The notes under the pieces: model-generated
What the model was told of the DNA's origin: nothing
The model's database searches: none
The model's input: only the letters and a program-made list of their open reading frames with translations
Position numbers and translations under genes: made by a program
Assembly (NCBI RefSeq): GCF_001040845.1
Contig: NZ_CP011941.1
Location: 887,744-951,743 of the forward strand
Length of the DNA stretch: 64,000 nt
From: Synechococcus sp. WH 8020
GTDB lineage: Bacteria > Cyanobacteriota > Cyanobacteriia > PCC-6307 > Cyanobiaceae
Reading direction: 5' to 3'
Part shown: positions 1 to 64,000 of the stretch, in pieces
Numbering within the stretch: the stretch's first letter is position 1
Layout: each line of letters opens with the position of its first letter

Positions 1-149
1 CGTGTGAGCCAATCTGCATAGCTCTGACTGATTGACAGAACGGCTGACTCAAGCTGCCCTGCAGAAATGACAACAACCGCTGCGATCAAGGCGAGAACCA
101 AGAACTGAGCGCGGCGTGATGTCCAGAGATGTCTAGTGGAAGTTGCCAT
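1..149 (-). CDS. N-terminus of an unidentified membrane protein (runs off the window)
   Basis: An ATG at 147-149 on the minus strand opens a frame that continues through position 1 with no stop. The visible 49 residues start M-A-T-S-T-R and contain a hydrophobic stretch (LVLALIAAVVVISAG, about residues 17-31) that looks like a first membrane helix or signal anchor. It begins only 6 bp after the stop of the thioredoxin-like gene, so the two probably share a transcript. Thioredoxin-like genes often neighbour CcdA/DsbD-type or other permease genes, but too little sequence is present to choose a family. Confidence 0.55.
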   Translation of the reverse strand, partial: MATSTRHLWTSRRAQFLVLALIAAVVVISAGQLESAVLSISQSYADWLT

Positions 150-155
150 GTCCCT

Positions 156-677
156 TCAGCGACCAAGCATGAAGCGAGTTTTGTTGATGGCCTGGAGATA
201 AGGATCAAGCTTGGTCTGAGCACGAAACGTTTTAACTGCTTCGCCGGTTTCTGGATTGAAGATGCTGACCAGACTGGTTTGACTCCTATTGCGCATAAAG
301 AATTGCCCTAAGCCGAGTTTCTCTGCTCGTGCAGCAGAAGTCTGAGCAGCGGTGGAATTAGAGACATCGAATCTCACCCAATGCACTGAGTTGCCTTCTT
401 GTTGGCGTAGGGAGTTCATGACAGGCTTAATTTTCTGGCAAGCGCTGCACCAGGTTGCATAAACCTCAACCATCACCGGTTTTCCCTGGAGAGAGGTGGC
501 GAGGGGACTTGCTGCTTTTGCTGGTTTTAAGAGCGAAAGTGCCACAGGTGTTTCTGGAAGTGGGGCCAGAGTTGCGGCGATAGGAACAAAGGCAGCTCCC
601 AACAGTGTGATGACCAGAGCACGTTGTTTCAAAGTGAGAGTTGAATCACTGCCTATCCATACCGGCGGAGCGCTCAA
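156..677 (-). CDS. Membrane-anchored thioredoxin-like protein
   Basis: A 173-residue thioredoxin-fold protein. A hydrophobic segment at about residues 19-40 is a likely signal anchor, which would place the catalytic domain in the lumen or periplasm. The redox motif W-C-S-A-C lies at residues 76-80 inside the typical VEVYATWCSACQ context. Known relatives (TxlA/HCF164-like and other thioredoxin-fold proteins) pass reducing equivalents across a membrane or help cytochrome maturation; the specific role is not shown. The start is TTG at 677; a second TTG at 635 (before K-Q-R-A) would trim the tail before the anchor, and I cannot decide between them. It lies 84 bp after znuB on the same strand and immediately before a membrane protein gene, so it may be read from the zinc-import operon or its own promoter. 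Confidence 0.8.
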   Translation of the reverse strand: MSAPPVWIGSDSTLTLKQRALVITLLGAAFVPIAATLAPLPETPVALSLLKPAKAASPLATSLQGKPVMVEVYATWCSACQKIKPVMNSLRQQEGNSVHWVRFDVSNSTAAQTSAARAEKLGLGQFFMRNRSQTSLVSIFNPETGEAVKTFRAQTKLDPYLQAINKTRFMLGR

Positions 678-761
678 TCGGATTCAAAACAGAGCAGAGT
701 TGATCCAACCAGATCTGGGAGCCCCCTTCAAAGCAATTAAAAACCAAATAACGAACAAACC

Positions 762-1598
762 TCAAATGGGTTCAAGCTTGGAACGTGTTCGGCTATTAAG
801 TAACATCGCAAGCAAAAACCCTAGAAACTGAACCATCACGACTGAAGGCCCTGAAGGAAGATTTGACAAGCCTGAAAACAAAAGTCCTAGCAATGCGCAC
901 CCACCACCAATGACAGATGAGATGATCACATAAATAGGAAAACTTCGACTAAGCAATCGACCTGCACAAGCAGGAATCACAACAAAAGCTGAAATCAACA
1001 AAACACCTACGGCTTTAATTGATATTGCAACAACAACAGCCAAAAGAATGATAAATGCCAAACCATGCCAACGCGTCCGAACTCCCATCGCACCCGCTAA
1101 GTCTTGATTAAGAGTAAGCAACACCTGTGCCCGCATACTAAGGCCAAGATAGATAACACTTGCAAGCAGAAAACCGGCAATAACAATAACATCAAGCCGA
1201 CTTATTCCGAGGATATCCCCGAACAAAAGCTGTTGAATTCCTCCTCGATAGGTTTCTACACGGCTAAGCATCAAGATTGCTATTGCAAGTGAACTTGAAT
1301 AAACAATGTTGAGCAGCGCATCCGTGGGAAGAGCGCTGCGCTCAACCAACTGACTAACAAGCAGTGCGAACAGAACAGCAAAAGGAATCAAAACAAGGGT
1401 GGGATTCACCCCGAGCAAAATGCCTAAGGTGATTCCTAACAGGGATGAATGGCCTAAAGCATCGCTGAAAAAAGACAGCTGCCTCAGAACAGCAAAGCTG
1501 CCAAGTACACCGCCAAGGGCTCCGGTGAGCATGCCGCCAAGTAAGGCGCGTTGCATGAACGGCTCAGACAGGAGGCTTAAAAAATCTGCTTCAGCCAT
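762..1598 (-). CDS. znuB: Zinc ABC transporter permease (ABC-3 family)
   Basis: A 278-residue, very hydrophobic protein with about eight membrane segments and the ABC-3 family pattern (GGMLTGALGGVLGSFAVLR near the N-terminus, DALGHSSLLG shortly after, ISIKAVGVLLISA in the second half). Proteins of this family form the inner-membrane channel for Zn2+ or Mn2+ uptake. Its start overlaps the end of the ATPase gene by 8 bp, so the two are translationally coupled. Zinc rather than manganese is inferred from the His-rich loop of the binding protein and the Zur-like operator at the head of the gene set. Confidence 0.9.
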   Translation of the reverse strand: MAEADFLSLLSEPFMQRALLGGMLTGALGGVLGSFAVLRQLSFFSDALGHSSLLGITLGILLGVNPTLVLIPFAVLFALLVSQLVERSALPTDALLNIVYSSSLAIAILMLSRVETYRGGIQQLLFGDILGISRLDVIVIAGFLLASVIYLGLSMRAQVLLTLNQDLAGAMGVRTRWHGLAFIILLAVVVAISIKAVGVLLISAFVVIPACAGRLLSRSFPIYVIISSVIGGGCALLGLLFSGLSNLPSGPSVVMVQFLGFLLAMLLNSRTRSKLEPI

Positions 1599-2370
1599 GG
1601 GTCTGATGGCGCTGAGAGACCATGTTCAGTCCATAAAGCTCACCCACACGCTCCTCACTGAGGGTTGCCTCAGGACTACCACTGCAGCGCAGACTTCGGT
1701 TTAAGCACAGCACCTGATCGCTGCTTCGGCGGACCATCTCAAGATCGTGAGACACCTGCAAAACAGTCCAGCCTTCCTGACGACGTAGTTCCAGGAGTTG
1801 TTGTTGAAACTGCTCAATGGAATGAACATCTAAACCTGCTTGCGCTTCATCAAGCACGAGCAATCGACGAGGACGAACCAGGCAAAAAGCCAGCAACACC
1901 CGCTTCAACTGACCACCTGAAAGTTCAGTCAACAGGCGATGACGTAGATCACAGGTTTGAGTTCGCTCTAGGGCCGTCAACACGGCATCCTTTCTCTGCT
2001 TCCCTGATCTCCAGGGCAGGCGTGGCCCCGGCAAATCAAATCCGAACCCAACAAACTCAGAAACGGTGAGAGGCAATAAACCTTGAACCACAAGGTTTTG
2101 GGGTACATAGGCGATCTGCGCACGCACAGAACGCGGTAAACAACCATGCGCATCAAGGGGTTGACCCAACAACTCAACTCGACCAGATGCGTGAGGAAGC
2201 AGCCCTAACAAAGCAGAGACAAGAGTGCTCTTTCCTGCTCCATTAGGACCAACGAGGGCCGTGTCACTTTCTGCGGGAAGGGCGAAGGAAACGCCTTCTA
2301 CTGCCAAACGTCCACGACGTTCGACACTGAGATCATGAACCGTTAGGACTGCTTCTTTCACGCTCATCAC
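1591..2370 (-). CDS. znuC: Zinc ABC transporter ATP-binding protein
   Basis: A 259-residue ABC ATPase. Walker A GPNGAGKST is at residues 41-49, the Q-loop region VPQNLV at about 89-94, the signature LSGGQ at 150-154, and Walker B LLVLDE ends at 175. The post-Walker sequence is DEAQAGLD rather than the common DEPxxGxD, a small departure that should not affect catalysis. It would power import of zinc through the adjacent permease. Its start codon overlaps the last base of znuA and its end overlaps znuB, giving a tight znuA-znuC-znuB order. Confidence 0.9.
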   Translation of the reverse strand: MMSVKEAVLTVHDLSVERRGRLAVEGVSFALPAESDTALVGPNGAGKSTLVSALLGLLPHASGRVELLGQPLDAHGCLPRSVRAQIAYVPQNLVVQGLLPLTVSEFVGFGFDLPGPRLPWRSGKQRKDAVLTALERTQTCDLRHRLLTELSGGQLKRVLLAFCLVRPRRLLVLDEAQAGLDVHSIEQFQQQLLELRRQEGWTVLQVSHDLEMVRRSSDQVLCLNRSLRCSGSPEATLSEERVGELYGLNMVSQRHQTHG

Positions 2371-3341
2371 TAGCCGCCGAAGGCCTTGATGAGGGAGGCG
2401 ACGTTGCTCTTCATCACTTTAAAGTAAGTGTCGGGTTGTTTCGACGCTTCTTCCGAACCAGTCTCCAATGGGTCAAAGGTCACGACGTTGACACCAAGAT
2501 CCTCTGCTACGGCGTTAAAAGAGCGATCACCTTCCTGGGGTTCACTTAGCAGAGCCTTGAGTTGGGTCTGCTCCACTCTGTTGGACACGCGTTGGAGATC
2601 CGCGGGAGTGGGGTTCATCTCGGGAACGTCAACGACAAACTCAGCTTTGAGGTCATAACGCTCTGCGAAATAGGGTGCGAAGTCATGGAAGGCGATGAAG
2701 GTCTTACCACTGAAAGGCTTGAGCTGAGTGGCAAAGGTTGTATTCAACTCCTTCAGCTGATCGCTGTATGCAGACGCCCGTTGGGTATAGCCGTCAGCAC
2801 AATCTGGATCAGCCTTGACCAAACCGTCACGGATGTTTTCGACCTGTTGGACAGCGCGGAGTGGATCCAACCAAATGTGGGGATTAACCTCACCATGATC
2901 GTGATCATGGTCATGGTCGTGGTCACCACCCTCATCCTCATCCGACTCAATCACAGCAACACCGCGACTGGTGTCAATCACCTGAAGCGAGTCGTTTTCG
3001 GCTGAATCGGTCAGCTTGTCGAGGAAATATTCCATACCCAAACCATTCTTAACCAAGACTGAAGCCTTACTCAGGGCAGCAATGTCAGAAGGAGTGGCCT
3101 GAAAATCGTGAGGGCCAAGGTTGGGTGGAATCAGGGCCGTGACAGTCGCACACTCACCGGCGACCGCTTCCGTAAACAGAGTGATTGGCAAAAACGTTGT
3201 AACAACGTTTAGCTTTGATTGATCGCTCTTAGGATGTGTTTTTTGTGCAGTGCCACAGGAGACAAGAGCCGCCATAAGCAGCAGAGTTCCTGAAACAGAC
3301 CAGAGAGATTTAGGACGAAGGCTTGAGGGTAACCAAGACAT
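2370..3341 (-). CDS. znuA: Zinc-binding lipoprotein of the ABC transporter
   Basis: A 323-residue cluster A-I (ZnuA/TroA) binding protein. The N-terminus has a lipoprotein signal with the lipobox ending LVSC (Cys29). Metal-ligand positions typical of the family are visible at His78 (GPHDF), His155 (NPHIW) and the His of FIAFHDF. Between the first two lies an acidic, His-rich loop (EDEGGD followed by HD repeats, residues 134-150), a feature of zinc rather than manganese binding proteins. The gene lies 37 bp downstream of the porin stop on the same strand with no visible terminator between them, so the porin and znuACB probably form one operon. Confidence 0.92.
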   Translation of the reverse strand: MSWLPSSLRPKSLWSVSGTLLLMAALVSCGTAQKTHPKSDQSKLNVVTTFLPITLFTEAVAGECATVTALIPPNLGPHDFQATPSDIAALSKASVLVKNGLGMEYFLDKLTDSAENDSLQVIDTSRGVAVIESDEDEGGDHDHDHDHDHGEVNPHIWLDPLRAVQQVENIRDGLVKADPDCADGYTQRASAYSDQLKELNTTFATQLKPFSGKTFIAFHDFAPYFAERYDLKAEFVVDVPEMNPTPADLQRVSNRVEQTQLKALLSEPQEGDRSFNAVAEDLGVNVVTFDPLETGSEEASKQPDTYFKVMKSNVASLIKAFGG

Positions 3342-3378
3342 GAGAGGACATTAAACAAGAAAGAACGAAGGACGTAGT

Positions 3379-4956
3379 TTAAAAGTTAAAGGTTGTTTTC
3401 ACCAATCCACCGAGCTGACTCAAAGTATCATCGCCACCATTTAGATCAGTATTCTGACCTTCAGGACGACTCAAATAGAACAATGCGGGTGTAACACTAA
3501 TGTTGTCGGTAACCTGGAATTGATACCACCATTCCCAGACGTAATTACCATCTGCAGGAACTTCATCACCCTTCAAATCTGTTGCGAAAACAGGCTGTCC
3601 GACAGCCATACCTGCATTGTTACCCTTCAAGAAAACGTCACTCCATTCCAGGCCAACATTCCATGACTGACTTGCCCTGACATCTCCATCATTCTTAGCG
3701 TAGAGAGAGTTGTAACCATAACCTGCAGAGATCGATGGTATCCAACCACTGTCTTGTGGCTGCCAAGAACCACCAATGCCCCAAGCATTCATAAAGGCTT
3801 TACGGCCAGAGAAGTAATTATCGGCAGCAAAGGTAGTGCCGAATCCACCGAGCAATTCAGATGGGCTTTGAACGCCCGACCAAATAGCGGCGATATTCCA
3901 GTTTTCTGATTCAAACGCAAGTTGTACAGTTCCTGAAGCTTCAGAAAATTCTGTTCCTATGCCACCAGCATTAGGGTCTGAATTAGAGCCTTGTGCAGCA
4001 ACATAATTCGCAGAGACACTGAAACCGTTGTCAGTAGCCCAACTAACACCAGCTCCTGCACCCAGGTTTTTGTTGTAAGCAGCTGGTGCACCATTCAGCG
4101 TGGTTACATCCAAAATGGGGTCGCTTGGATATGCACTAGGCCAAACGGCAAGCATGTCTTCCTGACCAACACGAGCACCTAGCGTGAAAGTCAGTGAGTT
4201 ACCGACAGGGAACTGATAAAAGAGTTTGTCAATAACTACAGAATTAGCACCAGGATCCTCCTGAAATGCTGTTTCTAACGTTGACAAGCCGTTTGGATTG
4301 CCACCGAATACAGAGTTATCACCAAAATTGCCTGACCTCAAGACTGTCAACAGCAAATCCTTGCCAGTGAAACTGGTTTCAAGGCTTAACTGAAGGTCGT
4401 AGTTAAAGGTAGTGGCACCAAAATCTCTATTTGCTGGATCGGCTTTTGATTTGGTTCCGGAAAAATTATTTGCACCAACAACAAACGTTGCCAATCCAGA
4501 AAGCTTGGTGGTGGTGGAGAACTGAGTGGCTTCCAGTTCGCCAACGCGAGCTTCCAAACCGTCAACACGGCCCTTGAGGATGGCGAGTTCCTTTTCGAAC
4601 TCCTTCATCAGGCGCTGGAGCTCGTCGGTCACTTCAGTGACGCGGTCGAGACAGGCGTTCAACAGAGCAGCCGCTTCAAAGCGGGTCATCGCACGGTTAC
4701 CGCGGTAGGTGCCGTTGGGGTAACCGGCCACACAGCCGTAGCGCTCGATCAGGTTGCTCAGAGCCTGATAAGCCCAGTCGGTTGGGTAAACGTCGGAAAA
4801 CTGAGTGATGCTGGTGACTTGCTCGCGGCTGCTCAATGCAGAGGTGTCGGCGTAGTCAGACACACCATTGATGTTGAGCTCAGTGGCGTTTGCAGTTACT
4901 GGCGCCAACAGGCCCAAGGCAGCTGGGGCCACCAGCAGTTGATGGAAAAGTTTCAA
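3379..4956 (-). CDS. SOM-type porin with SLH domain, head of the zinc-import operon
   Basis: A picocyanobacterial outer-membrane porin: signal peptide, one SLH domain at about residues 50-110 (DVYPTDWAYQALSNLIERYG, then RFEAAALLNACLDR), a coiled-coil spacer (about 115-145), and an OprB-like beta-barrel to the terminal Phe (KTTFNF), the usual outer-membrane assembly signal. I choose TTG at 4956 because GAGG sits 6 nt upstream and the result, (M)-K-L-F-H-Q-L-L-V-A-P, matches how this family normally begins; a GTG at 4968 has no such site. A Zur-like box lies 32 bp upstream and znuA follows after 37 bp. This suggests a porin dedicated to metal entry; substrate is inference. Confidence 0.88.
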   Translation of the reverse strand: MKLFHQLLVAPAALGLLAPVTANATELNINGVSDYADTSALSSREQVTSITQFSDVYPTDWAYQALSNLIERYGCVAGYPNGTYRGNRAMTRFEAAALLNACLDRVTEVTDELQRLMKEFEKELAILKGRVDGLEARVGELEATQFSTTTKLSGLATFVVGANNFSGTKSKADPANRDFGATTFNYDLQLSLETSFTGKDLLLTVLRSGNFGDNSVFGGNPNGLSTLETAFQEDPGANSVVIDKLFYQFPVGNSLTFTLGARVGQEDMLAVWPSAYPSDPILDVTTLNGAPAAYNKNLGAGAGVSWATDNGFSVSANYVAAQGSNSDPNAGGIGTEFSEASGTVQLAFESENWNIAAIWSGVQSPSELLGGFGTTFAADNYFSGRKAFMNAWGIGGSWQPQDSGWIPSISAGYGYNSLYAKNDGDVRASQSWNVGLEWSDVFLKGNNAGMAVGQPVFATDLKGDEVPADGNYVWEWWYQFQVTDNISVTPALFYLSRPEGQNTDLNGGDDTLSQLGGLVKTTFNF

Positions 4957-4987
4957 AATGGGCCTCACACGAAAAGGCGCATGAAAA

Positions 4988-5002
4988 TGCTAATCATTCT
5001 CA
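4988..5002. promoter_or_regulatory. Zur-like operator before porin-znuACB
   Basis: TGCTAAT-C-ATTCTCA is a 7-1-7 near-palindrome closely matching the cyanobacterial Zur box TGATAATNATTATCA. It sits just upstream of the porin start, where repressor binding would block transcription of the porin and the downstream znu genes. A Fur site is the main alternative, since Fur boxes share the core. Confidence 0.7.
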
Positions 5003-5319
5003 TGCGACGTCAAATATAGGAGATAGAGCGTCGTACTGCCACCATTTGAACCCGAAACCAAGAGAAAGGGGACATCGAATTGGCCGAACTACAAAGATTG
5101 CAGAGTGACATCAACACTAGAAAGCAATTCAATCAACGATCAAAGTGCACATTTTACCAACACACTATCTGGGAGACTAAATCATAAAGAAAACATAGAA
5201 CAATCGAAGCAGACAACATCGAAAACACCCAAACGAATCAAAAGAAACAAGCAATAGCCAATCAGGGCATCACCATGCAAAACAATGACCCATATTGAAA
5301 AAAACAGGATGGTTATTTC
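5003..5319. other. AT-rich divergent intergenic region
   Basis: This stretch separates the divergent porin and imelysin-like genes. It is A-rich and has stops in all frames. The only signal I see is AGGATGG a few bases before the imelysin ATG, a plausible ribosome-binding site. No metal box was found close to the imelysin start. Confidence 0.5.
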
Positions 5320-6327
5320 ATGAAACAACGAACAAAATTGGCATCAATATTGATGGCAGCAGGCTTGTCGGCAACGATCACGAGTGCCTGTACGTCACAA
5401 TCGCAGGCTGTGCCAACAGATCAAGATGTCAGCAGGGCTTTAGTCGATGATGTGGTTTTACCTAGTTATAAAGAATTAGTGGGTAGAACAGAAAGGCTTA
5501 ATCAGGCACTCCAAGCTCTGGTCAATAATCCAAACCCTATCAATCTTAAAAAAGCTCGTGATGAGTGGAAACAGGCGCGTGATACTTGGGAAACAACAGA
5601 AACTTAGGCTTATGGCCCTGCTGAAACAGAAAATTTCAACCCTAATCTTGATGACTGGCCAGTCAGTGATAAGGAATTAGCAGAGGCTCTTTCTGAAAAA
5701 AATTTCACACAAGAAAATTTTGATGCTCTAGATACAACAGGAAAAGGTTTTCACGGGATTGAATATGTAATATTCGGAGACGGAGATGATTCTATTGAGG
5801 CATCTGATTTAACGACTCAGCAGCTGGCTTATTTAAGGAATGCTGGTAATAACTTAGAATCAAATGCTAAAGAACTTTTGGCTGCATGGAGTGGGCCAGG
5901 AGGATTTGGTAAGGCTGATGTTGAAGCATATCCTGCCAAAACAGTGAATGACATCCTTGAAGGGATGGCAGGATGTCTTGATGAAGTAGGAAACACTAAA
6001 TTTGGGGAAGCACTGGCTAGCGGAAAGGGGGAATTGGAAAGTACATTTAGTGGAAACACTGGTGCTGATGTTTTGTCAAACTTACAAGGAGTTCAACTGG
6101 CCTGGAAAAAATCGAAAATGCAGGACTATGCCAAAGCTAAGGATCCTGAGTTGAGCAATCAGTTGACAGCAGAATTGAAGGCGGCGCTCGAACAGGCGAA
6201 GGAACTACCAACGCGTCTGAATGACAAGCTTGATGATGGTGCGACCAAAGAGCAAGTTCAGAAACTGATGAAAGCAATTTCGCAAGCATTTAATACGACT
6301 GAGGCTTTGAAGGCAAAGATTGGATGA
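5320..6327 (+). pseudogene. Imelysin-like (M75) periplasmic protein interrupted by one in-frame TAG
   Basis: The frame from ATG 5320 encodes a lipoprotein-like leader (ITSACTS, Cys24) and the start of an imelysin domain, then meets TAG at 5605-5607. The same frame is open on both sides: from 5608 it runs without a stop to TGA at 6327. The imelysin metal motif GxHxxE (G-F-H-G-I-E, 5746-5763) and the rest of the domain are present. Around the stop the reading is WETTET-stop-AYGPAE, where relatives have W-E-x-x-E followed by aromatic residues and GP. A single TGG to TAG change would explain it. Imelysin-like proteins are iron- or metal-linked surface or periplasmic proteins, often next to di-haem oxidoreductases, as here. 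Recent nonsense mutation, readthrough and sequencing error all remain possible; reinitiation might give a C-terminal fragment. Confidence 0.82.
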
Positions 6328-6380
6328 TTGACTCAAAAAACTTTAATGTGTATCAAGTTGTAGTTTGAGGGGATGTAAGA

Positions 6381-7718
6381 ATGAGAGTTTCACATTCCAA
6401 AATTTTAGTCGGATTCATAGCCCTTCTCCTAACAGTAGGTCTAGGAACCATTTTAAAGTTAGAGAGGCCCATGTGGGCAAGAGTTGGTGATCCACAGAAA
6501 GCAGCTGAGAAGATGACAGTCTTTAATCGATCATTCACCGCATATGCAACACCCGCTGCTGGACTCAGTGAGGCAGAGCTAGATCGCCATGTAGAAACAG
6601 ATCCACTTTTTGATCACAGCCACATTCCATTGGTTGGTCATGTTGGCGCTGGTTTAGGACCGATTCATAACGCCAAGTCATGTACTTCCTGCCATGTGTT
6701 AAACGGACGAGGGCGTCCAATTGCTGGTCAATCTCTATTTCGAATCGCGATGAGAGAGGGAGAAGGTGATCAACCAGTACCAGGACTAGGGTTTCAATTG
6801 CAAGACAAGGCAATTTATGGCCACAGCCCAGAAGCAACGGTTGAAAGGATATGGATTGAACGCAATGGTTTACGGACAATGCAAGCCAAGCTTACGAAAC
6901 CAGATGGTGCTGAAATCTCGCCAGTCACCGTGGCAAGTTCCTTAAGGATTGCTCCACCAATGATTGGATTGGGATTGCTTGAAGCGATCCCTGAGGCAAA
7001 TCTGCTTGCGAATGCTGATCCAGATGATCTGAATGGCGATCACATTTCAGGACGACCTGTTTGGGTTGAAGATGAAGATGGAGAACTTCGAATCGGTCGT
7101 TTCGGTTGGAAATCAACGACGACAAGCGTGCTTCAACAGAGTGCAGATGCTTATCAGCAGGATATGGGGCTTACAACCGCCACTGGTCCTGACAGTCGAT
7201 TAGCTGCTGATGGAAAGCCCGCAGACATCAGCTGGAACGAACTCGTTGGTGTGGCCTATTACACTCAGACCCTTGGATCTCCTGCGACTGCGAAACAAGC
7301 ATCAAGCAAAGTGGTCAGTCGTGGAACACTTATATTTGATCAATTACAGTGTGCAAAGTGTCATGTTCCAAGTCAACAAACTGGCTTTAGCCCAGACGCA
7401 GTTGCTGCCGTACTGAATAATCAAAAAATCTGGCCGTATACAGATCTTTTAGTTCATGACATGGGACCTGGACTAGATGATGGTGTCGCAGAAGAGGGGA
7501 TAAGTCTCTCCTCTGAGTGGAGGACTGCCCCATTGTGGGGACTAGGAATGACGCAACCAGTCAACCGAGGAGCAGGTTTTCTTCATGATGGTCGTGCCAG
7601 AACAATTGACGAAGCGATACGTTGGCATGGGGGTGAAGCACTACAAAGCAAAAATGACTATCTAGACTTATCGGAAAAACATCGAAAGCAATTACTAAGC
7701 TGGTTAGATCAGCTGTAA
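6381..7718 (+). CDS. Di-haem c-type oxidoreductase (DUF1111 / COG3488)
   Basis: A 445-residue exported cytochrome with an N-terminal signal anchor (about residues 8-26) and two covalent haem sites, C-T-S-C-H at 101-105 and C-A-K-C-H at 324-328. The length and the motif set (GLGPIHNAKSCTSCH, GAGFLHDGRARTIDEAIRWHGGEA near the C-terminus) fit the putative thiol oxidoreductase family COG3488, related to di-haem peroxidases. Genes of this family commonly sit beside imelysin genes, as here, where it starts 53 bp after the imelysin reading frame. A GAGGGG sequence lies shortly before the ATG. The substrate is unknown; the pairing suggests periplasmic metal redox work linked to the imelysin protein. 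Confidence 0.85.
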   Translation: MRVSHSKILVGFIALLLTVGLGTILKLERPMWARVGDPQKAAEKMTVFNRSFTAYATPAAGLSEAELDRHVETDPLFDHSHIPLVGHVGAGLGPIHNAKSCTSCHVLNGRGRPIAGQSLFRIAMREGEGDQPVPGLGFQLQDKAIYGHSPEATVERIWIERNGLRTMQAKLTKPDGAEISPVTVASSLRIAPPMIGLGLLEAIPEANLLANADPDDLNGDHISGRPVWVEDEDGELRIGRFGWKSTTTSVLQQSADAYQQDMGLTTATGPDSRLAADGKPADISWNELVGVAYYTQTLGSPATAKQASSKVVSRGTLIFDQLQCAKCHVPSQQTGFSPDAVAAVLNNQKIWPYTDLLVHDMGPGLDDGVAEEGISLSSEWRTAPLWGLGMTQPVNRGAGFLHDGRARTIDEAIRWHGGEALQSKNDYLDLSEKHRKQLLSWLDQL

Positions 7719-8040
7719 AGAAAGCTGAGAACAAACGAACGATCAATACAGATCAAATATCGAATAGATATCAAGGATATAAGTAACAAAAAAGGTATTA
7801 GGACACTCTCATCATGGTCTATAACGAGAATATTTACGAGAGGCTCAACAGAAAAAGCAGAAGATTGACAGAACACTTAGATCAAAAGACAAAGGAAATA
7901 TAGATGATTCAGAGAGCAAGAGACGATCGATAGAATTCAAGCTCGGGAACCATATACAATCACTAAGCATCCTAGAGATCATGGCTCTAAAGGTTAGCAG
8001 GAGTTAGATTTAAGAGATGGCATAGGCAAAGCAAGAGACA
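7719..8040. other. Intergenic region without a visible gene
   Basis: About 320 bp of AT-rich sequence between the cytochrome and the hydrolase gene. Stops occur in all frames, and I see no metal box, strong hairpin or T-rich terminator. Confidence 0.5.
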
Positions 8041-8946
8041 ATGAATGTTGAAACAACAAAGACAACAATCCGCCTGGGCGGATCTGTCAATAAAATTCAG
8101 TTTTTTTACTCAGGAAAAAACATTAAACTGGTTGTTGAACATCGAGGCCCAGAGGATGCCCCGATGCTGCTCTTACTACCAGCATTAAGCACTGTGTCTA
8201 GCAGGGGGGAATGGCGAAATTTTGTCGATTCTATTCAGGATAAATACCAGATCATTAGCTTTGATTGGCCTGGCTTTGGAGATAGTGATAGACCAAGATT
8301 GAAATACAATATTGATATTCTACGTAGCGCACTATCGGCCATTTTTGATTACCTAAAGCAATACAAGCAAGAAAATCTTACAGTCATGGCGGCTGGTCAC
8401 AGCGCTTGTGTTGTACTAAGTTTGGCTGATGACTATTCAGAGAAGTGGGAACAACTCATTCTTGTTGCACCAACATGGAGAGGACCACTACCCAGCATGA
8501 GCAGTTGGCATCCAAAATACTTTGGCTGGCTACGTCAGATTGTCTCATGTCCGATCATTGGACCAATACTCTATTACATCAATACATCACGAGGAATCTT
8601 GAAATATATGTTACGAAGACATGTTTGGTGCGATATTGAATTATTGACGCCAACAGAAATTCTTGAACAACAAAAGTTAAGCCGACAACCAGGGGCGAGA
8701 TTTGCGAGCGTTTCATTTGTTAGTGGTGGCTTTGATCCATCAGGAGAGCGATCGTGGTGGCTGAAGAAAATAAGACATCTCAGATGCAGATTGCAGGTAG
8801 TGGTAGCGATGGAAGCACCAGCGCGATCAAAGAGAGAAATGCAAATTTTGGCAGAGCATGCTCAACAGTTCTTACAAATAAACGGTCGCTTAGGATTACA
8901 CCAAGAGTTTGGGAAGATTTTATCGACCAAAATTTTGTCGAATTAA
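8041..8946 (+). CDS. Alpha/beta hydrolase
   Basis: A 301-residue alpha/beta-hydrolase fold protein. The strand-turn LLLLPALSTVSSRGEW (residues 43-58) corresponds to the oxyanion region, FDWPGFGDSDRP (74-85) is the classic loop after strand 4, and A-A-G-H-S-A (117-122) is the nucleophile elbow with Ser121. The C-terminal third is less typical; a His in AEHAQQF could complete the triad, but I cannot place the acid residue. There is no signal peptide, so it is probably cytoplasmic. It stands alone between the cytochrome gene and the Zur-box region. Substrate cannot be inferred. Confidence 0.75.
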   Translation: MNVETTKTTIRLGGSVNKIQFFYSGKNIKLVVEHRGPEDAPMLLLLPALSTVSSRGEWRNFVDSIQDKYQIISFDWPGFGDSDRPRLKYNIDILRSALSAIFDYLKQYKQENLTVMAAGHSACVVLSLADDYSEKWEQLILVAPTWRGPLPSMSSWHPKYFGWLRQIVSCPIIGPILYYINTSRGILKYMLRRHVWCDIELLTPTEILEQQKLSRQPGARFASVSFVSGGFDPSGERSWWLKKIRHLRCRLQVVVAMEAPARSKREMQILAEHAQQFLQINGRLGLHQEFGKILSTKILSN

Positions 8947-9210
8947 TATTGCGAGCCAGAAGATCAAAAAAGCTTAGAGCTAATATCATTCAGAAAACAT
9001 AAACCTTGTGATCAACAGCTGGAAGATAGAAGATGAGATAATTATCTGATCCAGGCTTTTTGGATTATTCTACTGAGATCGGATAAGTTTTCTTTTCTAG
9101 CCTGAATACGGGAAGCAAAAGAGTATGCAGTTGAAAAGGGTTAATACGTGCAAACCAAATGACATCGCATAAATCAAAGCAAAAGGAATTTAAAACAAAA
9201 CCTAGAGAAA

Positions 9211-9225
9211 TGATAATCATTCTCA
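9211..9225. promoter_or_regulatory. Zur-like operator before the COG0523-WD40 pair
   Basis: TGATAAT-C-ATTCTCA is a 7-1-7 palindrome with one imperfect pair and is the best match in the window to the cyanobacterial Zur consensus. It lies 41 bp before the GTG start of the GTPase gene, a normal position for a repressor site overlapping the promoter or transcription start. Confidence 0.78.
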
Positions 9226-9266
9226 CAGCTCGAGCTTAGTCGCTCTAATATGTAGATATAATTTTT

Positions 9267-10643
9267 GTGTTAAAAGTGAATCAAAAAGTACCTGTTACTA
9301 TTCTAACTGGATTTTTAGGTTCGGGAAAGACAACCTTACTGAACAAAATTCTGAGCGAGGAGCACGGTAAAAGAATCGCTGTGATCGAAAATGAATACGG
9401 TGAAGTTGGTATTGATCAAGGCCTTGTGATCAATGCTGATGAAGAGGTATTTGAAATGTCAAATGGGTGCATATGTTGCACCGTGAGAGGAGATTTGATT
9501 CGAGTCTTAGGAAACCTAATGAAAAGACGAGATAAATTTGATTATGTCCTTGTAGAAACTACTGGCCTTGCTGATCCTGGCCCTGTAGCCCAGACATTTT
9601 TTATGGACGACGAAATACGCGATGAATTTTCATTGGACGGAATCGTAACACTAGTCGATGCAGCCCATATTCAACAACAGCTTGGTCGCAGTGGAGAAAG
9701 TTCAGAACAAGTTGCTTTTGCAGATGTACTTGTTCTAAATAAGACGGATTTAGTGAGCGATAAAGATCTCAATGATCTTGAATCGCGTCTTCGAGAGATG
9801 AATAGAATGGCACGTATTGTAAGAAGTAAAGAAGCCAATGTACCTGTTGAGACTGTCTTAAACCTAAGCGCTTTTGATTTGGATCAAGTGTTAGCACGAC
9901 GTCCAACCTTCCTTGAGCCAGAGTATCCATTTGAATGGACAGGCGTATTTGATCTTGAGAAAGGCAGTTATGAATTAAGCCTCGAGGAAGGCCCCGACCC
10001 AACAATGTCAATCATTGTGCGTCTTAATCAGGGAATAGATGAGAATTCATTGAAATTAGGTGCTGAACAATGTGTAAGATTATATGCTCACCCACCGATT
10101 GATTTGGAGCCAAATCAATCAATTCCAATCGGTGAGCATGTCAATTTATTATTGAAACAAAAAGGACAAAAGAGATTTCAATTAGACCTGCTAGAATCAT
10201 GCCAAGTTGGATTATTTACTCAGCATACTGCTGAAGAATTTGATATCAAGCTCAAGAAATTCTCATCCACTGGTCAATCGAATTCCAATGACAATCCGGA
10301 TATTCCAACAAACGTCGAACGAATTTGGGTAGCCGAACATGAGCATGACGACGAAGTCGGATCCATCGCTATTGAACGTACTGGAAATGTTGATCCTGAA
10401 AAGCTAAATCAATGGATGGGCAAGCTGCTTGCAGAGAAAGGTGTTGATATTTTTAGAACGAAAGGGTTTATTAGCTATGAAGGAGAAACTCGACGGATTG
10501 TTTTCCAAGGCGTTCACATGCTGTTCACCGCTCAAGCCGACCGAGAATGGGGAGATGAGCCTCGACATAATCAACTCGTTTTTATTGGTCGAAACCTTGA
10601 TGAAGTTGCCATGCGTGAGGGTTTTGATCAGTGTCTGATTTAA
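9267..10643 (+). CDS. COG0523 (CobW-like) GTPase, candidate zinc metallochaperone
   Basis: A 458-residue G3E-family GTPase. Walker A GFLGSGKTT is at residues 15-23, the family metal-site motif C-I-C-C at 68-71, the Switch II region VETTGLADPGPV at 95-106, and the NKTD guanine motif at 157-160. A C-terminal CobW_C domain is present (about 360-455, ending RNLDEVAMREGFDQCLI). It is longer than the usual 320-400 residues, with an extra region at about 200-340. COG0523 proteins deliver or allocate metals, and those with upstream Zur boxes act in zinc starvation. The start is GTG 9267; a second GTG at 9276 would shorten it by three residues. It overlaps the WD40 gene, implying coupled translation. 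Confidence 0.88.
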   Translation: MLKVNQKVPVTILTGFLGSGKTTLLNKILSEEHGKRIAVIENEYGEVGIDQGLVINADEEVFEMSNGCICCTVRGDLIRVLGNLMKRRDKFDYVLVETTGLADPGPVAQTFFMDDEIRDEFSLDGIVTLVDAAHIQQQLGRSGESSEQVAFADVLVLNKTDLVSDKDLNDLESRLREMNRMARIVRSKEANVPVETVLNLSAFDLDQVLARRPTFLEPEYPFEWTGVFDLEKGSYELSLEEGPDPTMSIIVRLNQGIDENSLKLGAEQCVRLYAHPPIDLEPNQSIPIGEHVNLLLKQKGQKRFQLDLLESCQVGLFTQHTAEEFDIKLKKFSSTGQSNSNDNPDIPTNVERIWVAEHEHDDEVGSIAIERTGNVDPEKLNQWMGKLLAEKGVDIFRTKGFISYEGETRRIVFQGVHMLFTAQADREWGDEPRHNQLVFIGRNLDEVAMREGFDQCLI

Positions 10644-11701
10644 ATGTTTATAAACCTCAAGGCATGCTCCACGAAGGTTGGACTGCTGTGGTTGATGACT
10701 ACGCCATGTTTTGCGCTTGGATTCACAATGGTGAATCCTTGCTCGTAGCAGATGTTTGTGGAGGTTTATATTCATTTGATGGTCTAACTGGCGAAATAAA
10801 TTGGCAGAAGAAGAATACTCACGAGGGTGGTTTATTGACCATGGCCATTCACCCCAGTAATAATCTATTTGCAACAGCTGGACAAAATGGATCCATTATG
10901 ATCTGGGACAGTAAAACCTACCGTGTCTTAAGTACTATTGAACTCGGTCGTGGTTGGGTTGAACATCTCAAGTGGTCGCCAGATGGTAAGTCTTTAGCAG
11001 TAGCAATGTCTAGGTATGCATATGTTTTTGATCATCATGGAAAAAAGATTTGGCAATCAACCGAGCACAACAGCACTGTAAGTGCTATCTCTTGGTCATC
11101 TTCCAAAGAATTAGCGACAGCGAGCTATGGCGGAGTCATTTTTTTCGACATAGCGAATGATGTTGTTAATCAAAATTTTGAATGGAAGGGTTCACTCGTC
11201 TCCATGGTGCTGAGTCCTGATGGAGATATAGTTGCTTGTGGAAGTCAGGATAAATCTGTTCATTTTTGGAGAAGGTCAACGGAGCTTGATGCAGAAATGA
11301 CAGGATATCCTTGCAAGCCAAGTCAATTAGCATTTGATCAGTCAGGCAGATTTCTTGCAACTGGAGGAAGTGAGCAAATCACCGTTTGGAATTTTCAGGG
11401 TGAAGGTCCTGAAGGTACTGCACCTGGACAATTACTTTTGCATGTAGAACCTGTTTCTAGCTTGAATTTTGCAAACAATAGTCTTCTTTTAGCCTCAGGT
11501 TCCCGAGATGGCTCACTCCTCGTCTGGTTTTTGGATGATTACGGGGACGGTCACCCATTAGGAGGCGTTTATGTTGGTGACAGAATCAGCGATATTGCAT
11601 GGAAACCGAATGACCAAGCAATTGCTACGGTCAATGCAAGTGGTGGTATTAATGTTTATACATTCAAACTTCGTGAGTCTCCTTCTCTGAACAGTGATTA
11701 G
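10631..11701 (+). CDS. WD40-repeat protein coupled to the COG0523 GTPase
   Basis: A 356-residue beta-propeller protein with repeated GH/WD-type units, for example HPSNNLFATAGQNGSIMIWD, LSPDGDIVACGSQDKSVHFW and ANNSLLLASGSRDGSLLVW. The count is consistent with a single seven-bladed propeller, and there is no signal peptide or extra catalytic domain. The GTG start at 10631 lies inside the last codons of the GTPase gene (13-bp overlap), so both are under the upstream Zur-like box. A scaffold that presents client proteins to the metallochaperone is my inference; no biochemical role is visible in the sequence. Confidence 0.85.
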   Translation: MSDLNVYKPQGMLHEGWTAVVDDYAMFCAWIHNGESLLVADVCGGLYSFDGLTGEINWQKKNTHEGGLLTMAIHPSNNLFATAGQNGSIMIWDSKTYRVLSTIELGRGWVEHLKWSPDGKSLAVAMSRYAYVFDHHGKKIWQSTEHNSTVSAISWSSSKELATASYGGVIFFDIANDVVNQNFEWKGSLVSMVLSPDGDIVACGSQDKSVHFWRRSTELDAEMTGYPCKPSQLAFDQSGRFLATGGSEQITVWNFQGEGPEGTAPGQLLLHVEPVSSLNFANNSLLLASGSRDGSLLVWFLDDYGDGHPLGGVYVGDRISDIAWKPNDQAIATVNASGGINVYTFKLRESPSLNSD

Positions 11702-11939
11702 CTACACATAGCTACAAAAACCAAGCGAACTGTCAAACAATCACTAGTTCGACTAATCAATCAACCATTACAATCAAAGGCTATCATATTCAGTCAGTAA
11801 AGAAAATATTTCCAGAAATTTCAGAATAGCACTTTGCCTCGATTTATTATCAATATAAATGTAACAAATTTCCCAATGCTGCAGATCGATTCATCATTTT
11901 TTATAGACTGAATTCAGCTTTTCAACTATTGCATAAGCT

Positions 11940-12188
11940 ATGGCTTCATTCATATGGAAGGAATCAAACCTAACGGCTGACTGTCTTACTCTTGAGGACA
12001 TGGCCAGGAGATTTGAAGAAACTGCTGCACTTATGCACAGACTTCATCGATGTGGCTTTGAACTCAATCGTATCAAAGGTGAGCAAAGCATCAGCCATAA
12101 GAATGTTAGAACCTTTTCAAGATTTGGCTTTGTAATTGATAAAGTATTATCAAATATAGAACAACGCTCCTTGAAGCTTGGCGAATAA
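11940..12188 (+). CDS. Small hypothetical protein (82 aa)
   Basis: An ATG-started frame of 82 residues. The sequence is amphipathic with a central RRFEETAALMHRLHRCGFEL segment that reads as a helix, followed by NVRTFSRFGFVIDKVLSNIEQR. I do not recognise the family. No strong ribosome-binding site is visible before the ATG. It stands alone, 238 bp after the WD40 gene. Residue composition looks like real protein rather than random translation, but this is a weak argument. Confidence 0.45.
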   Translation: MASFIWKESNLTADCLTLEDMARRFEETAALMHRLHRCGFELNRIKGEQSISHKNVRTFSRFGFVIDKVLSNIEQRSLKLGE

Positions 12189-12480
12189 ATAATTCAACAC
12201 CGTAAACATACAATTACTACTAAGTTGCACTAGATACAAACTACGCATCAAGGAATCAAGTCAAATCGTGTTAACGCGATCAAGCGATCCAGATCAAATC
12301 AAAATAGTTCATTATTGAATACCATCTTGTCTTGGAAGGTTTAATGACTCATAAATGATTGCAGACTTAATAACTGGAGAAATCATTCGAACCAAGGAGA
12401 ATAGTCTTGCCAGGGAAAATCGAGAGGTATTCAAGCGAAAGCTGTGACATCAATGCCAGATCAATTTAATAAACAACAAA
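12189..12480. other. Intergenic region without a visible gene
   Basis: About 290 bp between the small hypothetical gene and the end of yidD. No open frame, strong hairpin or recognised operator was found. Confidence 0.45.
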
Positions 12481-12744
12481 TTAACCATTGTTGACAGATT
12501 TTGCTGGAACCGGATCATAACCACCTGGATGAAAAGGGTGGCATCGACCAAGACGGCAGAATGTCAGCCAACATCCTTTCAAAGCACCATGAATTTCAAT
12601 AGCTTCCATCGCGTACTGAGAGCATGTGGGAGTGAAACGACAATTACCGCCGAGAAAAGGGCTAATCAATACTTGGTAAAACTTGATCGTCAATCTCATT
12701 AAGTTTTGGACTAGTGAGTAACCATTGTTATTAGAAGGAAGCAT
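12481..12744 (-). CDS. yidD: Membrane protein insertion efficiency factor YidD
   Basis: An 87-residue YidD-family protein with the hallmark sequence [20 protein letters not shown] at about residues 20-39, then CSQYAMEAI, and [14 protein letters not shown] at the C-terminus. The three conserved cysteines (Cys34, Cys42 and Cys67) are present. The protein assists YidC/Sec-dependent insertion of inner-membrane proteins. It begins 9 bp after the stop of the FKBP-like/DUF4440 gene on the same strand, so it is probably co-transcribed with that Zur-box gene, an unusual arrangement for yidD. The 15 residues before M16-R-L-T may not be translated. Confidence 0.9.
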
Positions 12745-12753
12745 TTTAGTTAA

Positions 12754-13449
12754 CTAACCGCTTGGCTGAAGGGAAGAGTGGTGATGGGAAATTTTCCATT
12801 CTCCATCTTCAATCATGTAGATAAAACTATAGCGAGCTTCTGCCGTTGTTCCATCCTCAAAGTTAAAGCTATAAAGCCCGGCATCCTGAAGCATATTGCA
12901 ACCGATAATAATCTCACGCTGATCGATGGAACCTTTAGGACTTTTCTCTAGAAAATGTTTGAAATAATCGACAATTGTGTCATGATCTGTTCGTGGTAAG
13001 TCAGAGAGTGTAGGGAGCAATATTGCATCACGGCTATATAAGTTTGCAACTTGTTCAGGGTCTTTGGTTTGCAATGCTGCATTCCATTTCTCAAAAAGTT
13101 GTTGCACCTCATTTTGAGAGATGAGGGCACATCCGCTGACACCATCTTTGCGCAATTCACCGCATTGACGATCTAGCAATTCCAGATTGAGCCAAATCAA
13201 ACTATTTCTCGGTAACAGCGAGCTGTAGGACAGACAACTGGGACGGTCCCGCGGGCCCAGACGCCATCGATACTGCTGACCGACGGAACCACCTAACAGT
13301 TCCGATTCAATCCAATGAGGCAGCTTGCCTTGCCCGACAGCCATTGAAAAAATCTGACGCCCCGTGGTGAGCCTCTCGTTCAAATCGGTTGCCTGCATGG
13401 AGACCGTCAATACCGTTTTGGAACCAGAGGAGGCGGTGGAGTGCATCAT
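12754..13449 (-). CDS. FKBP-like domain fused to a DUF4440/SnoaL-like domain
   Basis: The open frame begins at 13635, but a Zur-like operator lies at 13496-13510 inside it, so the real start is probably ATG 13449 (or the adjacent 13446), with GGAGAG about 14 nt upstream. The resulting 231 residues have an N-terminal part resembling an FKBP/SlyD peptidyl-prolyl isomerase (RQIFSMAVGQGKLPHWIE, then LLGGSVGQQYRWRLGP). The C-terminal half is a DUF4440/CaMKII-association-like domain (QQLFEKWNAALQTKDPEQV to WKISHHHSSLQP). The first domain is recognised by pattern only. The gene leads directly into yidD. Function in zinc starvation is unknown. Confidence 0.72.
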   Translation of the reverse strand: MMHSTASSGSKTVLTVSMQATDLNERLTTGRQIFSMAVGQGKLPHWIESELLGGSVGQQYRWRLGPRDRPSCLSYSSLLPRNSLIWLNLELLDRQCGELRKDGVSGCALISQNEVQQLFEKWNAALQTKDPEQVANLYSRDAILLPTLSDLPRTDHDTIVDYFKHFLEKSPKGSIDQREIIIGCNMLQDAGLYSFNFEDGTTAEARYSFIYMIEDGEWKISHHHSSLQPSG

Positions 13450-13495
13450 CAGCTGTTCGAGTCTCTCCTCGTGGTGGCTTTGCGTAAAGATTACA

Positions 13496-13510
13496 TGAGA
13501 ATGATTATCG
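13496..13510. promoter_or_regulatory. Zur-like operator before the FKBP-like/DUF4440 gene
   Basis: TGAGAAT-G-ATTATCG fits the 7-1-7 Zur pattern. It overlaps a longer near-palindrome centred at 13506 (GAGAATGAT-T-ATCGTTCTC, 13497-13515, one mismatched pair). It lies 46 bp before ATG 13449 on the minus strand and within the longer open frame, which argues against the upstream start. Confidence 0.65.
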
Positions 13511-13515
13511 TTCTC

Positions 13516-13982
13516 CACGTAAACCGCTGGATGGCAGGTCTCAGAGCGACCAGACCTCTGAAGTCCAATCAAGGCACAGAGGATCAATGCTTCATCGCAG
13601 CCTGCACGAGACATCAACCGGCCAGCGAGGAACAAAGCACAACGCGGAAGATTGGAGGTCTACGGCTTCATGCAGCATGTTTTGATCTTGAGAGAGCTCT
13701 TATTAACCTTTAACGAAAACACTTATCGTTGAATCATCTCTTGACTTCAAAATTACAACCTATCCCATCAGCAGTAACAACGAATCCTCTGAAGCCAAGC
13801 AAAAGATATTCACTATCATGACATTAACCGTCCGATTGAAACATTAAAAATGCTTCTCTAGATTGATTATTCCTATCCATAGAAAGATAATGACTAGCGT
13901 TCGCTCAGCCATGAGAATCTTCTGAAGCGAGAAGCTTGTAACGAACAACCAACAGGTTGGCCGTCTACCTGCCAAGATGGAA
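13516..13982. other. Intergenic region between two divergent Zur-box genes
   Basis: This holds the upstream remainder of the minus-strand open frame (translated only if the 13635 start is real), then about 350 bp with no gene. It separates two divergent genes that each carry their own operator near the start codon. No other motif was recognised. Confidence 0.45.
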
Positions 13983-13997
13983 TGAGAATCATTCTCG
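13983..13997. promoter_or_regulatory. Zur-like operator before the His-rich COG0523 gene
   Basis: TGAGAAT-C-ATTCTCG is a 7-1-7 palindrome that pairs at all but the outermost base. It ends 2 bp before ATG 14000 and contains most of the alternative ATG at 13982. A site this close to translation implies that the transcription start lies near or inside the box. Confidence 0.72.
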
Positions 13998-13999
13998 CA

Positions 14000-15028
14000 A
14001 TGACGAGCTCCACGGCGTCTCAAGTGCCAGTCACCATCCTCAGTGGGTTTCTTGGTGCTGGAAAGACCACGCTGCTGAACCACATTCTCAGCAATCAAGT
14101 GGGGGTGAAAACTGCAGTACTGGTCAACGAATTTGGCGAAATCGGAATTGATCATGATCTGATCGTTTCGACCAACGACGACATGGTGGAATTGAGCAAT
14201 GGCTGCATCTGCTGCTCAATTAACGATGAGCTGAAAGAGGCTGTGGAGAGAATTCTGAACAGACCAGAGCAAATGGATTACATCGTGGTCGAAACCACCG
14301 GACTCGCGGACCCTCTCCCGGTGGCAATGACATTCGGGGCCACAGAGTTACGTGACGCCACTCGTCTCGATTCGATCATTACTTTAATCGATGCTGAGAA
14401 TTTCAATGATGAAATACTCCACACGCAGATAGGCAGAGCACAGGTGATTTACGGCGACATCTTGTTGCTCAACAAAACAGATCTCGTCTCCAAAGAACGT
14501 CTTGAAGAGGTGGAACAGAAGCTGCGTGATATTAAGACTGATGCCCGAATCATGCACTCCATTCAAGGTGAAGTGCCCCTGGCTCTGCTACTGAGTGTGG
14601 GCTTATTTGAGTCTGACAAGATCGTCAATCAGAGCGACCACAGCCATCACGACCACGGCCATCACGATCACGATCACGACCATCACGGCCACAGCCATCA
14701 CGATCACGGCCATCACCACGAGCACCATCAAGCAATCGAGGGTTTCACCTCCCTGTCGTTTGAAAGCGACGGACCTTTTTCATTGCGCAAGTTTCAGAAT
14801 TTTCTTGATAACCAGTTACCCAAGGAGATCTTTCGTTCGAAAGGAATTCTCTGGTTCCAGGAGAGTGAACGTCGTCATGTGTTCCACTTAACTGGGAAGC
14901 GCTTCTCTATCAATGACAGTGATTGGACTGGAGAACGCAAAAATCAGATTGTCATGATCGGACGTGACATCAATCACGACTCCTTGCGTCAGCAGCTTCA
15001 GAACTGCGTGGCCAGCACCAACTCCTGA
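14000..15028 (+). CDS. COG0523 (CobW-like) GTPase with a His/Asp metal linker
   Basis: A 342-residue G3E GTPase if read from ATG 14000; the alternative ATG at 13982 lies in the Zur-like box. Walker A GFLGAGKTT is at residues 16-24, C-I-C-C at 69-72, VETTGLADPLPV in Switch II, and NKTD follows. A linker at about residues 212-244 is almost entirely His with Asp, Gly and Ser, in HHDHGHHDHDH-type repeats, before a short CobW_C domain. This is the architecture of zinc-type COG0523 proteins, and the linker is a strong metal reservoir or sensor. It differs from the other COG0523 protein here, which is longer and lacks the linker, so the pair probably have separate clients. Confidence 0.9.
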   Translation: MTSSTASQVPVTILSGFLGAGKTTLLNHILSNQVGVKTAVLVNEFGEIGIDHDLIVSTNDDMVELSNGCICCSINDELKEAVERILNRPEQMDYIVVETTGLADPLPVAMTFGATELRDATRLDSIITLIDAENFNDEILHTQIGRAQVIYGDILLLNKTDLVSKERLEEVEQKLRDIKTDARIMHSIQGEVPLALLLSVGLFESDKIVNQSDHSHHDHGHHDHDHDHHGHSHHDHGHHHEHHQAIEGFTSLSFESDGPFSLRKFQNFLDNQLPKEIFRSKGILWFQESERRHVFHLTGKRFSINDSDWTGERKNQIVMIGRDINHDSLRQQLQNCVASTNS

Positions 15029-15314
15029 ATCCGAGTTGATCGCTGAAGGCAACCTGTTACGAGAACAGACTTCGCTTAGGACTACAACTAGTCCTCGAGT
15101 GTTGTGCTCATCGGCTTTGAAGCCACAAGGGTCGAACTTCGGCTCTGGACAAAGACAGTGCTTTTAATCCGACCCATCAACAGCAATTCGTCTTTTTACT
15201 GAGGTGTTGAGATCCAAGACCTCGCAATCACAGAGGGCGTCCCCAATGGCCCCTTTGATGTTGCGAATTCTGCAGATAGTGAATCCAATCAAGACCTGGA
15301 TCAAATGCAGCACT

Positions 15315-16598
15315 TCACCTCCGCTCCGCTCTCACCAAAAGGCCACCGCGGGGAGTGGGGCTGGGAATCTGTTGTAGCGAGAGATCCTGGTCCGCTACCA
15401 GCTGCAAGCTCAGATTACGGAGCAGGCCCACAGCCATCAAACGGATCTCCAGGTCCGCCAGGGCTTTACCCAGACAGACCCGTTCACCAGCTCCAAAAGG
15501 TAAAAGCGTCTGATTGAACGACCCATCCAGATGACGCTGCGGACGAAAGGCGCCAAGTTCATTGATTCCAGCAGGAGGTGTCGATCTCAGTGTCACTTGG
15601 ATCACGCGATTCTCGGGAACCTCCACATCGGCAAGCTTGATCGAGCGCAGATTGCGACGGAAGAAGCCTCCTACAGGAGGAGTGAGGCGCATCACCTCCA
15701 AAACCGTGGCATCCAGCCGAGGCGATCGCGGCAAGGTGTCGACATTCTTGGGATATTCAAGAACTTCGGACAACAGCCAAGACTGGGCATCCGGATGAAG
15801 CAGCAGGGCACGGAATAGGCAACTCAGCGATGACGCGGTTGTCTCATAACCGGCGAACAGTAAGAGCAGGAGCTGTTCCACCAGATCATCATCATCAAGC
15901 GGAATGCCTGCTTCATCGAGACCACCGCTGAGCAAATCAAGCCCACCTGATCGGGCACCATCCCTGCGCAGAACACCCTTCAATCGCGACAGAATGCGCT
16001 GTCTTGAAGCCAGAGCACGGGCGAAAGGCGTTCCTGGCAACGCAATTGGGAATGAAAACAGGGCTTTTGACCAGATCTCAAAATCAGCGAAAAGCTCATC
16101 ACTGCTGGAGCCATCCAGGCCCAACACGGTGGTAGCGATCACGGCGAAGGCGAAACGGCGCATCCTGGGAACAAGAGGGAGAGGAGCTTCCGCTTCTCTC
16201 AACTCAATGATCAGTTCATCAACCAAGCCCTGGATCGAAGGGGTGTAACGGATGAGGGCAGCACTGGAAAACAGTTGCCCAACCACCCGGCGACGGGCCT
16301 TGTGACCAGGCCCACTGCGGTTCACCAGCGAGCGTTTCCCGAGCAGTTCACGCACACTTTTTGGCCACCAACCTTCCAGCACATCGCCCTGGCTGAGTAG
16401 ATCGGCAATGGCTCGATCACCGCGAATGAACACGATGCGTTGACCAAGCAGTTTTGTTTCAAAAACATCGCCATGGATGGCAAAGCGCTGCTGGGCAAAC
16501 GCTGGATCGTTAAAGAAATCAAGGGTCTCTCTCAGACCGGTCACCGCACCCGTATTGGGCAAGGTCGCGGTGGGAAGAGTCGCGGAAGGCATGGTCAC
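15315..16598 (-). CDS. Cytochrome P450 (CYP120-like)
   Basis: A 427-residue soluble P450. The I-helix oxygen-activation motif A-G-Y-E-T-T is at residues 249-254, the K-helix E-V-M-R at 301-304, and the haem loop FGAGERVCLG at 368-377 with Cys375 as the axial ligand. N-terminal features (GDVFETKLLGQRIVFIRG, then SVNRSGPGHKxRRR-like sequence) recall the cyanobacterial CYP120 family, whose Synechocystis member oxidises retinoids; the substrate here is not known. No ferredoxin or reductase gene is adjacent, so it would use general cellular electron carriers. The neighbours on both sides are unrelated, suggesting an accessory single-gene insertion. Confidence 0.9.
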   Translation of the reverse strand: MTMPSATLPTATLPNTGAVTGLRETLDFFNDPAFAQQRFAIHGDVFETKLLGQRIVFIRGDRAIADLLSQGDVLEGWWPKSVRELLGKRSLVNRSGPGHKARRRVVGQLFSSAALIRYTPSIQGLVDELIIELREAEAPLPLVPRMRRFAFAVIATTVLGLDGSSSDELFADFEIWSKALFSFPIALPGTPFARALASRQRILSRLKGVLRRDGARSGGLDLLSGGLDEAGIPLDDDDLVEQLLLLLFAGYETTASSLSCLFRALLLHPDAQSWLLSEVLEYPKNVDTLPRSPRLDATVLEVMRLTPPVGGFFRRNLRSIKLADVEVPENRVIQVTLRSTPPAGINELGAFRPQRHLDGSFNQTLLPFGAGERVCLGKALADLEIRLMAVGLLRNLSLQLVADQDLSLQQIPSPTPRGGLLVRAERR

Positions 16599-17374
16599 CG
16601 ATGCGCAGCAAGCAAGCTATCGCCCGATCAATCCTTGCGGCGAGCTTTTCCGACCGCCGTTTTCAAGGTTTCTGATCCAAGACCGATGCACTACGCTCAT
16701 TCTTGAATGAAGGTATGGAGCCAGAAGAAGTCAAAAGAAAGCTCCGCAAACAGTATCGACCAAAAAACATTGGTTTGACCTGAATGAGATCAACCGTCTA
16801 AATACAAGCATTCAGAGCAAAAATATTCCGATACCATTCATATCTTATAGACCCAATCCAGACACTCCTTACCGAGTCAACGAAGATCAATACCATGCTT
16901 CGCTGAATTATAAAAGTTACATTGGCATTCACCACTAATCATTGCCCTGGAAATTCAAGTTGACCCTCATAACAGCAAATTGGGTCTAGAAGGCAGGCGA
17001 AAATGCTTTCAACGACTTTATGAAGCCTACAATGACTGCAGAAATTTTAAAAGCTACAATCTCACCAAGATAGTTAATCATTGCACTAATAGATCGATTG
17101 CATGCCCAGCAAGGGCGACTAACCAACACGAACAAACCTCCTCTTAAGGCCTTAAATTGACATGCACTCAAGGAATAACAAAATTTCAAGAGCCAAAAAG
17201 AAACGAAACGAATTAACGACACGCGTCCTTCACCAAAAAGGCGAAAAGCCAAAACAATCTCAGAATACTTTCAGAATTCTATAAGCATCATTTCAGGGGC
17301 ATTTAATTAAGAATTCAGGGCTTGATTCATCCAGCTATCAGACAATTGAGAAATATCTTGTTCGCGCCTTAGGA
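16599..17374. other. Region of unclear content between the P450 and adhesin genes
   Basis: About 775 bp. A frame from roughly 16728 to 16938 reads as plausible protein (KHWFDLNEINRLNTSIQS, then IPFISYRPNPDTPYRVNEDQ) but has an upstream stop and no ATG, GTG or TTG start I could place. It may be the decayed end of a lost gene. The rest, including the 300 bp before the adhesin ATG, shows no recognised motif. Confidence 0.4.
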
Positions 17375-20300
17375 ATGCCTGAGAACGTCAATAGTATCGA
17401 TCGTTCCATCCTTTTAGAAGAGCTTGAGGCTGCTGGGGTCATTGATTCAGGGGATGTCCTAACAAGTACGCGTGATCAGGAAATCACCGCCAATCAGCGC
17501 AATCGCTTGAAAGGTGGCGATGGGGACGATCATTACATTGGTGAAGACGGAAAGAAGGAATCTTTTATCTTTGATGGTCGCAATGACAACAGGGATGAAG
17601 GTCGCCATGTTAATGTCATTAGCCATTTCTCTTTTCATGATCAGGATCGTCTGAGGATCCGCCTCGATGGAGGCTTCTTTCAAACTGACGATGGAAACAA
17701 TCTGGCTCAATCCAGTGATGGGGATCATGCCAGTTTTCAAACAGCAAGAGATATTGCCGATCTGCTTTTACACATCAACCGAAAGGACGGTATTCAGGAA
17801 GGCATTGGTGAAGATCTCACCATCAGCCCTGATGAGATTGAACAGCAAACAAGGGAAAAGAACGGTAAGGTTAAGGGCCAGTTCCGTAGGGAATTAAAGC
17901 AGCAGCAGATCGAGGGAAGCTATGTCGAGATCGTAGGCAATCACCTCGTCATCAACCTCGATGACGGAGATGGGTCAGGAGAAACTGTTGACAAATGGGG
18001 AAATTATAAAACCGACGATGTGATGCTCGTTTATGAGAATTTTAATGAAAAATTGGCTTCACAGTTAGCAAGTGAATTTGGCTTTGATGCTACAGACTTT
18101 AGCGCCAATGAAGGCAGCATCAAAATAGAAGATGACAGCGGCGATGTTCTTTCCTCTGGTCTTGATGATTCAGTGTTTATTTTAGGAAACGCTGCTAGCA
18201 CAATTCGCATCAACAGCGAGCAGAGCGGTGGTGCAAACTCAAAAAAAATCAATATCATTTATGGCTTTGATCTCGATGCAGATACAGTAATAATCGACAA
18301 CGATGCAAATTATTTCACAGGGATCGAAAGCAATAGCTTTAAAGAGTTCATCGGAAAAGATGGTATTGGCGAATTAATTGCAGCTGCCTCAAGTTTTGAG
18401 CAAACAGGTAGTGATCTGGTTGTGGAATTGCGAAGCCTGACGGAAGAGGAGGAGAGCATTGTTGTTGTTTTTGTGAATACGGATATCAACGACATTCCCA
18501 ATGGAGGTAATGTCGCTCCTGTCATTAATCCTGGTGAGTCGGATCTCGCGGGCTCAGTCACAGAAGACGATCCCACGGCCAATGTGGCCACTGGTGCGGT
18601 GATCTTTTCTGATGTGGATGTCAACGACACCCACACCGCTTCCTTCAGCGGCACCGCCAGCTACGGCACCTTTGCCCTAGGTGCCTTCAGCGGCACCACC
18701 GATGGCATTGGCGGCAGCCAGGGCTGGTCCTACAGCCTCGACAACACCAATCCCGCTGTTCAAGCCCTTGGCGTCGGCGAAACCCTCTCCGAAACCTTCA
18801 CGATCACTGTCGACGATGGCAACGGTGGAACCGCCAGCCAGGACGTGAGCGTCACCGTGACGGGAACTAATGACGCTCCAACCGTCACCGAGGCCACCGA
18901 TGTCACAGGTGCTGTCACTGAACTCGCTGATCTTGATGTCAATGAAGGAAGCGCTGCACTCACCGATTCCGGCTCCTTCGCTATCGCTGATGTCGATCTG
19001 AGCGATGTCCAGAGCGTCTCCGTCACTGCATCGACAACCACGTCCACCGAGACGGCTGATGCGTCCACCACTCTCGGCAGCCTGACTGCCACCGTCAGTG
19101 ATAACACCACCGCTGATGGCACTGGTGCCGTCAGCTGGACCTACTCCGTCGCCGATTCCGCTGTCGATTACCTCGCCGCTGGACAGACGATTAGCGAAAC
19201 CTTCACGATCACTGTCGCTGATGACAACGGTGGAACCGCCAGCCAGGACGTGAGCGTCACCGTGACGGGCACCAATGACCAACCGGTGGCTGCTGCTGTC
19301 GCCATCAACGCCACAGAAGATGGCCCCACTGTTATTGGCAACTTCACTGAAACCGACGCCGACAGCACAGACAGCCACACCTTTGCGATCGGCAGCTGGA
19401 CGCAGATTGGCGAGGATATTGATGGAGAAGCTGCGGGTGACTTCTCCGGCACTGCGGTAGCCCTGTCGGGCGACGGAAGTGTGGTGGCCATCGGGGCAGC
19501 CTCCAACGACGGCAACGGCGGCTCCTCTGGTCAGGTACGGCTCTATCGCAATACCGGAGGCAACTGGACGCAGATCGGTGCTGACATCGATGGAGAAACC
19601 GCCTTCGATGAGTCCGGCACGTCCGTGGCCCTGTCGGGCGATGGCAGCGTCGTCGCCATCGGGGCACCCTTGAACGACCCTGTTGGTAACGCCTCCGGCC
19701 ACGTCCGGCTCTATCGCAATACAGGCGATAGCTGGACGCAGATAGGAGAAGACATCGATGGAGAAGTTACGTCTGAACAGTCCGGTTTTTCCGTGTCTCT
19801 GTCGGAAAACGGCAACGTGGTTGCCATCGGGGCACGATGGCGGTCCAGTCGTTCCGGCCAGGTGCGCCTTTATCAACTCGAGAACGACAACTGGACGCAG
19901 CTTGGCGATGACATCGATGAAGCAGCGGCGGGTGATGAGTCCGGCACTTCCGTGTCCCTGTCTGCCGACGGCAGCGTGGTGGCCATTGGCGCCCCCTTCA
20001 ACGACGACAATGGCAACAACTCCGGCCAGGTGCGCCTCTATCAACTCGAGAACGACAGCTGGACGCAGATTGGCGACAATATCGATGGAGAAGCGGCGGG
20101 TGATGAGTCCGGCACTTCCCTGGCCCTGTCCGCTGACGGCAGCGTCGTCGCCATCGGGGCCTACTTGAACGACGGCAATGGCAGCAACTCAGGCCAAGTG
20201 CGGCTGTATCGAAACGAGAACGGCAGCTGGACGCAGATTGGCGATGACATCGATGGAGAAGGGGCGAGTGACCTCTCCGGCAATTCCGTTTCCCTGTCCG

Positions 20301-21292
20301 CCGACGGCAACGTCGTCGCCATCGGGGCCAACAAAAACGATGGCAATGGCGGCAACTCCGGGCATGTCCGGCTGTATCAAAACGTCAACGACAGCTGGAC
20401 GCAGATTGGAGCCGACATCGATGGAGAAGCGGCGCTTGATGAGTCCGGTTGGTCCGTGTCCCTGTCCGCCGACGGCAGTGTCGTGGCCATCGGTGCACGC
20501 TTCAACGACGGCAATGGCAGCTCATCCGGCCAGGTGCGGATGTATCAACTCGAGGGTCTCAACATCACCGGCGAGCCTGCTGAAGGCTCCATCGTCAACA
20601 ACAACGACGGCACGTTCAGTTTTGATCCAGGCAGTGATTTCCAGGACCTAGCAGAGGGCGAAACCCGTGATGTCACCTTCACCTATACGGCGACTGATGA
20701 CAGCGGTGCCGGCAATGCCACCAGTGATCCCGCCACCGCCACCATCACCGTTACCGGCAGTAACGACGCTCCTGTTATCAATCCGGGTGGATCGGATCTC
20801 ACTGGTGAGGTCACAGAAGATGGTGTTGATGATCAAGGAAATGAAACGCCAGGTATATCAAGTGCATCAGGTGCTTTATTAGCGGATGATGTTGACGGTG
20901 CAACTCAGACCTGGTCCATCCTAGGTACACCGTCTGAGACTTACGGAACGTTCGAGCTTGATGAATTTGGATTTGGTGATTGGACCTTCACGCTTGATAA
21001 CGAAAGTGCTGCCACCCAAGCTCTGCAGCAAGACGAGGAGGTCGTTGAACTGTTCAGCGTTCGAGCCACCGATGAATTTGGTGCGTTCGTTGATCAAGAG
21101 ATCTCAATCACAATTAGGGGGGCGAATGATGATGACAGCACCGATCCTGATGATTCGACTCCCTTAGAACCGATTATGGTCGGCGACATTGGCAATGATG
21201 CACTTATTGGCATCGATGACGAAGAGGAATTCTTCGGAGGAGGCGGCGACAACTTGTTGAACCTACCGCAAAATTTTACAGATTTTATTTAA
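17375..21292 (+). CDS. Large VCBS-type adhesin with a nested FG-GAP-like propeller
   Basis: A 1305-residue, acidic, Thr/Asp/Gly-rich surface protein without a classical signal peptide, as in type I-secreted proteins. Residues 1-370 include an RTX-like patch (GGDGDDHYIGEDG). VCBS/cadherin-like domains follow at about 375-500, 500-635 and 635-1130, each ending near TVTGTND or TVTGSNDAP, and another at about 1130-1250. Inside the third lies a block (about 674-1060) of seven units of 56 residues, typically SWTQIGxDIDGEAxxDESG, SLSADGSVVAIGA and SGQVRLY, resembling FG-GAP blades. The C-terminus stops after a single RTX-like GGGGDNLLN, so the usual long RTX tail is missing. Expected role is cell-surface adhesion; partner unknown. 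No secretion genes are adjacent. Confidence 0.85.
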   Translation: MPENVNSIDRSILLEELEAAGVIDSGDVLTSTRDQEITANQRNRLKGGDGDDHYIGEDGKKESFIFDGRNDNRDEGRHVNVISHFSFHDQDRLRIRLDGGFFQTDDGNNLAQSSDGDHASFQTARDIADLLLHINRKDGIQEGIGEDLTISPDEIEQQTREKNGKVKGQFRRELKQQQIEGSYVEIVGNHLVINLDDGDGSGETVDKWGNYKTDDVMLVYENFNEKLASQLASEFGFDATDFSANEGSIKIEDDSGDVLSSGLDDSVFILGNAASTIRINSEQSGGANSKKINIIYGFDLDADTVIIDNDANYFTGIESNSFKEFIGKDGIGELIAAASSFEQTGSDLVVELRSLTEEEESIVVVFVNTDINDIPNGGNVAPVINPGESDLAGSVTEDDPTANVATGAVIFSDVDVNDTHTASFSGTASYGTFALGAFSGTTDGIGGSQGWSYSLDNTNPAVQALGVGETLSETFTITVDDGNGGTASQDVSVTVTGTNDAPTVTEATDVTGAVTELADLDVNEGSAALTDSGSFAIADVDLSDVQSVSVTASTTTSTETADASTTLGSLTATVSDNTTADGTGAVSWTYSVADSAVDYLAAGQTISETFTITVADDNGGTASQDVSVTVTGTNDQPVAAAVAINATEDGPTVIGNFTETDADSTDSHTFAIGSWTQIGEDIDGEAAGDFSGTAVALSGDGSVVAIGAASNDGNGGSSGQVRLYRNTGGNWTQIGADIDGETAFDESGTSVALSGDGSVVAIGAPLNDPVGNASGHVRLYRNTGDSWTQIGEDIDGEVTSEQSGFSVSLSENGNVVAIGARWRSSRSGQVRLYQLENDNWTQLGDDIDEAAAGDESGTSVSLSADGSVVAIGAPFNDDNGNNSGQVRLYQLENDSWTQIGDNIDGEAAGDESGTSLALSADGSVVAIGAYLNDGNGSNSGQVRLYRNENGSWTQIGDDIDGEGASDLSGNSVSLSADGNVVAIGANKNDGNGGNSGHVRLYQNVNDSWTQIGADIDGEAALDESGWSVSLSADGSVVAIGARFNDGNGSSSGQVRMYQLEGLNITGEPAEGSIVNNNDGTFSFDPGSDFQDLAEGETRDVTFTYTATDDSGAGNATSDPATATITVTGSNDAPVINPGGSDLTGEVTEDGVDDQGNETPGISSASGALLADDVDGATQTWSILGTPSETYGTFELDEFGFGDWTFTLDNESAATQALQQDEEVVELFSVRATDEFGAFVDQEISITIRGANDDDSTDPDDSTPLEPIMVGDIGNDALIGIDDEEEFFGGGGDNLLNLPQNFTDFI
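19397..20560 (+). repeat. Seven tandem 168-bp FG-GAP-like coding repeats
   Basis: The marker TGGACGCAG recurs at 19397, 19565, 19733, 19892, 20060, 20228 and 20396. Spacings are 168 bp except one of 159 bp. Each unit encodes about 56 residues. The high similarity at DNA level suggests recent expansion or gene conversion. Seven units are the number needed to close a beta-propeller. Confidence 0.88.
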
Positions 21293-21672
21293 CTCAAATC
21301 GTGCACAGTTTATCTGGTGTTGTTGTTAAGGGGTGCTTACCATGCACCAGCTTGACAACACAGATTGGATAATGGTGGAGGCAGCCTTAATCAGGCGCGC
21401 AGGGTTGTGGTGGAGATAAAAATGCCGTCTCAGATGTATCTACCAGGCTCTCCAATCAGGCGTGCCTCCACTTTGATTCGTGGCGGAAATTGGAACGATC
21501 ACTCTCCAGTTCCGTGCATTGAGGTACGGTCAGCCCCCTGCTGACTCGAGTCGGGTCGATGACTGATCGATTGCAGTGGCGATCGTTTATGGAAGGTGTG
21601 CCCCAGCGTTGAGTCTTCACTTCAGCTATCAGTGCTCATGCTCAGCCAAGCCAGGAAAAAATTGCATTTGTA
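21293..21672. other. Possible remnant of a formylglycine-generating-enzyme-like or RTX tail gene
   Basis: About 380 bp between the adhesin and the oxidoreductase. One frame from roughly 21356 to 21544 is open and ends with LIRGGNWNDHSPVPCIEVRSAPC, where R-G-G-N-W-N resembles the C-terminal RGGSW motif of formylglycine-generating-enzyme-like folds. No start codon gives a complete domain, so this is at most a decayed piece. No terminator was recognised. Confidence 0.35.
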
Positions 21673-24003
21673 TTGAATGCATGTGGAATGAAGCAGAGCT
21701 ATCTAGCTTCGAGATGGCGATGGATGGCTCAACCGATGGATGTCGACCCCAGTCATTTGCCAATGGACGGCATCAAGAGAGGTGGCGGTTGGTCTGTGAT
21801 CACTGGTTGGGGCCGGGCAACGATCAGCCGCAGGGGCAAAAGGCTCTGGCAAACCTTGAATCACAAGAGCGCTTGTTTGTCTTGTGCGTGGGGTACTGGT
21901 GGCCAGAACGGTGGTTTTCGCGATGAGCTCGGGGAGCCGCTCCAGCGTTGCATCAAAAGCGTGGAAGCGATCCGGGCCGAACTGCAGCCGGCTGTTCCCC
22001 GCCATGTGTTCAAGCGTCGCAGTGTGGTGGAGCTGCAGCAGTTGGATTCATCCTCTTGTGACCGGTTAGGTCGTCTGGAACACCCTCTGATTCAGCGCTC
22101 GGGATGCGACTTCTACGAACCGATCCAGTGGGACGAGGTGTATGCCCTTCTTGCTGAGGCCTTCAAGACCTCGTCTCCTGAGCGCGTGGCTTCCTACAGC
22201 TCGGGGCGCTCTTCCAATGAAGCGGCGTATCTACTCCAGTTGCTGATGCGGGCCCGAGGTTCAAACAACCTCGCTGATTGCTCAGATCTTTGCCATGCCC
22301 CATCCAGTGTTGGGCTCACTCGCGTGTTCGGAAGTGGCACCTCCAATGTGAGCTTGGAGAGTTTGCGTCAAGCCGATGGTGTGGTGCTTGTGGGTTCCAA
22401 CGCTCCTGCCAATCATCCCCGCTTGATGAATGAATTGATTCGGCTCCGGGAACGAGGGGGCACGGTGGTGGTGATCAATCCCGTTGTTGAGGGGGGTCTG
22501 CTCAAGTTTGGTTCCCCTGCCTTCCCGATCCGTTCGTTATTGCTAAGCAGTGAGATCGCGTCTCTTTATTTGCAACCGATTCCGGGATCCGATACGGCCG
22601 TCTTCCTCGGGTTTCAAAAGGCCTGGTTGGAGAGTGGCGCTATCGCATGGGACTTTGTGAAGTCGCATAGCGACGGCTGGGAGGCCTTGCAAGACCAACT
22701 GATGTCTACGAGCTGGGAGTCGATCACCCAATGCTGTGGCCTCAGTCGCGAAGAATTGGAGTGCACTGCTGCCCGTTTGGCGAATTGCCGCTCTGTGGTG
22801 TTCGCTTGGGCGATGGGGATCACGCATCACTCCAATGGAACCACCAATGTTCAGGCGATTGCTAACTCAGCGGTTTTAAGCGGAAATGTTGGCCGCCCTG
22901 GGGCGGGAACGATGCCAATCCGTGGACATTCCAACGTGCAGGGTTTTGGCTCGATGGGGGTGTCAGTTCGCTTGCGCGAACCGATGCGACTGGCCCTTGA
23001 GGCCTTGCTCAAACGCCCCTTGAGCCGCACCCCTGGTTTTCACGCCAGGGATCTGATTGAGGCTGCAGATCGTGGTGAGGTAGATGCACTGCTCTGTCTT
23101 GGCGGGAATCTGTTTGGTGCCAATCCGGACAGCACCCAGGCACGTCGCGCACTCGGGCGGATTGACACCATCGCCTATCTCGCGACCAAACCCAATCAGG
23201 GCCATTTTCATGGGCTTGGTGCTCGCCAGACCTTGCTCCTCCCGGTCTTTAATCGTTTTGAGACGCCCCATCGCACAACTGTCGAGTCGGGGAATAACTG
23301 GGTTCGATTCAATGAGCCTGGAAGCACTCATTTAAAACGAGCCAATCTGGCCAGCGAAGTGGAATTTTTGGCTGAGTTAGCGCATCGCATCTTTGGTGAT
23401 GATCCGATCCACTGGAAACGTCTTCAGGATCCGATTTATGTGCGTGAATTAATTGCCAAGACGGTGCCAGGATATGAGGGAATGGCGGGTATTGATGCCA
23501 CCAATCGCGAGTTCCAAGTGAGTGGCAGGGTGTTTCCAGTGCCCCGTTTTTCCACCCCAAACGGACGGGCTCAGCTCACGCCAACGCCGTTGCCAGAATT
23601 GACTCTTCCTGATGTGGATCACTTTGGTGGTTTGGCCGATGGTGAGCGGGGTTTTGTGCTCAATCTCATCACTGCCCGCAGCCATGGGCAGCACAATACG
23701 GTTGTGTATAAGGCAGCTGATCGGTATCGCGGCATGCCCCACCGACAAACACTACTGATTAACCCTGAGGATTTGCAGAAGTTTGGTTTTGTAGCTCACG
23801 ATCAAGTCACGGTTCAGGGTGAAGCAGGGACCCTTCAGCAGATTGAATTAATCCCAGGATCGATCAGGCAGGGGTGCGGACTGATGTTTTTCCCGGAAGC
23901 CAATGTCTTGATGCGTGGGGTATCTGATCAGGCCTGTGGAACGCCGGCTTTTAAACGCGTTCCTGTTCTGATCCGTGCACAAGTTCGTGCAAACGACAAT
24001 TGA
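21673..24003 (+). CDS. Molybdopterin oxidoreductase, YdeP/FdhF-like alpha subunit
   Basis: A 776-residue molybdopterin-guanine-dinucleotide oxidoreductase. The N-terminal C-L-S-C-A-W-G matches the CxxCAW motif of the YdeP-like branch, SYSSGRSSNEAAYLLQLLMR is the characteristic cofactor-domain helix, and GTMPIRGHSNVQGFGSMG, LCLGGNLFGANPD and NLITARSHGQHNTVVY mark further cofactor contacts. The C-terminal molydop-binding domain begins near LNLITARSHGQ. The branch includes putative formate-dehydrogenase-like proteins whose substrate is unproven. The ATG at 21673 is used; ATG 21724 is an alternative. No fdhD or iron-sulphur subunit gene is adjacent. It is convergent with the monooxygenase gene. 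Confidence 0.85.
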   Translation: MNACGMKQSYLASRWRWMAQPMDVDPSHLPMDGIKRGGGWSVITGWGRATISRRGKRLWQTLNHKSACLSCAWGTGGQNGGFRDELGEPLQRCIKSVEAIRAELQPAVPRHVFKRRSVVELQQLDSSSCDRLGRLEHPLIQRSGCDFYEPIQWDEVYALLAEAFKTSSPERVASYSSGRSSNEAAYLLQLLMRARGSNNLADCSDLCHAPSSVGLTRVFGSGTSNVSLESLRQADGVVLVGSNAPANHPRLMNELIRLRERGGTVVVINPVVEGGLLKFGSPAFPIRSLLLSSEIASLYLQPIPGSDTAVFLGFQKAWLESGAIAWDFVKSHSDGWEALQDQLMSTSWESITQCCGLSREELECTAARLANCRSVVFAWAMGITHHSNGTTNVQAIANSAVLSGNVGRPGAGTMPIRGHSNVQGFGSMGVSVRLREPMRLALEALLKRPLSRTPGFHARDLIEAADRGEVDALLCLGGNLFGANPDSTQARRALGRIDTIAYLATKPNQGHFHGLGARQTLLLPVFNRFETPHRTTVESGNNWVRFNEPGSTHLKRANLASEVEFLAELAHRIFGDDPIHWKRLQDPIYVRELIAKTVPGYEGMAGIDATNREFQVSGRVFPVPRFSTPNGRAQLTPTPLPELTLPDVDHFGGLADGERGFVLNLITARSHGQHNTVVYKAADRYRGMPHRQTLLINPEDLQKFGFVAHDQVTVQGEAGTLQQIELIPGSIRQGCGLMFFPEANVLMRGVSDQACGTPAFKRVPVLIRAQVRANDN

Positions 24004-24073
24004 TTATCCATTTAGCGCTAATTGATATAAAAATTGTTAGCTCATCCCTACATATTTTTGATGAATCAGAACG

Positions 24074-25867
24074 TCATGAGCGATGAAAACTAGGTGATCG
24101 ACGATAAACCGGAGTCTCAAGACCAACTAAGCGGGCTTTGAGCTGTAGCGCCAAATAAAGCGAGTAGTGACGGCACAAATGCAAGTTGCCCCCATGAATC
24201 CAAAGGTTCTCCACTTGAGTGGGCTTCCACATGTTGCGAAGCTCACCTTCCCAGGGGCCGGGGTCCTTCGGGGTATCAGAACCAAGCCCCCAAACCTTGC
24301 CTACCTTCGCTGCCACTTCGGGTGAGATGAGATCCTCCAAGAAACGATTCATGGAGCCATAACCAGTGGCGTACACCACCAGATCAGCCTCCAAAATGCT
24401 TCCGTCGTTGAGCACCACTGTTTCAGGAGTGAAGCGTTCGATTTCGACCCCACTACGGAGCTTGATGCGACCATCCGCCACAAGCTCCGAAGCACCCACA
24501 TCCATGTAATAACCAGAGCCTCTGCGCAGAAATTTCATGAACACACCAGTATCGTCAGACCCGAAATCAAGTAAAAAACCGGCCCGTTCTAACCGGGTAT
24601 AGAAGTCTGCATATTCAACGCGCATCGCGTCATAAATTGGCTTCTGCCACTTCGGTAGAAGCTTGTAGGGGATCGAAGCCATCGTCATATCCGACTGCTC
24701 AGGTGTGATGCCCTGCTGTATTGCTTCATCTGAATAAATAGACCAAGCACCAAATTTTTCTAGCGCCGGCACCGGCGCAATCATCGTCGAACTGCGTTGC
24801 AACATCGTCACCTCTGCCGCTCCGACCTTCCATAGAGCTGAGGCAATGTCATGGGCCGAGTTATTTGAGCCCACAACCACGCAGCGCTTGCCGCGATAAG
24901 CGTCAGGTCCGGGATGGGTGCTGGAGTGGTGCTGCTCTCCAATAAAACTGTCAGCACCAGGAATCTCAGGCAGGTTCGGATAGCCCGCAACTCCCAAAGC
25001 CATCACCAGGTGGCGGGGTCGCAGCTCCACCGACTGGCCGTCACGCTCTGTATGTACCAACCAACGATCCTGGTCGGGATCAAAGCTCGCGCTATGGGCT
25101 GGCGAACCACACCAGACGTGCAGTCCCATCAAGTTGACGTAGGCCTCCATCCAGTCGGCAAGCCGATCCTTGGGAGCAAAGAGGGGCCATCCTTCAGGGA
25201 AGGGCAAATAAGGGAATTTGCAGTACTGAACGGGGTCATGCAAACAAAGGGTTTTGTAGCGACGGCGCCATTGATCGCCAGGTCTGGCCAACTTCTCCAG
25301 CACCAGGGTGGGCACCTCCAGATGCCGAAGGCGAGCGGCAAGGGTTAGACCGGCCTGACCGCCGCCAACGATGACGACATCCGGCTGTTCCGTGACCCCC
25401 AAAGACTGCTGCTCTGCTTCACGACGCTCCGCCCATGACAAACGCTGGCGATCAACGCCAAATTCAGCACCGCGCTGCCGATGTTCGCGAACCTGTTGTT
25501 CGTGCCCCTTGAGAGCATCCATCGCTGTGAGAAGCGTCCAAATCCTTCCCTGACGCAGGCGGACATGACCTCGACAGCGAGCCACACGGGTTTGAAAGCA
25601 AAACCAACCGTCTAAAACACCATCAACGTCCTGAGGAACTCCAACGATCCGGAAATCTTTCGGCGCCACGTCAGCCAAGCGTTCATGCAGCATTGCTTCG
25701 ATGGCGGCAGGCCCTTCTTCTGTCGTTAAATTCCAAGTAAATGCAACCAAATCACGCCAGAAGCAATCCGGAGCAAATAACGGCATCACGGCTGTAGGGT
25801 CGCCTGACTGAAGCAAAGAATCGAATCTGACCAACCAGTCCTGAAACAAGTCCGTGGGAGAAGTCAT
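24074..25867 (-). CDS. Flavin-dependent monooxygenase with SnoaL-like N-terminal domain
   Basis: A 597-residue two-part protein. Residues 1-150 look like an NTF2/SnoaL-type domain (LFQDWLVRFDSLLQSGDPTA, FAPDCFWRDLVAFTW). The rest is a class B flavin monooxygenase: FAD motif V-I-V-G-G-G-Q-A-G at 165-173, the fingerprint F-I-G-E-Q-H-H-S-S-T-H, an NADP-site CVVVGSNNSAHDIASAL, and ATGYGSM near the end. Relatives hydroxylate amines, sulphides or carbonyls, and some act as Baeyer-Villiger oxygenases. This fused architecture is known in bacteria and fungi, but its substrate is not established here. It stands alone. Confidence 0.85.
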   Translation of the reverse strand: MTSPTDLFQDWLVRFDSLLQSGDPTAVMPLFAPDCFWRDLVAFTWNLTTEEGPAAIEAMLHERLADVAPKDFRIVGVPQDVDGVLDGWFCFQTRVARCRGHVRLRQGRIWTLLTAMDALKGHEQQVREHRQRGAEFGVDRQRLSWAERREAEQQSLGVTEQPDVVIVGGGQAGLTLAARLRHLEVPTLVLEKLARPGDQWRRRYKTLCLHDPVQYCKFPYLPFPEGWPLFAPKDRLADWMEAYVNLMGLHVWCGSPAHSASFDPDQDRWLVHTERDGQSVELRPRHLVMALGVAGYPNLPEIPGADSFIGEQHHSSTHPGPDAYRGKRCVVVGSNNSAHDIASALWKVGAAEVTMLQRSSTMIAPVPALEKFGAWSIYSDEAIQQGITPEQSDMTMASIPYKLLPKWQKPIYDAMRVEYADFYTRLERAGFLLDFGSDDTGVFMKFLRRGSGYYMDVGASELVADGRIKLRSGVEIERFTPETVVLNDGSILEADLVVYATGYGSMNRFLEDLISPEVAAKVGKVWGLGSDTPKDPGPWEGELRNMWKPTQVENLWIHGGNLHLCRHYSLYLALQLKARLVGLETPVYRRSPSFHRS

Positions 25868-26215
25868 CTGGACTGATCAAATTCACACTATGGGCATGAG
25901 CCCTAGGGATGTCAGTCTTGACGTTGCCATTTTTCGTAAAAATTTTTTATACACTGGATCCACGTTATTCCGCCGCTACTTTGATATCTTGAGTCTTCAC
26001 CATGTCCAGTGAAATCATCCATTGATTGGCCACTGATTGCTTGCTGAGACGAAGAGCCACCGCCGATATCAATTCGATTGATCGCCAAAAAAGCCTGACC
26101 TCCAAGGGAGGATCATCTGATCTAAAATCCTGAATGCTTCAACAGCAAAGCTCCCCGGAGCAAGACATCTATCGGGCGAGCAGAATCCGAAAGGAAAGAG
26201 AGCTCTAGAGAAGAA
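25868..26215. other. Intergenic region without a visible gene
   Basis: About 350 bp between the monooxygenase start and the end of the small hypothetical gene. It includes the likely monooxygenase promoter. No conserved motif or open frame was recognised. Confidence 0.4.
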
Positions 26216-26455
26216 CTAAACTTCCTTGAGTATCAATCTCGTACGAATATACTTATAAAAGAGATATTCAGGAGAGTGATAAATATTAGGGAGTGAAGAG
26301 TGCAAACGCTGAAGGCAATCCCAGCATATTGTTCGTTTAACTTTTTCAAGACTGCTGCCCGCCTCAACCAACCGTCTTAAGGCTTTGCAGTAGGAGGGGA
26401 AACCGCTTTCCAGATCTGCAATGGTTTTTGACTTGATGGTCTTAGTCATTGTCAA
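26216..26455 (-). CDS. Small cyanobacterial protein, DUF3136-like (79 aa)
   Basis: A 79-residue protein with the order I-A-D-L-E-S-G-F-P-S-Y-C-K-A-L-R-R-L, then EKVKRTICWDCLQRLHSSLPNIYHSP. This recalls a small cyanobacterial family I know as DUF3136, where a leading xELExxFPxYCKAxRxL motif is followed by a CW-containing helix and a P-rich turn. Assignment is from memory of the pattern and needs a profile search. The ATG at 26455 or the next ATG two codons later could start it. Function is unknown. Confidence 0.6.
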   Translation of the reverse strand: MTMTKTIKSKTIADLESGFPSYCKALRRLVEAGSSLEKVKRTICWDCLQRLHSSLPNIYHSPEYLFYKYIRTRLILKEV

Positions 26456-26563
26456 TGACTGAAGGCAATACCAGTTTCATCTCACAAAGAGGTTGCGTCC
26501 TGTGTCAGGGGTTACTTGATCAAGTATCAGAGCGTTGAACGCATTAACGACGACTTACTTTTT

Positions 26564-26577
26564 GTATAGTTGTATAC
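26564..26577. promoter_or_regulatory. GTA-N8-TAC site, possible NtcA box
   Basis: GTA-TAGTTGTA-TAC exactly matches the minimal NtcA pattern. It lies in the 485-bp divergent region between the DUF3136-like gene and pstS, 109 bp from the former and 364 bp from the latter. I see no clear -10 hexamer at the expected 22-bp distance, so this may be chance. Confidence 0.3.
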
Positions 26578-26835
26578 ACAAACTACTTGGATGTCGTTGA
26601 TCCAGCGGTGAATTCACGGGAGGACTCATCAGAGAATGACAGAACAAGTCACCAGGCCCCTGCTTCTGGCGATCGCCCCTTGATGCAGCGGTGTTGACGC
26701 AATCAACAAAGTGGATAGTTCAGAAGCATCTGATTCATCTGGTAAAACATACAAAACAAGCAAAATAAAATTGAAACCAATAGCCTGCAATCCAGGCAAC
26801 ACGACCCTGTCGCGTTAACAACATAACATCGACGA

Positions 26836-26865
26836 CTTAATTGAAGCTTAACAATACCTTGAACT
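26836..26865 (+). promoter_or_regulatory. Pho box of three CTTAA-type repeats before pstS
   Basis: Three 8-bp units, CTTAATTG, CTTAACAA and CTTGAACT, start at 26836, 26847 and 26858 with exact 11-bp periodicity (8 bp plus 3 bp). This is the layout of the cyanobacterial Pho box bound by PhoB/SphR. It lies about 75 bp before the chosen pstS start, consistent with activation under phosphate limitation. Confidence 0.75.
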
Positions 26866-26940
26866 GCTCTTATCAGTACCTACATCTTCTTGGAACTAGT
26901 GTCGAAATGTGTCAAAAATGGCATCACCAATTCATCACTC

Positions 26941-27921
26941 ATGAACTCATTCAAGAAGCTTTCAATTGCCACTATTTTAGTTGCATTTGGAGCTGGAGTC
27001 TCTACACATTCAGCTCCTCGACTAACAGGAGCTGGGGCTTCATTCCCAGCAAAGATCTACACCCGCTGGCTTGCAGACCTAGCCAACTCTGGGGGACCAC
27101 AGGTCAACTACCAGTCCGTCGGTTCTGGTTCTGGTCGCCGTCAGTTCATGGCAAACACAGTTGATTTCGGTGCATCGGACGATCCGATGAAAAAGAAGGA
27201 CATGGCCAAGGTGAAGCGCGGCGTCGTCCAAATCCCCATGGTTGGTGGCACGATTGCGTTCGGCTACAACAAGCCTGGCTGCAACCTGAAGCTGACTCAA
27301 ACTCAGGCCGTGCGTGTCGCGATAGGCAAGATCACTAACTGGAAGGATCTTGGTTGTGCCGCTGGCCCCATTACCTGGGTGCATCGTTCAGACGGCTCTG
27401 GCACCACCAAAGCCTTCACAAACTCCATGCAGGCTTTTTCTCCTGAATGGAAATTAGGAACGGGTAAGTCTGTGAAGTGGCCTGGCAAGAATTCTGTCGG
27501 AGCCAAAGGAAACGAAGGTGTCTCAGCTGTGATTCAAAATAAAGTTGGAGCGATTGGTTACGTTAACCAGTCCTATATCAGGGGAAAAGTTGTCGCTGCA
27601 GCACTACAGAACAAATCTGGTGAATACCTGAAGCCATCAGTTTCAGCTGGAGCCAAGGCACTGAATGGGATCTCTCTCGACAAAGACTTGGCAGGTAAAA
27701 ACCCCAATCCATCCGCAAAAGGCGCATACCCCATTGCAACCTTGACATGGGTCCTGGCTTATAAAACTGGTAACGGTGCCAAGGCCAAGACGGTTCAAGA
27801 TACTTTGAACTACATGCTGAGCAGCAAAGCACAGAAAGTTGCGCCCTCTCTTGGTTTTGTTCCATTGAAGGGCAACATCTTGGCGAAGTCCAAAGCTGCG
27901 GTGAAAAAGATCGGCAAATAA
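26941..27921 (+). CDS. pstS: Phosphate ABC transporter substrate-binding protein
   Basis: ATG 26941 gives 326 residues with a normal signal peptide (MNSFKKLSIATILVAFGAG); an earlier ATG at 26890 would add an unlikely leader. The mature part opens with L-T-G-A-G-A-S-F-P-A, the standard PstS phosphate loop, followed by SVGSGSGRRQFMANTVDFGASD and HRSDGSGTTKAFT, two further phosphate-binding segments. It is the periplasmic receptor for high-affinity phosphate uptake. No pstCAB genes are adjacent, so it would use a transporter encoded elsewhere, which is common for extra pstS copies in marine Synechococcus. A Pho box precedes it and a strong terminator follows. Confidence 0.92.
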   Translation: MNSFKKLSIATILVAFGAGVSTHSAPRLTGAGASFPAKIYTRWLADLANSGGPQVNYQSVGSGSGRRQFMANTVDFGASDDPMKKKDMAKVKRGVVQIPMVGGTIAFGYNKPGCNLKLTQTQAVRVAIGKITNWKDLGCAAGPITWVHRSDGSGTTKAFTNSMQAFSPEWKLGTGKSVKWPGKNSVGAKGNEGVSAVIQNKVGAIGYVNQSYIRGKVVAAALQNKSGEYLKPSVSAGAKALNGISLDKDLAGKNPNPSAKGAYPIATLTWVLAYKTGNGAKAKTVQDTLNYMLSSKAQKVAPSLGFVPLKGNILAKSKAAVKKIGK

Positions 27922-27986
27922 TCAAATCAGCCTGAGCAAATTGAATTCCGACTGAATGTCTCCAACAATTTGCTCCTAAGTTTCGC

Positions 27987-28012
27987 AAGCCCCGCACGAT
28001 GCGGGGCTTTTT
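27987..28012 (+). terminator. Rho-independent terminator after pstS
   Basis: AAGCCCCGC-ACGAT-GCGGGGCTT forms a perfect 9-bp stem with a 5-nt loop, running into TTTTTG. It ends the pstS transcript. Confidence 0.92.
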
Positions 28013-28104
28013 GTTGGCGATTTACTTGAAGAGGAACAGTGTGTTCTAGATATCCATGTGGTTTTTTAGATTCACTAGCGTCTTGAAGAGACGTTCCCTT
28101 CACT

Positions 28105-29289
28105 ATGTCTGCCTTACTGGAGGTATTCCTTCAGTTTTTTGCCTTGGGATGCACATCGTTTGGAGGTCCTGTAGCCCACCTTGGCTACTTTCATGAACGC
28201 TTTGTGCTGCGCGAACGTTGGCTCACGGCTGATGCCTACACCGAACTCGTCGCGCTGTGTCAATTGCTGCCAGGGCCATCGAGTTCCCAAGTTGGGATGG
28301 GCATTGGCTTGATCAGGGCTGGATGGTTGGGAGGGCTAGCGGCCTGGTTTGGCTTCACGTTGCCCTCAGCGGTGTTGATGGTTGTAGCCGCAGCCTTTCT
28401 CTCGTCTCAACCCAACTGGTTAGGCGATGGCTGGATCCATGGCCTGCTGGTGGCAGCGGTGGCAGTTGTGGCCCAGGCGATTCTTTCGCTCCAGCAGGCA
28501 CTCGCCCCAGATCGGGAGCGAGCCACCTTGATGGCTTTGTCTGCAGTTCTGATTCTGATCGTCCCTCATGCCTGGGGGCAACTGCTGGCCTTGTTGATTG
28601 GCAGTCTGGCGGGCCTTGTGGTCCTTTCTCCTCCAGAGCAGGCGTCCATGCAGTCGAACCGTCTTGACGTTCCGCTCAGGCGGTCGCTTGCTTTGGCGTT
28701 GTTGGGATGTCTGTTGGTGGCGTTGCTAGCTCTGCCTTGGCTTTCGGCATCGGATAGGCCTCTCGTTGTTCAGCAGCTCAGTGGATTTGTCCGGACCGGT
28801 GCGCTGATCTTCGGGGGTGGGCACCTGGTGCTGCCCCTCTTGGAGCAGTCCCTTGTTCCCCACGGTTGGATCGGGCTTGAACACTTTTTAGCGGGGTATG
28901 GGTTTGCACAAGCCGTACCGGGGCCGATGTTCAGCTTTGCGGCATTCCTGGGCTTTGACCTACAGGCCGGGCTTCACGGCCTCGTTGGCGCCATGGCGGC
29001 ACTCATCGCTTTGTTCGCTCCAGCATTTCTATTGATCGGAGGCATCTTGCCCGTCTGGAGTGACCTTGGCCGCCTCTCTGCGATGCGTCGGGCCTTAAAA
29101 GGGATGAATGCAGCGGTGGTTGGAATTCTGTTGGCAGCATTCTTTCAACCTGTCTGGCAGACAGCAATTCGTGGTGGCACTGAGTTCAGCCTTGCCATCA
29201 CTGCCTTTCTGCTGTTGGTCTGTTGGAGGCAACCGGCATGGAGAGTTGTGCTGTTTTGTGCCTTGGTGGGCGGGATGATCTTCTCTTGA
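28105..29289 (+). CDS. chrA: Chromate transporter family (ChrA) membrane protein
   Basis: A 394-residue two-domain CHR-family protein. Each half carries the family signature: FFALGCTSFGGPVAHLGYFH and ELVALCQLLPGPSSSQVGMG in the first, and TGALIFGGGHLVLPLLEQ and GFAQAVPGPMFSFAAFLGF in the second. About 10-12 membrane segments are predicted. Characterised members export chromate driven by the membrane potential; others may move sulphate-like anions. The substrate is not shown here and no chrB-like regulator is adjacent. It follows the pstS terminator, so it has its own promoter in the 90 bp before its ATG. Confidence 0.88.
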   Translation: MSALLEVFLQFFALGCTSFGGPVAHLGYFHERFVLRERWLTADAYTELVALCQLLPGPSSSQVGMGIGLIRAGWLGGLAAWFGFTLPSAVLMVVAAAFLSSQPNWLGDGWIHGLLVAAVAVVAQAILSLQQALAPDRERATLMALSAVLILIVPHAWGQLLALLIGSLAGLVVLSPPEQASMQSNRLDVPLRRSLALALLGCLLVALLALPWLSASDRPLVVQQLSGFVRTGALIFGGGHLVLPLLEQSLVPHGWIGLEHFLAGYGFAQAVPGPMFSFAAFLGFDLQAGLHGLVGAMAALIALFAPAFLLIGGILPVWSDLGRLSAMRRALKGMNAAVVGILLAAFFQPVWQTAIRGGTEFSLAITAFLLLVCWRQPAWRVVLFCALVGGMIFS

Positions 29290-29429
29290 TGTGGGTTGTT
29301 CAGAATCAGGGAAACTGCGCCTGAATTGCTCGGCAGCAAGGGAAGCAAAAACTACTGAGCAACATGGGGCCTGGTGGCCTACAAAGCCGCTCTTTTTCTT
29401 TGAGTTTTCGATGACACGTCTCATTGTCC

Positions 29430-29447
29430 ATCCCCCATCCGGGGGAT
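29430..29447. promoter_or_regulatory. Inverted repeat ATCCCC-N6-GGGGAT, copy 1
   Basis: ATCCCC-CATCCG-GGGGAT is a perfect 6-6-6 inverted repeat lying 140 bp after chrA. It has the size and dyad form of a LuxR/NarL-type response-regulator operator. No gene starts near it. Confidence 0.35.
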
Positions 29448-29929
29448 GCCTAATGGGCAAATTAAGAAGACACTGACAAAGACAACAGCACGTTCAGGCC
29501 CGATCGCTGGTTTCAGTTAGAGCCGTGAGATGGGACGAGACAAAACTGGTGATGGTGCTGGCGAGCTTGCCGACAGCGTCTCGAGCTTGCTTAACAGATC
29601 GGCGCTGCAGCGAATACCGCCATGGCAGAGGGAGATCTGTGGATGACGTCGAAGCCGTGCTTGATCGCAGCCTGGGTGACGGCGTAGACGTCTCTACGGT
29701 TGGTTGAGCAACGCTTGCTCGTGGCGCAGACCATCGGCAAACAGCTGTAGATCCAGCCCAATCACCACTGGCATGCTGCCTTCCAAGAGATTGAGTGTTT
29801 TCAACTGCTACCAGCACACCCCAATCGTGGGACTGGTCAGAACAGCGACAGCTGGCTTGGGGTGATCAGGCGGGTGGACATGGATGACAGAAAGGGCCCG
29901 TCACGTGGTTCTCGTCTTGAAGAAAAGCG

Positions 29930-29947
29930 CTCCCCCAAATAGGGGAT
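29930..29947. promoter_or_regulatory. Inverted repeat CTCCCC-N6-GGGGAT, copy 2
   Basis: CTCCCC-CAAATA-GGGGAT shares spacing and ten of twelve arm positions or better with the copies at 29430 and 47937. It lies in the gene-poor region with no clear downstream gene. Confidence 0.32.
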
Positions 29948-31089
29948 ACGGTCATTCGTGATTCGAGCCACACTGAAAAGACAAAGCCCACATCCAATCA
30001 TTGGCACTCCATGATTCAGATCAGTAATCAAGAGTTGACGTTGGAAAACATCCCTGATCCGGATGTCCATTGGAATGTATGGAGTCGCTTCACGCACACG
30101 GACAATGGCCACGAGCTACAAGGTGGAATTAAACCCTGTTCAGATTTAGCCAATGATAGAGAGGCGGAAACTCTCACGGATAGTTGATTGACCTAGAGGC
30201 AGCCACAATTGATCAACAGACCTAAAAAAACACTTGCACTGCCACTCCAAGCATGTGCACTCGTCGGCTCTCTCTCGAGTAGGCGTTACAACTAATCCTG
30301 TTGCATCGAATCAAATATCAAGCAAAACCCTCAAGGCCAGCATTGAACATGCTCCCCAGAGGATGCCGTAGTGATCGATTCAAAGGGAAACAGGATTGGT
30401 GTTCAATCTGGAGAAGCGGATGGTGCTGGTAATGGTGAAAGCTAGAAGTTTCCCTTCCGAGAGATGATCAATAAAGAGGTTCTGTTTGTGAATTCCAGTG
30501 ATCACACAGACACACCTGTGAGAGATCCACTCACCTTTGCAGAAAAGATGGCGACTGAGTCCATCAACGGTGCTCAGACATTGAAGTTCGAGGATGAGAT
30601 CCGGTCGATAAAACGGGCAAGAGTGTAGATAACAGAAGTCATAACACCCAGGTTCTGCTGAAGATGACGAACAGGAACGCTCTGCAGCAATGATTGACGG
30701 CTGGGCTGTTAGCGAGGATGCCTCATCAGTTGAGTGTTCAAGATGGTTCGCCATAGATCGCCATCAGCACGATGAAAAGCTGACCTGTAACAAGGCTAGA
30801 TTTTGCAGACGCCGGTCCCTGGCGAAAAAGCACACCTAAATGATGACGAGTGCCAAAATCATTGGATGAATTGGAGCAGAGTGAACTGGTTAAAATAATT
30901 CCGACAGACCTGTTACATTAAGGAAGACAACACAAACAGTTTCTAATCCAAGGGCTCGGATCCGTTGTCGAAGCGTGGAGTTAGGACAGTATTATCGTAG
31001 ACTAAACAATGAGTTAAAACTCGATGAGGCACGAGTAAAAAAGAAATCTAACTCGTATAATCACATTGATAGAGCAACGTCTCTCTTCA

Positions 31090-32757
31090 ATGCACCATCT
31101 AGCGAATAGCCACTCCTCCTTGACTCAGGTGCTTGAGCTTGTTATGGATGAGCTCTTGGATGGAATATTGGTAATAAACTGTTCCAGCAAAAAAGTGTCT
31201 TATTTTAACAATAAATTCGCAAGCATGTGGGGAATACCTCACCATATTTTAGCAAGCAATGACGATCAGACACTTTTAAATCATGTCAAAACAAAGATTT
31301 CATATCCAGAAGAATTCTTAAAGCCGATTCAATCACTTTACAAAAACGATGAAAACTGGCAAGATGAAATAAGGTTCAAGGACGGTCGCACACTTCTCAG
31401 GAAAAGTATTAGCATACCAGGCACAAATACACTAAAATCACGTGTATGGATTTTTAAAGATATAACGAATGAGAAAAGTGTTTTCATTGACAGTCTGACT
31501 GGATGCTTGAATCGAAAAGCATGGGATTCACTTGGAAATGAACATGGAGAAAAGATTAATCATTCAATTCAGTATTGTGTGGCCGTTATCGACCTTAACG
31601 ACTTTAAAAGCATTAATGATGATTTTGGGCACGAAGCTGGTGATCGAGTTCTCAAAAGACTAGGAGCAACTTTAAAACGCCTAATTAGAAACAAGCAGGA
31701 CAAAGTGTTTAGAACTGGAGGTGATGAATTCTGCATTTTACTTGAATCAACCACCGATATATCTAGTAGCATAGCAACTCGCCTATCTAACGAACTTATT
31801 GCGGCAGGAATTAACGCAGCTACTGGTGTATACATGTCAAATCAGGAAGGAGGAATTATCGAGGCATTTAGAAAGGCTGATGAAAGAATGTTATCTAGAA
31901 AAAAGACACAAAAACATCTGCATAATAGCCTTATCCATCCATCTCATCTAGTCTCCACAAGAAAGACTAAAACCGATGAGGAGATAGAAATCCTGGCGAA
32001 CCTTTCGGTTGCAATAAAAAAGGGAGAGCTTAAACTTGCATTTCAACCGATATTTAACAGATCCAATCAAATAGCCTGGATAGAAGTATTATGCCGCTGG
32101 AAGCATGAAGGCCAAGATATTCCCCCTAATGTCTTCATCCCTTTGTCAGAATCTACAGGACACATTCACCGCATCTGGGATTGGGCACTGGAAGAATCAA
32201 TCAAAACAGTTCACAGATGGAAGCAAAACTCTCAATATACTTCTATATCAATAAATTTTTCAGCTGTTCAAGTTGAATACTATAAAAACACAGGCTTTTC
32301 ATACCCTGATCAAATCAAGAGAATATGCTATCAATATAATGTGTCCCCAAAGTGTATAAAAATTGAGCTTACCGAAACATCTCTATTAACTGACTTAGAC
32401 AAAGCAAAGGAATTATTTAATGAACTGTCGGAAATGGGTATCGATATTTGTATTGATGATTATGGTACAGGCTTTTCATCATTATCTATCATGCAGGCAT
32501 TGCCTATTAAGTGCATCAAAATAGATGGTAGCTTCGTTAATGGCGTGCCACATAATTTGTCAAATACTGCGATTTCTAAGGGGACTATTTCTATGGCACA
32601 CGAGCTAGGCATAGAAGTCTGCGCTGAATGCATTGAAAATGCTGATCAAATTCAGTTCTTGGAGTCATATGGTTGCGATTATTTTCAAGGTTACTTTAAA
32701 TCAAAGCCTTTATCCGCTGAAGAGATGGCAAAGTGTATTGAGACGCACCTAAATTAA
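31090..32757 (+). CDS. PAS-GGDEF-EAL cyclic-di-GMP protein
   Basis: Read from ATG 31090 it has 555 residues (a TTG at 31066 would add eight). An N-terminal PAS-like sensor (DELLDGILVINCSSKKVSYF, then KDITNEKSVFIDSLTG) leads into a GGDEF domain with an intact G-G-D-E-F at 210-214, then an EAL domain. The EAL signature reads E-V-L at 332-334, and the later metal and loop-6 region is I-D-D-Y-G-T-G-F-S-S-L-S. The catalytic Glu and Asp pair are kept, so phosphodiesterase activity is plausible. No membrane segment is seen. It stands alone before the NMT1-like/cyclase pair, suggesting a local c-di-GMP cluster. Confidence 0.9.
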   Translation: MHHLANSHSSLTQVLELVMDELLDGILVINCSSKKVSYFNNKFASMWGIPHHILASNDDQTLLNHVKTKISYPEEFLKPIQSLYKNDENWQDEIRFKDGRTLLRKSISIPGTNTLKSRVWIFKDITNEKSVFIDSLTGCLNRKAWDSLGNEHGEKINHSIQYCVAVIDLNDFKSINDDFGHEAGDRVLKRLGATLKRLIRNKQDKVFRTGGDEFCILLESTTDISSSIATRLSNELIAAGINAATGVYMSNQEGGIIEAFRKADERMLSRKKTQKHLHNSLIHPSHLVSTRKTKTDEEIEILANLSVAIKKGELKLAFQPIFNRSNQIAWIEVLCRWKHEGQDIPPNVFIPLSESTGHIHRIWDWALEESIKTVHRWKQNSQYTSISINFSAVQVEYYKNTGFSYPDQIKRICYQYNVSPKCIKIELTETSLLTDLDKAKELFNELSEMGIDICIDDYGTGFSSLSIMQALPIKCIKIDGSFVNGVPHNLSNTAISKGTISMAHELGIEVCAECIENADQIQFLESYGCDYFQGYFKSKPLSAEEMAKCIETHLN

Positions 32758-32786
32758 TAGCCAGTATTGGGTAAGTTTTGGACTGG

Positions 32787-32858
32787 GAGTCTGCTTAGAA
32801 CGACTATTCGTACCCTCGTAGCAATTAACCATTCAATAGTTCAATCGTAAGCAGACTC
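32787..32858. other. Nested perfect inverted repeats, possible structured RNA
   Basis: GAGTCTGCTTA (32787-32797) pairs perfectly with TAAGCAGACTC (32848-32858). Inside this 11-bp stem, ACTATT (32803-32808) pairs with AATAGT (32835-32840). The structure lies 30 bp after the PAS-GGDEF-EAL gene and 180 bp before the next gene, with no U-tract on either side. It could be part of a leader RNA, a small RNA or a terminator variant. Confidence 0.45.
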
Positions 32859-33039
32859 ATTAAGTTTTAAACTCAAAGTTCCAATTGTTGAGTGATTTTG
32901 CGAGTCTTGCTCCTCTTGTATGATCACTCACTCTTCTAATTTAAAAACTGAGAAAAATTGACCATCTGCCTGAGAGTTCTCTTAGTTTGCCGACTATATG
33001 GCATGATTTTGCTAAGCTAACAGTATTACTATATACATT

Positions 33040-33996
33040 TTGAAATATTCTTATCTTAAGCATTTATCGCAGTTCACGTTTTTAGCTCTGTCTCTATCGC
33101 TAGTTGGATGCAAACTTGAGCATGCTAATCGATTAAAAATTTCACATTCGGAATGGCCTGGCTACGAATATCTCAATCTAGCAGTATCTAAGGGTTTAGC
33201 TCCTGGTGCGGAAATTGTCTCGTTGACGGATCAATCTGAAGTGGTACGGTCTTATTTACGAGGCGATCTTGATATTGTTCAACTGACTACTGTTGATATT
33301 CTTGATATTTGCTCAAAACAGCCAAAGAAATGTCCTGTCATTGTATTGGTATTGGATGAATCGGTCGGTGGAGATCAGATTATGTCCTTGAAAATTAAAT
33401 CTGTCTCCGATCTGCTAGGTGCAAAAGTTGCGGTAGCAGCTAATTCATTTGGACCATTTGTTTTGGAACAGGCATTGAAATCTATCGACCTTTCAATCGA
33501 TGATGTAAGTATGATGCCCATGTTAGTTTCTGAGATGCCAAGGGCTCTCTATGATCGTAAGATCGATGCTGCAGTTCTATATCCTCCCAATAGTGAAAAA
33601 GTGAGGTCCATTGGGGGCAAAACTATTTTCGATAGCTCTGAAATACCTGGTCAGATTTTAGATGTACTTGCTGTTTCACCATCTGCTTATTCATCGCGGG
33701 CTGAGGATGTTTCCGTAATCGTCTCTGGTTGGTTCAAGGCTCATCAATATGCATTGAATAATGAAGTATCTTCCATTGCCTTTATGGCTTCAAGCCTGAA
33801 TCTATCGCCCGATGAGTTCAAGCAATTATTGAAAGGGATTGCCTTTTATCCAAAAGTCCATAAGCAAAGTAAGTTAATGCAGACTCAAGGCATTGTCGAA
33901 TTAAATATTGAGAATGTAAGGCAGTCAATGCAAAATTTGAATTTCATTTCGTTAGATACGCCATCTCCAAAAATTACCGATCGTTTCTTGCCATGA
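33040..33996 (+). CDS. NMT1/SsuA-like substrate-binding lipoprotein
   Basis: A 318-residue type II periplasmic binding protein with a lipoprotein signal ending L-V-G-C (Cys24). The start (I-S-H-S-E-W-P-G-Y-E) and the middle (DLLGAKVAVAANSFGPFVLEQAL, RKIDAAVLYPP) match the NMT1/TauA/SsuA family that binds aliphatic sulphonates, nitrate or pyrimidine-like ligands. No ABC permease or ATPase gene is present. Its stop overlaps the start of the membrane diguanylate cyclase by 4 bp (ATGA), so it probably acts as the ligand sensor for that enzyme. The start is TTG 33040. Confidence 0.85.
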   Translation: MKYSYLKHLSQFTFLALSLSLVGCKLEHANRLKISHSEWPGYEYLNLAVSKGLAPGAEIVSLTDQSEVVRSYLRGDLDIVQLTTVDILDICSKQPKKCPVIVLVLDESVGGDQIMSLKIKSVSDLLGAKVAVAANSFGPFVLEQALKSIDLSIDDVSMMPMLVSEMPRALYDRKIDAAVLYPPNSEKVRSIGGKTIFDSSEIPGQILDVLAVSPSAYSSRAEDVSVIVSGWFKAHQYALNNEVSSIAFMASSLNLSPDEFKQLLKGIAFYPKVHKQSKLMQTQGIVELNIENVRQSMQNLNFISLDTPSPKITDRFLP

Positions 33997-35456
33997 GACA
34001 AATATTTAAACCACTTCGCAGTCTTTGGAAGGAGATACGTTCATCCTCAAACAGTGTTAGCCGGCTTGTTCTTTATATCCAAATCGTCACAGTTGTTACA
34101 ACTCTCTCTTCAGTTATATTGATTGAAGCTTTCACATCGCTCTCTTCTCAAAGTTCTAAAAAACAGCTTAACTCTATTCTTCTTGAAGAAACTCAAGTTA
34201 CATATCTTGTTGCCAAACTGGGAGAAATTGACCATATCAAGGAAGATTTTTTGTTATCCACTAACGACTCAGACGACTCTACGCGTGAGTTTATTTTGCG
34301 TTTACAGGAACATTTATTGAGCCTTTCTTATGAATTCAAGGTTGGTTGGATGAGGCGAACTGATGATGCTTTACCTCCCCTTATCACCAAAGAATTTGAT
34401 TCAGCTCAAATGCGTATTTTACGTGCACAACGTGTTGTTTCTACGCTTCTTAAGAATAGTACGCTGACCAGAGATGATGCACTTGATGTTTTACGTGGAT
34501 ACCCATTAAAGGATCTTCGTCTCGCTCACGACAATCTTTTAGCCTCCAACAATGATCTCAATTTACTGAGTCAGGATCTGGAGCGAGAGATTAGGCGCAC
34601 TGAGTTAAACTACGAAATACTACTCATTATTACCGTCATTATTGCATCTTGTGTGGCAATGTTGTCATCTTATCTTGTGTATAAGCGTAAAATCGTAAAG
34701 CCTTTGGAGTCAATTTTTTCGATCACTTCAGCAGTTCCTATTCTGAATACAGCAGGTGATACCTCTGAGGGTCTTGCTGATCTTCAAGTTGTGGAGAAGG
34801 AACTTCAATCTTCTGACAATGGAGTCCTTGAAATCAGGATGTTGCGTCAGATGGTGTCTGGCCTTCTGAACCGTCTGGTTCTTTCCTGTATGGCGCTGAA
34901 TGATCTCTCGATGACCGATCCGTTATGTCAGATTGGTAATCGTAGGTCTCTGGATATTTATGGGGCAAAGGCCTGGAAGCAGGCAGTGCGAACAGTTAGC
35001 CCAATAGCTATCTTGATGATTGATGTTGACCATTTTAAACAGTTCAATGATGTTTATGGTCATACGACCGGCGACCAGGTTTTGGTCTCTATAGCTAGTT
35101 GTATTGCTAAAGCATTACGACGGCCCTTGGATGATTGCTTTCGCTATGGAGGGGAAGAGTTTTTGATCCTCATGTATGACGTTTCTGCTGAAAATTTTGA
35201 TCACTTTTGTCATGAGCTTCGTGCTTCTGTTGAAAATCTTTCGATTGAGCATCTAGGTGCAGAGGCTGGTCGAATCACAATCAGCTGCGGTGGTTGTTAT
35301 GTCTTCAACCCTTGCTCTTTATCACTTGATGATGCGATTCAACGCGCTGATCAAGAGCTTTATCGCTCTAAAAGGCAGGGCCGCAATCAGGTTTCCATCT
35401 ATTCGCTTGAGCGACCTTGGTTCGTGAAACCACCAAACAATTCAGTTAATATCTGA
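33993..35456 (+). CDS. Membrane diguanylate cyclase with periplasmic sensor region
   Basis: A 487-residue protein with two membrane segments (about residues 24-44 and 209-228) framing a periplasmic, largely helical domain of about 160 residues. A cytoplasmic HAMP-like or linker region is followed by a GGDEF domain with G-G-E-E-F at 386-390 and the LMTDPLCQIGNRRSL-type N-terminus (here SMTDPLCQIGNRRSLD). An R-x-x-D inhibitory site is not obvious. It should make c-di-GMP in response to a signal, and the overlapping upstream lipoprotein gene suggests that signal is a bound small molecule. Confidence 0.88.
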   Translation: MRQIFKPLRSLWKEIRSSSNSVSRLVLYIQIVTVVTTLSSVILIEAFTSLSSQSSKKQLNSILLEETQVTYLVAKLGEIDHIKEDFLLSTNDSDDSTREFILRLQEHLLSLSYEFKVGWMRRTDDALPPLITKEFDSAQMRILRAQRVVSTLLKNSTLTRDDALDVLRGYPLKDLRLAHDNLLASNNDLNLLSQDLEREIRRTELNYEILLIITVIIASCVAMLSSYLVYKRKIVKPLESIFSITSAVPILNTAGDTSEGLADLQVVEKELQSSDNGVLEIRMLRQMVSGLLNRLVLSCMALNDLSMTDPLCQIGNRRSLDIYGAKAWKQAVRTVSPIAILMIDVDHFKQFNDVYGHTTGDQVLVSIASCIAKALRRPLDDCFRYGGEEFLILMYDVSAENFDHFCHELRASVENLSIEHLGAEAGRITISCGGCYVFNPCSLSLDDAIQRADQELYRSKRQGRNQVSIYSLERPWFVKPPNNSVNI

Positions 35457-36237
35457 TCTTCGTTTTCTCTCTCTTTTGCCCAGTCAAGATTCGGAACTCC
35501 TCTTTTCCTTTCGATGCCGCACTTATTTGTTAGCTAATTGTGGTTATTTTTGGCGGCGGTGTGTTGACGATGCCTTCCAGTTCTCTAGGTTACTTTCCTG
35601 GATTGAGAGCTCACACTGGATTTTGAGCTATCAAGTGTACAAGGGCCTTCGTCTGATTCGGGTCGATTCATCAGCCAGGTGCTCCAAATAGCTGCTCACT
35701 ATCAAGAATGACTCGCTCGCAGATGCCGATTCATTAGCGGCTCAGGGAAAAGCAAGCCGGTACACTCTCTCATCTGAGAAATCGACAAATGCGATGCCTG
35801 CAACTCAGTGACGAATGTAAGACTATCGGCTTATGGCGACTGCCTTACTTAAGAGTGTGGCCTCAGCCTGAACTACTTACTGATGCTGGTTGCATCGGTT
35901 TCTTCTGAGGTTCAAGCCTAATGGATGCAATGGCATTGCGCTTTATCTCGAGTGATACAGCACGCTTTTTCATTAAAACCCTGTTAGGACATTTCTCTGT
36001 TTGTTGCTCATCAGATCGTTGTTGAGTCTACTGACAACGAATGGTGAATTGAAATCCTTAACTTTACAAGATTTAGTTACTAGTAATCATAATTATATCA
36101 ATGCAGTCGCCTCTAGCAGACATCTGTGGATTTTCAAATTGTTTAATCTCAATATCTTTTATGCGCAAAAATGGAAACACCTAAGTGATCAGATAAGCCA
36201 ACTATTTTAACCTGAATTTATGGCGAGTGCTTTGTTT
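35457..36237. other. Intergenic region without a visible gene
   Basis: About 780 bp between the cyclase stop and the end of the AraC-type gene. Short frames are present, for example 36001-36210, but they lack start signals and recognisable sequence. No strong hairpin or operator was identified. Confidence 0.42.
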
Positions 36238-37245
36238 TTAGGACCATTTCATCGTCGAGGAGGGATTCTCCTCGAAATACTGTCTGTAAAGTGCTGCAAA
36301 GTTACCGCGAGTCTGGAAGCCGTAATGTTCTCTTATTCGTTCAACAGTGTTTGCGGACAGTTGATTGCGGATTATTGAATTTCCTAGTGCCTTACGGACG
36401 TGCTCTAGACGTATGTATCGCAAAATTTCCATCGGACCAATGCCCATAGTTTCTTTGCATCCTCGGGAGAGAGCTGAGCGGGTGGTGTGAAGCTGTTCGA
36501 TTGCAACCTCCAGCGATAGGGGTACATCAACGTTGTCATAACCCCAAGCAACTAGATCTTTACATAACACATGGCGTTGCGTCTCTTTTAAAGGGATGTT
36601 CTTTATTAGTTGAGAGCTATCAAAGCATTGGGCCAAGCTTTCCATGGCATTCTTACTGTAATTCTCTACTTTCGTAGCCTCATTGCCACTCAGCCTCAGA
36701 GCGGACTTTACTATTGATCGAAATTGATTTAATGTTTCAACGGACGGAAGTATTGCATTGGATTGATTTGCTATTCCTTCAAAACTTGAAGAGCATTTGT
36801 TTGTATAGTGAGTGATATTCTCTCTTTTGCCGCTAAAATTAAGTATTCGACTATTTGCTGGCAAATGGAAAAGCCGGAAGTTTGTTTTATTTGTAAACCC
36901 ACCGAGAACCTGTGTTGCAACTTGGGATAAATCGTTGCTGAAGTTGCGTAAATTATTGACGGGCTCTGTTATGCTGGCATCAGTGCAACTAAAATTAATT
37001 ACCCCATCTTTTTTGTCGCCGCAAAAAAATATTGAGCGGTTTGCGCTGATGCTGAAAAAGACATTATCTTGATCTATTAAGGCTGTCAGACTGCACTCCA
37101 TCGCTCCGGGTTGAGTTTTAACTGCAAATACTGGATTGCGAAATAGTATTGATAAGGAATTTGCAACATCGACTGCTGTTGAAAACTGAAACTGCAAATA
37201 GTTTTTCGAACCACTCAATGTTGTAATTGTTCTTACATTGTGCAT
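36238..37245 (-). CDS. AraC-family transcriptional regulator
   Basis: A 335-residue regulator. The C-terminal 100 residues form the AraC double helix-turn-helix (SLEVAIEQLHTTRSALSRGC, then MGIGPMEILRYIRLEHVRKA, and REHYGFQTRGNFAALYRQYF). The first 220 residues are an unrecognised ligand or dimerisation domain. It is divergent from the short membrane-fusion protein and RND pump, and a 60-bp repeat with two direct CAACT sites lies between them. Control of the pump is a reasonable inference from position and the repeat's layout. Confidence 0.85.
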   Translation of the reverse strand: MHNVRTITTLSGSKNYLQFQFSTAVDVANSLSILFRNPVFAVKTQPGAMECSLTALIDQDNVFFSISANRSIFFCGDKKDGVINFSCTDASITEPVNNLRNFSNDLSQVATQVLGGFTNKTNFRLFHLPANSRILNFSGKRENITHYTNKCSSSFEGIANQSNAILPSVETLNQFRSIVKSALRLSGNEATKVENYSKNAMESLAQCFDSSQLIKNIPLKETQRHVLCKDLVAWGYDNVDVPLSLEVAIEQLHTTRSALSRGCKETMGIGPMEILRYIRLEHVRKALGNSIIRNQLSANTVERIREHYGFQTRGNFAALYRQYFEENPSSTMKWS

Positions 37246-37260
37246 TCACATATTACACAA

Positions 37261-37320
37261 GGGCTTGTTCAGCAATTGTCCCTGTTTTTTGGTGCAACTG
37301 GGACCAATCGTGTACAACTC
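37261..37320 (+). repeat. 60-bp three-copy element, copy A
   Basis: Begins GGGCTTGTTCAGCAATTG and includes GTGCAACTGGG and GTACAACTCAG with the two CAACT blocks 20 bp apart. It lies in the divergent promoter region between the AraC regulator and the efflux genes. Copies B (41277) and C (44363) share the layout. Confidence 0.7.
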
Positions 37321-37433
37321 AGCTCAGGCTGCTTGTTGAGGGCCTGCACAGGTCGGTGATAGATGGATTCTGATCTTCTTTGAGCAACTTGCTGAAAATC
37401 TCGCAATCATGGGCTCAACAATCAACTGAATAC

Positions 37434-38024
37434 ATGCGCGCGTTTGTTCTCAGCTGTGCTCTTCTGTGTGGTGGTGGTGTTCAGGGCTTAATTGTTCCAG
37501 CCTCTCTGGCCCATTCCGGCCATGGCGATGAGTTCGTCCAGAACGGTGAGGTCGATCAGGTGAAGGCTTCGCCTGAGCAGGATCAGCTCCTGGGCATCAC
37601 CACCGCTGCACCTCAGAGCGGACCCGATGGGCAGTTGACGCTACCGAGCGTCGCCATCGTTGATGCCGAGGGTAAATCACTGGTGTTCGTGCACAGCGGT
37701 AACACCTACGACCCGGTGTTCGTCCGTCTCGGGACTGCAACGAACGACCGCACGGTTGTTCTGGAGGGTGTTAGCGCCGATGAACAGGTGGTGGTCTCAG
37801 GAGCTCTTTCGCTTTACGCGGAGTCGCAGAAGAATGATCGTGTTCTGATTGAGACCAGCGCAACAAGCACCGCCGGCGACGAGTCGGGGCAGGCTGACGT
37901 TCAGCCTGCACAAAACAGCTCCCCTACATGGCTGCTCCCCGGAGGCATCGGAGTTGCTCTGCTGGTGATCCTCGGTGTGGTGTTGGGCATTCGCAGCCGT
38001 GGGCCTGGATCGAAGCAAGGATGA
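37434..38024 (+). CDS. Truncated-type membrane fusion protein of an RND efflux system
   Basis: From ATG 37434 the product has 196 residues; a TTG at 37380 would add 18 that make a poor signal peptide. It has a signal peptide (MRAFVLSCALLCGGGVQG), a short His/Asp region (AHSGHGDE), then only the last beta-rich part of a CusB/CzcB-type adaptor (LTLPSVAIVDAEGKSLVFV, VRLGTATNDRTVVLEGVSAD, EQVVVSGALSLYAES), followed by a C-terminal membrane helix (WLLPGGIGVALLVILGVVLG). The hairpin and lipoyl domains of a normal adaptor are absent. It is 12 bp before the RND pump gene, so they form an operon. Confidence 0.78.
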   Translation: MRAFVLSCALLCGGGVQGLIVPASLAHSGHGDEFVQNGEVDQVKASPEQDQLLGITTAAPQSGPDGQLTLPSVAIVDAEGKSLVFVHSGNTYDPVFVRLGTATNDRTVVLEGVSADEQVVVSGALSLYAESQKNDRVLIETSATSTAGDESGQADVQPAQNSSPTWLLPGGIGVALLVILGVVLGIRSRGPGSKQG

Positions 38025-38036
38025 TCTGACGGATCG

Positions 38037-41000
38037 ATGTTGAACACACTGCTCAACGCCATCCTGCGCGGTTCGATTGCACGCCGATGGCTCGTTGTTC
38101 TCTGTTCGCTGCTGATCAGCGTTTGGGGAGTGCTGAACCTTGTTCAGATGCCCATGGATGTGTTTCCCCCCTTTGCGCCGCCGCAGGTAGAAATACAAAC
38201 GTCCGCTCCTGGTCTGGCACCGGAACAGGTTGAGCGGCAGATCAGTGCGCCCATTGAGGCGGCTGTGAATGGGCTGCCAGGCGTGGATGTGGTGCGCTCC
38301 GCATCCAAGCCTGGGCTCTCGATGGTGCAGGTGGTGTTCCGCGATGCATCGCAGTTGCAGAGCGCTCGCCAGTTGGTGTCTGAACGCCTGCAGCAGCTCC
38401 GCACTCAATTGCCGGCGTCGGCCGATTCCCCGGAAATCTCCCCACCTCTTTCGCCCCTCGGCACCGTTCTCCAATACGCCTTCACGCTGCCTGAATCGGC
38501 AACGGCAGATCAGCAATTCCAGTTGCGCTCGTTGGTTCAAACCACCTACGAGAACGCTTTGCTCGCCATCCCTGGCGTGGCCCAGGTCACGATCTACGGC
38601 GGTGACCTGCCGCAGACTCAAGTTCAGCTGAACCTAGGTGCACTTCAGCAGCGCAATCTTTCTCTGTCCGACGTTGTTGAGGCAACCCGTGATGCCCTGA
38701 TCAAGGGTCGCGGTGGTGTTCAGATTTCTGGTGGGCAAGAACGTCTGATTCTTCCTCCCACCTTCAGCACCGCCAGGGCTGATCTCGCACAGGCACCCTT
38801 GCGTGCAACGACAGGTGAAATCACCGCTTTGGGCGATGTCGCTGAGATCCGCTCTGGAGCATCTTTAAGGCGGGGCGAAGCCACATTCAATGCCAAGCCG
38901 GCTGTGGTGTTGATGATCAACAAGCAACCGGATGTGGACACCCCGCGGCTAACGAAAGCTGTGGAACAACGGGTTGAGCAACTGAATGCGTCCCTGCCAA
39001 AGGATGTGGTGGTAAGCCAAACGTTTCGTCAAGCCCAGTTCATCGAGATTGCCATCCGCAATGTGAGCGAATCACTGCTGCTAGGCGTTGTGATCGTGGC
39101 AGCTGTGCTGGTGCTGTTTTTGATGAACTGGCGCACCGCTGTGATCACCCTCAGCGCCATTCCGTTGTCGTTGTTGGTTGGTCTGTTGTTGATGCGGGGG
39201 CTTGGGCTTCAGCTCAACACCATGACCCTCGGTGGTTTGGTGGTAGCCATCGGATCGGTGGTCGACGACGCCATCGTCGACATGGAGAACTGCTACCGGG
39301 GTCTGCGCCGGAATCGGCAGTTAGCGTCGCCCCAAGACCCCCTGGAGGTGGTGTTCCGCACCTCGGTGGACGTCCGTCAACCTGTGCTGTTTTCCACCCT
39401 GATCATCGTTGTGGTGTTCGCTCCGATCTTCACGCTCACGGGCGTGGAAGGGCGCATTTTCATGCCGATGGGCATCGCCTACGTGCTGTCGATTATGGCG
39501 TCGACGCTTGTGGCACTCACCCTTTCACCAGCCCTCTGTGCTCTGTTGCTGAGTCGTTCGCCGCTGCCGGCCAACCCCTCTTGGGTTGAGCGCACTGCGG
39601 AGCGGCTCTACAAGCCGATTCTCAATCTCGCTCTGACCACTCCGCGTCGCGTCTTGGCTCTTGCCCTGGCAACGGTGATGGCAGCTGTCTTGATTCTTCC
39701 AGGGCTTGGACGGGTGTTTTTGCCGGAGTTTCGCGAGCAGTCGCTGGTGAACTCGATGGTTCTTTATCCCGGTGTGTCTCTCGAGATGACGAGCCGCGCC
39801 GGCACAGTTCTCTCGCAACGTCTCCAGTCCAGCGATGACGTCGACTGGATCCAGGTGCGCTCCGGGCGTGCTCCAGGGGATGCCGATGGTGCGGGAGTGA
39901 ATATCGCTCACGTGGATCTGGAATTGAGTGATCAGGCCATGGCTGATCGTTCTGCTGCCATCGCTCGCATTCGTGAGGCCTTTCTCGCTCTACCTGGCGT
40001 GGCCCCCAACATTGGTGGATTCATCTCCCATCGGATGGATGAAGTGCTCTCTGGCGTACGCAGTGCGATTGCGATCAAGATTTCGGGCCCTGATCTGAAT
40101 GAACTCCGCCGCCTTGGTGAGCAGGTTCGTGATGTGGTGGGTGAGGTTCCAGGCGTGGTGGATCTTCAGCTCGAACCTCTGCTGCCGGTGCCCCAGATCC
40201 AGCTGACCATTGATCGTGAGCGGGCGCTACGGGAAGGGGTCAGTGTTGCAACGCTTGCGGAAGCCACGGACGTCGCCCTGCACGGTGCACTCATCAGCCC
40301 TGCTGAGCCAGCCAGTGGCCGCCATCCCTTGGTCGTGACTCTGCGACCTGAGGAACGCAGTGATCTGGACGTGTTGAGTCGGGTACCGATTCGAACCGCC
40401 TCTGGAGTGCTCAAACCGCTTGGCGACTTTGTGTTGGTGAAGTCAACTCGTGGCCCGAATGAGATCAACCGTGAGGATGTGTCTCGTCGAATCGTGGTAT
40501 CAGCCAACGTTGCCAGCCGCCCCTTGGGGCCGGTGGTGAATGACATTCGCAGCCAGGTGGCGCAGTCCGTCCGGCTGCCTGTTGGTTACAGCATTCGCTA
40601 TGGAGGCCAATTCGAATCAGAGCAACGCGCAACCCGTGCCTTGGTTCTCTACAGCCTCTTAGCTGCTGTGGTGATCGCTTGTTTGATGCTGGTTGCGGTG
40701 CGCTCTTGGCCAGCCACAGTGGCGATCCTGATCAATTTGCCCCTGGCCCTGGTGGGTGGTCTGGTCGCCGTTCTGATCAGTGGCGGAGTGCTGTCGGTGG
40801 CCTCGCTGATTGGTTTCATCACGTTGTTCGGCGTGGCCGTTCGCAATGGCCTTTTGCTGGTGGACAACTTCAATCGGCGCCATCAAAGCGGTGAGCCACC
40901 AATGGAGTTGATCCGCAACGGCAGCCTGGAGAGGCTGAACGCCATTTTGATGACGGCACTGACATCTTCCCTGGGCATGTTGCCGCTGGCCCTTGCGTTT

Positions 41001-41141
41001 GGCGCAGGCAATGAAATCCTTCAGCCCCTCTCCATCGTTGTGCTCGGAGGGCTGATCACCTCCACCTTGCTCACACTGGTGGTGATTCCGGCCCTGTATG
41101 CCCGCTATGGGCGTTGGCTTCTCCCTGCTACTACTCGATGA
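38037..41141 (+). CDS. Heavy-metal RND efflux pump (CzcA/CusA family)
   Basis: A 1034-residue RND transporter with the twelve-helix layout and two large periplasmic loops. HME-RND features include VVDDAIVDMENCYRGL in TM4, PMDVFPPFAPPQVEIQT near the N-terminus, and GVAVRNGLLLVDNFNRR in TM11. Such pumps expel divalent cations (zinc, cobalt, cadmium) or monovalent copper and silver. Metal ligands are not assignable with confidence. No outer-membrane factor gene follows, so a shared TolC homologue must be used. The pump and the short fusion protein form an operon beside an AraC regulator and near an ArsR-type gene. Confidence 0.9.
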   Translation: MLNTLLNAILRGSIARRWLVVLCSLLISVWGVLNLVQMPMDVFPPFAPPQVEIQTSAPGLAPEQVERQISAPIEAAVNGLPGVDVVRSASKPGLSMVQVVFRDASQLQSARQLVSERLQQLRTQLPASADSPEISPPLSPLGTVLQYAFTLPESATADQQFQLRSLVQTTYENALLAIPGVAQVTIYGGDLPQTQVQLNLGALQQRNLSLSDVVEATRDALIKGRGGVQISGGQERLILPPTFSTARADLAQAPLRATTGEITALGDVAEIRSGASLRRGEATFNAKPAVVLMINKQPDVDTPRLTKAVEQRVEQLNASLPKDVVVSQTFRQAQFIEIAIRNVSESLLLGVVIVAAVLVLFLMNWRTAVITLSAIPLSLLVGLLLMRGLGLQLNTMTLGGLVVAIGSVVDDAIVDMENCYRGLRRNRQLASPQDPLEVVFRTSVDVRQPVLFSTLIIVVVFAPIFTLTGVEGRIFMPMGIAYVLSIMASTLVALTLSPALCALLLSRSPLPANPSWVERTAERLYKPILNLALTTPRRVLALALATVMAAVLILPGLGRVFLPEFREQSLVNSMVLYPGVSLEMTSRAGTVLSQRLQSSDDVDWIQVRSGRAPGDADGAGVNIAHVDLELSDQAMADRSAAIARIREAFLALPGVAPNIGGFISHRMDEVLSGVRSAIAIKISGPDLNELRRLGEQVRDVVGEVPGVVDLQLEPLLPVPQIQLTIDRERALREGVSVATLAEATDVALHGALISPAEPASGRHPLVVTLRPEERSDLDVLSRVPIRTASGVLKPLGDFVLVKSTRGPNEINREDVSRRIVVSANVASRPLGPVVNDIRSQVAQSVRLPVGYSIRYGGQFESEQRATRALVLYSLLAAVVIACLMLVAVRSWPATVAILINLPLALVGGLVAVLISGGVLSVASLIGFITLFGVAVRNGLLLVDNFNRRHQSGEPPMELIRNGSLERLNAILMTALTSSLGMLPLALAFGAGNEILQPLSIVVLGGLITSTLLTLVVIPALYARYGRWLLPATTR

Positions 41142-41276
41142 ACCATGGGTGTCTGCAGAATCACATCAGTAAACGGTTGATTTGGGTGGCTGAAGCTGGT
41201 GGGAATCCTGCTGATCAGCGCTGGGGTTTCTGGCCTTTGCTGCCTCTTTGTCCACAGTTGCTTTAATCGGTCTGAA

Positions 41277-41337
41277 GGGCATGTCCCCGAGTTGTCCCTG
41301 GTTTTTTGTGCAACTGGGGTCGATGGTGTGCAACTCA
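41277..41337 (+). repeat. 60-bp three-copy element, copy B
   Basis: Nearly identical to copy A (TTGTCCCTGGTTTTTTGTG, CAACTGGGGTCGATGGTG, CAACTCAG). It lies 136 bp downstream of the RND pump and just before the end of the convergent ArsR-type gene. No plus-strand gene starts nearby. Confidence 0.7.
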
Positions 41338-41360
41338 GGCATCAATCCACTGAGACGAGC

Positions 41361-41627
41361 TCAGGTCTTGAACGTCTCCAGCTTGTCTTCGAGGGTCTGA
41401 CGAAGCTGCTGGCACACCAATGAACAAAGGTTGTCGACCAATGGATCGTCGGCATGAACAATGACCGGTTGGCCTTGGCGCTCGCTTCGCACCAGGTCGG
41501 CCTGACTCAGTTGGCTCAGTTGCCTGCTGATGTGTGACTGAGACAAAACGGTCTTCTCTATCAGCTTCAGCACGTCACTGGGTGATGAACGCAGTTCGCA
41601 GATCAGTTGAATTGATCTTGATAACAA
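41361..41627 (-). CDS. Short ArsR-type winged-helix regulator
   Basis: An 88-residue winged-helix protein: SIQLICELRSSPSDVLKLIE, LSQSHISRQLSQLSQADLV as the recognition helix region, and SERQGQPVIVHADDP as the wing. It lacks the usual first helix and starts at TTG 41627 directly after an upstream stop, so it may be N-terminally truncated. No Cys-based metal site is visible in the remaining helices apart from C-S-L-V-C. Position suggests a metal-efflux role. Alternative: a decayed ArsR gene. Confidence 0.65.
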   Translation of the reverse strand: MLSRSIQLICELRSSPSDVLKLIEKTVLSQSHISRQLSQLSQADLVRSERQGQPVIVHADDPLVDNLCSLVCQQLRQTLEDKLETFKT

Positions 41628-42070
41628 CTTTGTTTCCAGCGATTGAGTTCATGCCCTATGCGAATGATATTGATTGTTCTGACTTTGGAATAACTGATCT
41701 GAATAGCTGAGCTTCATTTTCCGCATCATTCTTCGCTGATCATTGTCACCAATGGATCAACAAGGAACGACACGGCTACACAGAGACCTATGAATTTCAA
41801 GAAAAATTCATGCAGTTCATGCTTGCAACAACAGATTGGCATTTTGGGCCATCCAAACTGGAGTCGGCAATCGATTAAGGACGATGGATCTGAGATCTAT
41901 CGATTTGAGGATGATACATCCGTTTGATCTATTCATTATCAATAGAGAGATTGTCTTCTCCATTTTGCACCCTCTTGATTAAGCAGTTGCGGTTACAAGC
42001 TGTGAGCATTGCACAGGGATGAAACCTTTATTTTGTAGCATGTAAACGCCTCTTAAATGACTGCCCTAAA
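41628..42070. other. Intergenic region with a possible gene remnant
   Basis: A frame ending at TAA about 41877 reads CHQWINKERHGYTETYEF, then MQFMLATTDWHFGPSKLESAID, protein-like but with no complete start. It may be the last piece of a lost gene. No ribosome-binding site or recognised operator was found. A weak GAATGATATTGATT stretch near 41660 does not match the Zur box well. Confidence 0.38.
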
Positions 42071-42427
42071 GTGGTTGACAATTGCGTTTCGATTCATCCC
42101 TACTTTGTGATCAAGCCTGGCTGCTCCGACCAATTCCGCGAAGTTTGCAAGAAGTTCATTTCCAAAACATCCAGCGAACAAGGTTGCTTGTATTACGGCT
42201 TTTCATTTGCGGGCCATCAGGCCTTCTGCCGTGAGGGCTATGTGGATGCTGATGCGGCACTGCTCCATTTGGACAATGTAGGTGTTGTAATTCAGGAAGC
42301 GCTTCAGTACGCTGAAATTGAGCGCTTGGAAATCCATGGGAATGCAGATCAGCTTGATATTCTTAAAGAGAAAGTCGCTGCATTGAACCCAGTTCTATTC
42401 ACTCTGGAACAGGGATTCCGCCACTGA
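42071..42427 (+). CDS. Antibiotic biosynthesis monooxygenase (ABM)-like protein
   Basis: A 118-residue ABM-type dimeric alpha-beta barrel protein: VSIHPYFVIKPGCSDQFRE, then TSSEQGCLYYGFSFAGHQAF and REGYVDADAALLHLDNVG. The family includes cofactor-free oxygenases, haem-binding proteins and stress proteins with no known substrate. The GTG start at 42071 is used. It stands alone between the ArsR-type gene and the MFS carrier. Confidence 0.75.
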   Translation: MVDNCVSIHPYFVIKPGCSDQFREVCKKFISKTSSEQGCLYYGFSFAGHQAFCREGYVDADAALLHLDNVGVVIQEALQYAEIERLEIHGNADQLDILKEKVAALNPVLFTLEQGFRH

Positions 42428-42679
42428 ACATTTCTTGGACAGCTCAGCGTTGCCAGCTGTGGTCTTCACGCCTGGCATCATTCATTTCAACCGCAAGCAC
42501 AACGTCCTGGTCACGAGGCGTGTTGAGTGTGTCTGAATCAAGGTTGTTGTCGATGTTTGCGCCATCACTACAGTTCTCATCCTCCAAGATCTGAGACGTC
42601 CACGACTTCGTTTGGCAAACCCAGACTTCAATTCAGGATCTGAGTATTCTCTGCTTCGGCCAGAAGCCATGGGAAAGTG

Positions 42680-43924
42680 TCAACGATTTCCTTTGATCGT
42701 TTTCGCCGAACTGGAATCAGACACTAATTGTTTGCAGCTCAATACTGCCGTGACAACCAAGCCAACACCGAGAGCGACAGTGGCGATCTCAAACAAATTC
42801 GTATAAGTGGCTCCACGCTTGAGAAAAGCCGACATTCCAAGACTTCCCACACTCAACCCAAACGCAAAGATCAGACTCAGGTTGCCCCATACCCTGGGAT
42901 GTTGTTCAGGGCCAACGCATTCCATCGTCCGCTGAGAGGTTGCTGATACCATCCCAAGAACAAAGAAGCCTGAGAGGCCAGCCGCAACAGCCATTAACAC
43001 AATCTGTTTGGTGATTAAGACAAGGATCAGACTCGCGATACCGCTTGAAAACATGGTCAGTAATGTTGCGCGACTTCCGAATTGCGTGACCAGTAATCCA
43101 CTGCTTCCTGCACCAACTGCGAATCCCAATCCAAGAAAACTGAAGATCTGACTCGCTTCTGCAATGGCAACCCCTAAATCACGATGCAAATAATCGGTCA
43201 TGAACAAGGTTGGTGGCTGCATACCGATCGCCCCACAGGCATAGGCAACGCCAAGACCCATCAGCACTTTGTTCTGGTTTCCCGTGAAACGTGCAGACTG
43301 AGGCGGCGCTGGGAGCGGTTGTTCCGATGCCCGTGACGTGAGTGGCCAGACAGCAAGAGAGGCAACGGCGATCAGGAGTGCTTCATAGAACCAGCCAATT
43401 TGTACGTCTTTTGTTAGAACAAAGGGAAGCGTTAATGAAACGAATAGAGTGAACAGACCAGCTCCAGAGAAGGCCAACCCAGCCCCAATTTTCTGGAGTT
43501 TTTCCGGCAATTGAGACGCTAAAACTGAAGGTGTTAAAACCACCAGAGGTGCGGCCGATAATCCAGCGATAAATCTTGCTGCAACAAGCCATGAAAATCC
43601 AAAATTGAAGGACGACATCAAGACACCCAACAAAGCGAATACAAGCCCCATTCTCATCACTGATTGAATACCACAGCGTCGCGGGAAAAAGATTGCGATC
43701 AAACAACTAACGACGTAACCCGTACAGTTGGCTCCTCCAAGAAAGCCAGCCTGGGGCACATCGACCCAACCATCCCTGATCAGTGCGGGTACAAGAGGCG
43801 TGTAGGCAAATCTAGACATCCCAAGTGCAACACCAATTGCACAAATACCTGCCAGTATTGATCTGAACGGACTTAATCTTGTCTGATGCATAGGTTGTTG
43901 ATCAAACGCCTTGCTTGAATACAA
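42680..43924 (-). CDS. YbfB/YjiJ-type MFS transporter
   Basis: A 414-residue, twelve-helix major facilitator. The start of the first helix (LAGICAIGVALGMSRFAYTPLVPAL) and the family segment DGWVDVPQAGFLGGANCTGY are typical of the YbfB/YjiJ branch of MFS. The substrate is unknown. An ATG at 43924 gives a short hydrophilic leader; ATG 43891 (MHQTRLSPF) is an alternative. No partner gene is adjacent. Confidence 0.85.
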   Translation of the reverse strand: MYSSKAFDQQPMHQTRLSPFRSILAGICAIGVALGMSRFAYTPLVPALIRDGWVDVPQAGFLGGANCTGYVVSCLIAIFFPRRCGIQSVMRMGLVFALLGVLMSSFNFGFSWLVAARFIAGLSAAPLVVLTPSVLASQLPEKLQKIGAGLAFSGAGLFTLFVSLTLPFVLTKDVQIGWFYEALLIAVASLAVWPLTSRASEQPLPAPPQSARFTGNQNKVLMGLGVAYACGAIGMQPPTLFMTDYLHRDLGVAIAEASQIFSFLGLGFAVGAGSSGLLVTQFGSRATLLTMFSSGIASLILVLITKQIVLMAVAAGLSGFFVLGMVSATSQRTMECVGPEQHPRVWGNLSLIFAFGLSVGSLGMSAFLKRGATYTNLFEIATVALGVGLVVTAVLSCKQLVSDSSSAKTIKGNR

Positions 43925-44282
43925 ATCTCATCGAGTTATGCATGACTCGCCTTCCAACTGATCAATACAGTTCTCAACCCTCTTTTAACACTGAAGCACG
44001 TCTTGCGCTCTTTCCATTTTGAACAGAGTTCGATTCCATGATCAATCAACTGTGAGACGGCTGCCTCTGCAGTTCCCATCAAGTTCGCCCCCTCAGGCCT
44101 TCCTTTCATCGTTTGTGCTTCATCGTTTTTGCGCCTTCGTGCATGGGTTCATCGCTGCCGACGTACTTGCTGCACTGTCTTGATAGCAATGCAATCAGGA
44201 AGACGGCTGCAGAGCAGTGCTGTCGAACTGATGCTGATCTATAGCTGAATCCAGTCATGGCAGGAGATCTGAGTACAACTGA

Positions 44283-44302
44283 GGTCGTCTCGCGAGACGA
44301 CC
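44283..44302. repeat. Perfect 20-bp palindrome
   Basis: GGTCGTCTCG directly followed by its reverse complement CGAGACGACC. There is no spacer. This size suits a dimeric repressor of the TetR/MarR type or a recombinase site. No gene starts close by. Confidence 0.6.
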
Positions 44303-44362
44303 AGACCTGGCCATGGTGGCCACTGCTGCCACCAAGCTCCAAGTTTTCGAAACTAGTTTGAG

Positions 44363-44422
44363 GGGCTTGTCCACCAGTTGTCTCTGGAATTTTGTCCAAC
44401 TGGGCAGGATTGATTTCAACTC
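44363..44422 (+). repeat. 60-bp three-copy element, copy C
   Basis: More diverged than A and B but with the same plan: CCAGTTGTCTCTGG, TCCAACTGGG, TTCAACTC, with the CAACT blocks 20 bp apart. CCAGTTG and CAACTGG here also form a perfect 7-bp stem with a 16-nt loop. It lies in the intergenic region between the MFS and DJ-1 genes. Confidence 0.6.
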
Positions 44423-44724
44423 CCCAGTGGTTCGACCTCGCTTTGAATCCTGCTTCACAGGAGATGGACAGAGAGAACTTGCGCATATGTCCCTAACCAA
44501 GGAACTTCTCCCCAATGAAATTTGGTGTGGTCATCACACCGCGAAAGTGCCATTCGGCGCAGTTGAGACGAGCAGGGATGGGCCTGGCTGATCGACATCA
44601 GATCGTCTACCTCTGACACCTAGCGGAAAGCCAGGGCTATGTCCGGCGCCGAAACTGCGGTAGCAAAGCTGCCGAAGACGACTCACAGAACCAAAGTGGA
44701 GACGATCACTGAGGCATAGAGGGA

Positions 44725-45348
44725 TCAATCCCCAACCAGACCATGCAATTTGGCGAAAGGATCCCAGCTTGGATCGCGGTGCCACTCATATTCAGCGAAA
44801 GTCGCAACCTGATCTGCCAACTTGGGGCTGATCAATTGGGCAATCACCGCCAAGGACATGTCGATCCCTGCCGAGACTCCCGACGAGCTGAAGAATTTTC
44901 CATCTTCCACCCAACGCGCTTGTTTCTCCCACTGCACCAAGGAGCTCTGGGACGTCACCCAATCGAAGGCCATTTTGTTGGTGGTGGCATGTACCCCATC
45001 CAGCACGCCTGCTTTGGCCAGTAGGGCACTGCCGGTGCAGACGGAGGTCACGAGAGTGGCTCGCTGCGACTGATCCTTCAACCAATCCAACAGCACCTGA
45101 TTGCCAACCTCATGCCGTGTACCTGGACCGCCCGGAACCAGCAGTAGATCGAACCCTTTTGCATCGCAAAAGGAACAATCCACGATGCTCTTCGGCCCCT
45201 GGCGGCTGGCGATCACGCCGCCATGCTCACAGACCAGGCGGATGTCGAAATGGTCTGCTGCCATTCCATACATTTCCAGTGGACCAAAGACATCAAGAAG
45301 TTCAAAACCTTCAAAGAGAAGAACTCCGATGCTTCGTTTGTTGGACAT
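44725..45348 (-). CDS. DJ-1/PfpI family protein (isonitrile-hydratase-like)
   Basis: A 207-residue DJ-1/PfpI-fold protein. The conserved G-x-x-x-x-D-V-F-G-P-L-E segment (FELLDVFGPLEMYGMA), the VPGGPG loop at 71-76, and the nucleophile elbow V-T-S-V-C-T-G-S-A-L-L-A with Cys104 are all present. This subgroup contains isonitrile hydratase and AraC-type sensor domains; this protein lacks a DNA-binding part. Activity is inferred only at family level. It starts at ATG 45348, 74 bp after the stop of the exported hypothetical gene upstream on the same strand. Confidence 0.85.
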   Translation of the reverse strand: MSNKRSIGVLLFEGFELLDVFGPLEMYGMAADHFDIRLVCEHGGVIASRQGPKSIVDCSFCDAKGFDLLLVPGGPGTRHEVGNQVLLDWLKDQSQRATLVTSVCTGSALLAKAGVLDGVHATTNKMAFDWVTSQSSLVQWEKQARWVEDGKFFSSSGVSAGIDMSLAVIAQLISPKLADQVATFAEYEWHRDPSWDPFAKLHGLVGD

Positions 45349-45421
45349 TGGCTAGTCCTCACGAGTGGATGACGCCTACAGCTGGTGCCAGGGGCCGTTG
45401 CCAAGGCTGCTGGCTTGGAGA

Positions 45422-46132
45422 TCAGAGCCGCGTACCGCTGCGAGTAGCACTGGCGGGTTCGCTGATCGGCACTCCTGGCCTCCAGTGCTGCACAGAGAAC
45501 GTTTGATTTGGGGCGGGGATGCCGCTTGATGGTGGCTTGATCAGACTGCGCCAACCGCTGGTCCACTTGATCATCACGCTGCCATTGTCACGCAGCGACC
45601 AGGAGCCATCTGCCACTTGATCGATGTTGTTAAAAGCCATTCCCGAGGAGGTGAGCACCGCGAGATAGGGGGGTTTCTCGGGCTGGGTTGGCTGCAGTTT
45701 GTACGCACCCACCCAAGCCGAGATCGGACGAGTGAGTTGCACCGCCTTGCCGTGATTACTGGGGCCTCCATTCAGTGAGGCACCTGGTTTCCACGACCAC
45801 TGGACCAGACCGGCCGGGCCGAGTTGAATCGTGTCGGTCCAACCGTCACGATAGGTCGAGCGGATGCCATTACCCCAGGCCTGCCAGCTGCCGGTCTCCA
45901 ACAGCTGATTACGCGTCATGCGTTGCGGCTCTCCAAGATCGGGATGACGTTTGCCGATCACTGTGAGCGAAGAGCCATCGGCTCGCAGGATCAGATTGAA
46001 CGGCACATTGTCATTGTCGGTAAGCACCCAGGTACCCAGCATGCGTTTGGCATCGGGCTGAGGAAAACCAGCCCCGAGAAGCGCGCCACACAGCAAGAGT
46101 GCAGCAGGGGCTTTTAACCAGAAGAGGCCCAT
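45422..46132 (-). CDS. Exported hypothetical protein (236 aa)
   Basis: Begins with a signal peptide (MGLFWLKAPAALLLCGALLG). The mature part is rich in Trp and Gly and contains beta-like segments such as LGTWVLTDNDNVPFNLILRA and GNGIRSTYRDGWTDTIQLGP, so an extracytoplasmic beta-rich fold is likely. I do not recognise the family. It lies just upstream of the DJ-1 gene on the same strand. Confidence 0.7.
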   Translation of the reverse strand: MGLFWLKAPAALLLCGALLGAGFPQPDAKRMLGTWVLTDNDNVPFNLILRADGSSLTVIGKRHPDLGEPQRMTRNQLLETGSWQAWGNGIRSTYRDGWTDTIQLGPAGLVQWSWKPGASLNGGPSNHGKAVQLTRPISAWVGAYKLQPTQPEKPPYLAVLTSSGMAFNNIDQVADGSWSLRDNGSVMIKWTSGWRSLIKPPSSGIPAPNQTFSVQHWRPGVPISEPASATRSGTRL

Positions 46133-46360
46133 CTCAGTTCGGTTGATTCCCTTGGTTTAGCAACAGTGCACACAAGCCACCGCAGGCTCAGGAAACACAG
46201 GCAAGGAAAGTGAGTGGTTCTACTCAAGTGCTTCAAATGGTTATCAACAGCACGATCAGACTGGAACAGCGAAGAGCACATTGAGAGTGCTGGGGCCTCA
46301 ATCGGTGATCATCACCATGTTGACGCCGGCATTGAAAACAGACACCGAAATGCTGCTGTT

Positions 46361-46792
46361 ATGGACTCGCTGACTGCCTTTGCTGCCATTGGATTGACAG
46401 CTGTGGCTTGGGATGGCTCGCTCACTCCAGCGGGGGGACGGGCCTTCCGCCATGCGCTCGATTACCGCGAGCCCTACTGCAACATGCGTGAGCAATCCAT
46501 GGTTGATCTCATCGACTGCCTCCTGACACGTCGCCGTGAAATCGGTAACAACGCGCTCATGCTTGAAGCGGCTCAGGCGCTGAGCAGCAGCCAATCACTC
46601 ACCGCTTACGCCATGGCATCAGAGTTGATGCGATCTGACGGACCTTACGAGCCCGAGGAACGCCGACATCTGGATCATCTGGCTCTGATTCTCTCGATTG
46701 CCAAACCAGAATCCGATCGTATCGATTCGGTGTTTGATGTCTTGCACAATCAACTGAAGCTCTGGTCTAAGCAGCAAGCACAACCAGCCTGA
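46361..46792 (+). CDS. TerB-like helical protein (143 aa)
   Basis: The open frame starts at 46214, but the first 49 residues look non-coding and ATG 46361 gives a compact helical product: MDSLTAFAAIGLTAVAWDG, then ALDYREPYCNMREQSMVDLI and SDGPYEPEERRHLDHLALIL. The xDGxxxxxE pattern and length recall the TerB/tellurite-resistance fold, a weak assignment. A 9-bp-stem hairpin overlaps its stop. Confidence 0.55.
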   Translation: MDSLTAFAAIGLTAVAWDGSLTPAGGRAFRHALDYREPYCNMREQSMVDLIDCLLTRRREIGNNALMLEAAQALSSSQSLTAYAMASELMRSDGPYEPEERRHLDHLALILSIAKPESDRIDSVFDVLHNQLKLWSKQQAQPA

Positions 46793-46810
46793 AGATCCTG
46801 AATCTTCAGG
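46788..46810 (+). terminator. Hairpin overlapping the TerB-like gene stop
   Basis: CCTGAAGAT-CCTGA-ATCTTCAGG is a perfect 9-bp stem with a 5-nt loop that contains the TGA stop. No U-tract follows, so classical termination is uncertain; it may instead stabilise the 3' end. Confidence 0.4.
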
Positions 46811-47047
46811 ACGATGACGTCAACGACAACGCCTCGATAAGGGTGCAAGAGGTGATATCGACAGAACCGAGGATAAAGCGTGGGTGCAGATCGCGATCCA
46901 GCTGATCTTCAGTACCGCCGTCTTCCCACACCTATGCACTAACGCTGATCAGATGGGAGATGTAGGGAACAGTTTTACCTTTGCGCCGTTGATTGCGATG
47001 CAACGCTTCTGCCCAGAGCAATGCTTCTCCGTATCGGGGAGTGATCG

Positions 47048-47416
47048 TCATTTCAGCTCCAAAAAAGTTTTGAGCATCGCCACCAGCTCCTTCTTGCTGA
47101 AGCTCTCGAGCGGAGGTGGCGGTGCCTGAATGCCTTGAGCTTCCAGGGTTTTACATAGCTCTGCTTTCTTGAGCTTGGAAAAGCCTTTGATGCCGTTTTC
47201 CTTGCAAAGTCTGCGGAGCGTGATCACCGTTTGCTGCTTAAAGCTGCCCTTGCCTAGCAGCGTTTTGGCATCCACCTGGCCGCTGAGTTGAGCCTCTGAA
47301 GGAACAACTGCAGACATTGCAGCCTTGAGCTCCTGATCGATCTCGCGCAGGGCTCTGGCGTCGGACGCAGCAACGGATTTCAGATTGGCCCGCAGGGCCT
47401 CAGCGAGTCGTCCCAT
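47048..47416 (-). CDS. Hypothetical protein with Rho-N/SAP-like motif
   Basis: A 122-residue protein. The N-terminal half is helical (MGRLAEALRANLKSVAASD). The C-terminal half has two LEM/SAP/Rho-N-like helix-turn-helix segments: TVITLRRLCKENGIKGFSKL with KKAELCKTLEAQ, and FSKKELVAMLKTFLE. Such motifs bind nucleic acids. Its start overlaps the end of the upstream gene by 17 bp, so the two are translated together. Function is unknown. Confidence 0.65.
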   Translation of the reverse strand: MGRLAEALRANLKSVAASDARALREIDQELKAAMSAVVPSEAQLSGQVDAKTLLGKGSFKQQTVITLRRLCKENGIKGFSKLKKAELCKTLEAQGIQAPPPPLESFSKKELVAMLKTFLELK

Positions 47417-47885
47417 CGGTTCCGTCCTCGAGCGTGGCCTGCATGGTTTGTTGCTTCTCCACGATCGCTTCGAGTTGCTGCTTCGTCGAGGTCCAGCGGC
47501 GAATAAAGCGTGCGATCGCTTTGATCAAACCACCAAGAAAACCTCCTCCCTGGTAGCTCCGGCGGCCCATCTGATAAGCCCCGAATTCATTCACCAGGTC
47601 ATCGCCAGCGTCTTCCAGTTCTCCCACCACGTTGGTGACGATCTCGAGCATCTCGTAGGCCTCTTGCCTAATCGATGCCTCCCGGTTCGCAATCTCCCTC
47701 AGCTTCGATTCAAGCTGCTGCATCGCTGCCCGGTTACGTTCTGCTTTTCCCCTGTAAAGGCCCCTACTCACCATCAGGCTGCGATAACTCTTGCGCAGTT
47801 CGAGGTAAACCGCATCCAGTTCTTCCCTTTCCAGAACAGTGGGCTCTGCTGGAAACTTCCCTGTTGAAGGGAATGACGTTGTCAT
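47400..47885 (-). CDS. Coiled-coil hypothetical protein (161 aa)
   Basis: ATG 47885 is preferred over the longer frame from 47945 because the latter would run through the ATCCCC-N6-GGGGAT element. The product is mostly coiled coil (LEREELDAVYLELRKSYRSL, then AAMQQLESKLREIANREASI) with a short Gly-rich and basic segment (SYQGGGFLGGLIKAIARFIR) that could touch a membrane. Family not recognised. It forms a coupled pair with the Rho-N-like gene. Confidence 0.62.
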   Translation of the reverse strand: MTTSFPSTGKFPAEPTVLEREELDAVYLELRKSYRSLMVSRGLYRGKAERNRAAMQQLESKLREIANREASIRQEAYEMLEIVTNVVGELEDAGDDLVNEFGAYQMGRRSYQGGGFLGGLIKAIARFIRRWTSTKQQLEAIVEKQQTMQATLEDGTDGTTR

Positions 47886-47936
47886 ATGGATTCCACAGCT
47901 GATTTCAAAAGCATGCTGGAACTTTTTGTTTTTTAG

Positions 47937-47954
47937 ATCCCCCACTTAGGGGAT
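47937..47954. promoter_or_regulatory. Inverted repeat ATCCCC-N6-GGGGAT, copy 3
   Basis: ATCCCC-CACTTA-GGGGAT is a perfect 6-6-6 inverted repeat 52 bp before the chosen start of the coiled-coil gene on the minus strand, a good promoter position. It is the only one of the three copies with a clear target gene. Confidence 0.45.
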
Positions 47955-48087
47955 ATGCCGAATTCGCATCAGCACAACGTCAACCTCGATTCTCCTGGTG
48001 GTTCTGGAATAACTAACGATGCACCTATCCTGAAAAAAGCTTCTGAGGGGCCCAAGGTCGTCAAATGAGTGTCATGGATCTGAGCTC

Positions 48088-49293
48088 ATGAACGATCCCC
48101 TAACCCAGCAAACAAGGGAATCAACAAGGTCGGAGCAAAATCAACGCTGGCCCTGGTGGCCGCTGCTGCCGCTGTATCCCTATGGCAAGCGCGCCACCCA
48201 CGTTGAAGAGCTGATCCCCGGCCAGGTGTGGAGCTTTGAGCAGCTCCAGGGCATCTATTACGTGGCGGTGCCGATCCGGCTCACCGTGGTGAAGGTGCCC
48301 GGCGGCTTGATGCTGGTGAATCCGCTGCCACCCACGGCCGAATTACTCGCAGGCCTGGCAGCACTGGAAGCTGAGCATGGGCCCGTCTGCACGATCGTGT
48401 TGCCCACCGCATCTGGCCTGGAGCACAAGCTGCCGCTCGGGCCCCTCGCTCGCGCCTTCCCTAAGGCTGACCTGTGGGTCTGCCCAGGCCAGTGGAGTTT
48501 TCCAGTGCAACTTCCTCTGAGCTGGCTCGGGGTACCGGCAGCACGCACCAAAGTTTTGCTCAGGGATGGTGTGCCCCATCCCGAGGTGTGCCAATGGATT
48601 TCACTTGGTCCACTCGATCTCGGTGTAGGCCGGTTTCAAGAGATCAGCTGCCTGCATCAACCCAGTGGCTCCCTGTTGATTACCGATGCCCTGGTGGGCA
48701 TTCACGCCTCACCACCCGCGATCTTTGATCGCGATCCAACGCCTGTGCTGTTTCATGCGCGCGAGCGTGGTGATCAACCCCTCACTGATTCGCCAGAGGC
48801 CCGGCGGCGTGGCTGGGCACGATTGGTGCTTTTCGCCTCGTATCTCAGGCCCCATTGCTTGCGCGTGCCACCCATGGCAGAGCTGTTGCGCCATGCCTTC
48901 CGGCCTGGCTTGCGGACTTGGACAGCCCATTTCGGGCTGTACCCCTTTGATTGGCAAGAGGGGTGGCGTGACGATGCTGCGGCCTTAATGGGGGATGAAG
49001 CAGCCAAGCTGCAGGTGGCCCCGGTGCTGGAACGACTGGTGTTACCGCGAGCCCAAGAAGCGATCACCGCCTGGCTTCAACAACTGGAATCCAAATCGGG
49101 GCTGCGCTGGTTGATCCCCGCCCATTACAGCGCGCCACTGCCATTCACCACTCAGGATGCATCGACGTTGCGATCGGAATTGAAACAGAAAACATGGGCA
49201 CCTAATGAGAGGAATTGGGCCTTCCTCGGTGGCATCGATGAGCAACTTTTAAAGATTGGATTTGTCCCAGACGACCCATTAAAAAAAGACTGA
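48088..49293 (+). CDS. DUF4336 domain protein
   Basis: A 401-residue protein typical of the cyanobacterial and algal DUF4336 family: WPLLPLYPYGKRATHVEELI near the N-terminus, then LTVVKVPGGLMLVNPLPPT and PLARAFPKADLWVCPGQWSF. Part of it resembles a metallo-beta-lactamase fold in which the HxHxDH motif is missing. Function is unknown. It is convergent with the DUF760/lepB operon. Confidence 0.8.
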   Translation: MNDPLTQQTRESTRSEQNQRWPWWPLLPLYPYGKRATHVEELIPGQVWSFEQLQGIYYVAVPIRLTVVKVPGGLMLVNPLPPTAELLAGLAALEAEHGPVCTIVLPTASGLEHKLPLGPLARAFPKADLWVCPGQWSFPVQLPLSWLGVPAARTKVLLRDGVPHPEVCQWISLGPLDLGVGRFQEISCLHQPSGSLLITDALVGIHASPPAIFDRDPTPVLFHARERGDQPLTDSPEARRRGWARLVLFASYLRPHCLRVPPMAELLRHAFRPGLRTWTAHFGLYPFDWQEGWRDDAAALMGDEAAKLQVAPVLERLVLPRAQEAITAWLQQLESKSGLRWLIPAHYSAPLPFTTQDASTLRSELKQKTWAPNERNWAFLGGIDEQLLKIGFVPDDPLKKD

Positions 49294-49311
49294 TTTTCCA
49301 ACAAATCAGTC
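49281..49311 (-). terminator. Rho-independent terminator for the lepB-DUF760 transcript
   Basis: On the minus strand, GACTGATTT-GTTGGA-AAATCAGTC forms a perfect 9-bp stem followed by TTTTTTT. It lies 69 bp after the DUF760 stop. A second, less perfect hairpin (GACTAATTG with CAATCAGTC) followed by T-rich sequence lies at 49345-49365 on the same strand. The stem also covers the DUF4336 stop codon on the plus strand. Confidence 0.85.
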
Positions 49312-49379
49312 AATCAATGCAAACAGTGAAAAAAATTAAAAACAGACTGATTGCAGCAATTAGTCGAAACGAAATGGAC

Positions 49380-49742
49380 TCAGAGATTTAAATCATTGTC
49401 TGGGTTCACAGCCATTTCATCATCAGCGAAAAGCGCTTCTTCAAGCTCCTTGCGCTGCTCCATCTGACGCAGGAAATACCCAGTCATCATCGCGGAGGCC
49501 AACATGTTGGCCAAATTGTCGCGATTAGAGGTGACTTTCACCTCAAACTGCTCGCCAGGAAGCATGCCCAGCAATCCTTGAACGTTGTGGCGGATGATGT
49601 CTTGAATATCGTTACTGGCTGATCGAGCCACCCGCTGCAGCACGTCTGGCGATTGGTCCTGGAGGTATTGGATCAAGCTGTTAACGGGCTGGCCGTCCTG
49701 GCTGTCCGTGGTTAGGAACTCTGGATTGAACACCCTGCCCAC
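49380..49742 (-). CDS. DUF760 protein
   Basis: A 120-residue DUF760 protein: LIQYLQDQSPDVLQRVARSA, then HNVQGLLGMLPGEQFEVKVT and RDNLANMLASAMMTGYFLRQ. The family is found in cyanobacteria and chloroplasts; function is not settled. It starts 7 bp after the signal peptidase gene and shares its transcript. Confidence 0.85.
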   Translation of the reverse strand: MGRVFNPEFLTTDSQDGQPVNSLIQYLQDQSPDVLQRVARSASNDIQDIIRHNVQGLLGMLPGEQFEVKVTSNRDNLANMLASAMMTGYFLRQMEQRKELEEALFADDEMAVNPDNDLNL

Positions 49743-49748
49743 CGTTCG

Positions 49749-50363
49749 TCAGTCATGTGACCCTATCGCAGCTGCGATCTGCGGCACCTCCGAATCTTGG
49801 TGTAAGAACCGAATCGGACCGAACCGGTTCAAGGGCCAGTAGCGCCAGACCGCGGTGCCAATCACCTGTTCATCGGGCAGAGCACCCCAGACATGGGAAT
49901 CGAGACTGGCATTGCGGTTGTCGCCCAACACCCAGTACTGCCCTTGGGGAACGGTGAGTGGGCCCTGGTCGTAATCCATCGCCGCAGGCATCCAACCCTC
50001 TGGCACCGGACTGTTGTTGCGCAGCAACTGGCCGCCGCGCACTTCAATCGTGTCTCCAGGACGACCCACAACGCGCTTGATCAAGGCGGCGTTGGCGTCA
50101 TAGCCAGCCTCAACGAGCTGGGGTGGAACGGCAAACACCACGATTTGATCCAAGCCGATCGGCCTATGGCGTTGGCGGTTCAGTTTGGGAGTGATTTTCT
50201 CCACCAGAATTCGGTCCTGCAGCTGCAAGGTGGGCAGCATCGACCCCGAAGGAATCCAGCGGGGCTCGATCACCTGCCATCGCAGAAAAAGGGCCAACAA
50301 CACCCACAACAGCAGACCTTTCCAACTGTTGCGCTTGGGTTCTGAGTTGGGAGTGGTTGCCAT
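49749..50363 (-). CDS. lepB: Signal peptidase I
   Basis: ATG 50363 gives 204 residues with the usual short cytoplasmic start; the longer frame to 50519 would overlap menD and is unlikely. A membrane helix (about 14-27) is followed by the catalytic Ser41 in W-I-P-S-G-S-M-L-P-T-L and the general base Lys96 in A-A-L-I-K-R-V-V-G-R-P-G-D. GDNRNASLDSHVWG is the conserved box E. The enzyme removes leader peptides from exported and thylakoid proteins. It is divergent from menD, with starts less than 90 bp apart. Confidence 0.93.
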   Translation of the reverse strand: MATTPNSEPKRNSWKGLLLWVLLALFLRWQVIEPRWIPSGSMLPTLQLQDRILVEKITPKLNRQRHRPIGLDQIVVFAVPPQLVEAGYDANAALIKRVVGRPGDTIEVRGGQLLRNNSPVPEGWMPAAMDYDQGPLTVPQGQYWVLGDNRNASLDSHVWGALPDEQVIGTAVWRYWPLNRFGPIRFLHQDSEVPQIAAAIGSHD

Positions 50364-50449
50364 GGCAGGTTCTGCGTTAGCCGAGGATCGCATTAGCCAT
50401 CGCCTCTTCCCTGACGCAGGCCCTCGCCAATCTGCAGGCTGCTGTCCTG

Positions 50450-52183
50450 TTGCTTCAGACCCTCCAGCAACAGGGTCTGCGCCATGTGGTGCTGTGTCCT
50501 GGGAGTCGATCCGGCCCATTAGCCCTTGCCGCAGCAGGCTTAATGCGCGCTGGGCTGATCACGCTCAACACAGCAATCGATGAACGATCTGCTGGGTTTT
50601 ATGCCCTGGGTCGATCCAGCGCCTCTGGGATTGCCACGGCCGTGATCACCACCTCCGGAACGGCGGTGGCCAACCTGTTGCCCGCCGCCGTAGAGGCGGA
50701 TCGCTCAAGCCAGCCACTGCTGCTGATCAGCGCGGATCGCCCCCTAAGGCTCAAAAACAAAGGGGCGAATCAAACCGTGAATCAGGAATCCTTCCTGACC
50801 TCGGTGTGCCGCTGGTACGGATCAGGGCCCTTGGATGGCCTTAGCGCAGGGCTGGATCACGAGCTGCAAGCCCTTGCTGAGAACGCCTGGAGGCATCTGC
50901 ATCAGCCGCCCGGACCTGTCCATCTCAATCTCCCCTTTGAGGAACCCCTGCACCCTGATCTGGATCAGCAGAACGCGTTTTGGAGGCAATGGAACAGTGC
51001 AAAGTCCGTGGCCATCACCCACAACCAAGAGCTGTGGAAGCCCGCCAGTCAGTTCGCGGCACCAGCCCTCGACCCCGATCAACCCGGTGTCATCGTTGCC
51101 GGACCCTGGCGAGGCCTGAGCGGCACGCTTGAGGCCTATCAAGCCGCCTTAATCGCCTGGCAGGAGCGCTGTGGCTGGCCCGTGCTCGCCGATCCCCTCG
51201 CGGCGGTTCCGAGCCAGTTAGGAGGCGTCATTCGCTCTTGGGATCTGCTGCTTCCCAACGGCTTGAGCCAGCTGCCAGCAAACGCCCAGGTGCTTCGGCT
51301 GGGCTCGATGCCTGCCAGTCGTAGCCTCGAGGCCTGGCTTGCCGACCAACAGGGCCCCCAACTCCTGATCACAGAAGGAGATCCCCGCCCGCTCGATCCC
51401 CTTGATATCGCCGAGCAATGGAGCGGCGGCCTGGCGCAATGGTGGAAGCAGGTCAAGCCCAAGCTGCGGGCTGTTAATGCAACAAATCAGAACGTTGAAG
51501 CTCATGGAGGGGCGCTCCTGGAGGCCTGGAGCAAGGCAGATCGTGATCTGCAACAACACCTCTTTGAGCTTCTGCCAACGCGGGGAGCCGCCAACGAACC
51601 CGCGTTGATGCTCTCCTTAGGGCAGCTCTTGCCAGCAGAGCTGCCCGTGATGCTGGCTGCAAGCAGCCCGGTGCGCGATTGGCAAGCCTTTGCCGCAAGC
51701 GATATCGGCCGGAGACGCTGTTACAGCTTTCGGGGAGCCTCAGGCATTGATGGCACCCTCTCCCTGGCCCTGGGCATCGCGGCCGAGCTCGGTCCAACGA
51801 TGCTGATCACAGGTGACTTAGCGCTTTTGCATGGCAGCAACGGCTGGCTCCTGGCCAGCGCTGACCAGCTGCCCTTATTGGTGCTGTTGATCGACAACGC
51901 CGGAGGCGGCATTTTTGAACAGCTGCCGATCAAAACGTCCCCCAGCGATGGCTTTAACCAGCTGTTTGCGATGCCCCAACAGGTGGACCCACTGGCTCTC
52001 GCCGCAGCCCATTCCATCCCCGTGCGTCAGCTCGCCTGCCTCGACGATCTCCCCACCGCTTTGGAATGGGGGTTGGGCCGTGCTGGACCAGCGCTCCTGC
52101 GGGTCTGCACCGATCGCAGCAACGATGCCCAGCTTCGCCGGAATCTGCGTAAGGAGTTACAACTGAGCAAAAGCCTTTCCTGA
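50450..52183 (+). CDS. menD: SEPHCHC synthase (MenD)
   Basis: A ThDP-dependent enzyme of phylloquinone/menaquinone synthesis that joins 2-oxoglutarate and isochorismate. Visible features: [17 protein letters not shown], the ThDP-glutamate region [28 protein letters not shown], and the metal-binding [14 protein letters not shown] with [13 protein letters not shown]. The first standard codon is TTG 50450 (577 residues). Homologues have about a dozen more residues before this point, and the frame upstream reads [20 protein letters not shown] back to a stop at 50378-50380, so translation may begin at a rare codon such as CTG 50411 or ATC 50399. The gene runs into menB with a 5-bp gap. Confidence 0.92.
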
Positions 52184-52188
52184 TCGCC

Positions 52189-53064
52189 ATGCCAGAGCCC
52201 GTCATCCGACAGGTGCTCCCAGGATCCAGCGGAGTGAACTGGCAGCCATGGGGGAACTACGAGGATGTGCTCCTGGATCGATCTGATGAAGGCATCGCCC
52301 GTTTAGCGATCAATCGACCCACCAAGCGCAATGCCTTCCGGCCTCGCACGGTCTCAGAGCTTTGTGATGCGTTTGCCCGGATCCGCGATGACAGCCGCAT
52401 CGGGGTGGTGCTGCTCACCGGTGTAGGTCCTGCTGCCGATGGGGGTTACGCCTTTTGCGCCGGCGGCGATCAAAGCGTGCGCGGAGATGGGGGCTATCTC
52501 GACGAAACAGGCCTGCCACGCCTCAACGTGCTCGACCTTCAGCGCATCATTCGCAGCCTGCCCAAGGTGGTGATCGCCCTGGTGGCGGGTTATGCAATCG
52601 GTGGCGGTCAGGTCCTGCACCTGCTCTGCGACCTCAGCCTGGCGGCAGAGAACGCTGTCTTTGGTCAAACCGGGCCGCGGGTTGGCAGTTTTGATGGCGG
52701 CTTCGGGGCCGGCTACTTGGCCCGCGTGGTGGGGCAACGCAAAGCCAAGGAGATCTGGTTCCTCTGCCGTCAATACGGCGCTGAAGAGGCCCTTCAGATG
52801 GGACTCGTCAATGCCGTGGTTCCCCTCGATGCCTTGGAGGCCGAAGGGGTGCGTTGGGCCAGGGAGGTGTTGCAGCACAGTCCCACAGCGATTCGCTGCC
52901 TGAAAGCAGCTTTCAATGCAGAAACCGATGGCTTGGCTGGCATCCAGGAGTTAGCAGGACAAGCCACCCATCTTTTTTATCGAACTGAGGAGGGCCAGGA
53001 GGGCCGCAATGCCTTTCTGGAAAAACGCAATCCTGATTTTTCCGACACGCCATGGCTGCCATAG
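52189..53064 (+). CDS. menB: 1,4-dihydroxy-2-naphthoyl-CoA synthase (MenB)
   Basis: A 291-residue crotonase-fold enzyme that closes the second ring in phylloquinone synthesis. Diagnostic segments are [54 protein letters not shown] and [20 protein letters not shown], the latter with the MenB-specific Gly-Ser-Phe-Asp-Gly-Gly. It follows menD closely in one transcript. Confidence 0.95.
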
Positions 53065-53108
53065 CCCCTGAAGTCGCTAAAAAATAGGGGCCAGTCTCGC
53101 CTCCTCTG

Positions 53109-53825
53109 ATGCGTTGTCCAAAGCAAGCTCCGACATTGGGCCTGCGTACTTCGCTGCTAGCGGCCTCGCTGCTGAGCCTCGTTGGTGGAGTAGGGGTTGG
53201 AGGAGCCGGCATTGCAGCGGCGCAAGAGATTGCGGAAGACCGTCAAAGAGAGATCAAGGGCGAGATTTTGGTGGAGGCTCCAGAGGAGGTTCCAAAACGC
53301 AAATCCGATCCGATCCCGCCCCTGGCGATCCCATTGAGCGATGCCGCTTCACTAGCCCGTGTTCCGAGCGATGTGATGGAGCGCAAGGGTTTGCAGCTCG
53401 TGCTCGACCGCAAGCACCATCAACTCCTGGTTTTGAGAGATGGCCGGATGACACGACGGTTTCCAGCGGCGGTGGGCACCACAGGTTGGGAGACCCCTGC
53501 CGGACGCTTCCGGGTGTTTGAAAAGGTGAAAGAGCCGGTGTGGACCCATCCGGTGAGCGGTGATCTTGTGGAGGCTGAAAGCACAAAAAACCCGCTGGGA
53601 TCACGCTGGATTGGCTTCTATCGCGACTGCAATGGACGCTCGGGATGGGACGGCGAGCAATACCTGGATATCAACGGCTGCACCGTGGCAGGGTTCCACG
53701 GCACCCCCTATCGCTGGACGGTTGGCCGGGCCGTTTCCCATGGCTGCGTGCGTTTGTATGAGGAGAACGTTCAGGAGGTGTTCGATCTCGTCAGGGTGGG
53801 GACACAGGTGACCGTGATCCCTTGA
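53109..53825 (+). CDS. L,D-transpeptidase (YkuD family)
   Basis: A 238-residue exported enzyme with an N-terminal hydrophobic signal (about residues 10-38). The YkuD catalytic motif S-H-G-C-V-R-L-Y is at 210-217 with Cys213, preceded by GFHGTPYRWTVGRAV. These enzymes make 3-3 cross-links in peptidoglycan or attach proteins to it. The domain also includes LQLVLDRKHHQLLVLRDGRM-type start (here KGLQLVLDRKHHQLLVLR). It is followed by glgA on the same strand. Confidence 0.88.
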   Translation: MRCPKQAPTLGLRTSLLAASLLSLVGGVGVGGAGIAAAQEIAEDRQREIKGEILVEAPEEVPKRKSDPIPPLAIPLSDAASLARVPSDVMERKGLQLVLDRKHHQLLVLRDGRMTRRFPAAVGTTGWETPAGRFRVFEKVKEPVWTHPVSGDLVEAESTKNPLGSRWIGFYRDCNGRSGWDGEQYLDINGCTVAGFHGTPYRWTVGRAVSHGCVRLYEENVQEVFDLVRVGTQVTVIP

Positions 53826-53884
53826 AAGCGATCACAAGGCGGTTATGCGTCTAAAGTCTCGCGGCTTATCAGGTTTGATCGTCC

Positions 53885-55441
53885 ATGCGCGTGCTCTTTG
53901 CCGCCGCCGAATGCGCCCCCATGGTGAAAGTCGGTGGGATGGGCGATGTGGTCGGATCCCTCCCCCCTGCCTTGAAGGCTCTGGGGCACGACGTGCGCTT
54001 GATCATGCCGGGATACGGCAAGCTCTGGTCTCGGTTGGAGATCCCGGCGGAACCGATCTGGCGAGGCCAGACCATGGGAACGGAGTTTGCGGTTTTTGAA
54101 ACCCGTCATCCCAGCAATGGACTCACCATCTACCTGGTTGGTCACCCCGTCTTTGACCCAGAACGGATTTATGGCGGAGAAGATGAAGATTGGCGTTTCA
54201 CCTTTTTTGCCAGCGCTGCAGCTGAATTTTCCTGGAACGTCTGGAAGCCCAACGTTCTCCATTGCCATGACTGGCACACCGGGATGATTCCGGTGTGGAT
54301 GCACCAGGATCCAGAGATCAGCACCGTTTACACGATCCACAACCTCAAATACCAGGGCCCCTGGCGCTGGAAGCTGGATCGGATGACCTGGTGCCCTTGG
54401 TACATGCAAGGCGACCACACCATGGCTGCCGCCCTGCTCTATGCCGATGGCGTGAATGCGGTGTCACCCACCTATTCCAGAGAGATCCGCACCTCGGAAT
54501 ACGGCGAAAAGCTTGATGGGTTGCTCAATTACATCTCCGGCAAGCTGCGCGGCATCCTGAACGGGATTGATCTGGAGGCCTGGAATCCAGCCACCGATCG
54601 AGCCTTGCCCGCCACCTTCAGTGCCGATGATTTGTCGGGTCGCGCCCGCAACAAACAGGTGCTGCAGGAACGGATGGGTCTTGAAGTCAGACCTGATGCC
54701 TATCTGCTGGGCATGGTGAGCCGTCTGGTCGATCAAAAAGGCGTCGACCTGCTGTTGCAAGTGGCGGATCGCCTACTCGCTTACACCGACACCCAGATCG
54801 TGGTGCTCGGCACCGGTGATCGCGGCTTGGAGTCCGGTCTGTGGCAGATGGCCTCCCGCCATCCAGGCCGCGTGTCCGTGTTCCTCACCTACGACGACGA
54901 CCTCTCACGCTTGATTTACGCCGGCAGTGACGCCTTCCTGATGCCCAGTCGTTTTGAGCCCTGTGGCATCAGTCAATTGCTCGCCATGCGCTACGGCTGT
55001 GTGCCCGTGGTGAGAAAGGTGGGTGGTCTGGTCGATACGGTTCCACCCCACGATCCTTCTCAGCAAAGCGGCACTGGCTTCTGCTTCGATCGTTTCGATC
55101 CCGTGGACTTCTTCACCGCCCTTGTGCGCTCCTGGGAAGCCTTCCGCCATCAAGACAGCTGGCGCGAACTCCAGCGAAGGGGCATGCGGCAGGACTACAG
55201 CTGGGCCCGTTCCGCTCTGGAGTACGACCGGATGTACCGAGAGGTCAGCGGCCTCAAGGAGCCAGGTCCGGATGCCGCTGCTGTTGAACAGTTTTCCCAA
55301 GGCCAGGATGCTGATCCCTCCTTGGCCCAAGGCCAACGCGACGTCGTCAGCAGCCCTTCTGAGCAAGCAACGGGTGATCTGTTCAGGGATCCAAGTTCAC
55401 GCAACCCCCTAGCCAGACTGTTTGGCGGTCAGCGACGCTGA
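53885..55441 (+). CDS. glgA: Glycogen synthase (ADP-glucose, GT5)
   Basis: A 518-residue GT5 glycosyltransferase. The N-terminal [13 protein letters not shown] substrate loop is at about residues 15-27, [15 protein letters not shown] marks the middle of the first Rossmann domain, and [20 protein letters not shown] is the conserved donor-site segment near the C-terminus. It extends alpha-1,4-glucan from ADP-glucose. A 50-60-residue low-complexity tail ([17 protein letters not shown]) follows the catalytic fold. Confidence 0.95.
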
Positions 55442-55459
55442 TGCTGCAGGCAACCACGA

Positions 55460-56287
55460 ATGCAGGATTCCTTCCAACCGCAATCCTCTGACAAACAAAG
55501 CGACCTACCGGCTCCTTACAAAAGCCCCTGGAAGGCACTCGGCCAAAATCTGAGGGCCGTTAGCGCTGATGTCCGTCTGCGCAGCCAAGAGATCTGGCGA
55601 CGAAACCGCGAGGGAGATCTTTCGGTTCCAGCGTTCTGGCCCAAACAATGGACAGCATTGTTTTGGCCTGCGCTGCTGGGGTTCAGCCTCGCCATGCTGA
55701 TCCTGGGCGGGATTCAACTGCGTCAGGCCCTTCAAGGCCAATCGCCACCCTCACCGCCAGAGGTGGAGCGCGTCCGTACCACCGCCTTTCCGGAAGCTCG
55801 TCCTCTACCCATCACCACCAGCGTCGATGCCGATCTCAACAACCAAGGACTGGCGGAGGTCCCAACCGAGCAAAACAGCAGCAGGCCCAAGGAGCCAGAC
55901 GAGCTCATAGCGGCTGAGGAAGCCCCAACGCCTGTCAGCGAGGATCACGAACCGCCCTCCGCAGAGACTGAGTCAGGTGAGTTGCGCGTGAATCCTCTCC
56001 TGGACCTTCTGGTTGAAGAAGGCAACACACAGAGCAGCCAGGGATCAGCTCTGATTGTTTCGGCCCAACCGCAACCGGAGCGGAATGCTGTGATTCTGCA
56101 AATCGATGCTGCCGCTTGGCTGCAAAACTCTCCAGATCAACGCCAACAACTGGCAGACACCTGGTGGAACCGACTGGAAGAACAGGGTTACGCCGATTTG
56201 CGTCTCGTGAATGCACACCAAGAGCTGTTGGCACGACCCGCCAGAATTGGTGGGGGCATGATCGTGTTCGATCCAAAGAGGGTTTGA
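55460..56287 (+). CDS. Single-pass membrane protein with periplasmic-type C-terminal domain
   Basis: A 275-residue protein: cytoplasmic N-terminus of about 65 residues, one membrane helix (about 68-88, LFWPALLGFSLAMLILGGIQ), a long Pro/Glu-rich linker, and a compact C-terminal domain of about 90 residues (ALIVSAQPQPERNAVILQID, DTWWNRLEEQGYADLRLVNA). It is found in this position in related cyanobacteria as far as I recall, between glgA and murF, but no function is assigned. It overlaps nothing and ends just before murF. Confidence 0.72.
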   Translation: MQDSFQPQSSDKQSDLPAPYKSPWKALGQNLRAVSADVRLRSQEIWRRNREGDLSVPAFWPKQWTALFWPALLGFSLAMLILGGIQLRQALQGQSPPSPPEVERVRTTAFPEARPLPITTSVDADLNNQGLAEVPTEQNSSRPKEPDELIAAEEAPTPVSEDHEPPSAETESGELRVNPLLDLLVEEGNTQSSQGSALIVSAQPQPERNAVILQIDAAAWLQNSPDQRQQLADTWWNRLEEQGYADLRLVNAHQELLARPARIGGGMIVFDPKRV

Positions 56288-56289
56288 AA

Positions 56290-57660
56290 GTGCTGGATCT
56301 GGCTGATCTCGTTTCGCTCTGGGGGCCACCGCAACGGGCTGATGGCGCCGTGCCCAACCTCCAACAACGCTTGGGCCGTGTCTGCACAGATAGCCGACTG
56401 CTCACTCCAGACGACTTTTTTGTGCCGCTCCGCGGTGAGCGCTTTGATGGCCATCGCTTCCTCGCATCTGCCACTGAACAAGGCATCCAGGCAGCCGTTG
56501 TAGCCCGTGATAGCGAGATCCCAATACCTCGGAATCTGTTGCACTGGACCGTGGACGACACGCTCAAGGCCTACCAACAGATGGCCTGCTTGGCGCGACG
56601 CAACCTCAACAGCACTGTTGTAGCCGTAACCGGCTCCGCCGGTAAGACCACCACAAGAGAGCTGATTCGTGCCGCGCTGGCACCCCTTGGCGCCGTCCAA
56701 GCCAGTGTTGGCAACAACAACAACGACGTTGGTGTACCACTCACATTGCTCGGGGTAGACGAGCAGCACGCCGCTGTCGTGGTGGAGATGGGAATGCGCG
56801 GACCCGGTGAAATTGAACGCTTATCGCGTTGTGCTGAACCGGATATTGCTGTGATCACCAATATCGGCACGGCACATATTGGTCGCTTAGGCAGTCGAGA
56901 GGCGATTGCCGCAGCCAAGTGTGAAATCACAGCTGCCCTCTCACCCGATGGCCTTGTTGTCATTCCAGCTGGAGACCCTCTCTTGGATGCGGCCCTGGCC
57001 CAATGCTGGAGTGGTCGAGTGCGACGTGTTGCACTCATCGACGATGACAACACCACCACGTATGTCGCTGATGATCTCGGCGAGTACAACCCGCTGACTG
57101 GTCGCATCAGCCTGGGAAATCACTCCTACAACTGCCCCCTGGAAGGGAGGCACAATGCACGCAATTTCCTGTTGGCAATCGCCGTCGCTCACGCCCTCGG
57201 GGTTGAACCCTCAGACCTGGAACAGCTCGAGGTTGAAGTACCAGGGGGTCGCAATCGCCGACGGCAAATCGGCGCATTGACGATTCTTGATGAGACATAC
57301 AACGCATCACCGGAAGCCGTATTTGCGGCGTTGGATCTCCTGGCGGCTCAGCCAGGTCGACGTTTTGCAGTACTCGGCACGATGCTGGAGCTCGGAGCAG
57401 ACAGTGTTCGCTTGCATAAAGCGGTCATCGACCATGCCGCAACGCTGAACCTTGATGGACTGGTGGTTGTAGCAACCGGCGCGGAGGCCAAGGCCATGAG
57501 CGATGCCAGTTCAAAATGGCCTCGATTTCGACAGGTGGAGACCCCCGAACAGGCTGCAGAGCCTCTGATCGAGTGGCTCAGGCCTGGAGACACCGTGCTC
57601 TTGAAAGCGAGTCGAGGAATTGCTCTTGAACGATTGCTGCCGCTACTGCCACAGCTTTAG
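56290..57660 (+). CDS. murF: UDP-MurNAc-tripeptide-D-Ala-D-Ala ligase
   Basis: The frame is open from 56116 but MurF most likely starts at GTG 56290, right after the stop of the previous gene, giving 457 residues that begin V-L-D-L-A-D-L-V-S-L-W-G. The ATP loop G-S-A-G-K-T-T is at 115-121, with NNNNDVGVPLTLL (137-149) and EMGMRGPGEIERLS as Mur-ligase motifs; LDETYNASPEAV and LGTMLELG complete the set. It adds D-Ala-D-Ala to the peptidoglycan precursor. Confidence 0.93.
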   Translation: MLDLADLVSLWGPPQRADGAVPNLQQRLGRVCTDSRLLTPDDFFVPLRGERFDGHRFLASATEQGIQAAVVARDSEIPIPRNLLHWTVDDTLKAYQQMACLARRNLNSTVVAVTGSAGKTTTRELIRAALAPLGAVQASVGNNNNDVGVPLTLLGVDEQHAAVVVEMGMRGPGEIERLSRCAEPDIAVITNIGTAHIGRLGSREAIAAAKCEITAALSPDGLVVIPAGDPLLDAALAQCWSGRVRRVALIDDDNTTTYVADDLGEYNPLTGRISLGNHSYNCPLEGRHNARNFLLAIAVAHALGVEPSDLEQLEVEVPGGRNRRRQIGALTILDETYNASPEAVFAALDLLAAQPGRRFAVLGTMLELGADSVRLHKAVIDHAATLNLDGLVVVATGAEAKAMSDASSKWPRFRQVETPEQAAEPLIEWLRPGDTVLLKASRGIALERLLPLLPQL

Positions 57661-57661
57661 A

Positions 57662-57856
57662 TCAGGCGACTCTCAGCGAATCTGACTGGCCTTCGCAGCG
57701 GATCAAATCGATCGCATGGGGATGATCATGGATATAGCGAATTTTCTCCATTGCCAAAACCCGCGCTTCAAAGGCATCGGCTGCATAAAAGCATTCTTCT
57801 TGGTAATCACTACTCGCATCGCGATAGCGAACAGTAAAACGCTTGTAATCAGTCAT
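57662..57856 (-). CDS. Small conserved-looking protein (64 aa)
   Basis: The frame runs upstream into glmU to 58087, but ATG 57856 gives a natural 64-residue protein (MTDYKRFTVRYRDASSDYQE, then CFYAADAFEARVLAMEKIRY, then HDHPHAIDLIRCEGQ). The charge pattern and compact ends fit a small soluble protein. I do not recognise a family name. It is separated from murF's stop by 1 bp and lies on the opposite strand, after glmU. Confidence 0.6.
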   Translation of the reverse strand: MTDYKRFTVRYRDASSDYQEECFYAADAFEARVLAMEKIRYIHDHPHAIDLIRCEGQSDSLRVA

Positions 57857-57962
57857 GGGACTAACAACCTGATGCCCCACGCTTACGCATCGATGAAGGA
57901 AGGCCAAGGCCATGCTGTGAAAAAAGTCTGTTGATTTAGCCGAGCCATCAACAAACCAGTGC

Positions 57963-59327
57963 TCAAGATTGAGCAGCCTTAGTGTTGCGGTCCCATCCTT
58001 CCTTAGTGAGTTGCTTCGCACGGCCGATCGCCAGGGAACCATCAGGAACAGCTTTAGTAATTGTGGATCCTGCTCCGATCGTGACATTTTTTCCGATTAC
58101 AACAGGAGCAACCAAAACAGAATTGGCCCCCGTTTTACTGCCCTCACCAATCACGGTGAGATGCTTATTCGTGCCATCAAAATTGGCTGTAATCGTGCCA
58201 GCCCCTACATTCACATTGGCACCTAATTCCGCATCACCGATGTAGCTGAGGTGATTCACTTTGCTTCCAGCAGCGATCACACTTTTTTTAATTTCAACAA
58301 AATTTCCAATCTTGCAGGAATCACCAACATGTGTAGCTGGTCGGATGTGGGCGAAGGGACCAATGGCAACATCATGACCAACGCGTGCATCGCGCACCAC
58401 GGATTGCACAACCGTGACATCACACCCGAGTTGTGCATTGTCCAACAAGCTACCTGGACCTAAACGGCAGTTATCTCCAATTCGGCAGGCGCCACGCAGA
58501 TGGGTTTGTGGTTCGATCACCACATCAGAGCCAAAGCTGCAGTCTTCACTGAGGGTGCAACTGGCAGGGTCCACGAAGGTCACACCCTCATCCATCCAGT
58601 GATCACGCAAACGCTGTTGCAAAACGGCCTCACACTGAGCCAGTTGTCTGCGGTTGTTGATTCCATTCACTTCATTGGGATCACTCACCTCCATCTGCAT
58701 CGCCACATCTAAGAGCTGAACCGTGTCAGTGAGGTAAAGCTCGCCCTGATCGTTATCGGTGCTCAATTTCGGCAAAACCTCAGCAAGTTTTCCCCAGTTG
58801 AAGCAATAGATTCCAGCATTCGTGAGATTGTTGGCCCGTTGCTCATCGCTGCAATCTCGATGTTCAATGATTCCGCTCACCCGACCCTGATCATCCGCAA
58901 AGACACGGCCATAGCCAGTGGGATCGTCGAGCCTTGCTGTTAACAAGGTCACATCCGCCTTGCTGTTGCGGTGAGTCCTCACGAGTGCATCGATCGTCTC
59001 TGCTCGCAACAGCGGGACATCACCATTCAGCACTAACAAATCACCCTGAAAACCCTTGAGAGGAGCCAACAACTGCTGAACAGCATGCCCTGTTCCGTTC
59101 TGCGGCTGTTGCAACACGAATTCGAGCCCGCCATTGGAGCTGAGCTGTGCTTCTACCCGCTCAGCCTGATGGCCAACGATCAACAACCGGCGCTCCGGCG
59201 CGAGATTACGGGCACTAGCGAGCACGCGTTCCACCAAGGTTGCGCCCGCCAAGGGTTGCAGCACCTTGGGTAGCGCACTTTTCATGCGGGTGCCTTTCCC
59301 AGCAGCAAGAACGGCAACAGCGAGCAT
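57963..59327 (-). CDS. glmU: Bifunctional GlcNAc-1-P uridyltransferase / acetyltransferase
   Basis: A 454-residue GlmU. The N-terminal pyrophosphorylase motif [17 protein letters not shown] is at about 7-23, followed by [12 protein letters not shown]. The C-terminal left-handed beta-helix carries hexapeptide repeats and acetyltransferase residues ([35 protein letters not shown]). It makes UDP-GlcNAc for cell wall and lipid A synthesis. Confidence 0.95.
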
Positions 59328-59728
59328 GAGACGGGTGCAAGACCGGCGAAATCTACCGGCGAAACCTCACTCTGGGAACAGGTCAACACTGAACTGCTGC
59401 AGCCAGATCGCCACAAGAAACTTGGGGATCGAGACAAGAGCTCTGCCGGCACCTCCACCGCCGCTAGGCCTACGACATCAAGACCAAGGCCTAACTCTCA
59501 ACGCTCAAACAGACGCAGGGCTCTAAATGAATCACAATCTGCAAACCCGTGAACAATGAGACATCACAATCACGAAGCGCAGTCAAAGATGGAATCGACA
59601 CAATAAGCAAAGAGTCTAGATTAAAAAACACCGAAAGTCATAGCCACCATCCAACCGCAACAGAGAAGACTCGAATACAAAACAACGCAGCGATAACATG
59701 TTAAATTCAAACAAAACACAGAATAGAA
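59328..59728. other. Intergenic region without a visible gene
   Basis: About 400 bp between divergent glmU and the Coq4-like gene. Open frames here are short and show no recognisable sequence. It probably holds promoters for both genes. Confidence 0.45.
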
Positions 59729-60739
59729 ATGCAAAACAATCTGGATTGCGAAATATTCATTGCCGGCCTGAAAGACCTAATCGACTGCGGCGATTACGGC
59801 ACGAAAGAGCAATTGAGTGTTCTCAAAGCGTTCGCGCTCGGAATCTTTAACATGCCACTCGAGTCTTATAACAACCTCCAACCCATCAGCCAGCAGACAT
59901 TAGGCAAGGCAGTGGTTGAGCCATTGACGCGAAGACGCTACATCCAATTCGCGATCATGCTTGAACTCTGCAGACATCCAAAATCACATCTACAACTGAG
60001 CAAACTGGAAGCATCAGCCGAATTGCTCGGCCTCGGTGGAGATGCTTTAACGGTATGCAGAACAATGATCGATTCATCCGCACTTGAAGCAACTACTGAT
60101 TACATCAGGCGCTACGAGCAATACTTTTTAGCCCTGCAGGAAAAGCATGGGGTAGAGACTTTTAATCATGAAGGCAGCCGCCAATATGACGAATCATTTT
60201 TCAAGACACTAGATGCATTTTCCAGCATGAGTGAGGGTAGCTTGGGTAAGGAATTTTTCAACTTCTACGAGCGCAATGGAATGCGCTTGCCCAGCCGAAC
60301 ATCCATCAACCCAGGCTATTATGTATGCCATGACATGAACCATGTGATCACTGGCTACGAACCCACGGGTATTGGAGAAATTTGCCTAGGAGCTTTCAAA
60401 TTGAGCATGAACGATTGTGATGCTAATTGGATGGCATCCATGACTAATTTTTTAATCCACGAAGCCGGAGTGTTCAAACCTGGGCATAGCGCTCAATATG
60501 AACCCGTCGGAGCCAATGGAGATCCATTTGATGGCCTTGATGGAAAACGGGGTGTGATGACCTTGAAGGGTGCTCCTGAAATGTTGGCTGACGCATTTGC
60601 AAGGGGATCAAAGTGCAACCGAGATTTCAGCACGATTGATCACATTGAAATGGCCACCATTCCCCTGAAAGAACTACGCGAAGAGTTCAACGTAACCCCT
60701 CCACTCATGAACGTTGCAGATGCAAGTATTCGCTGGTAA
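59729..60739 (+). CDS. Coq4-like protein
   Basis: A 336-residue protein. The segment YVCHDMNHVITGYEPTGIGE has the Coq4-type H-D-x-x-H-x11-E arrangement (His201, Asp202, His205, Glu217), the metal-binding signature of COQ4. The N-terminal part (about 1-120) is helical (LKAFALGIFNMPLESYNNLQ) and not in canonical Coq4. Coq4 supports ubiquinone assembly; cyanobacteria make plastoquinone and phylloquinone, so a role in quinone or lipid metabolism is only inference. ATG 59729 is used; no strong ribosome site is seen. Confidence 0.72.
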   Translation: MQNNLDCEIFIAGLKDLIDCGDYGTKEQLSVLKAFALGIFNMPLESYNNLQPISQQTLGKAVVEPLTRRRYIQFAIMLELCRHPKSHLQLSKLEASAELLGLGGDALTVCRTMIDSSALEATTDYIRRYEQYFLALQEKHGVETFNHEGSRQYDESFFKTLDAFSSMSEGSLGKEFFNFYERNGMRLPSRTSINPGYYVCHDMNHVITGYEPTGIGEICLGAFKLSMNDCDANWMASMTNFLIHEAGVFKPGHSAQYEPVGANGDPFDGLDGKRGVMTLKGAPEMLADAFARGSKCNRDFSTIDHIEMATIPLKELREEFNVTPPLMNVADASIRW

Positions 60740-60867
60740 AAGCCAAACAACAAACCGCTCACAAAACAATTTCCAAGCATTGTTGGCGACTACAAAGACA
60801 ATCTCAAAGTTCAATGAATCGTTCCGTGAAAAAGACTCACATCGAGCTATCACTTGCTAAAAATGGA

Positions 60868-61179
60868 TTAATTTTCATCAATCGGCTCAGGCCATATCGC
60901 CTGACATCCTGGATCTCGAGCTAATGCGACTGACTTCACTTGCTCCATATCCAGATTGCCAAGTTGATGGGCGTTCATTAAGAGCATCAAACGCTTTAAA
61001 GCCTGACGACCCTGATCGGCTTGGAGCCAACCCAGGCCGTAATAGGTGCATGTGGCATTCAGCCAACCTTGGGCCTCTCCGCGCAACTTGATCTCAAGAT
61101 CACCGAGAGCAGGCATCGCGATGGATGGAGTGGCAGTCAGCAAACAAGTGGCAGCAACAACGATCAAAAGCTTGCGCAA
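60868..61179 (-). CDS. Small exported protein (103 aa)
   Basis: TTG 61179 is chosen because GGGAGGC lies just upstream and the product then starts with a clean signal peptide ((M)RKLLIVVAATCLLTATPSIA). The mature part is about 80 residues with two Cys (NATCTYYGLGW and RDPGCQAIWP) that could form a disulphide. The frame extends to 61248, overlapping the methyltransferase gene end, which is less likely. Family not recognised. Confidence 0.65.
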   Translation of the reverse strand: MRKLLIVVAATCLLTATPSIAMPALGDLEIKLRGEAQGWLNATCTYYGLGWLQADQGRQALKRLMLLMNAHQLGNLDMEQVKSVALARDPGCQAIWPEPIDEN

Positions 61180-61198
61180 AGTGAAGCCTCCCAATTCC

Positions 61199-62146
61199 TC
61201 AACATGAAGGCCGGAATTCAACACTCTGCCACTTTCGCTGCCAAGCACTGGTACTGGTGTGATGGCATAACGCCTGTTCTTGCTTGCGACGCTTCAAAAT
61301 CAAAGGGGCACCATCCATGCCTGAGGGATCTCGGTAGGGGACAGCAGCACGCGTCTGCAGATGCTCTTCCTCCATCACGCTTAACTCGCGCCAACCAGCA
61401 CCCATTTCGGGAACAGATTGATCGTCATCATTGCTGAGTCGCAATGCCATCGTTCCAGAACTCCACCCTGCACCTTCTCCTGGTTTGGGAAGAAGCGAGC
61501 GCAGCTCAAGACCGGCATGACGCAAACTGCTTCGCACTGCAGCTGCTCTGCAATAGGTCAACAACCGTCCACCCGGTGCAAGCAAATCTGCAAGGCTCTG
61601 CAGAAATTCCTGACTCCAGAGCTGGGGACATTTCCCAGGCGAAAAAGCGTCGAGAAGAATCAAATCCAAACGCAAACCCGTTGGTAAGGAGCGGAGCTGC
61701 TGACGTGCGTCTCCCCAGAGCATCTGAACAGACTGCTGGCGGCACGCATCCTGCCAACATCCCTGAGCAGAAACGGCTTCTAAGCAAGCCACAACATTCT
61801 TGGGCCAAAGGGCTTTAAAGCTCGGCTCAGCGAGGGCTAAGCGCAAAGGCAATCGATCGAGTTCTAACCCCCAACAGTTCAAGGATGGACCGCCAACCTT
61901 GGGGAGAGCTGCCATCAATGCAGCCGTGTTGTAACCCAACCCAAAACAAACATCTAAAACACGTAAACAACGGCCGCAAGTAAAGCGATCGAGCTGGGCG
62001 GGCAGCACAAACTTGCTGTTGGCTTCTTCAAGGGCACCGCCAGAACTATGGAAGCTCTCAGCGAAACTTTGGCTATGCAGACTGAAGCTGCCGTCTGCCG
62101 TGAAGCGCGCACTCAGCACAGAACCATCAGCGACGCAATCTCTCAA
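61199..62146 (-). CDS. MnmC-like (DUF752) methyltransferase
   Basis: A 315-residue Rossmann methyltransferase matching the MnmC N-terminal domain: [20 protein letters not shown], then [20 protein letters not shown] as the SAM-binding loop and [19 protein letters not shown] with the D-A-F-S-P motif. MnmC methylates aminomethyl-uridine at the tRNA wobble base. The FAD domain of the E. coli enzyme is absent, a split known in other bacteria. It overlaps aroA by 20 bp. Confidence 0.85.
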
Positions 62147-63446
62147 GATCGTCCCAAAAAGTGGGGTAACTCACAGCCGCTGCTTCACTGCGGGTAAGCC
62201 TTGAATCACCCTCGGCCATTAAACCAGCAACAGCAAGGCTCATGGCAACACGATGGTCTGTCTCACTATCCAATTCAGCACCTTTCAGGGAGTGACCACC
62301 TCGAATCGTGAGGCCATCAGGATGTTCATCAATGTCGGCGCCCATCGCTTTGAGTTGCCGAGCCATCACAGCCAGTCGATCCGTTTCTTTGACACGGAGC
62401 TCTGCTGCACCGCTAATCCGACTTTCTCCATCACAAAAACAGGCTGCCACACTCAGGATTGGAACTTCATCCACCAAGCGCGGCATGATTTCTTCTCCAA
62501 ACTGAAAGGCCTTGAGAGGTCCATGACTCACCTGAAGATCACCGACAGGTTCACCCGCAACATCGCGGCGATTCAACACGTCAATGGAAGCGCCCATCAT
62601 CTCCAACACTTCAAGAATTCCCGTGCGGGTGGGATTTAAACCAACATTTTCAACCGTAATCCTGGCCCCAGGAACAAGGGCACCAGCCACAAGCCAGAAG
62701 GCAGCAGAACTGATATCTCCTGGCACCACAACATGCTGTCCCTTCAGCGTGGCGCCTGGACGCACCAAAATATGCCTACCCATCTCACCACCCACTTCAA
62801 GGTCAGCACCAAAAGCTCTAAGCATGCGTTCACTGTGATCACGGGAATGAGCTGGTTCGATCACACTCGTTGCCCCTTCTGCAGTCAGAGCCGCAAGCAG
62901 AATGGCAGATTTCACTTGAGCGCTGGCAACGGGTGTCCCAACCACAGCCCCCCTCAACCGTTGACCTTGAACAGCAAGCGGAGCCAAATTTCCATGATCC
63001 CGACCACGCACATCCGCCCCTAAAAGGGAAAGCGGATGTCCAACCCTGTTCATCGGCCGGCGACGGAGAGAAGAGTCACCAGTCAAAACGAAATGACGCC
63101 CCTCTCGGCCAGCGAGGAGACCCAGCATCAACCTCATTGTGGTTCCGGAATTCCCACAATCAAGAATTTCCGAAGGTTCTTCTAAACCATCAAGACCAAC
63201 CCCCTCAATGGTCACAATTTCACCATTCTGAATAGGCGAAATCGTTGTCCCCATCGAGCGCAGACAGGCAGCAGTACTAATCGGATCCTCTGCTGGCAAG
63301 AGGCCCTCAATGGTGGTTCTGCCCTCTGCAATGGCACCGAAAAGCAAAGCTCGATGGGAAATAGATTTATCGCCTGGCACGCGGACAGAGCCACTGAGGC
63401 TTCCACCTGACTTCAGATCCCTTGGGGAGCCATTTGATCCCGACAC
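62127..63446 (-). CDS. aroA: EPSP synthase
   Basis: A 439-residue 3-phosphoshikimate 1-carboxyvinyltransferase with [14 protein letters not shown] near residue 20, the [19 protein letters not shown] motif, and [19 protein letters not shown]. It acts in aromatic amino acid and quinone precursor synthesis. Translation of the following methyltransferase gene is coupled by overlap. Confidence 0.95.
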
Positions 63447-64000
63447 CGTTGAAAAGCCTGTGGTTGATTAAACAATCCTATTGGCTCGATCTTCAAAGGC
63501 TCTGGCTTGTAGATGAAGTTGTCACCAACGCTTGGAAATACGCCCAGAAGTTCAAGCTGGAGAACGCATGGCAGGTAGCAGTAACAACTCAATCATCAAC
63601 AAAACAGAGTGATCAATGCGCACAAATCAAGTAACTATTAAAAGCAAAGGGATGAACCCATAGGAGAAGCAATGTTCTATTTAAAGAGGCTAATAGTGAT
63701 TCAATGACCACGACTGGAGCAACAAAACCTGACTTCGAATGCGCGATCATTTGATACAAACCTATGATTCATTTGATGAGCAGCGACAAGCAAGACTTAG
63801 ATATTGTGTTCAGCATTGTTTGTCAGGCATTAATTGCATTGCCTCAAAAGGGGTCAGAGCTTAGATATCACATTCATGGATCTTGATGATGATGAGTGTA
63901 AAAGCTCCCATTTCATCAACATAGAATACGGGGTTGCACGGATCAGCCTCGTTTCAACAATCAATTCCGAGCTGTTTCCAATTGGTTTTTTTGGATCAGA
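63447..64000. other. Upstream region of aroA, no firm gene
   Basis: About 550 bp to the window edge. A short frame (63776-63886, MSSDKQDLDIVFSIVCQALI...) overlaps another from ATG 63876 that stays open to the end of the window (MDLDDDECKSSHFINIEYGV). Their overlap in different frames could mean one frameshifted gene or chance. No RNA gene was seen. Confidence 0.35.

Follow-up and report, generated by a model that had tools for sequence, protein, structure and literature searches.

Identification of a COG0523 GTPase gene overlapping a WD40 gene

The window, by which we mean the whole stretch of DNA analysed, comprises 64,000 nt of the Synechococcus sp. WH 8020 genome (NZ_CP011941.1, 887,744-951,743, forward strand). 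It contains a gene on the plus strand encoding a COG0523 GTPase of 458 amino acids (9267..10643, GTG start) and, immediately following it, a gene encoding a WD40 propeller protein of 356 amino acids (10631..11701, plus strand, GTG start). The two reading frames overlap by exactly 13 bp (10631..10643, plus strand), the TG of the WD40 start codon being borrowed from the codon of the conserved C-terminal Cys456 of the GTPase; these coordinates confirm the first-pass annotation, which had placed the WD40 start inside the last 13 bp of the GTPase gene.

Pfam searches identified cobW (PF02492, E 1.4e-62, residues 9-185) and CobW_C (PF07683, E 3.4e-25, residues 365-457) in the GTPase. A Walker A motif, GFLGSGKT, was read from the sequence at residues 15-22 (9309..9332, plus strand); its residues G15, G18, G20, K21 and T22 were invariant in a 12-row alignment, as was a GCICC metal motif of the CxCC type at residues 67-71 (9465..9479, plus strand). 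Alignments also revealed an EHEHD motif at residues 357-361 (10335..10349, plus strand), located between an inserted domain described below and CobW_C, with H358 of the full-length protein invariant. Judged by its cobW and CobW_C domains and CxCC motif, the protein is a member of the COG0523/G3E P-loop GTPases. Its scores against NCBIfam equivalogs were all below the curated cut-offs (ZigA, 199.8 against 600; CobW, 209.9 against 332.1; PRK11537, 265.9 against 361), the nearest being PRK11537, which we take to be the YjiA model. Escherichia coli YjiA (PDB 1nij, 4ixm), itself a COG0523 GTPase, was the best match among solved structures (E 6.2e-63), but it is a protein of 318 amino acids without the insert. 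The structural model of the full-length GTPase was weak (pLDDT 75.5, pTM 0.54) and cannot place the insert on the GTPase. The WD40 protein matched PF00400 at E 1e-29 (102.1 bits against a gathering score of 27), and no signal peptide was seen when its N-terminus was read by eye.

Conservation of the gene pair

Homologous loci were ranked with the GTPase-type insert as query, and the best 80 of 562 confirmed loci (56 from picocyanobacteria and 24 from other groups) were inspected, a selection in which ZnuA and other contexts of the domain are under-represented. A WD40 gene was located directly downstream of the insert-bearing GTPase gene in 79 of these 80 loci, the exception lying at a contig end. 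Conservation of the adjacency in cyanobacteria had been proposed as a check on the first-pass annotation; it proved strong, with a downstream WD40 gene in 32 of 33 insert-bearing cyanobacterial genomes, and it extended beyond cyanobacteria. The arrangement was also found in 36 of 40 fetched COG0523 relatives that have no insert (in one case at a distance of 1.7 kb), these being the matches ranked after genome G083, with G365 omitted from the same range; Leptolyngbya sp. BL0902 has one such insert-less pair. GTPases without a WD40 neighbour amounted to four of the 40 insert-less proteins and one insert-bearing protein. Direct reading downstream of insert-less GTPases replaced a count of the pair in 35 of 388 cyanobacterial genomes (WD40 at E<=1e-30), which was misleading because few candidates were scored in each genome and WD40 proteins abound in many of them.

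Within the best 80 of the 562 loci, an overlap of precisely 13 bp was shared by 54 of 55 picocyanobacterial pairs and by 13 of 24 other insert-bearing pairs; the same overlap was present in 14 of 39 insert-less pairs. A wider overlap survey covered 92 insert-bearing pairs, 91 of them distinct (L065 is identical to L165), with no usable pair at L059, L093, L134, L163, L164, L169, L188, L194, L196 and L201. Among these, L059 has a WD40 gene by annotation, L093 also has one, L164 is a degenerate copy in which WD40 fragments remain, and at L188 a WD40 gene lies further downstream.

Genes for ZnuA or Zur were present in the fetched flanks of 57 of the best 80 of 562 loci, a count from which GTPase matches were excluded since the ZnuA query itself carries the insert domain. 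They accompanied 53 of the 56 picocyanobacterial loci and, with the queries used, only 4 of the 24 others, so that a zinc role is less secure outside the picocyanobacteria. Short flanks of the insert-less loci contained znu, zur or hemB genes in 13 of 40 cases, and the gene order COG0523-WD40-HemB-ZnuA-ZnuC-ZnuB was found in G250 and G264. The conserved adjacency, often near zinc-uptake genes in cyanobacteria, therefore fits a functional pair of GTPase and propeller, and the propeller may plausibly serve as a scaffold for the GTPase.

Rather than adapting the GTPase to its clients, the WD40 protein might regulate it, as a GAP- or GEF-like or an inhibitory partner. Propellers partner other GTPases, and the recurring overlap and frequent pairing would suit a stoichiometric regulatory subunit. 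The distances of GTPase and WD40 sequences were correlated as well (r 0.904 over 46 thinned pairs), but because the species effect is uncontrolled this correlation shows joint inheritance only. The WD40 protein has no visible sign of catalysis or of metal ligands, which argues against this role, and we consider it rather unlikely; a client adaptor is the function that we prefer for the WD40 protein.

Zinc genes and palindromes around the pair

The pair is part of an island that includes a zinc ABC importer encoded on the minus strand by znuB (762-1598), znuC (1591-2370) and znuA (2370-3341), with a gene for an SLH/OprB porin upstream of znuA (3379..4968, minus strand). A second, His-rich COG0523 GTPase without an adjoining WD40 gene is encoded at 14000..15028 (plus strand), its likely start being the ATG at 14000.

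A Fur/Zur-type 7-1-7 palindrome, TGATAATCATTCTCA, was identified at 9211..9225 (plus strand), 41 bp upstream of the start codon of the GTPase gene. It is the sole site in the window with 0 mismatches to TGATAATNATTNTCA and the sole site in the genome with 0 mismatches to the looser pattern TGANAATNATTNTCA, a perfect score that is partly by construction because both patterns were written with the site in view; with that reservation, it is the best Zur-like box of the window, as the first-pass annotation had stated. The clustering of sites depends less on the choice of pattern. The genome contained 12 sites with at most 1 mismatch, 4 of them within 9 kb here, compared with 2 per strand for a control pattern, and the window contained 32 matches with at most 3 mismatches against 17.4 +/- 5.8 in shuffled sequences, a number reached by 2 of 100 shuffles. 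A second palindrome (4988..5002, plus strand, 1 mismatch) separates the porin-znuACB unit from the imelysin gene, a third (13496..13510, minus strand, 1 mismatch) lies on the 5' side of a CaMKII_AD gene, and a fourth (13983..13997, plus strand, 1 mismatch to the looser pattern) ahead of the second COG0523 gene. Elsewhere in the genome, a box at 1123101 precedes a second ZnuA set, and one similar site, which could be Fur-type, precedes the gene of a BPD_transp_1-family ABC permease. The genome also encodes a Zur relative that is 51% identical to the Zur adjoining the pair in a Prochlorococcus-like genome.

Across 77 GTPase loci, with the window included, upstream boxes with at most 1, 2 and 3 mismatches were found at 2 (the window and L096), 9 and 48 loci, against 0.6, 4.9 and 28.8 expected, which is a weak excess among near-copies. 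The box of the window was rejected as a conserved landmark, given that only the window and L096 have it with at most 1 mismatch. Many Prochlorococcus-type loci contain a different palindrome-like stretch approximately 88-97 bp upstream of the GTPase.

The regulator acting at these palindromes is probably a member of the Fur family, with Zur favoured, although the sequence cannot separate Zur from Fur, the 7-1-7 type of palindrome being generic for the family. A response of the operon to iron through Fur would suit the iron-type neighbours, namely the porin and the imelysin (PF09375) and DHOR (di-haem oxidoreductase) genes located between the palindromes, as well as the site ahead of the BPD_transp_1 permease. 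However, znuABC and the porin stand behind the 4988 box, the second ZnuA set stands behind that at 1123101, and znu and zur genes adjoin the pair in picocyanobacterial relatives; we regard iron as an improbable signal and zinc as the preferred one.

An uncatalogued domain shared with ZnuA and archaeal proteins

The extended middle region noted in the first-pass annotation does exist, and corresponds to a compact beta-sandwich domain (AlphaFold pLDDT 91) inserted between the cobW and CobW_C matches at residues 219-331 (9921..10259, plus strand), with the motif [FW]EWxG...D...FTxHxxxEF. Searches with the insert returned no Pfam match up to E 10 (HMMER filters on) and no family match in NCBIfam (best E 0.1) or among PDB sequences (best E 0.41). 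Pfam, NCBIfam and the PDB thus contain no sequence family for the domain, and its novelty rests on literature searching in addition. No copy was confirmed in viral contigs, and fold searches, Foldseek among them, returned no match at E<=0.001 in the PDB or in viral models. The best structural match was 1o6u_E (Z 6.0, rmsd 3.4, 88 residues aligned), with near-tied rows below it, a comparison of the GOLD-type or jelly-roll kind. The copper protein CorA, at Z 4.1 among tied rows, was left out of account. These fold comparisons yielded no functional clue.

Profile comparison with hhalign demonstrated homology of the insert both to a domain inserted in ZnuA (E 3e-20) and to the forms present in haloarchaea (E 1.6e-30). 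Homologues occur in the His-rich regions of ZnuA from Prochlorococcus and haloarchaea, where importers carry the domain once or twice per protein, in stand-alone haloarchaeal proteins that are lipoprotein-like and secreted-looking, and in one membrane-type protein of Alicyclobacillus. In these unrelated zinc proteins the domain usually adjoins histidine-rich stretches. Genome G083 encodes two relevant GTPases. One (L055) has kept the WD40 neighbour and has no insert, its position being occupied by a 12-His linker (linker His residues were checked in 39 insert-less pairs); the other (L163) is a second, insert-bearing copy with no WD40 gene in the 10 kb fetched downstream. L055 grouped with insert-bearing GTPases in the tree, of which loss of the insert is the simplest reading, while a single clade of all insert-bearing rows was not rejected (p-AU 0.435).

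We tentatively suggest that the insert represents a portable type of metal-handling domain, placed in or next to His-bearing metal sites of otherwise unrelated proteins (COG0523 GTPases, ZnuA, secreted haloarchaeal lipoprotein-like proteins and a membrane-type protein) on either side of the membrane in bacteria and archaea. The Glu, Asp, His and Glu residues that are invariant in it may form a metal site that makes a loose His tail a controlled point of loading or hand-off. The first-pass annotation had instead taken the middle region of the GTPase to be the docking site of a WD40 scaffold, for which the near-universal WD40 neighbour of insert-bearing loci would speak. Pairing with WD40 is equally a feature of insert-less relatives, insert and WD40 are separated in G083, and the same domain is found in ZnuA and secreted-looking archaeal proteins; the docking role is therefore unsupported and we think it very doubtful. 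It is similarly hard to credit that the pair is a passenger, a horizontally acquired cassette held by linkage without physical interaction, as its low GC3 (0.31 and 0.33 against 0.54 for znuA, 0.59 for the second COG0523 gene and 0.47 for the porin gene), its absence, at the thresholds used, from all 8 further genomes of the genus and the grouping of picocyanobacterial copies with MAGs of Chloroflexota, Gemmatimonadota and Pseudomonadota might suggest, since the linkage holds in diverged loci with and without the insert and with the recurring 13-bp overlap.

Discussion

The association of COG0523 GTPases with WD40 and znuABC genes is already known, and the uncatalogued insert domain is the element added here. 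In the portion of their text covered, Haas et al. (2009; PMC2770081) describe a COG0523 subfamily 5 whose prokaryotic members are found in gene clusters with WD40 and znuABC, in several cases behind Zur sites, and which includes most eukaryotic COG0523 proteins, the human ones among them. The pair of the window resembles this subfamily in its WD40 neighbour and nearby znuABC (762-3341), a likeness by gene neighbourhood; the same portion of that account has no mention of the inserted domain, the 13-bp overlap or the domain shared with ZnuA. Another zinc-linked beta-propeller, AztD, is often encoded near CobW-family genes and, in the part of the description covered (PMC6689063), has eight blades, is extracytoplasmic and itself binds zinc. 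A secretion signal and two conserved zinc sites characterise that propeller. The WD40 protein of the window differs from it in its classical WD40 repeats and in the lack of a signal peptide as judged by eye.

ZNG1/CBWD, the eukaryotic COG0523 zinc transferase, docks its client directly. Like the window GTPase it is a COG0523 GTPase thought to pass zinc to a client, a likeness by description only. In the CIA machinery, a P-loop NTPase carries the metal cofactor and the WD40 protein CIAO1/Cia1 targets apo-clients. The window pair is similar in outline, as a metal-cofactor P-loop NTPase with a WD40 protein; this is an analogy only, and the CIA machinery differs in handling Fe-S clusters, in its location in the eukaryotic cytosol and in using another NTPase family. 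CIAO1 is named in the part of PMC8469502 covered.

On balance we lean towards the view that the pair is a zinc-limitation unit, in which a COG0523 zinc metallochaperone with a portable insert for metal handling works with a WD40 protein as its client adaptor. Under zinc shortage the palindrome at 9211 would be vacated by a repressor of the Fur family, probably Zur, and GTPase and WD40 protein would then be made together as one unit, the overlap suggesting translational coupling. The GTPase may bind zinc at the GCICC and His motifs, and a GTP-dependent cycle would release it to an apo-enzyme. The WD40 propeller would be a cytosolic partner in contact with the GTPase, most likely as adaptor to the client or target. 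The insert takes the place of the His stretch of other COG0523 proteins, and probably loads or buffers metal rather than holding the WD40 protein.

COG0523 GTPases are thought to choose the recipients of scarce zinc, and the list of their known clients and partners is short. A WD40 protein so often encoded alongside, in an overlapping reading frame, would give a direct handle on client choice. The shared domain would be a second handle, as a compact module, open to testing, that the binding protein of an importer shares with a cytosolic metallochaperone, and it occurs in picocyanobacteria, which live at very low zinc.

Organisation and conservation of the GTPase–WD40 gene pair

In the single-contig genome of Synechococcus sp. 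WH 8020 (2,661,066 bp), the gene for a COG0523 GTPase of 458 amino acids (9267–10643, forward strand) is followed by that for a WD40 protein of 356 amino acids (10631–11701, forward strand), both with GTG start codons. The two overlap by 13 bp, confirming the first-pass annotation, which had placed the WD40 start within the last 13 bp of the GTPase gene. Walker A and the GCICC motif are intact in the GTPase, and no Pfam match was found between its cobW (residues 9–185) and CobW_C (residues 365–457) domains, the interval that contains the insert (residues 219–331).

A search of 388 genomes of the class covered 64 from the strain's family (a hand count from the search listing); in 28 of these, an insert-bearing GTPase had an adjacent WD40 gene on the same strand. 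Five genomes of family f13 had an insert-bearing GTPase, with WD40 adjoining in four; in G083 the 10 kb fetched downstream of this GTPase (L163) contained no WD40 gene, and an insert-less copy elsewhere (L055) was accompanied by one. A scan of named genomes using the insert alignment as query confirmed 562 places, of which the best 80 were analysed. The insert was located in a COG0523 GTPase in all 80, with a WD40 gene downstream in 79 and the contig ending in the other (L134); ranking was by a GTPase-type query, and these 80 therefore carry little information on other contexts of the insert. They comprised 56 picocyanobacterial loci and 24 others, from Chloroflexota (8), Acidobacteriota (6), Pseudomonadota (3), Planctomycetota (2) and, with one each, another cyanobacterium, Altimarinota (Gracilibacteria), Bdellovibrionota, Poribacteria and Gemmatimonadota. 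Further pairs were present on plasmids of Paraburkholderia, Pantoea and Skermanella, that of Skermanella being insert-less. Among the 40 insert-less loci fetched (cyanobacterial, nearest to the WH 8020 GTPase), WD40 lay downstream in 36, including one at about 1.7 kb (L188), and none was found downstream in L169, L194, L196 and L201. The pair is conserved, and the adjacency looked for in cyanobacteria is borne out in both families and in the insert-less loci.

Within the best 80, the overlap measured exactly 13 bp in 54 of 55 pairs from picocyanobacteria and in 13 of 24 from other groups; when all loci were taken together, 81 of 92 insert-bearing pairs (91 of them distinct) showed this length. 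Insert-less pairs had it in 14 of 39 cases, with a 4-bp overlap in a further nine. The TG of the WD40 start codon derives from the codon of the conserved C-terminal cysteine of the GTPase. Such an arrangement would be expected if the two genes were translationally coupled.

GC3 values of the pair (0.31 and 0.33) were lower than those of znuA (0.54), the second COG0523 gene (0.59) and the porin gene (0.47). Neither pair nor domain was detected in eight other genomes of the genus at the thresholds used, and the picocyanobacterial copies shared a starred tree group with metagenome-assembled genomes of Chloroflexota, Gemmatimonadota and Pseudomonadota. Horizontal transfer, in either direction, is likely.

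A putative metal regulon and its genes

A Fur/Zur-type palindrome (9211–9225) ends 41 bp upstream of the GTPase start. No other site of the genome matches perfectly the pattern used, which was written with this site in view, and in that sense the description of it as the best Zur-like box of the window stands. Sites of the same type are located at 4988, between the porin-znuA-znuC-znuB unit and the imelysin gene, at 13496–13510, flanking a CaMKII_AD-domain gene on its 5′ side, and at 13983, upstream of a second, His-rich COG0523 gene. Outside the window, one lies immediately upstream of a second ZnuA gene and another separates a third COG0523 gene from a BPD_transp_1 permease; the remaining six sites in the genome were not assigned to metal genes. 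Because such sites adjoin metal genes both in the island and elsewhere, a predicted metal regulon is well supported. The genome encodes a 51%-identical relative of the Zur-type regulator adjoining the pair in a Prochlorococcus-like genome, as well as two weaker FUR-family matches, and the regulator is likely to be Zur rather than Fur. Many Prochlorococcus loci (for example, L100, L104 and L115) have a palindrome-like stretch around GATAACGGTTATC, about 88–97 bp upstream of the GTPase, which differs from the box in WH 8020.

Of the 56 picocyanobacterial loci among the best 80, 53 had ZnuA or Zur genes in the flanks fetched, versus only four of the 24 others; short flanks of 13 of 40 insert-less loci contained znu, zur or hemB genes. 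Two genomes (G250 and G264, loci L056 and L057) have a HemB (ALAD) gene within the cluster, in the order COG0523-WD40-HemB-ZnuA-ZnuC-ZnuB, which would fit a paralogue for zinc limitation.

The CaMKII_AD/SnoaL protein of the window (12754–13635, reverse strand; domain at about 12757–13125) matched PF08332 (E 4.9e-13) and PDB 3h51 (E 3.3e-27) and carries HHHSS near its end. We take it to resemble iota-class carbonic anhydrases, and it is possibly a zinc-sparing carbonic anhydrase. The imelysin-type gene (5320–6327, forward strand) has one in-frame stop (5605–5607) in an otherwise open frame, which points to either recent pseudogenization or a sequencing error; it is adjoined by a di-haem oxidoreductase gene (PF06537; 6381–7718, forward strand), also within the metal island.

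The insert domain of the GTPase

The insert was modelled by AlphaFold2 (26 sequences; pLDDT 91.1, pTM 0.83) as a compact domain, a predicted beta sandwich with one long helix. Pfam gave no match at a maximum E of 10, and the best hits in NCBIfam and among PDB sequences were only E 0.1 and E 0.41. Foldseek returned no match to the fold at E ≤ 0.001, and structural matches were middling and nearly tied (best Z 6.0, rmsd 3.4 over 88 residues). Residues E5, W6, G8, D26, L76, H102, E106 and F107 of the insert were invariant in the 26-row set and in a 16-row set including archaeal and plasmid rows.

The domain was found in 33 of the 388 cyanobacterial genomes, in a GTPase every time, and 23 of the 33 had a second domain-bearing frame of 447–873 codons; the five of these that were fetched (L048–L051 and L167) encode ZnuA. 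Besides GTPases, a BLAST search of the small set of fetched loci with the insert matched ZnuA genes close upstream of the pair in four Prochlorococcus-like genomes (best E 3e-8); these ZnuA proteins have 508–541 amino acids, with the domain within a His-rich loop, and the 387-residue ZnuA that occupies the corresponding position in L052 is without it. The number of inserted domains in Prochlorococcus-type ZnuA varies from none (L052) to one (L051) or two in tandem (L106 and G174). Two copies also share one frame in G078, a ZnuA-type tandem read from the frame only, and in G072 the second copy is decayed. Haloarchaeal plasmids encode the domain in ZnuA proteins of more than 500 amino acids and in three stand-alone proteins of 183–208 amino acids; as read by eye, these begin with a twin-arginine, lipobox-like segment and have the domain flanked by His-rich stretches. 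Profile comparisons linked the GTPase insert with the ZnuA insert (E 3e-20) and the haloarchaeal forms (E 1.6e-30), and the latter two with each other (E 2.5e-14). One stand-alone gene (L158:2875–3426) directly follows four genes for urease accessory proteins (ureG, ureD, ureE and ureF), which hints at a metal other than zinc in some cases. An Alicyclobacillus plasmid carries the domain in a 303-residue protein (L063:3788–4696) that, as read by eye, is of membrane type and has a His-bearing stretch beside the domain; its gene lies among metal transporter and regulator genes.

The suggestion that the middle region of the GTPase docks the WD40 protein was not supported: insert-less GTPases are paired with WD40 too, which speaks against such a role. 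A quick tree of 70 rows calls for two changes of the insert. The insert-less L055 falls within a starred group otherwise entirely insert-bearing, beside rows of its own family (SH-aLRT 93), so that the simplest reading is a loss of the insert with WD40 and the overlap of 13 bp retained; this loss is not proved, since a single clade of all insert-bearing rows was not rejected (p-AU 0.435). In place of the insert, the L055 linker has 12 histidines, versus two or three in 36 of 39 insert-less pairs, and the His motif beside the insert in GTPases is a short HEHD or HTHD, with no long stretch. Because it occupies the position of the His stretch in L055 and, in other proteins, is embedded in His-rich regions, the insert is more simply read as a putative metal-handling element.

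According to Haas et al. (2009; PMC2770081), prokaryotic genes of COG0523 subfamily 5 occur in clusters with WD40 genes and znuABC, and several stand behind Zur sites; this kind of pair was therefore already known. Neither the insert nor its occurrence in ZnuA is mentioned in the further passages and listings searched, which did not extend to one review of the family. With the GTPase–WD40 pairing itself already known, the uncatalogued domain is the part worth following.
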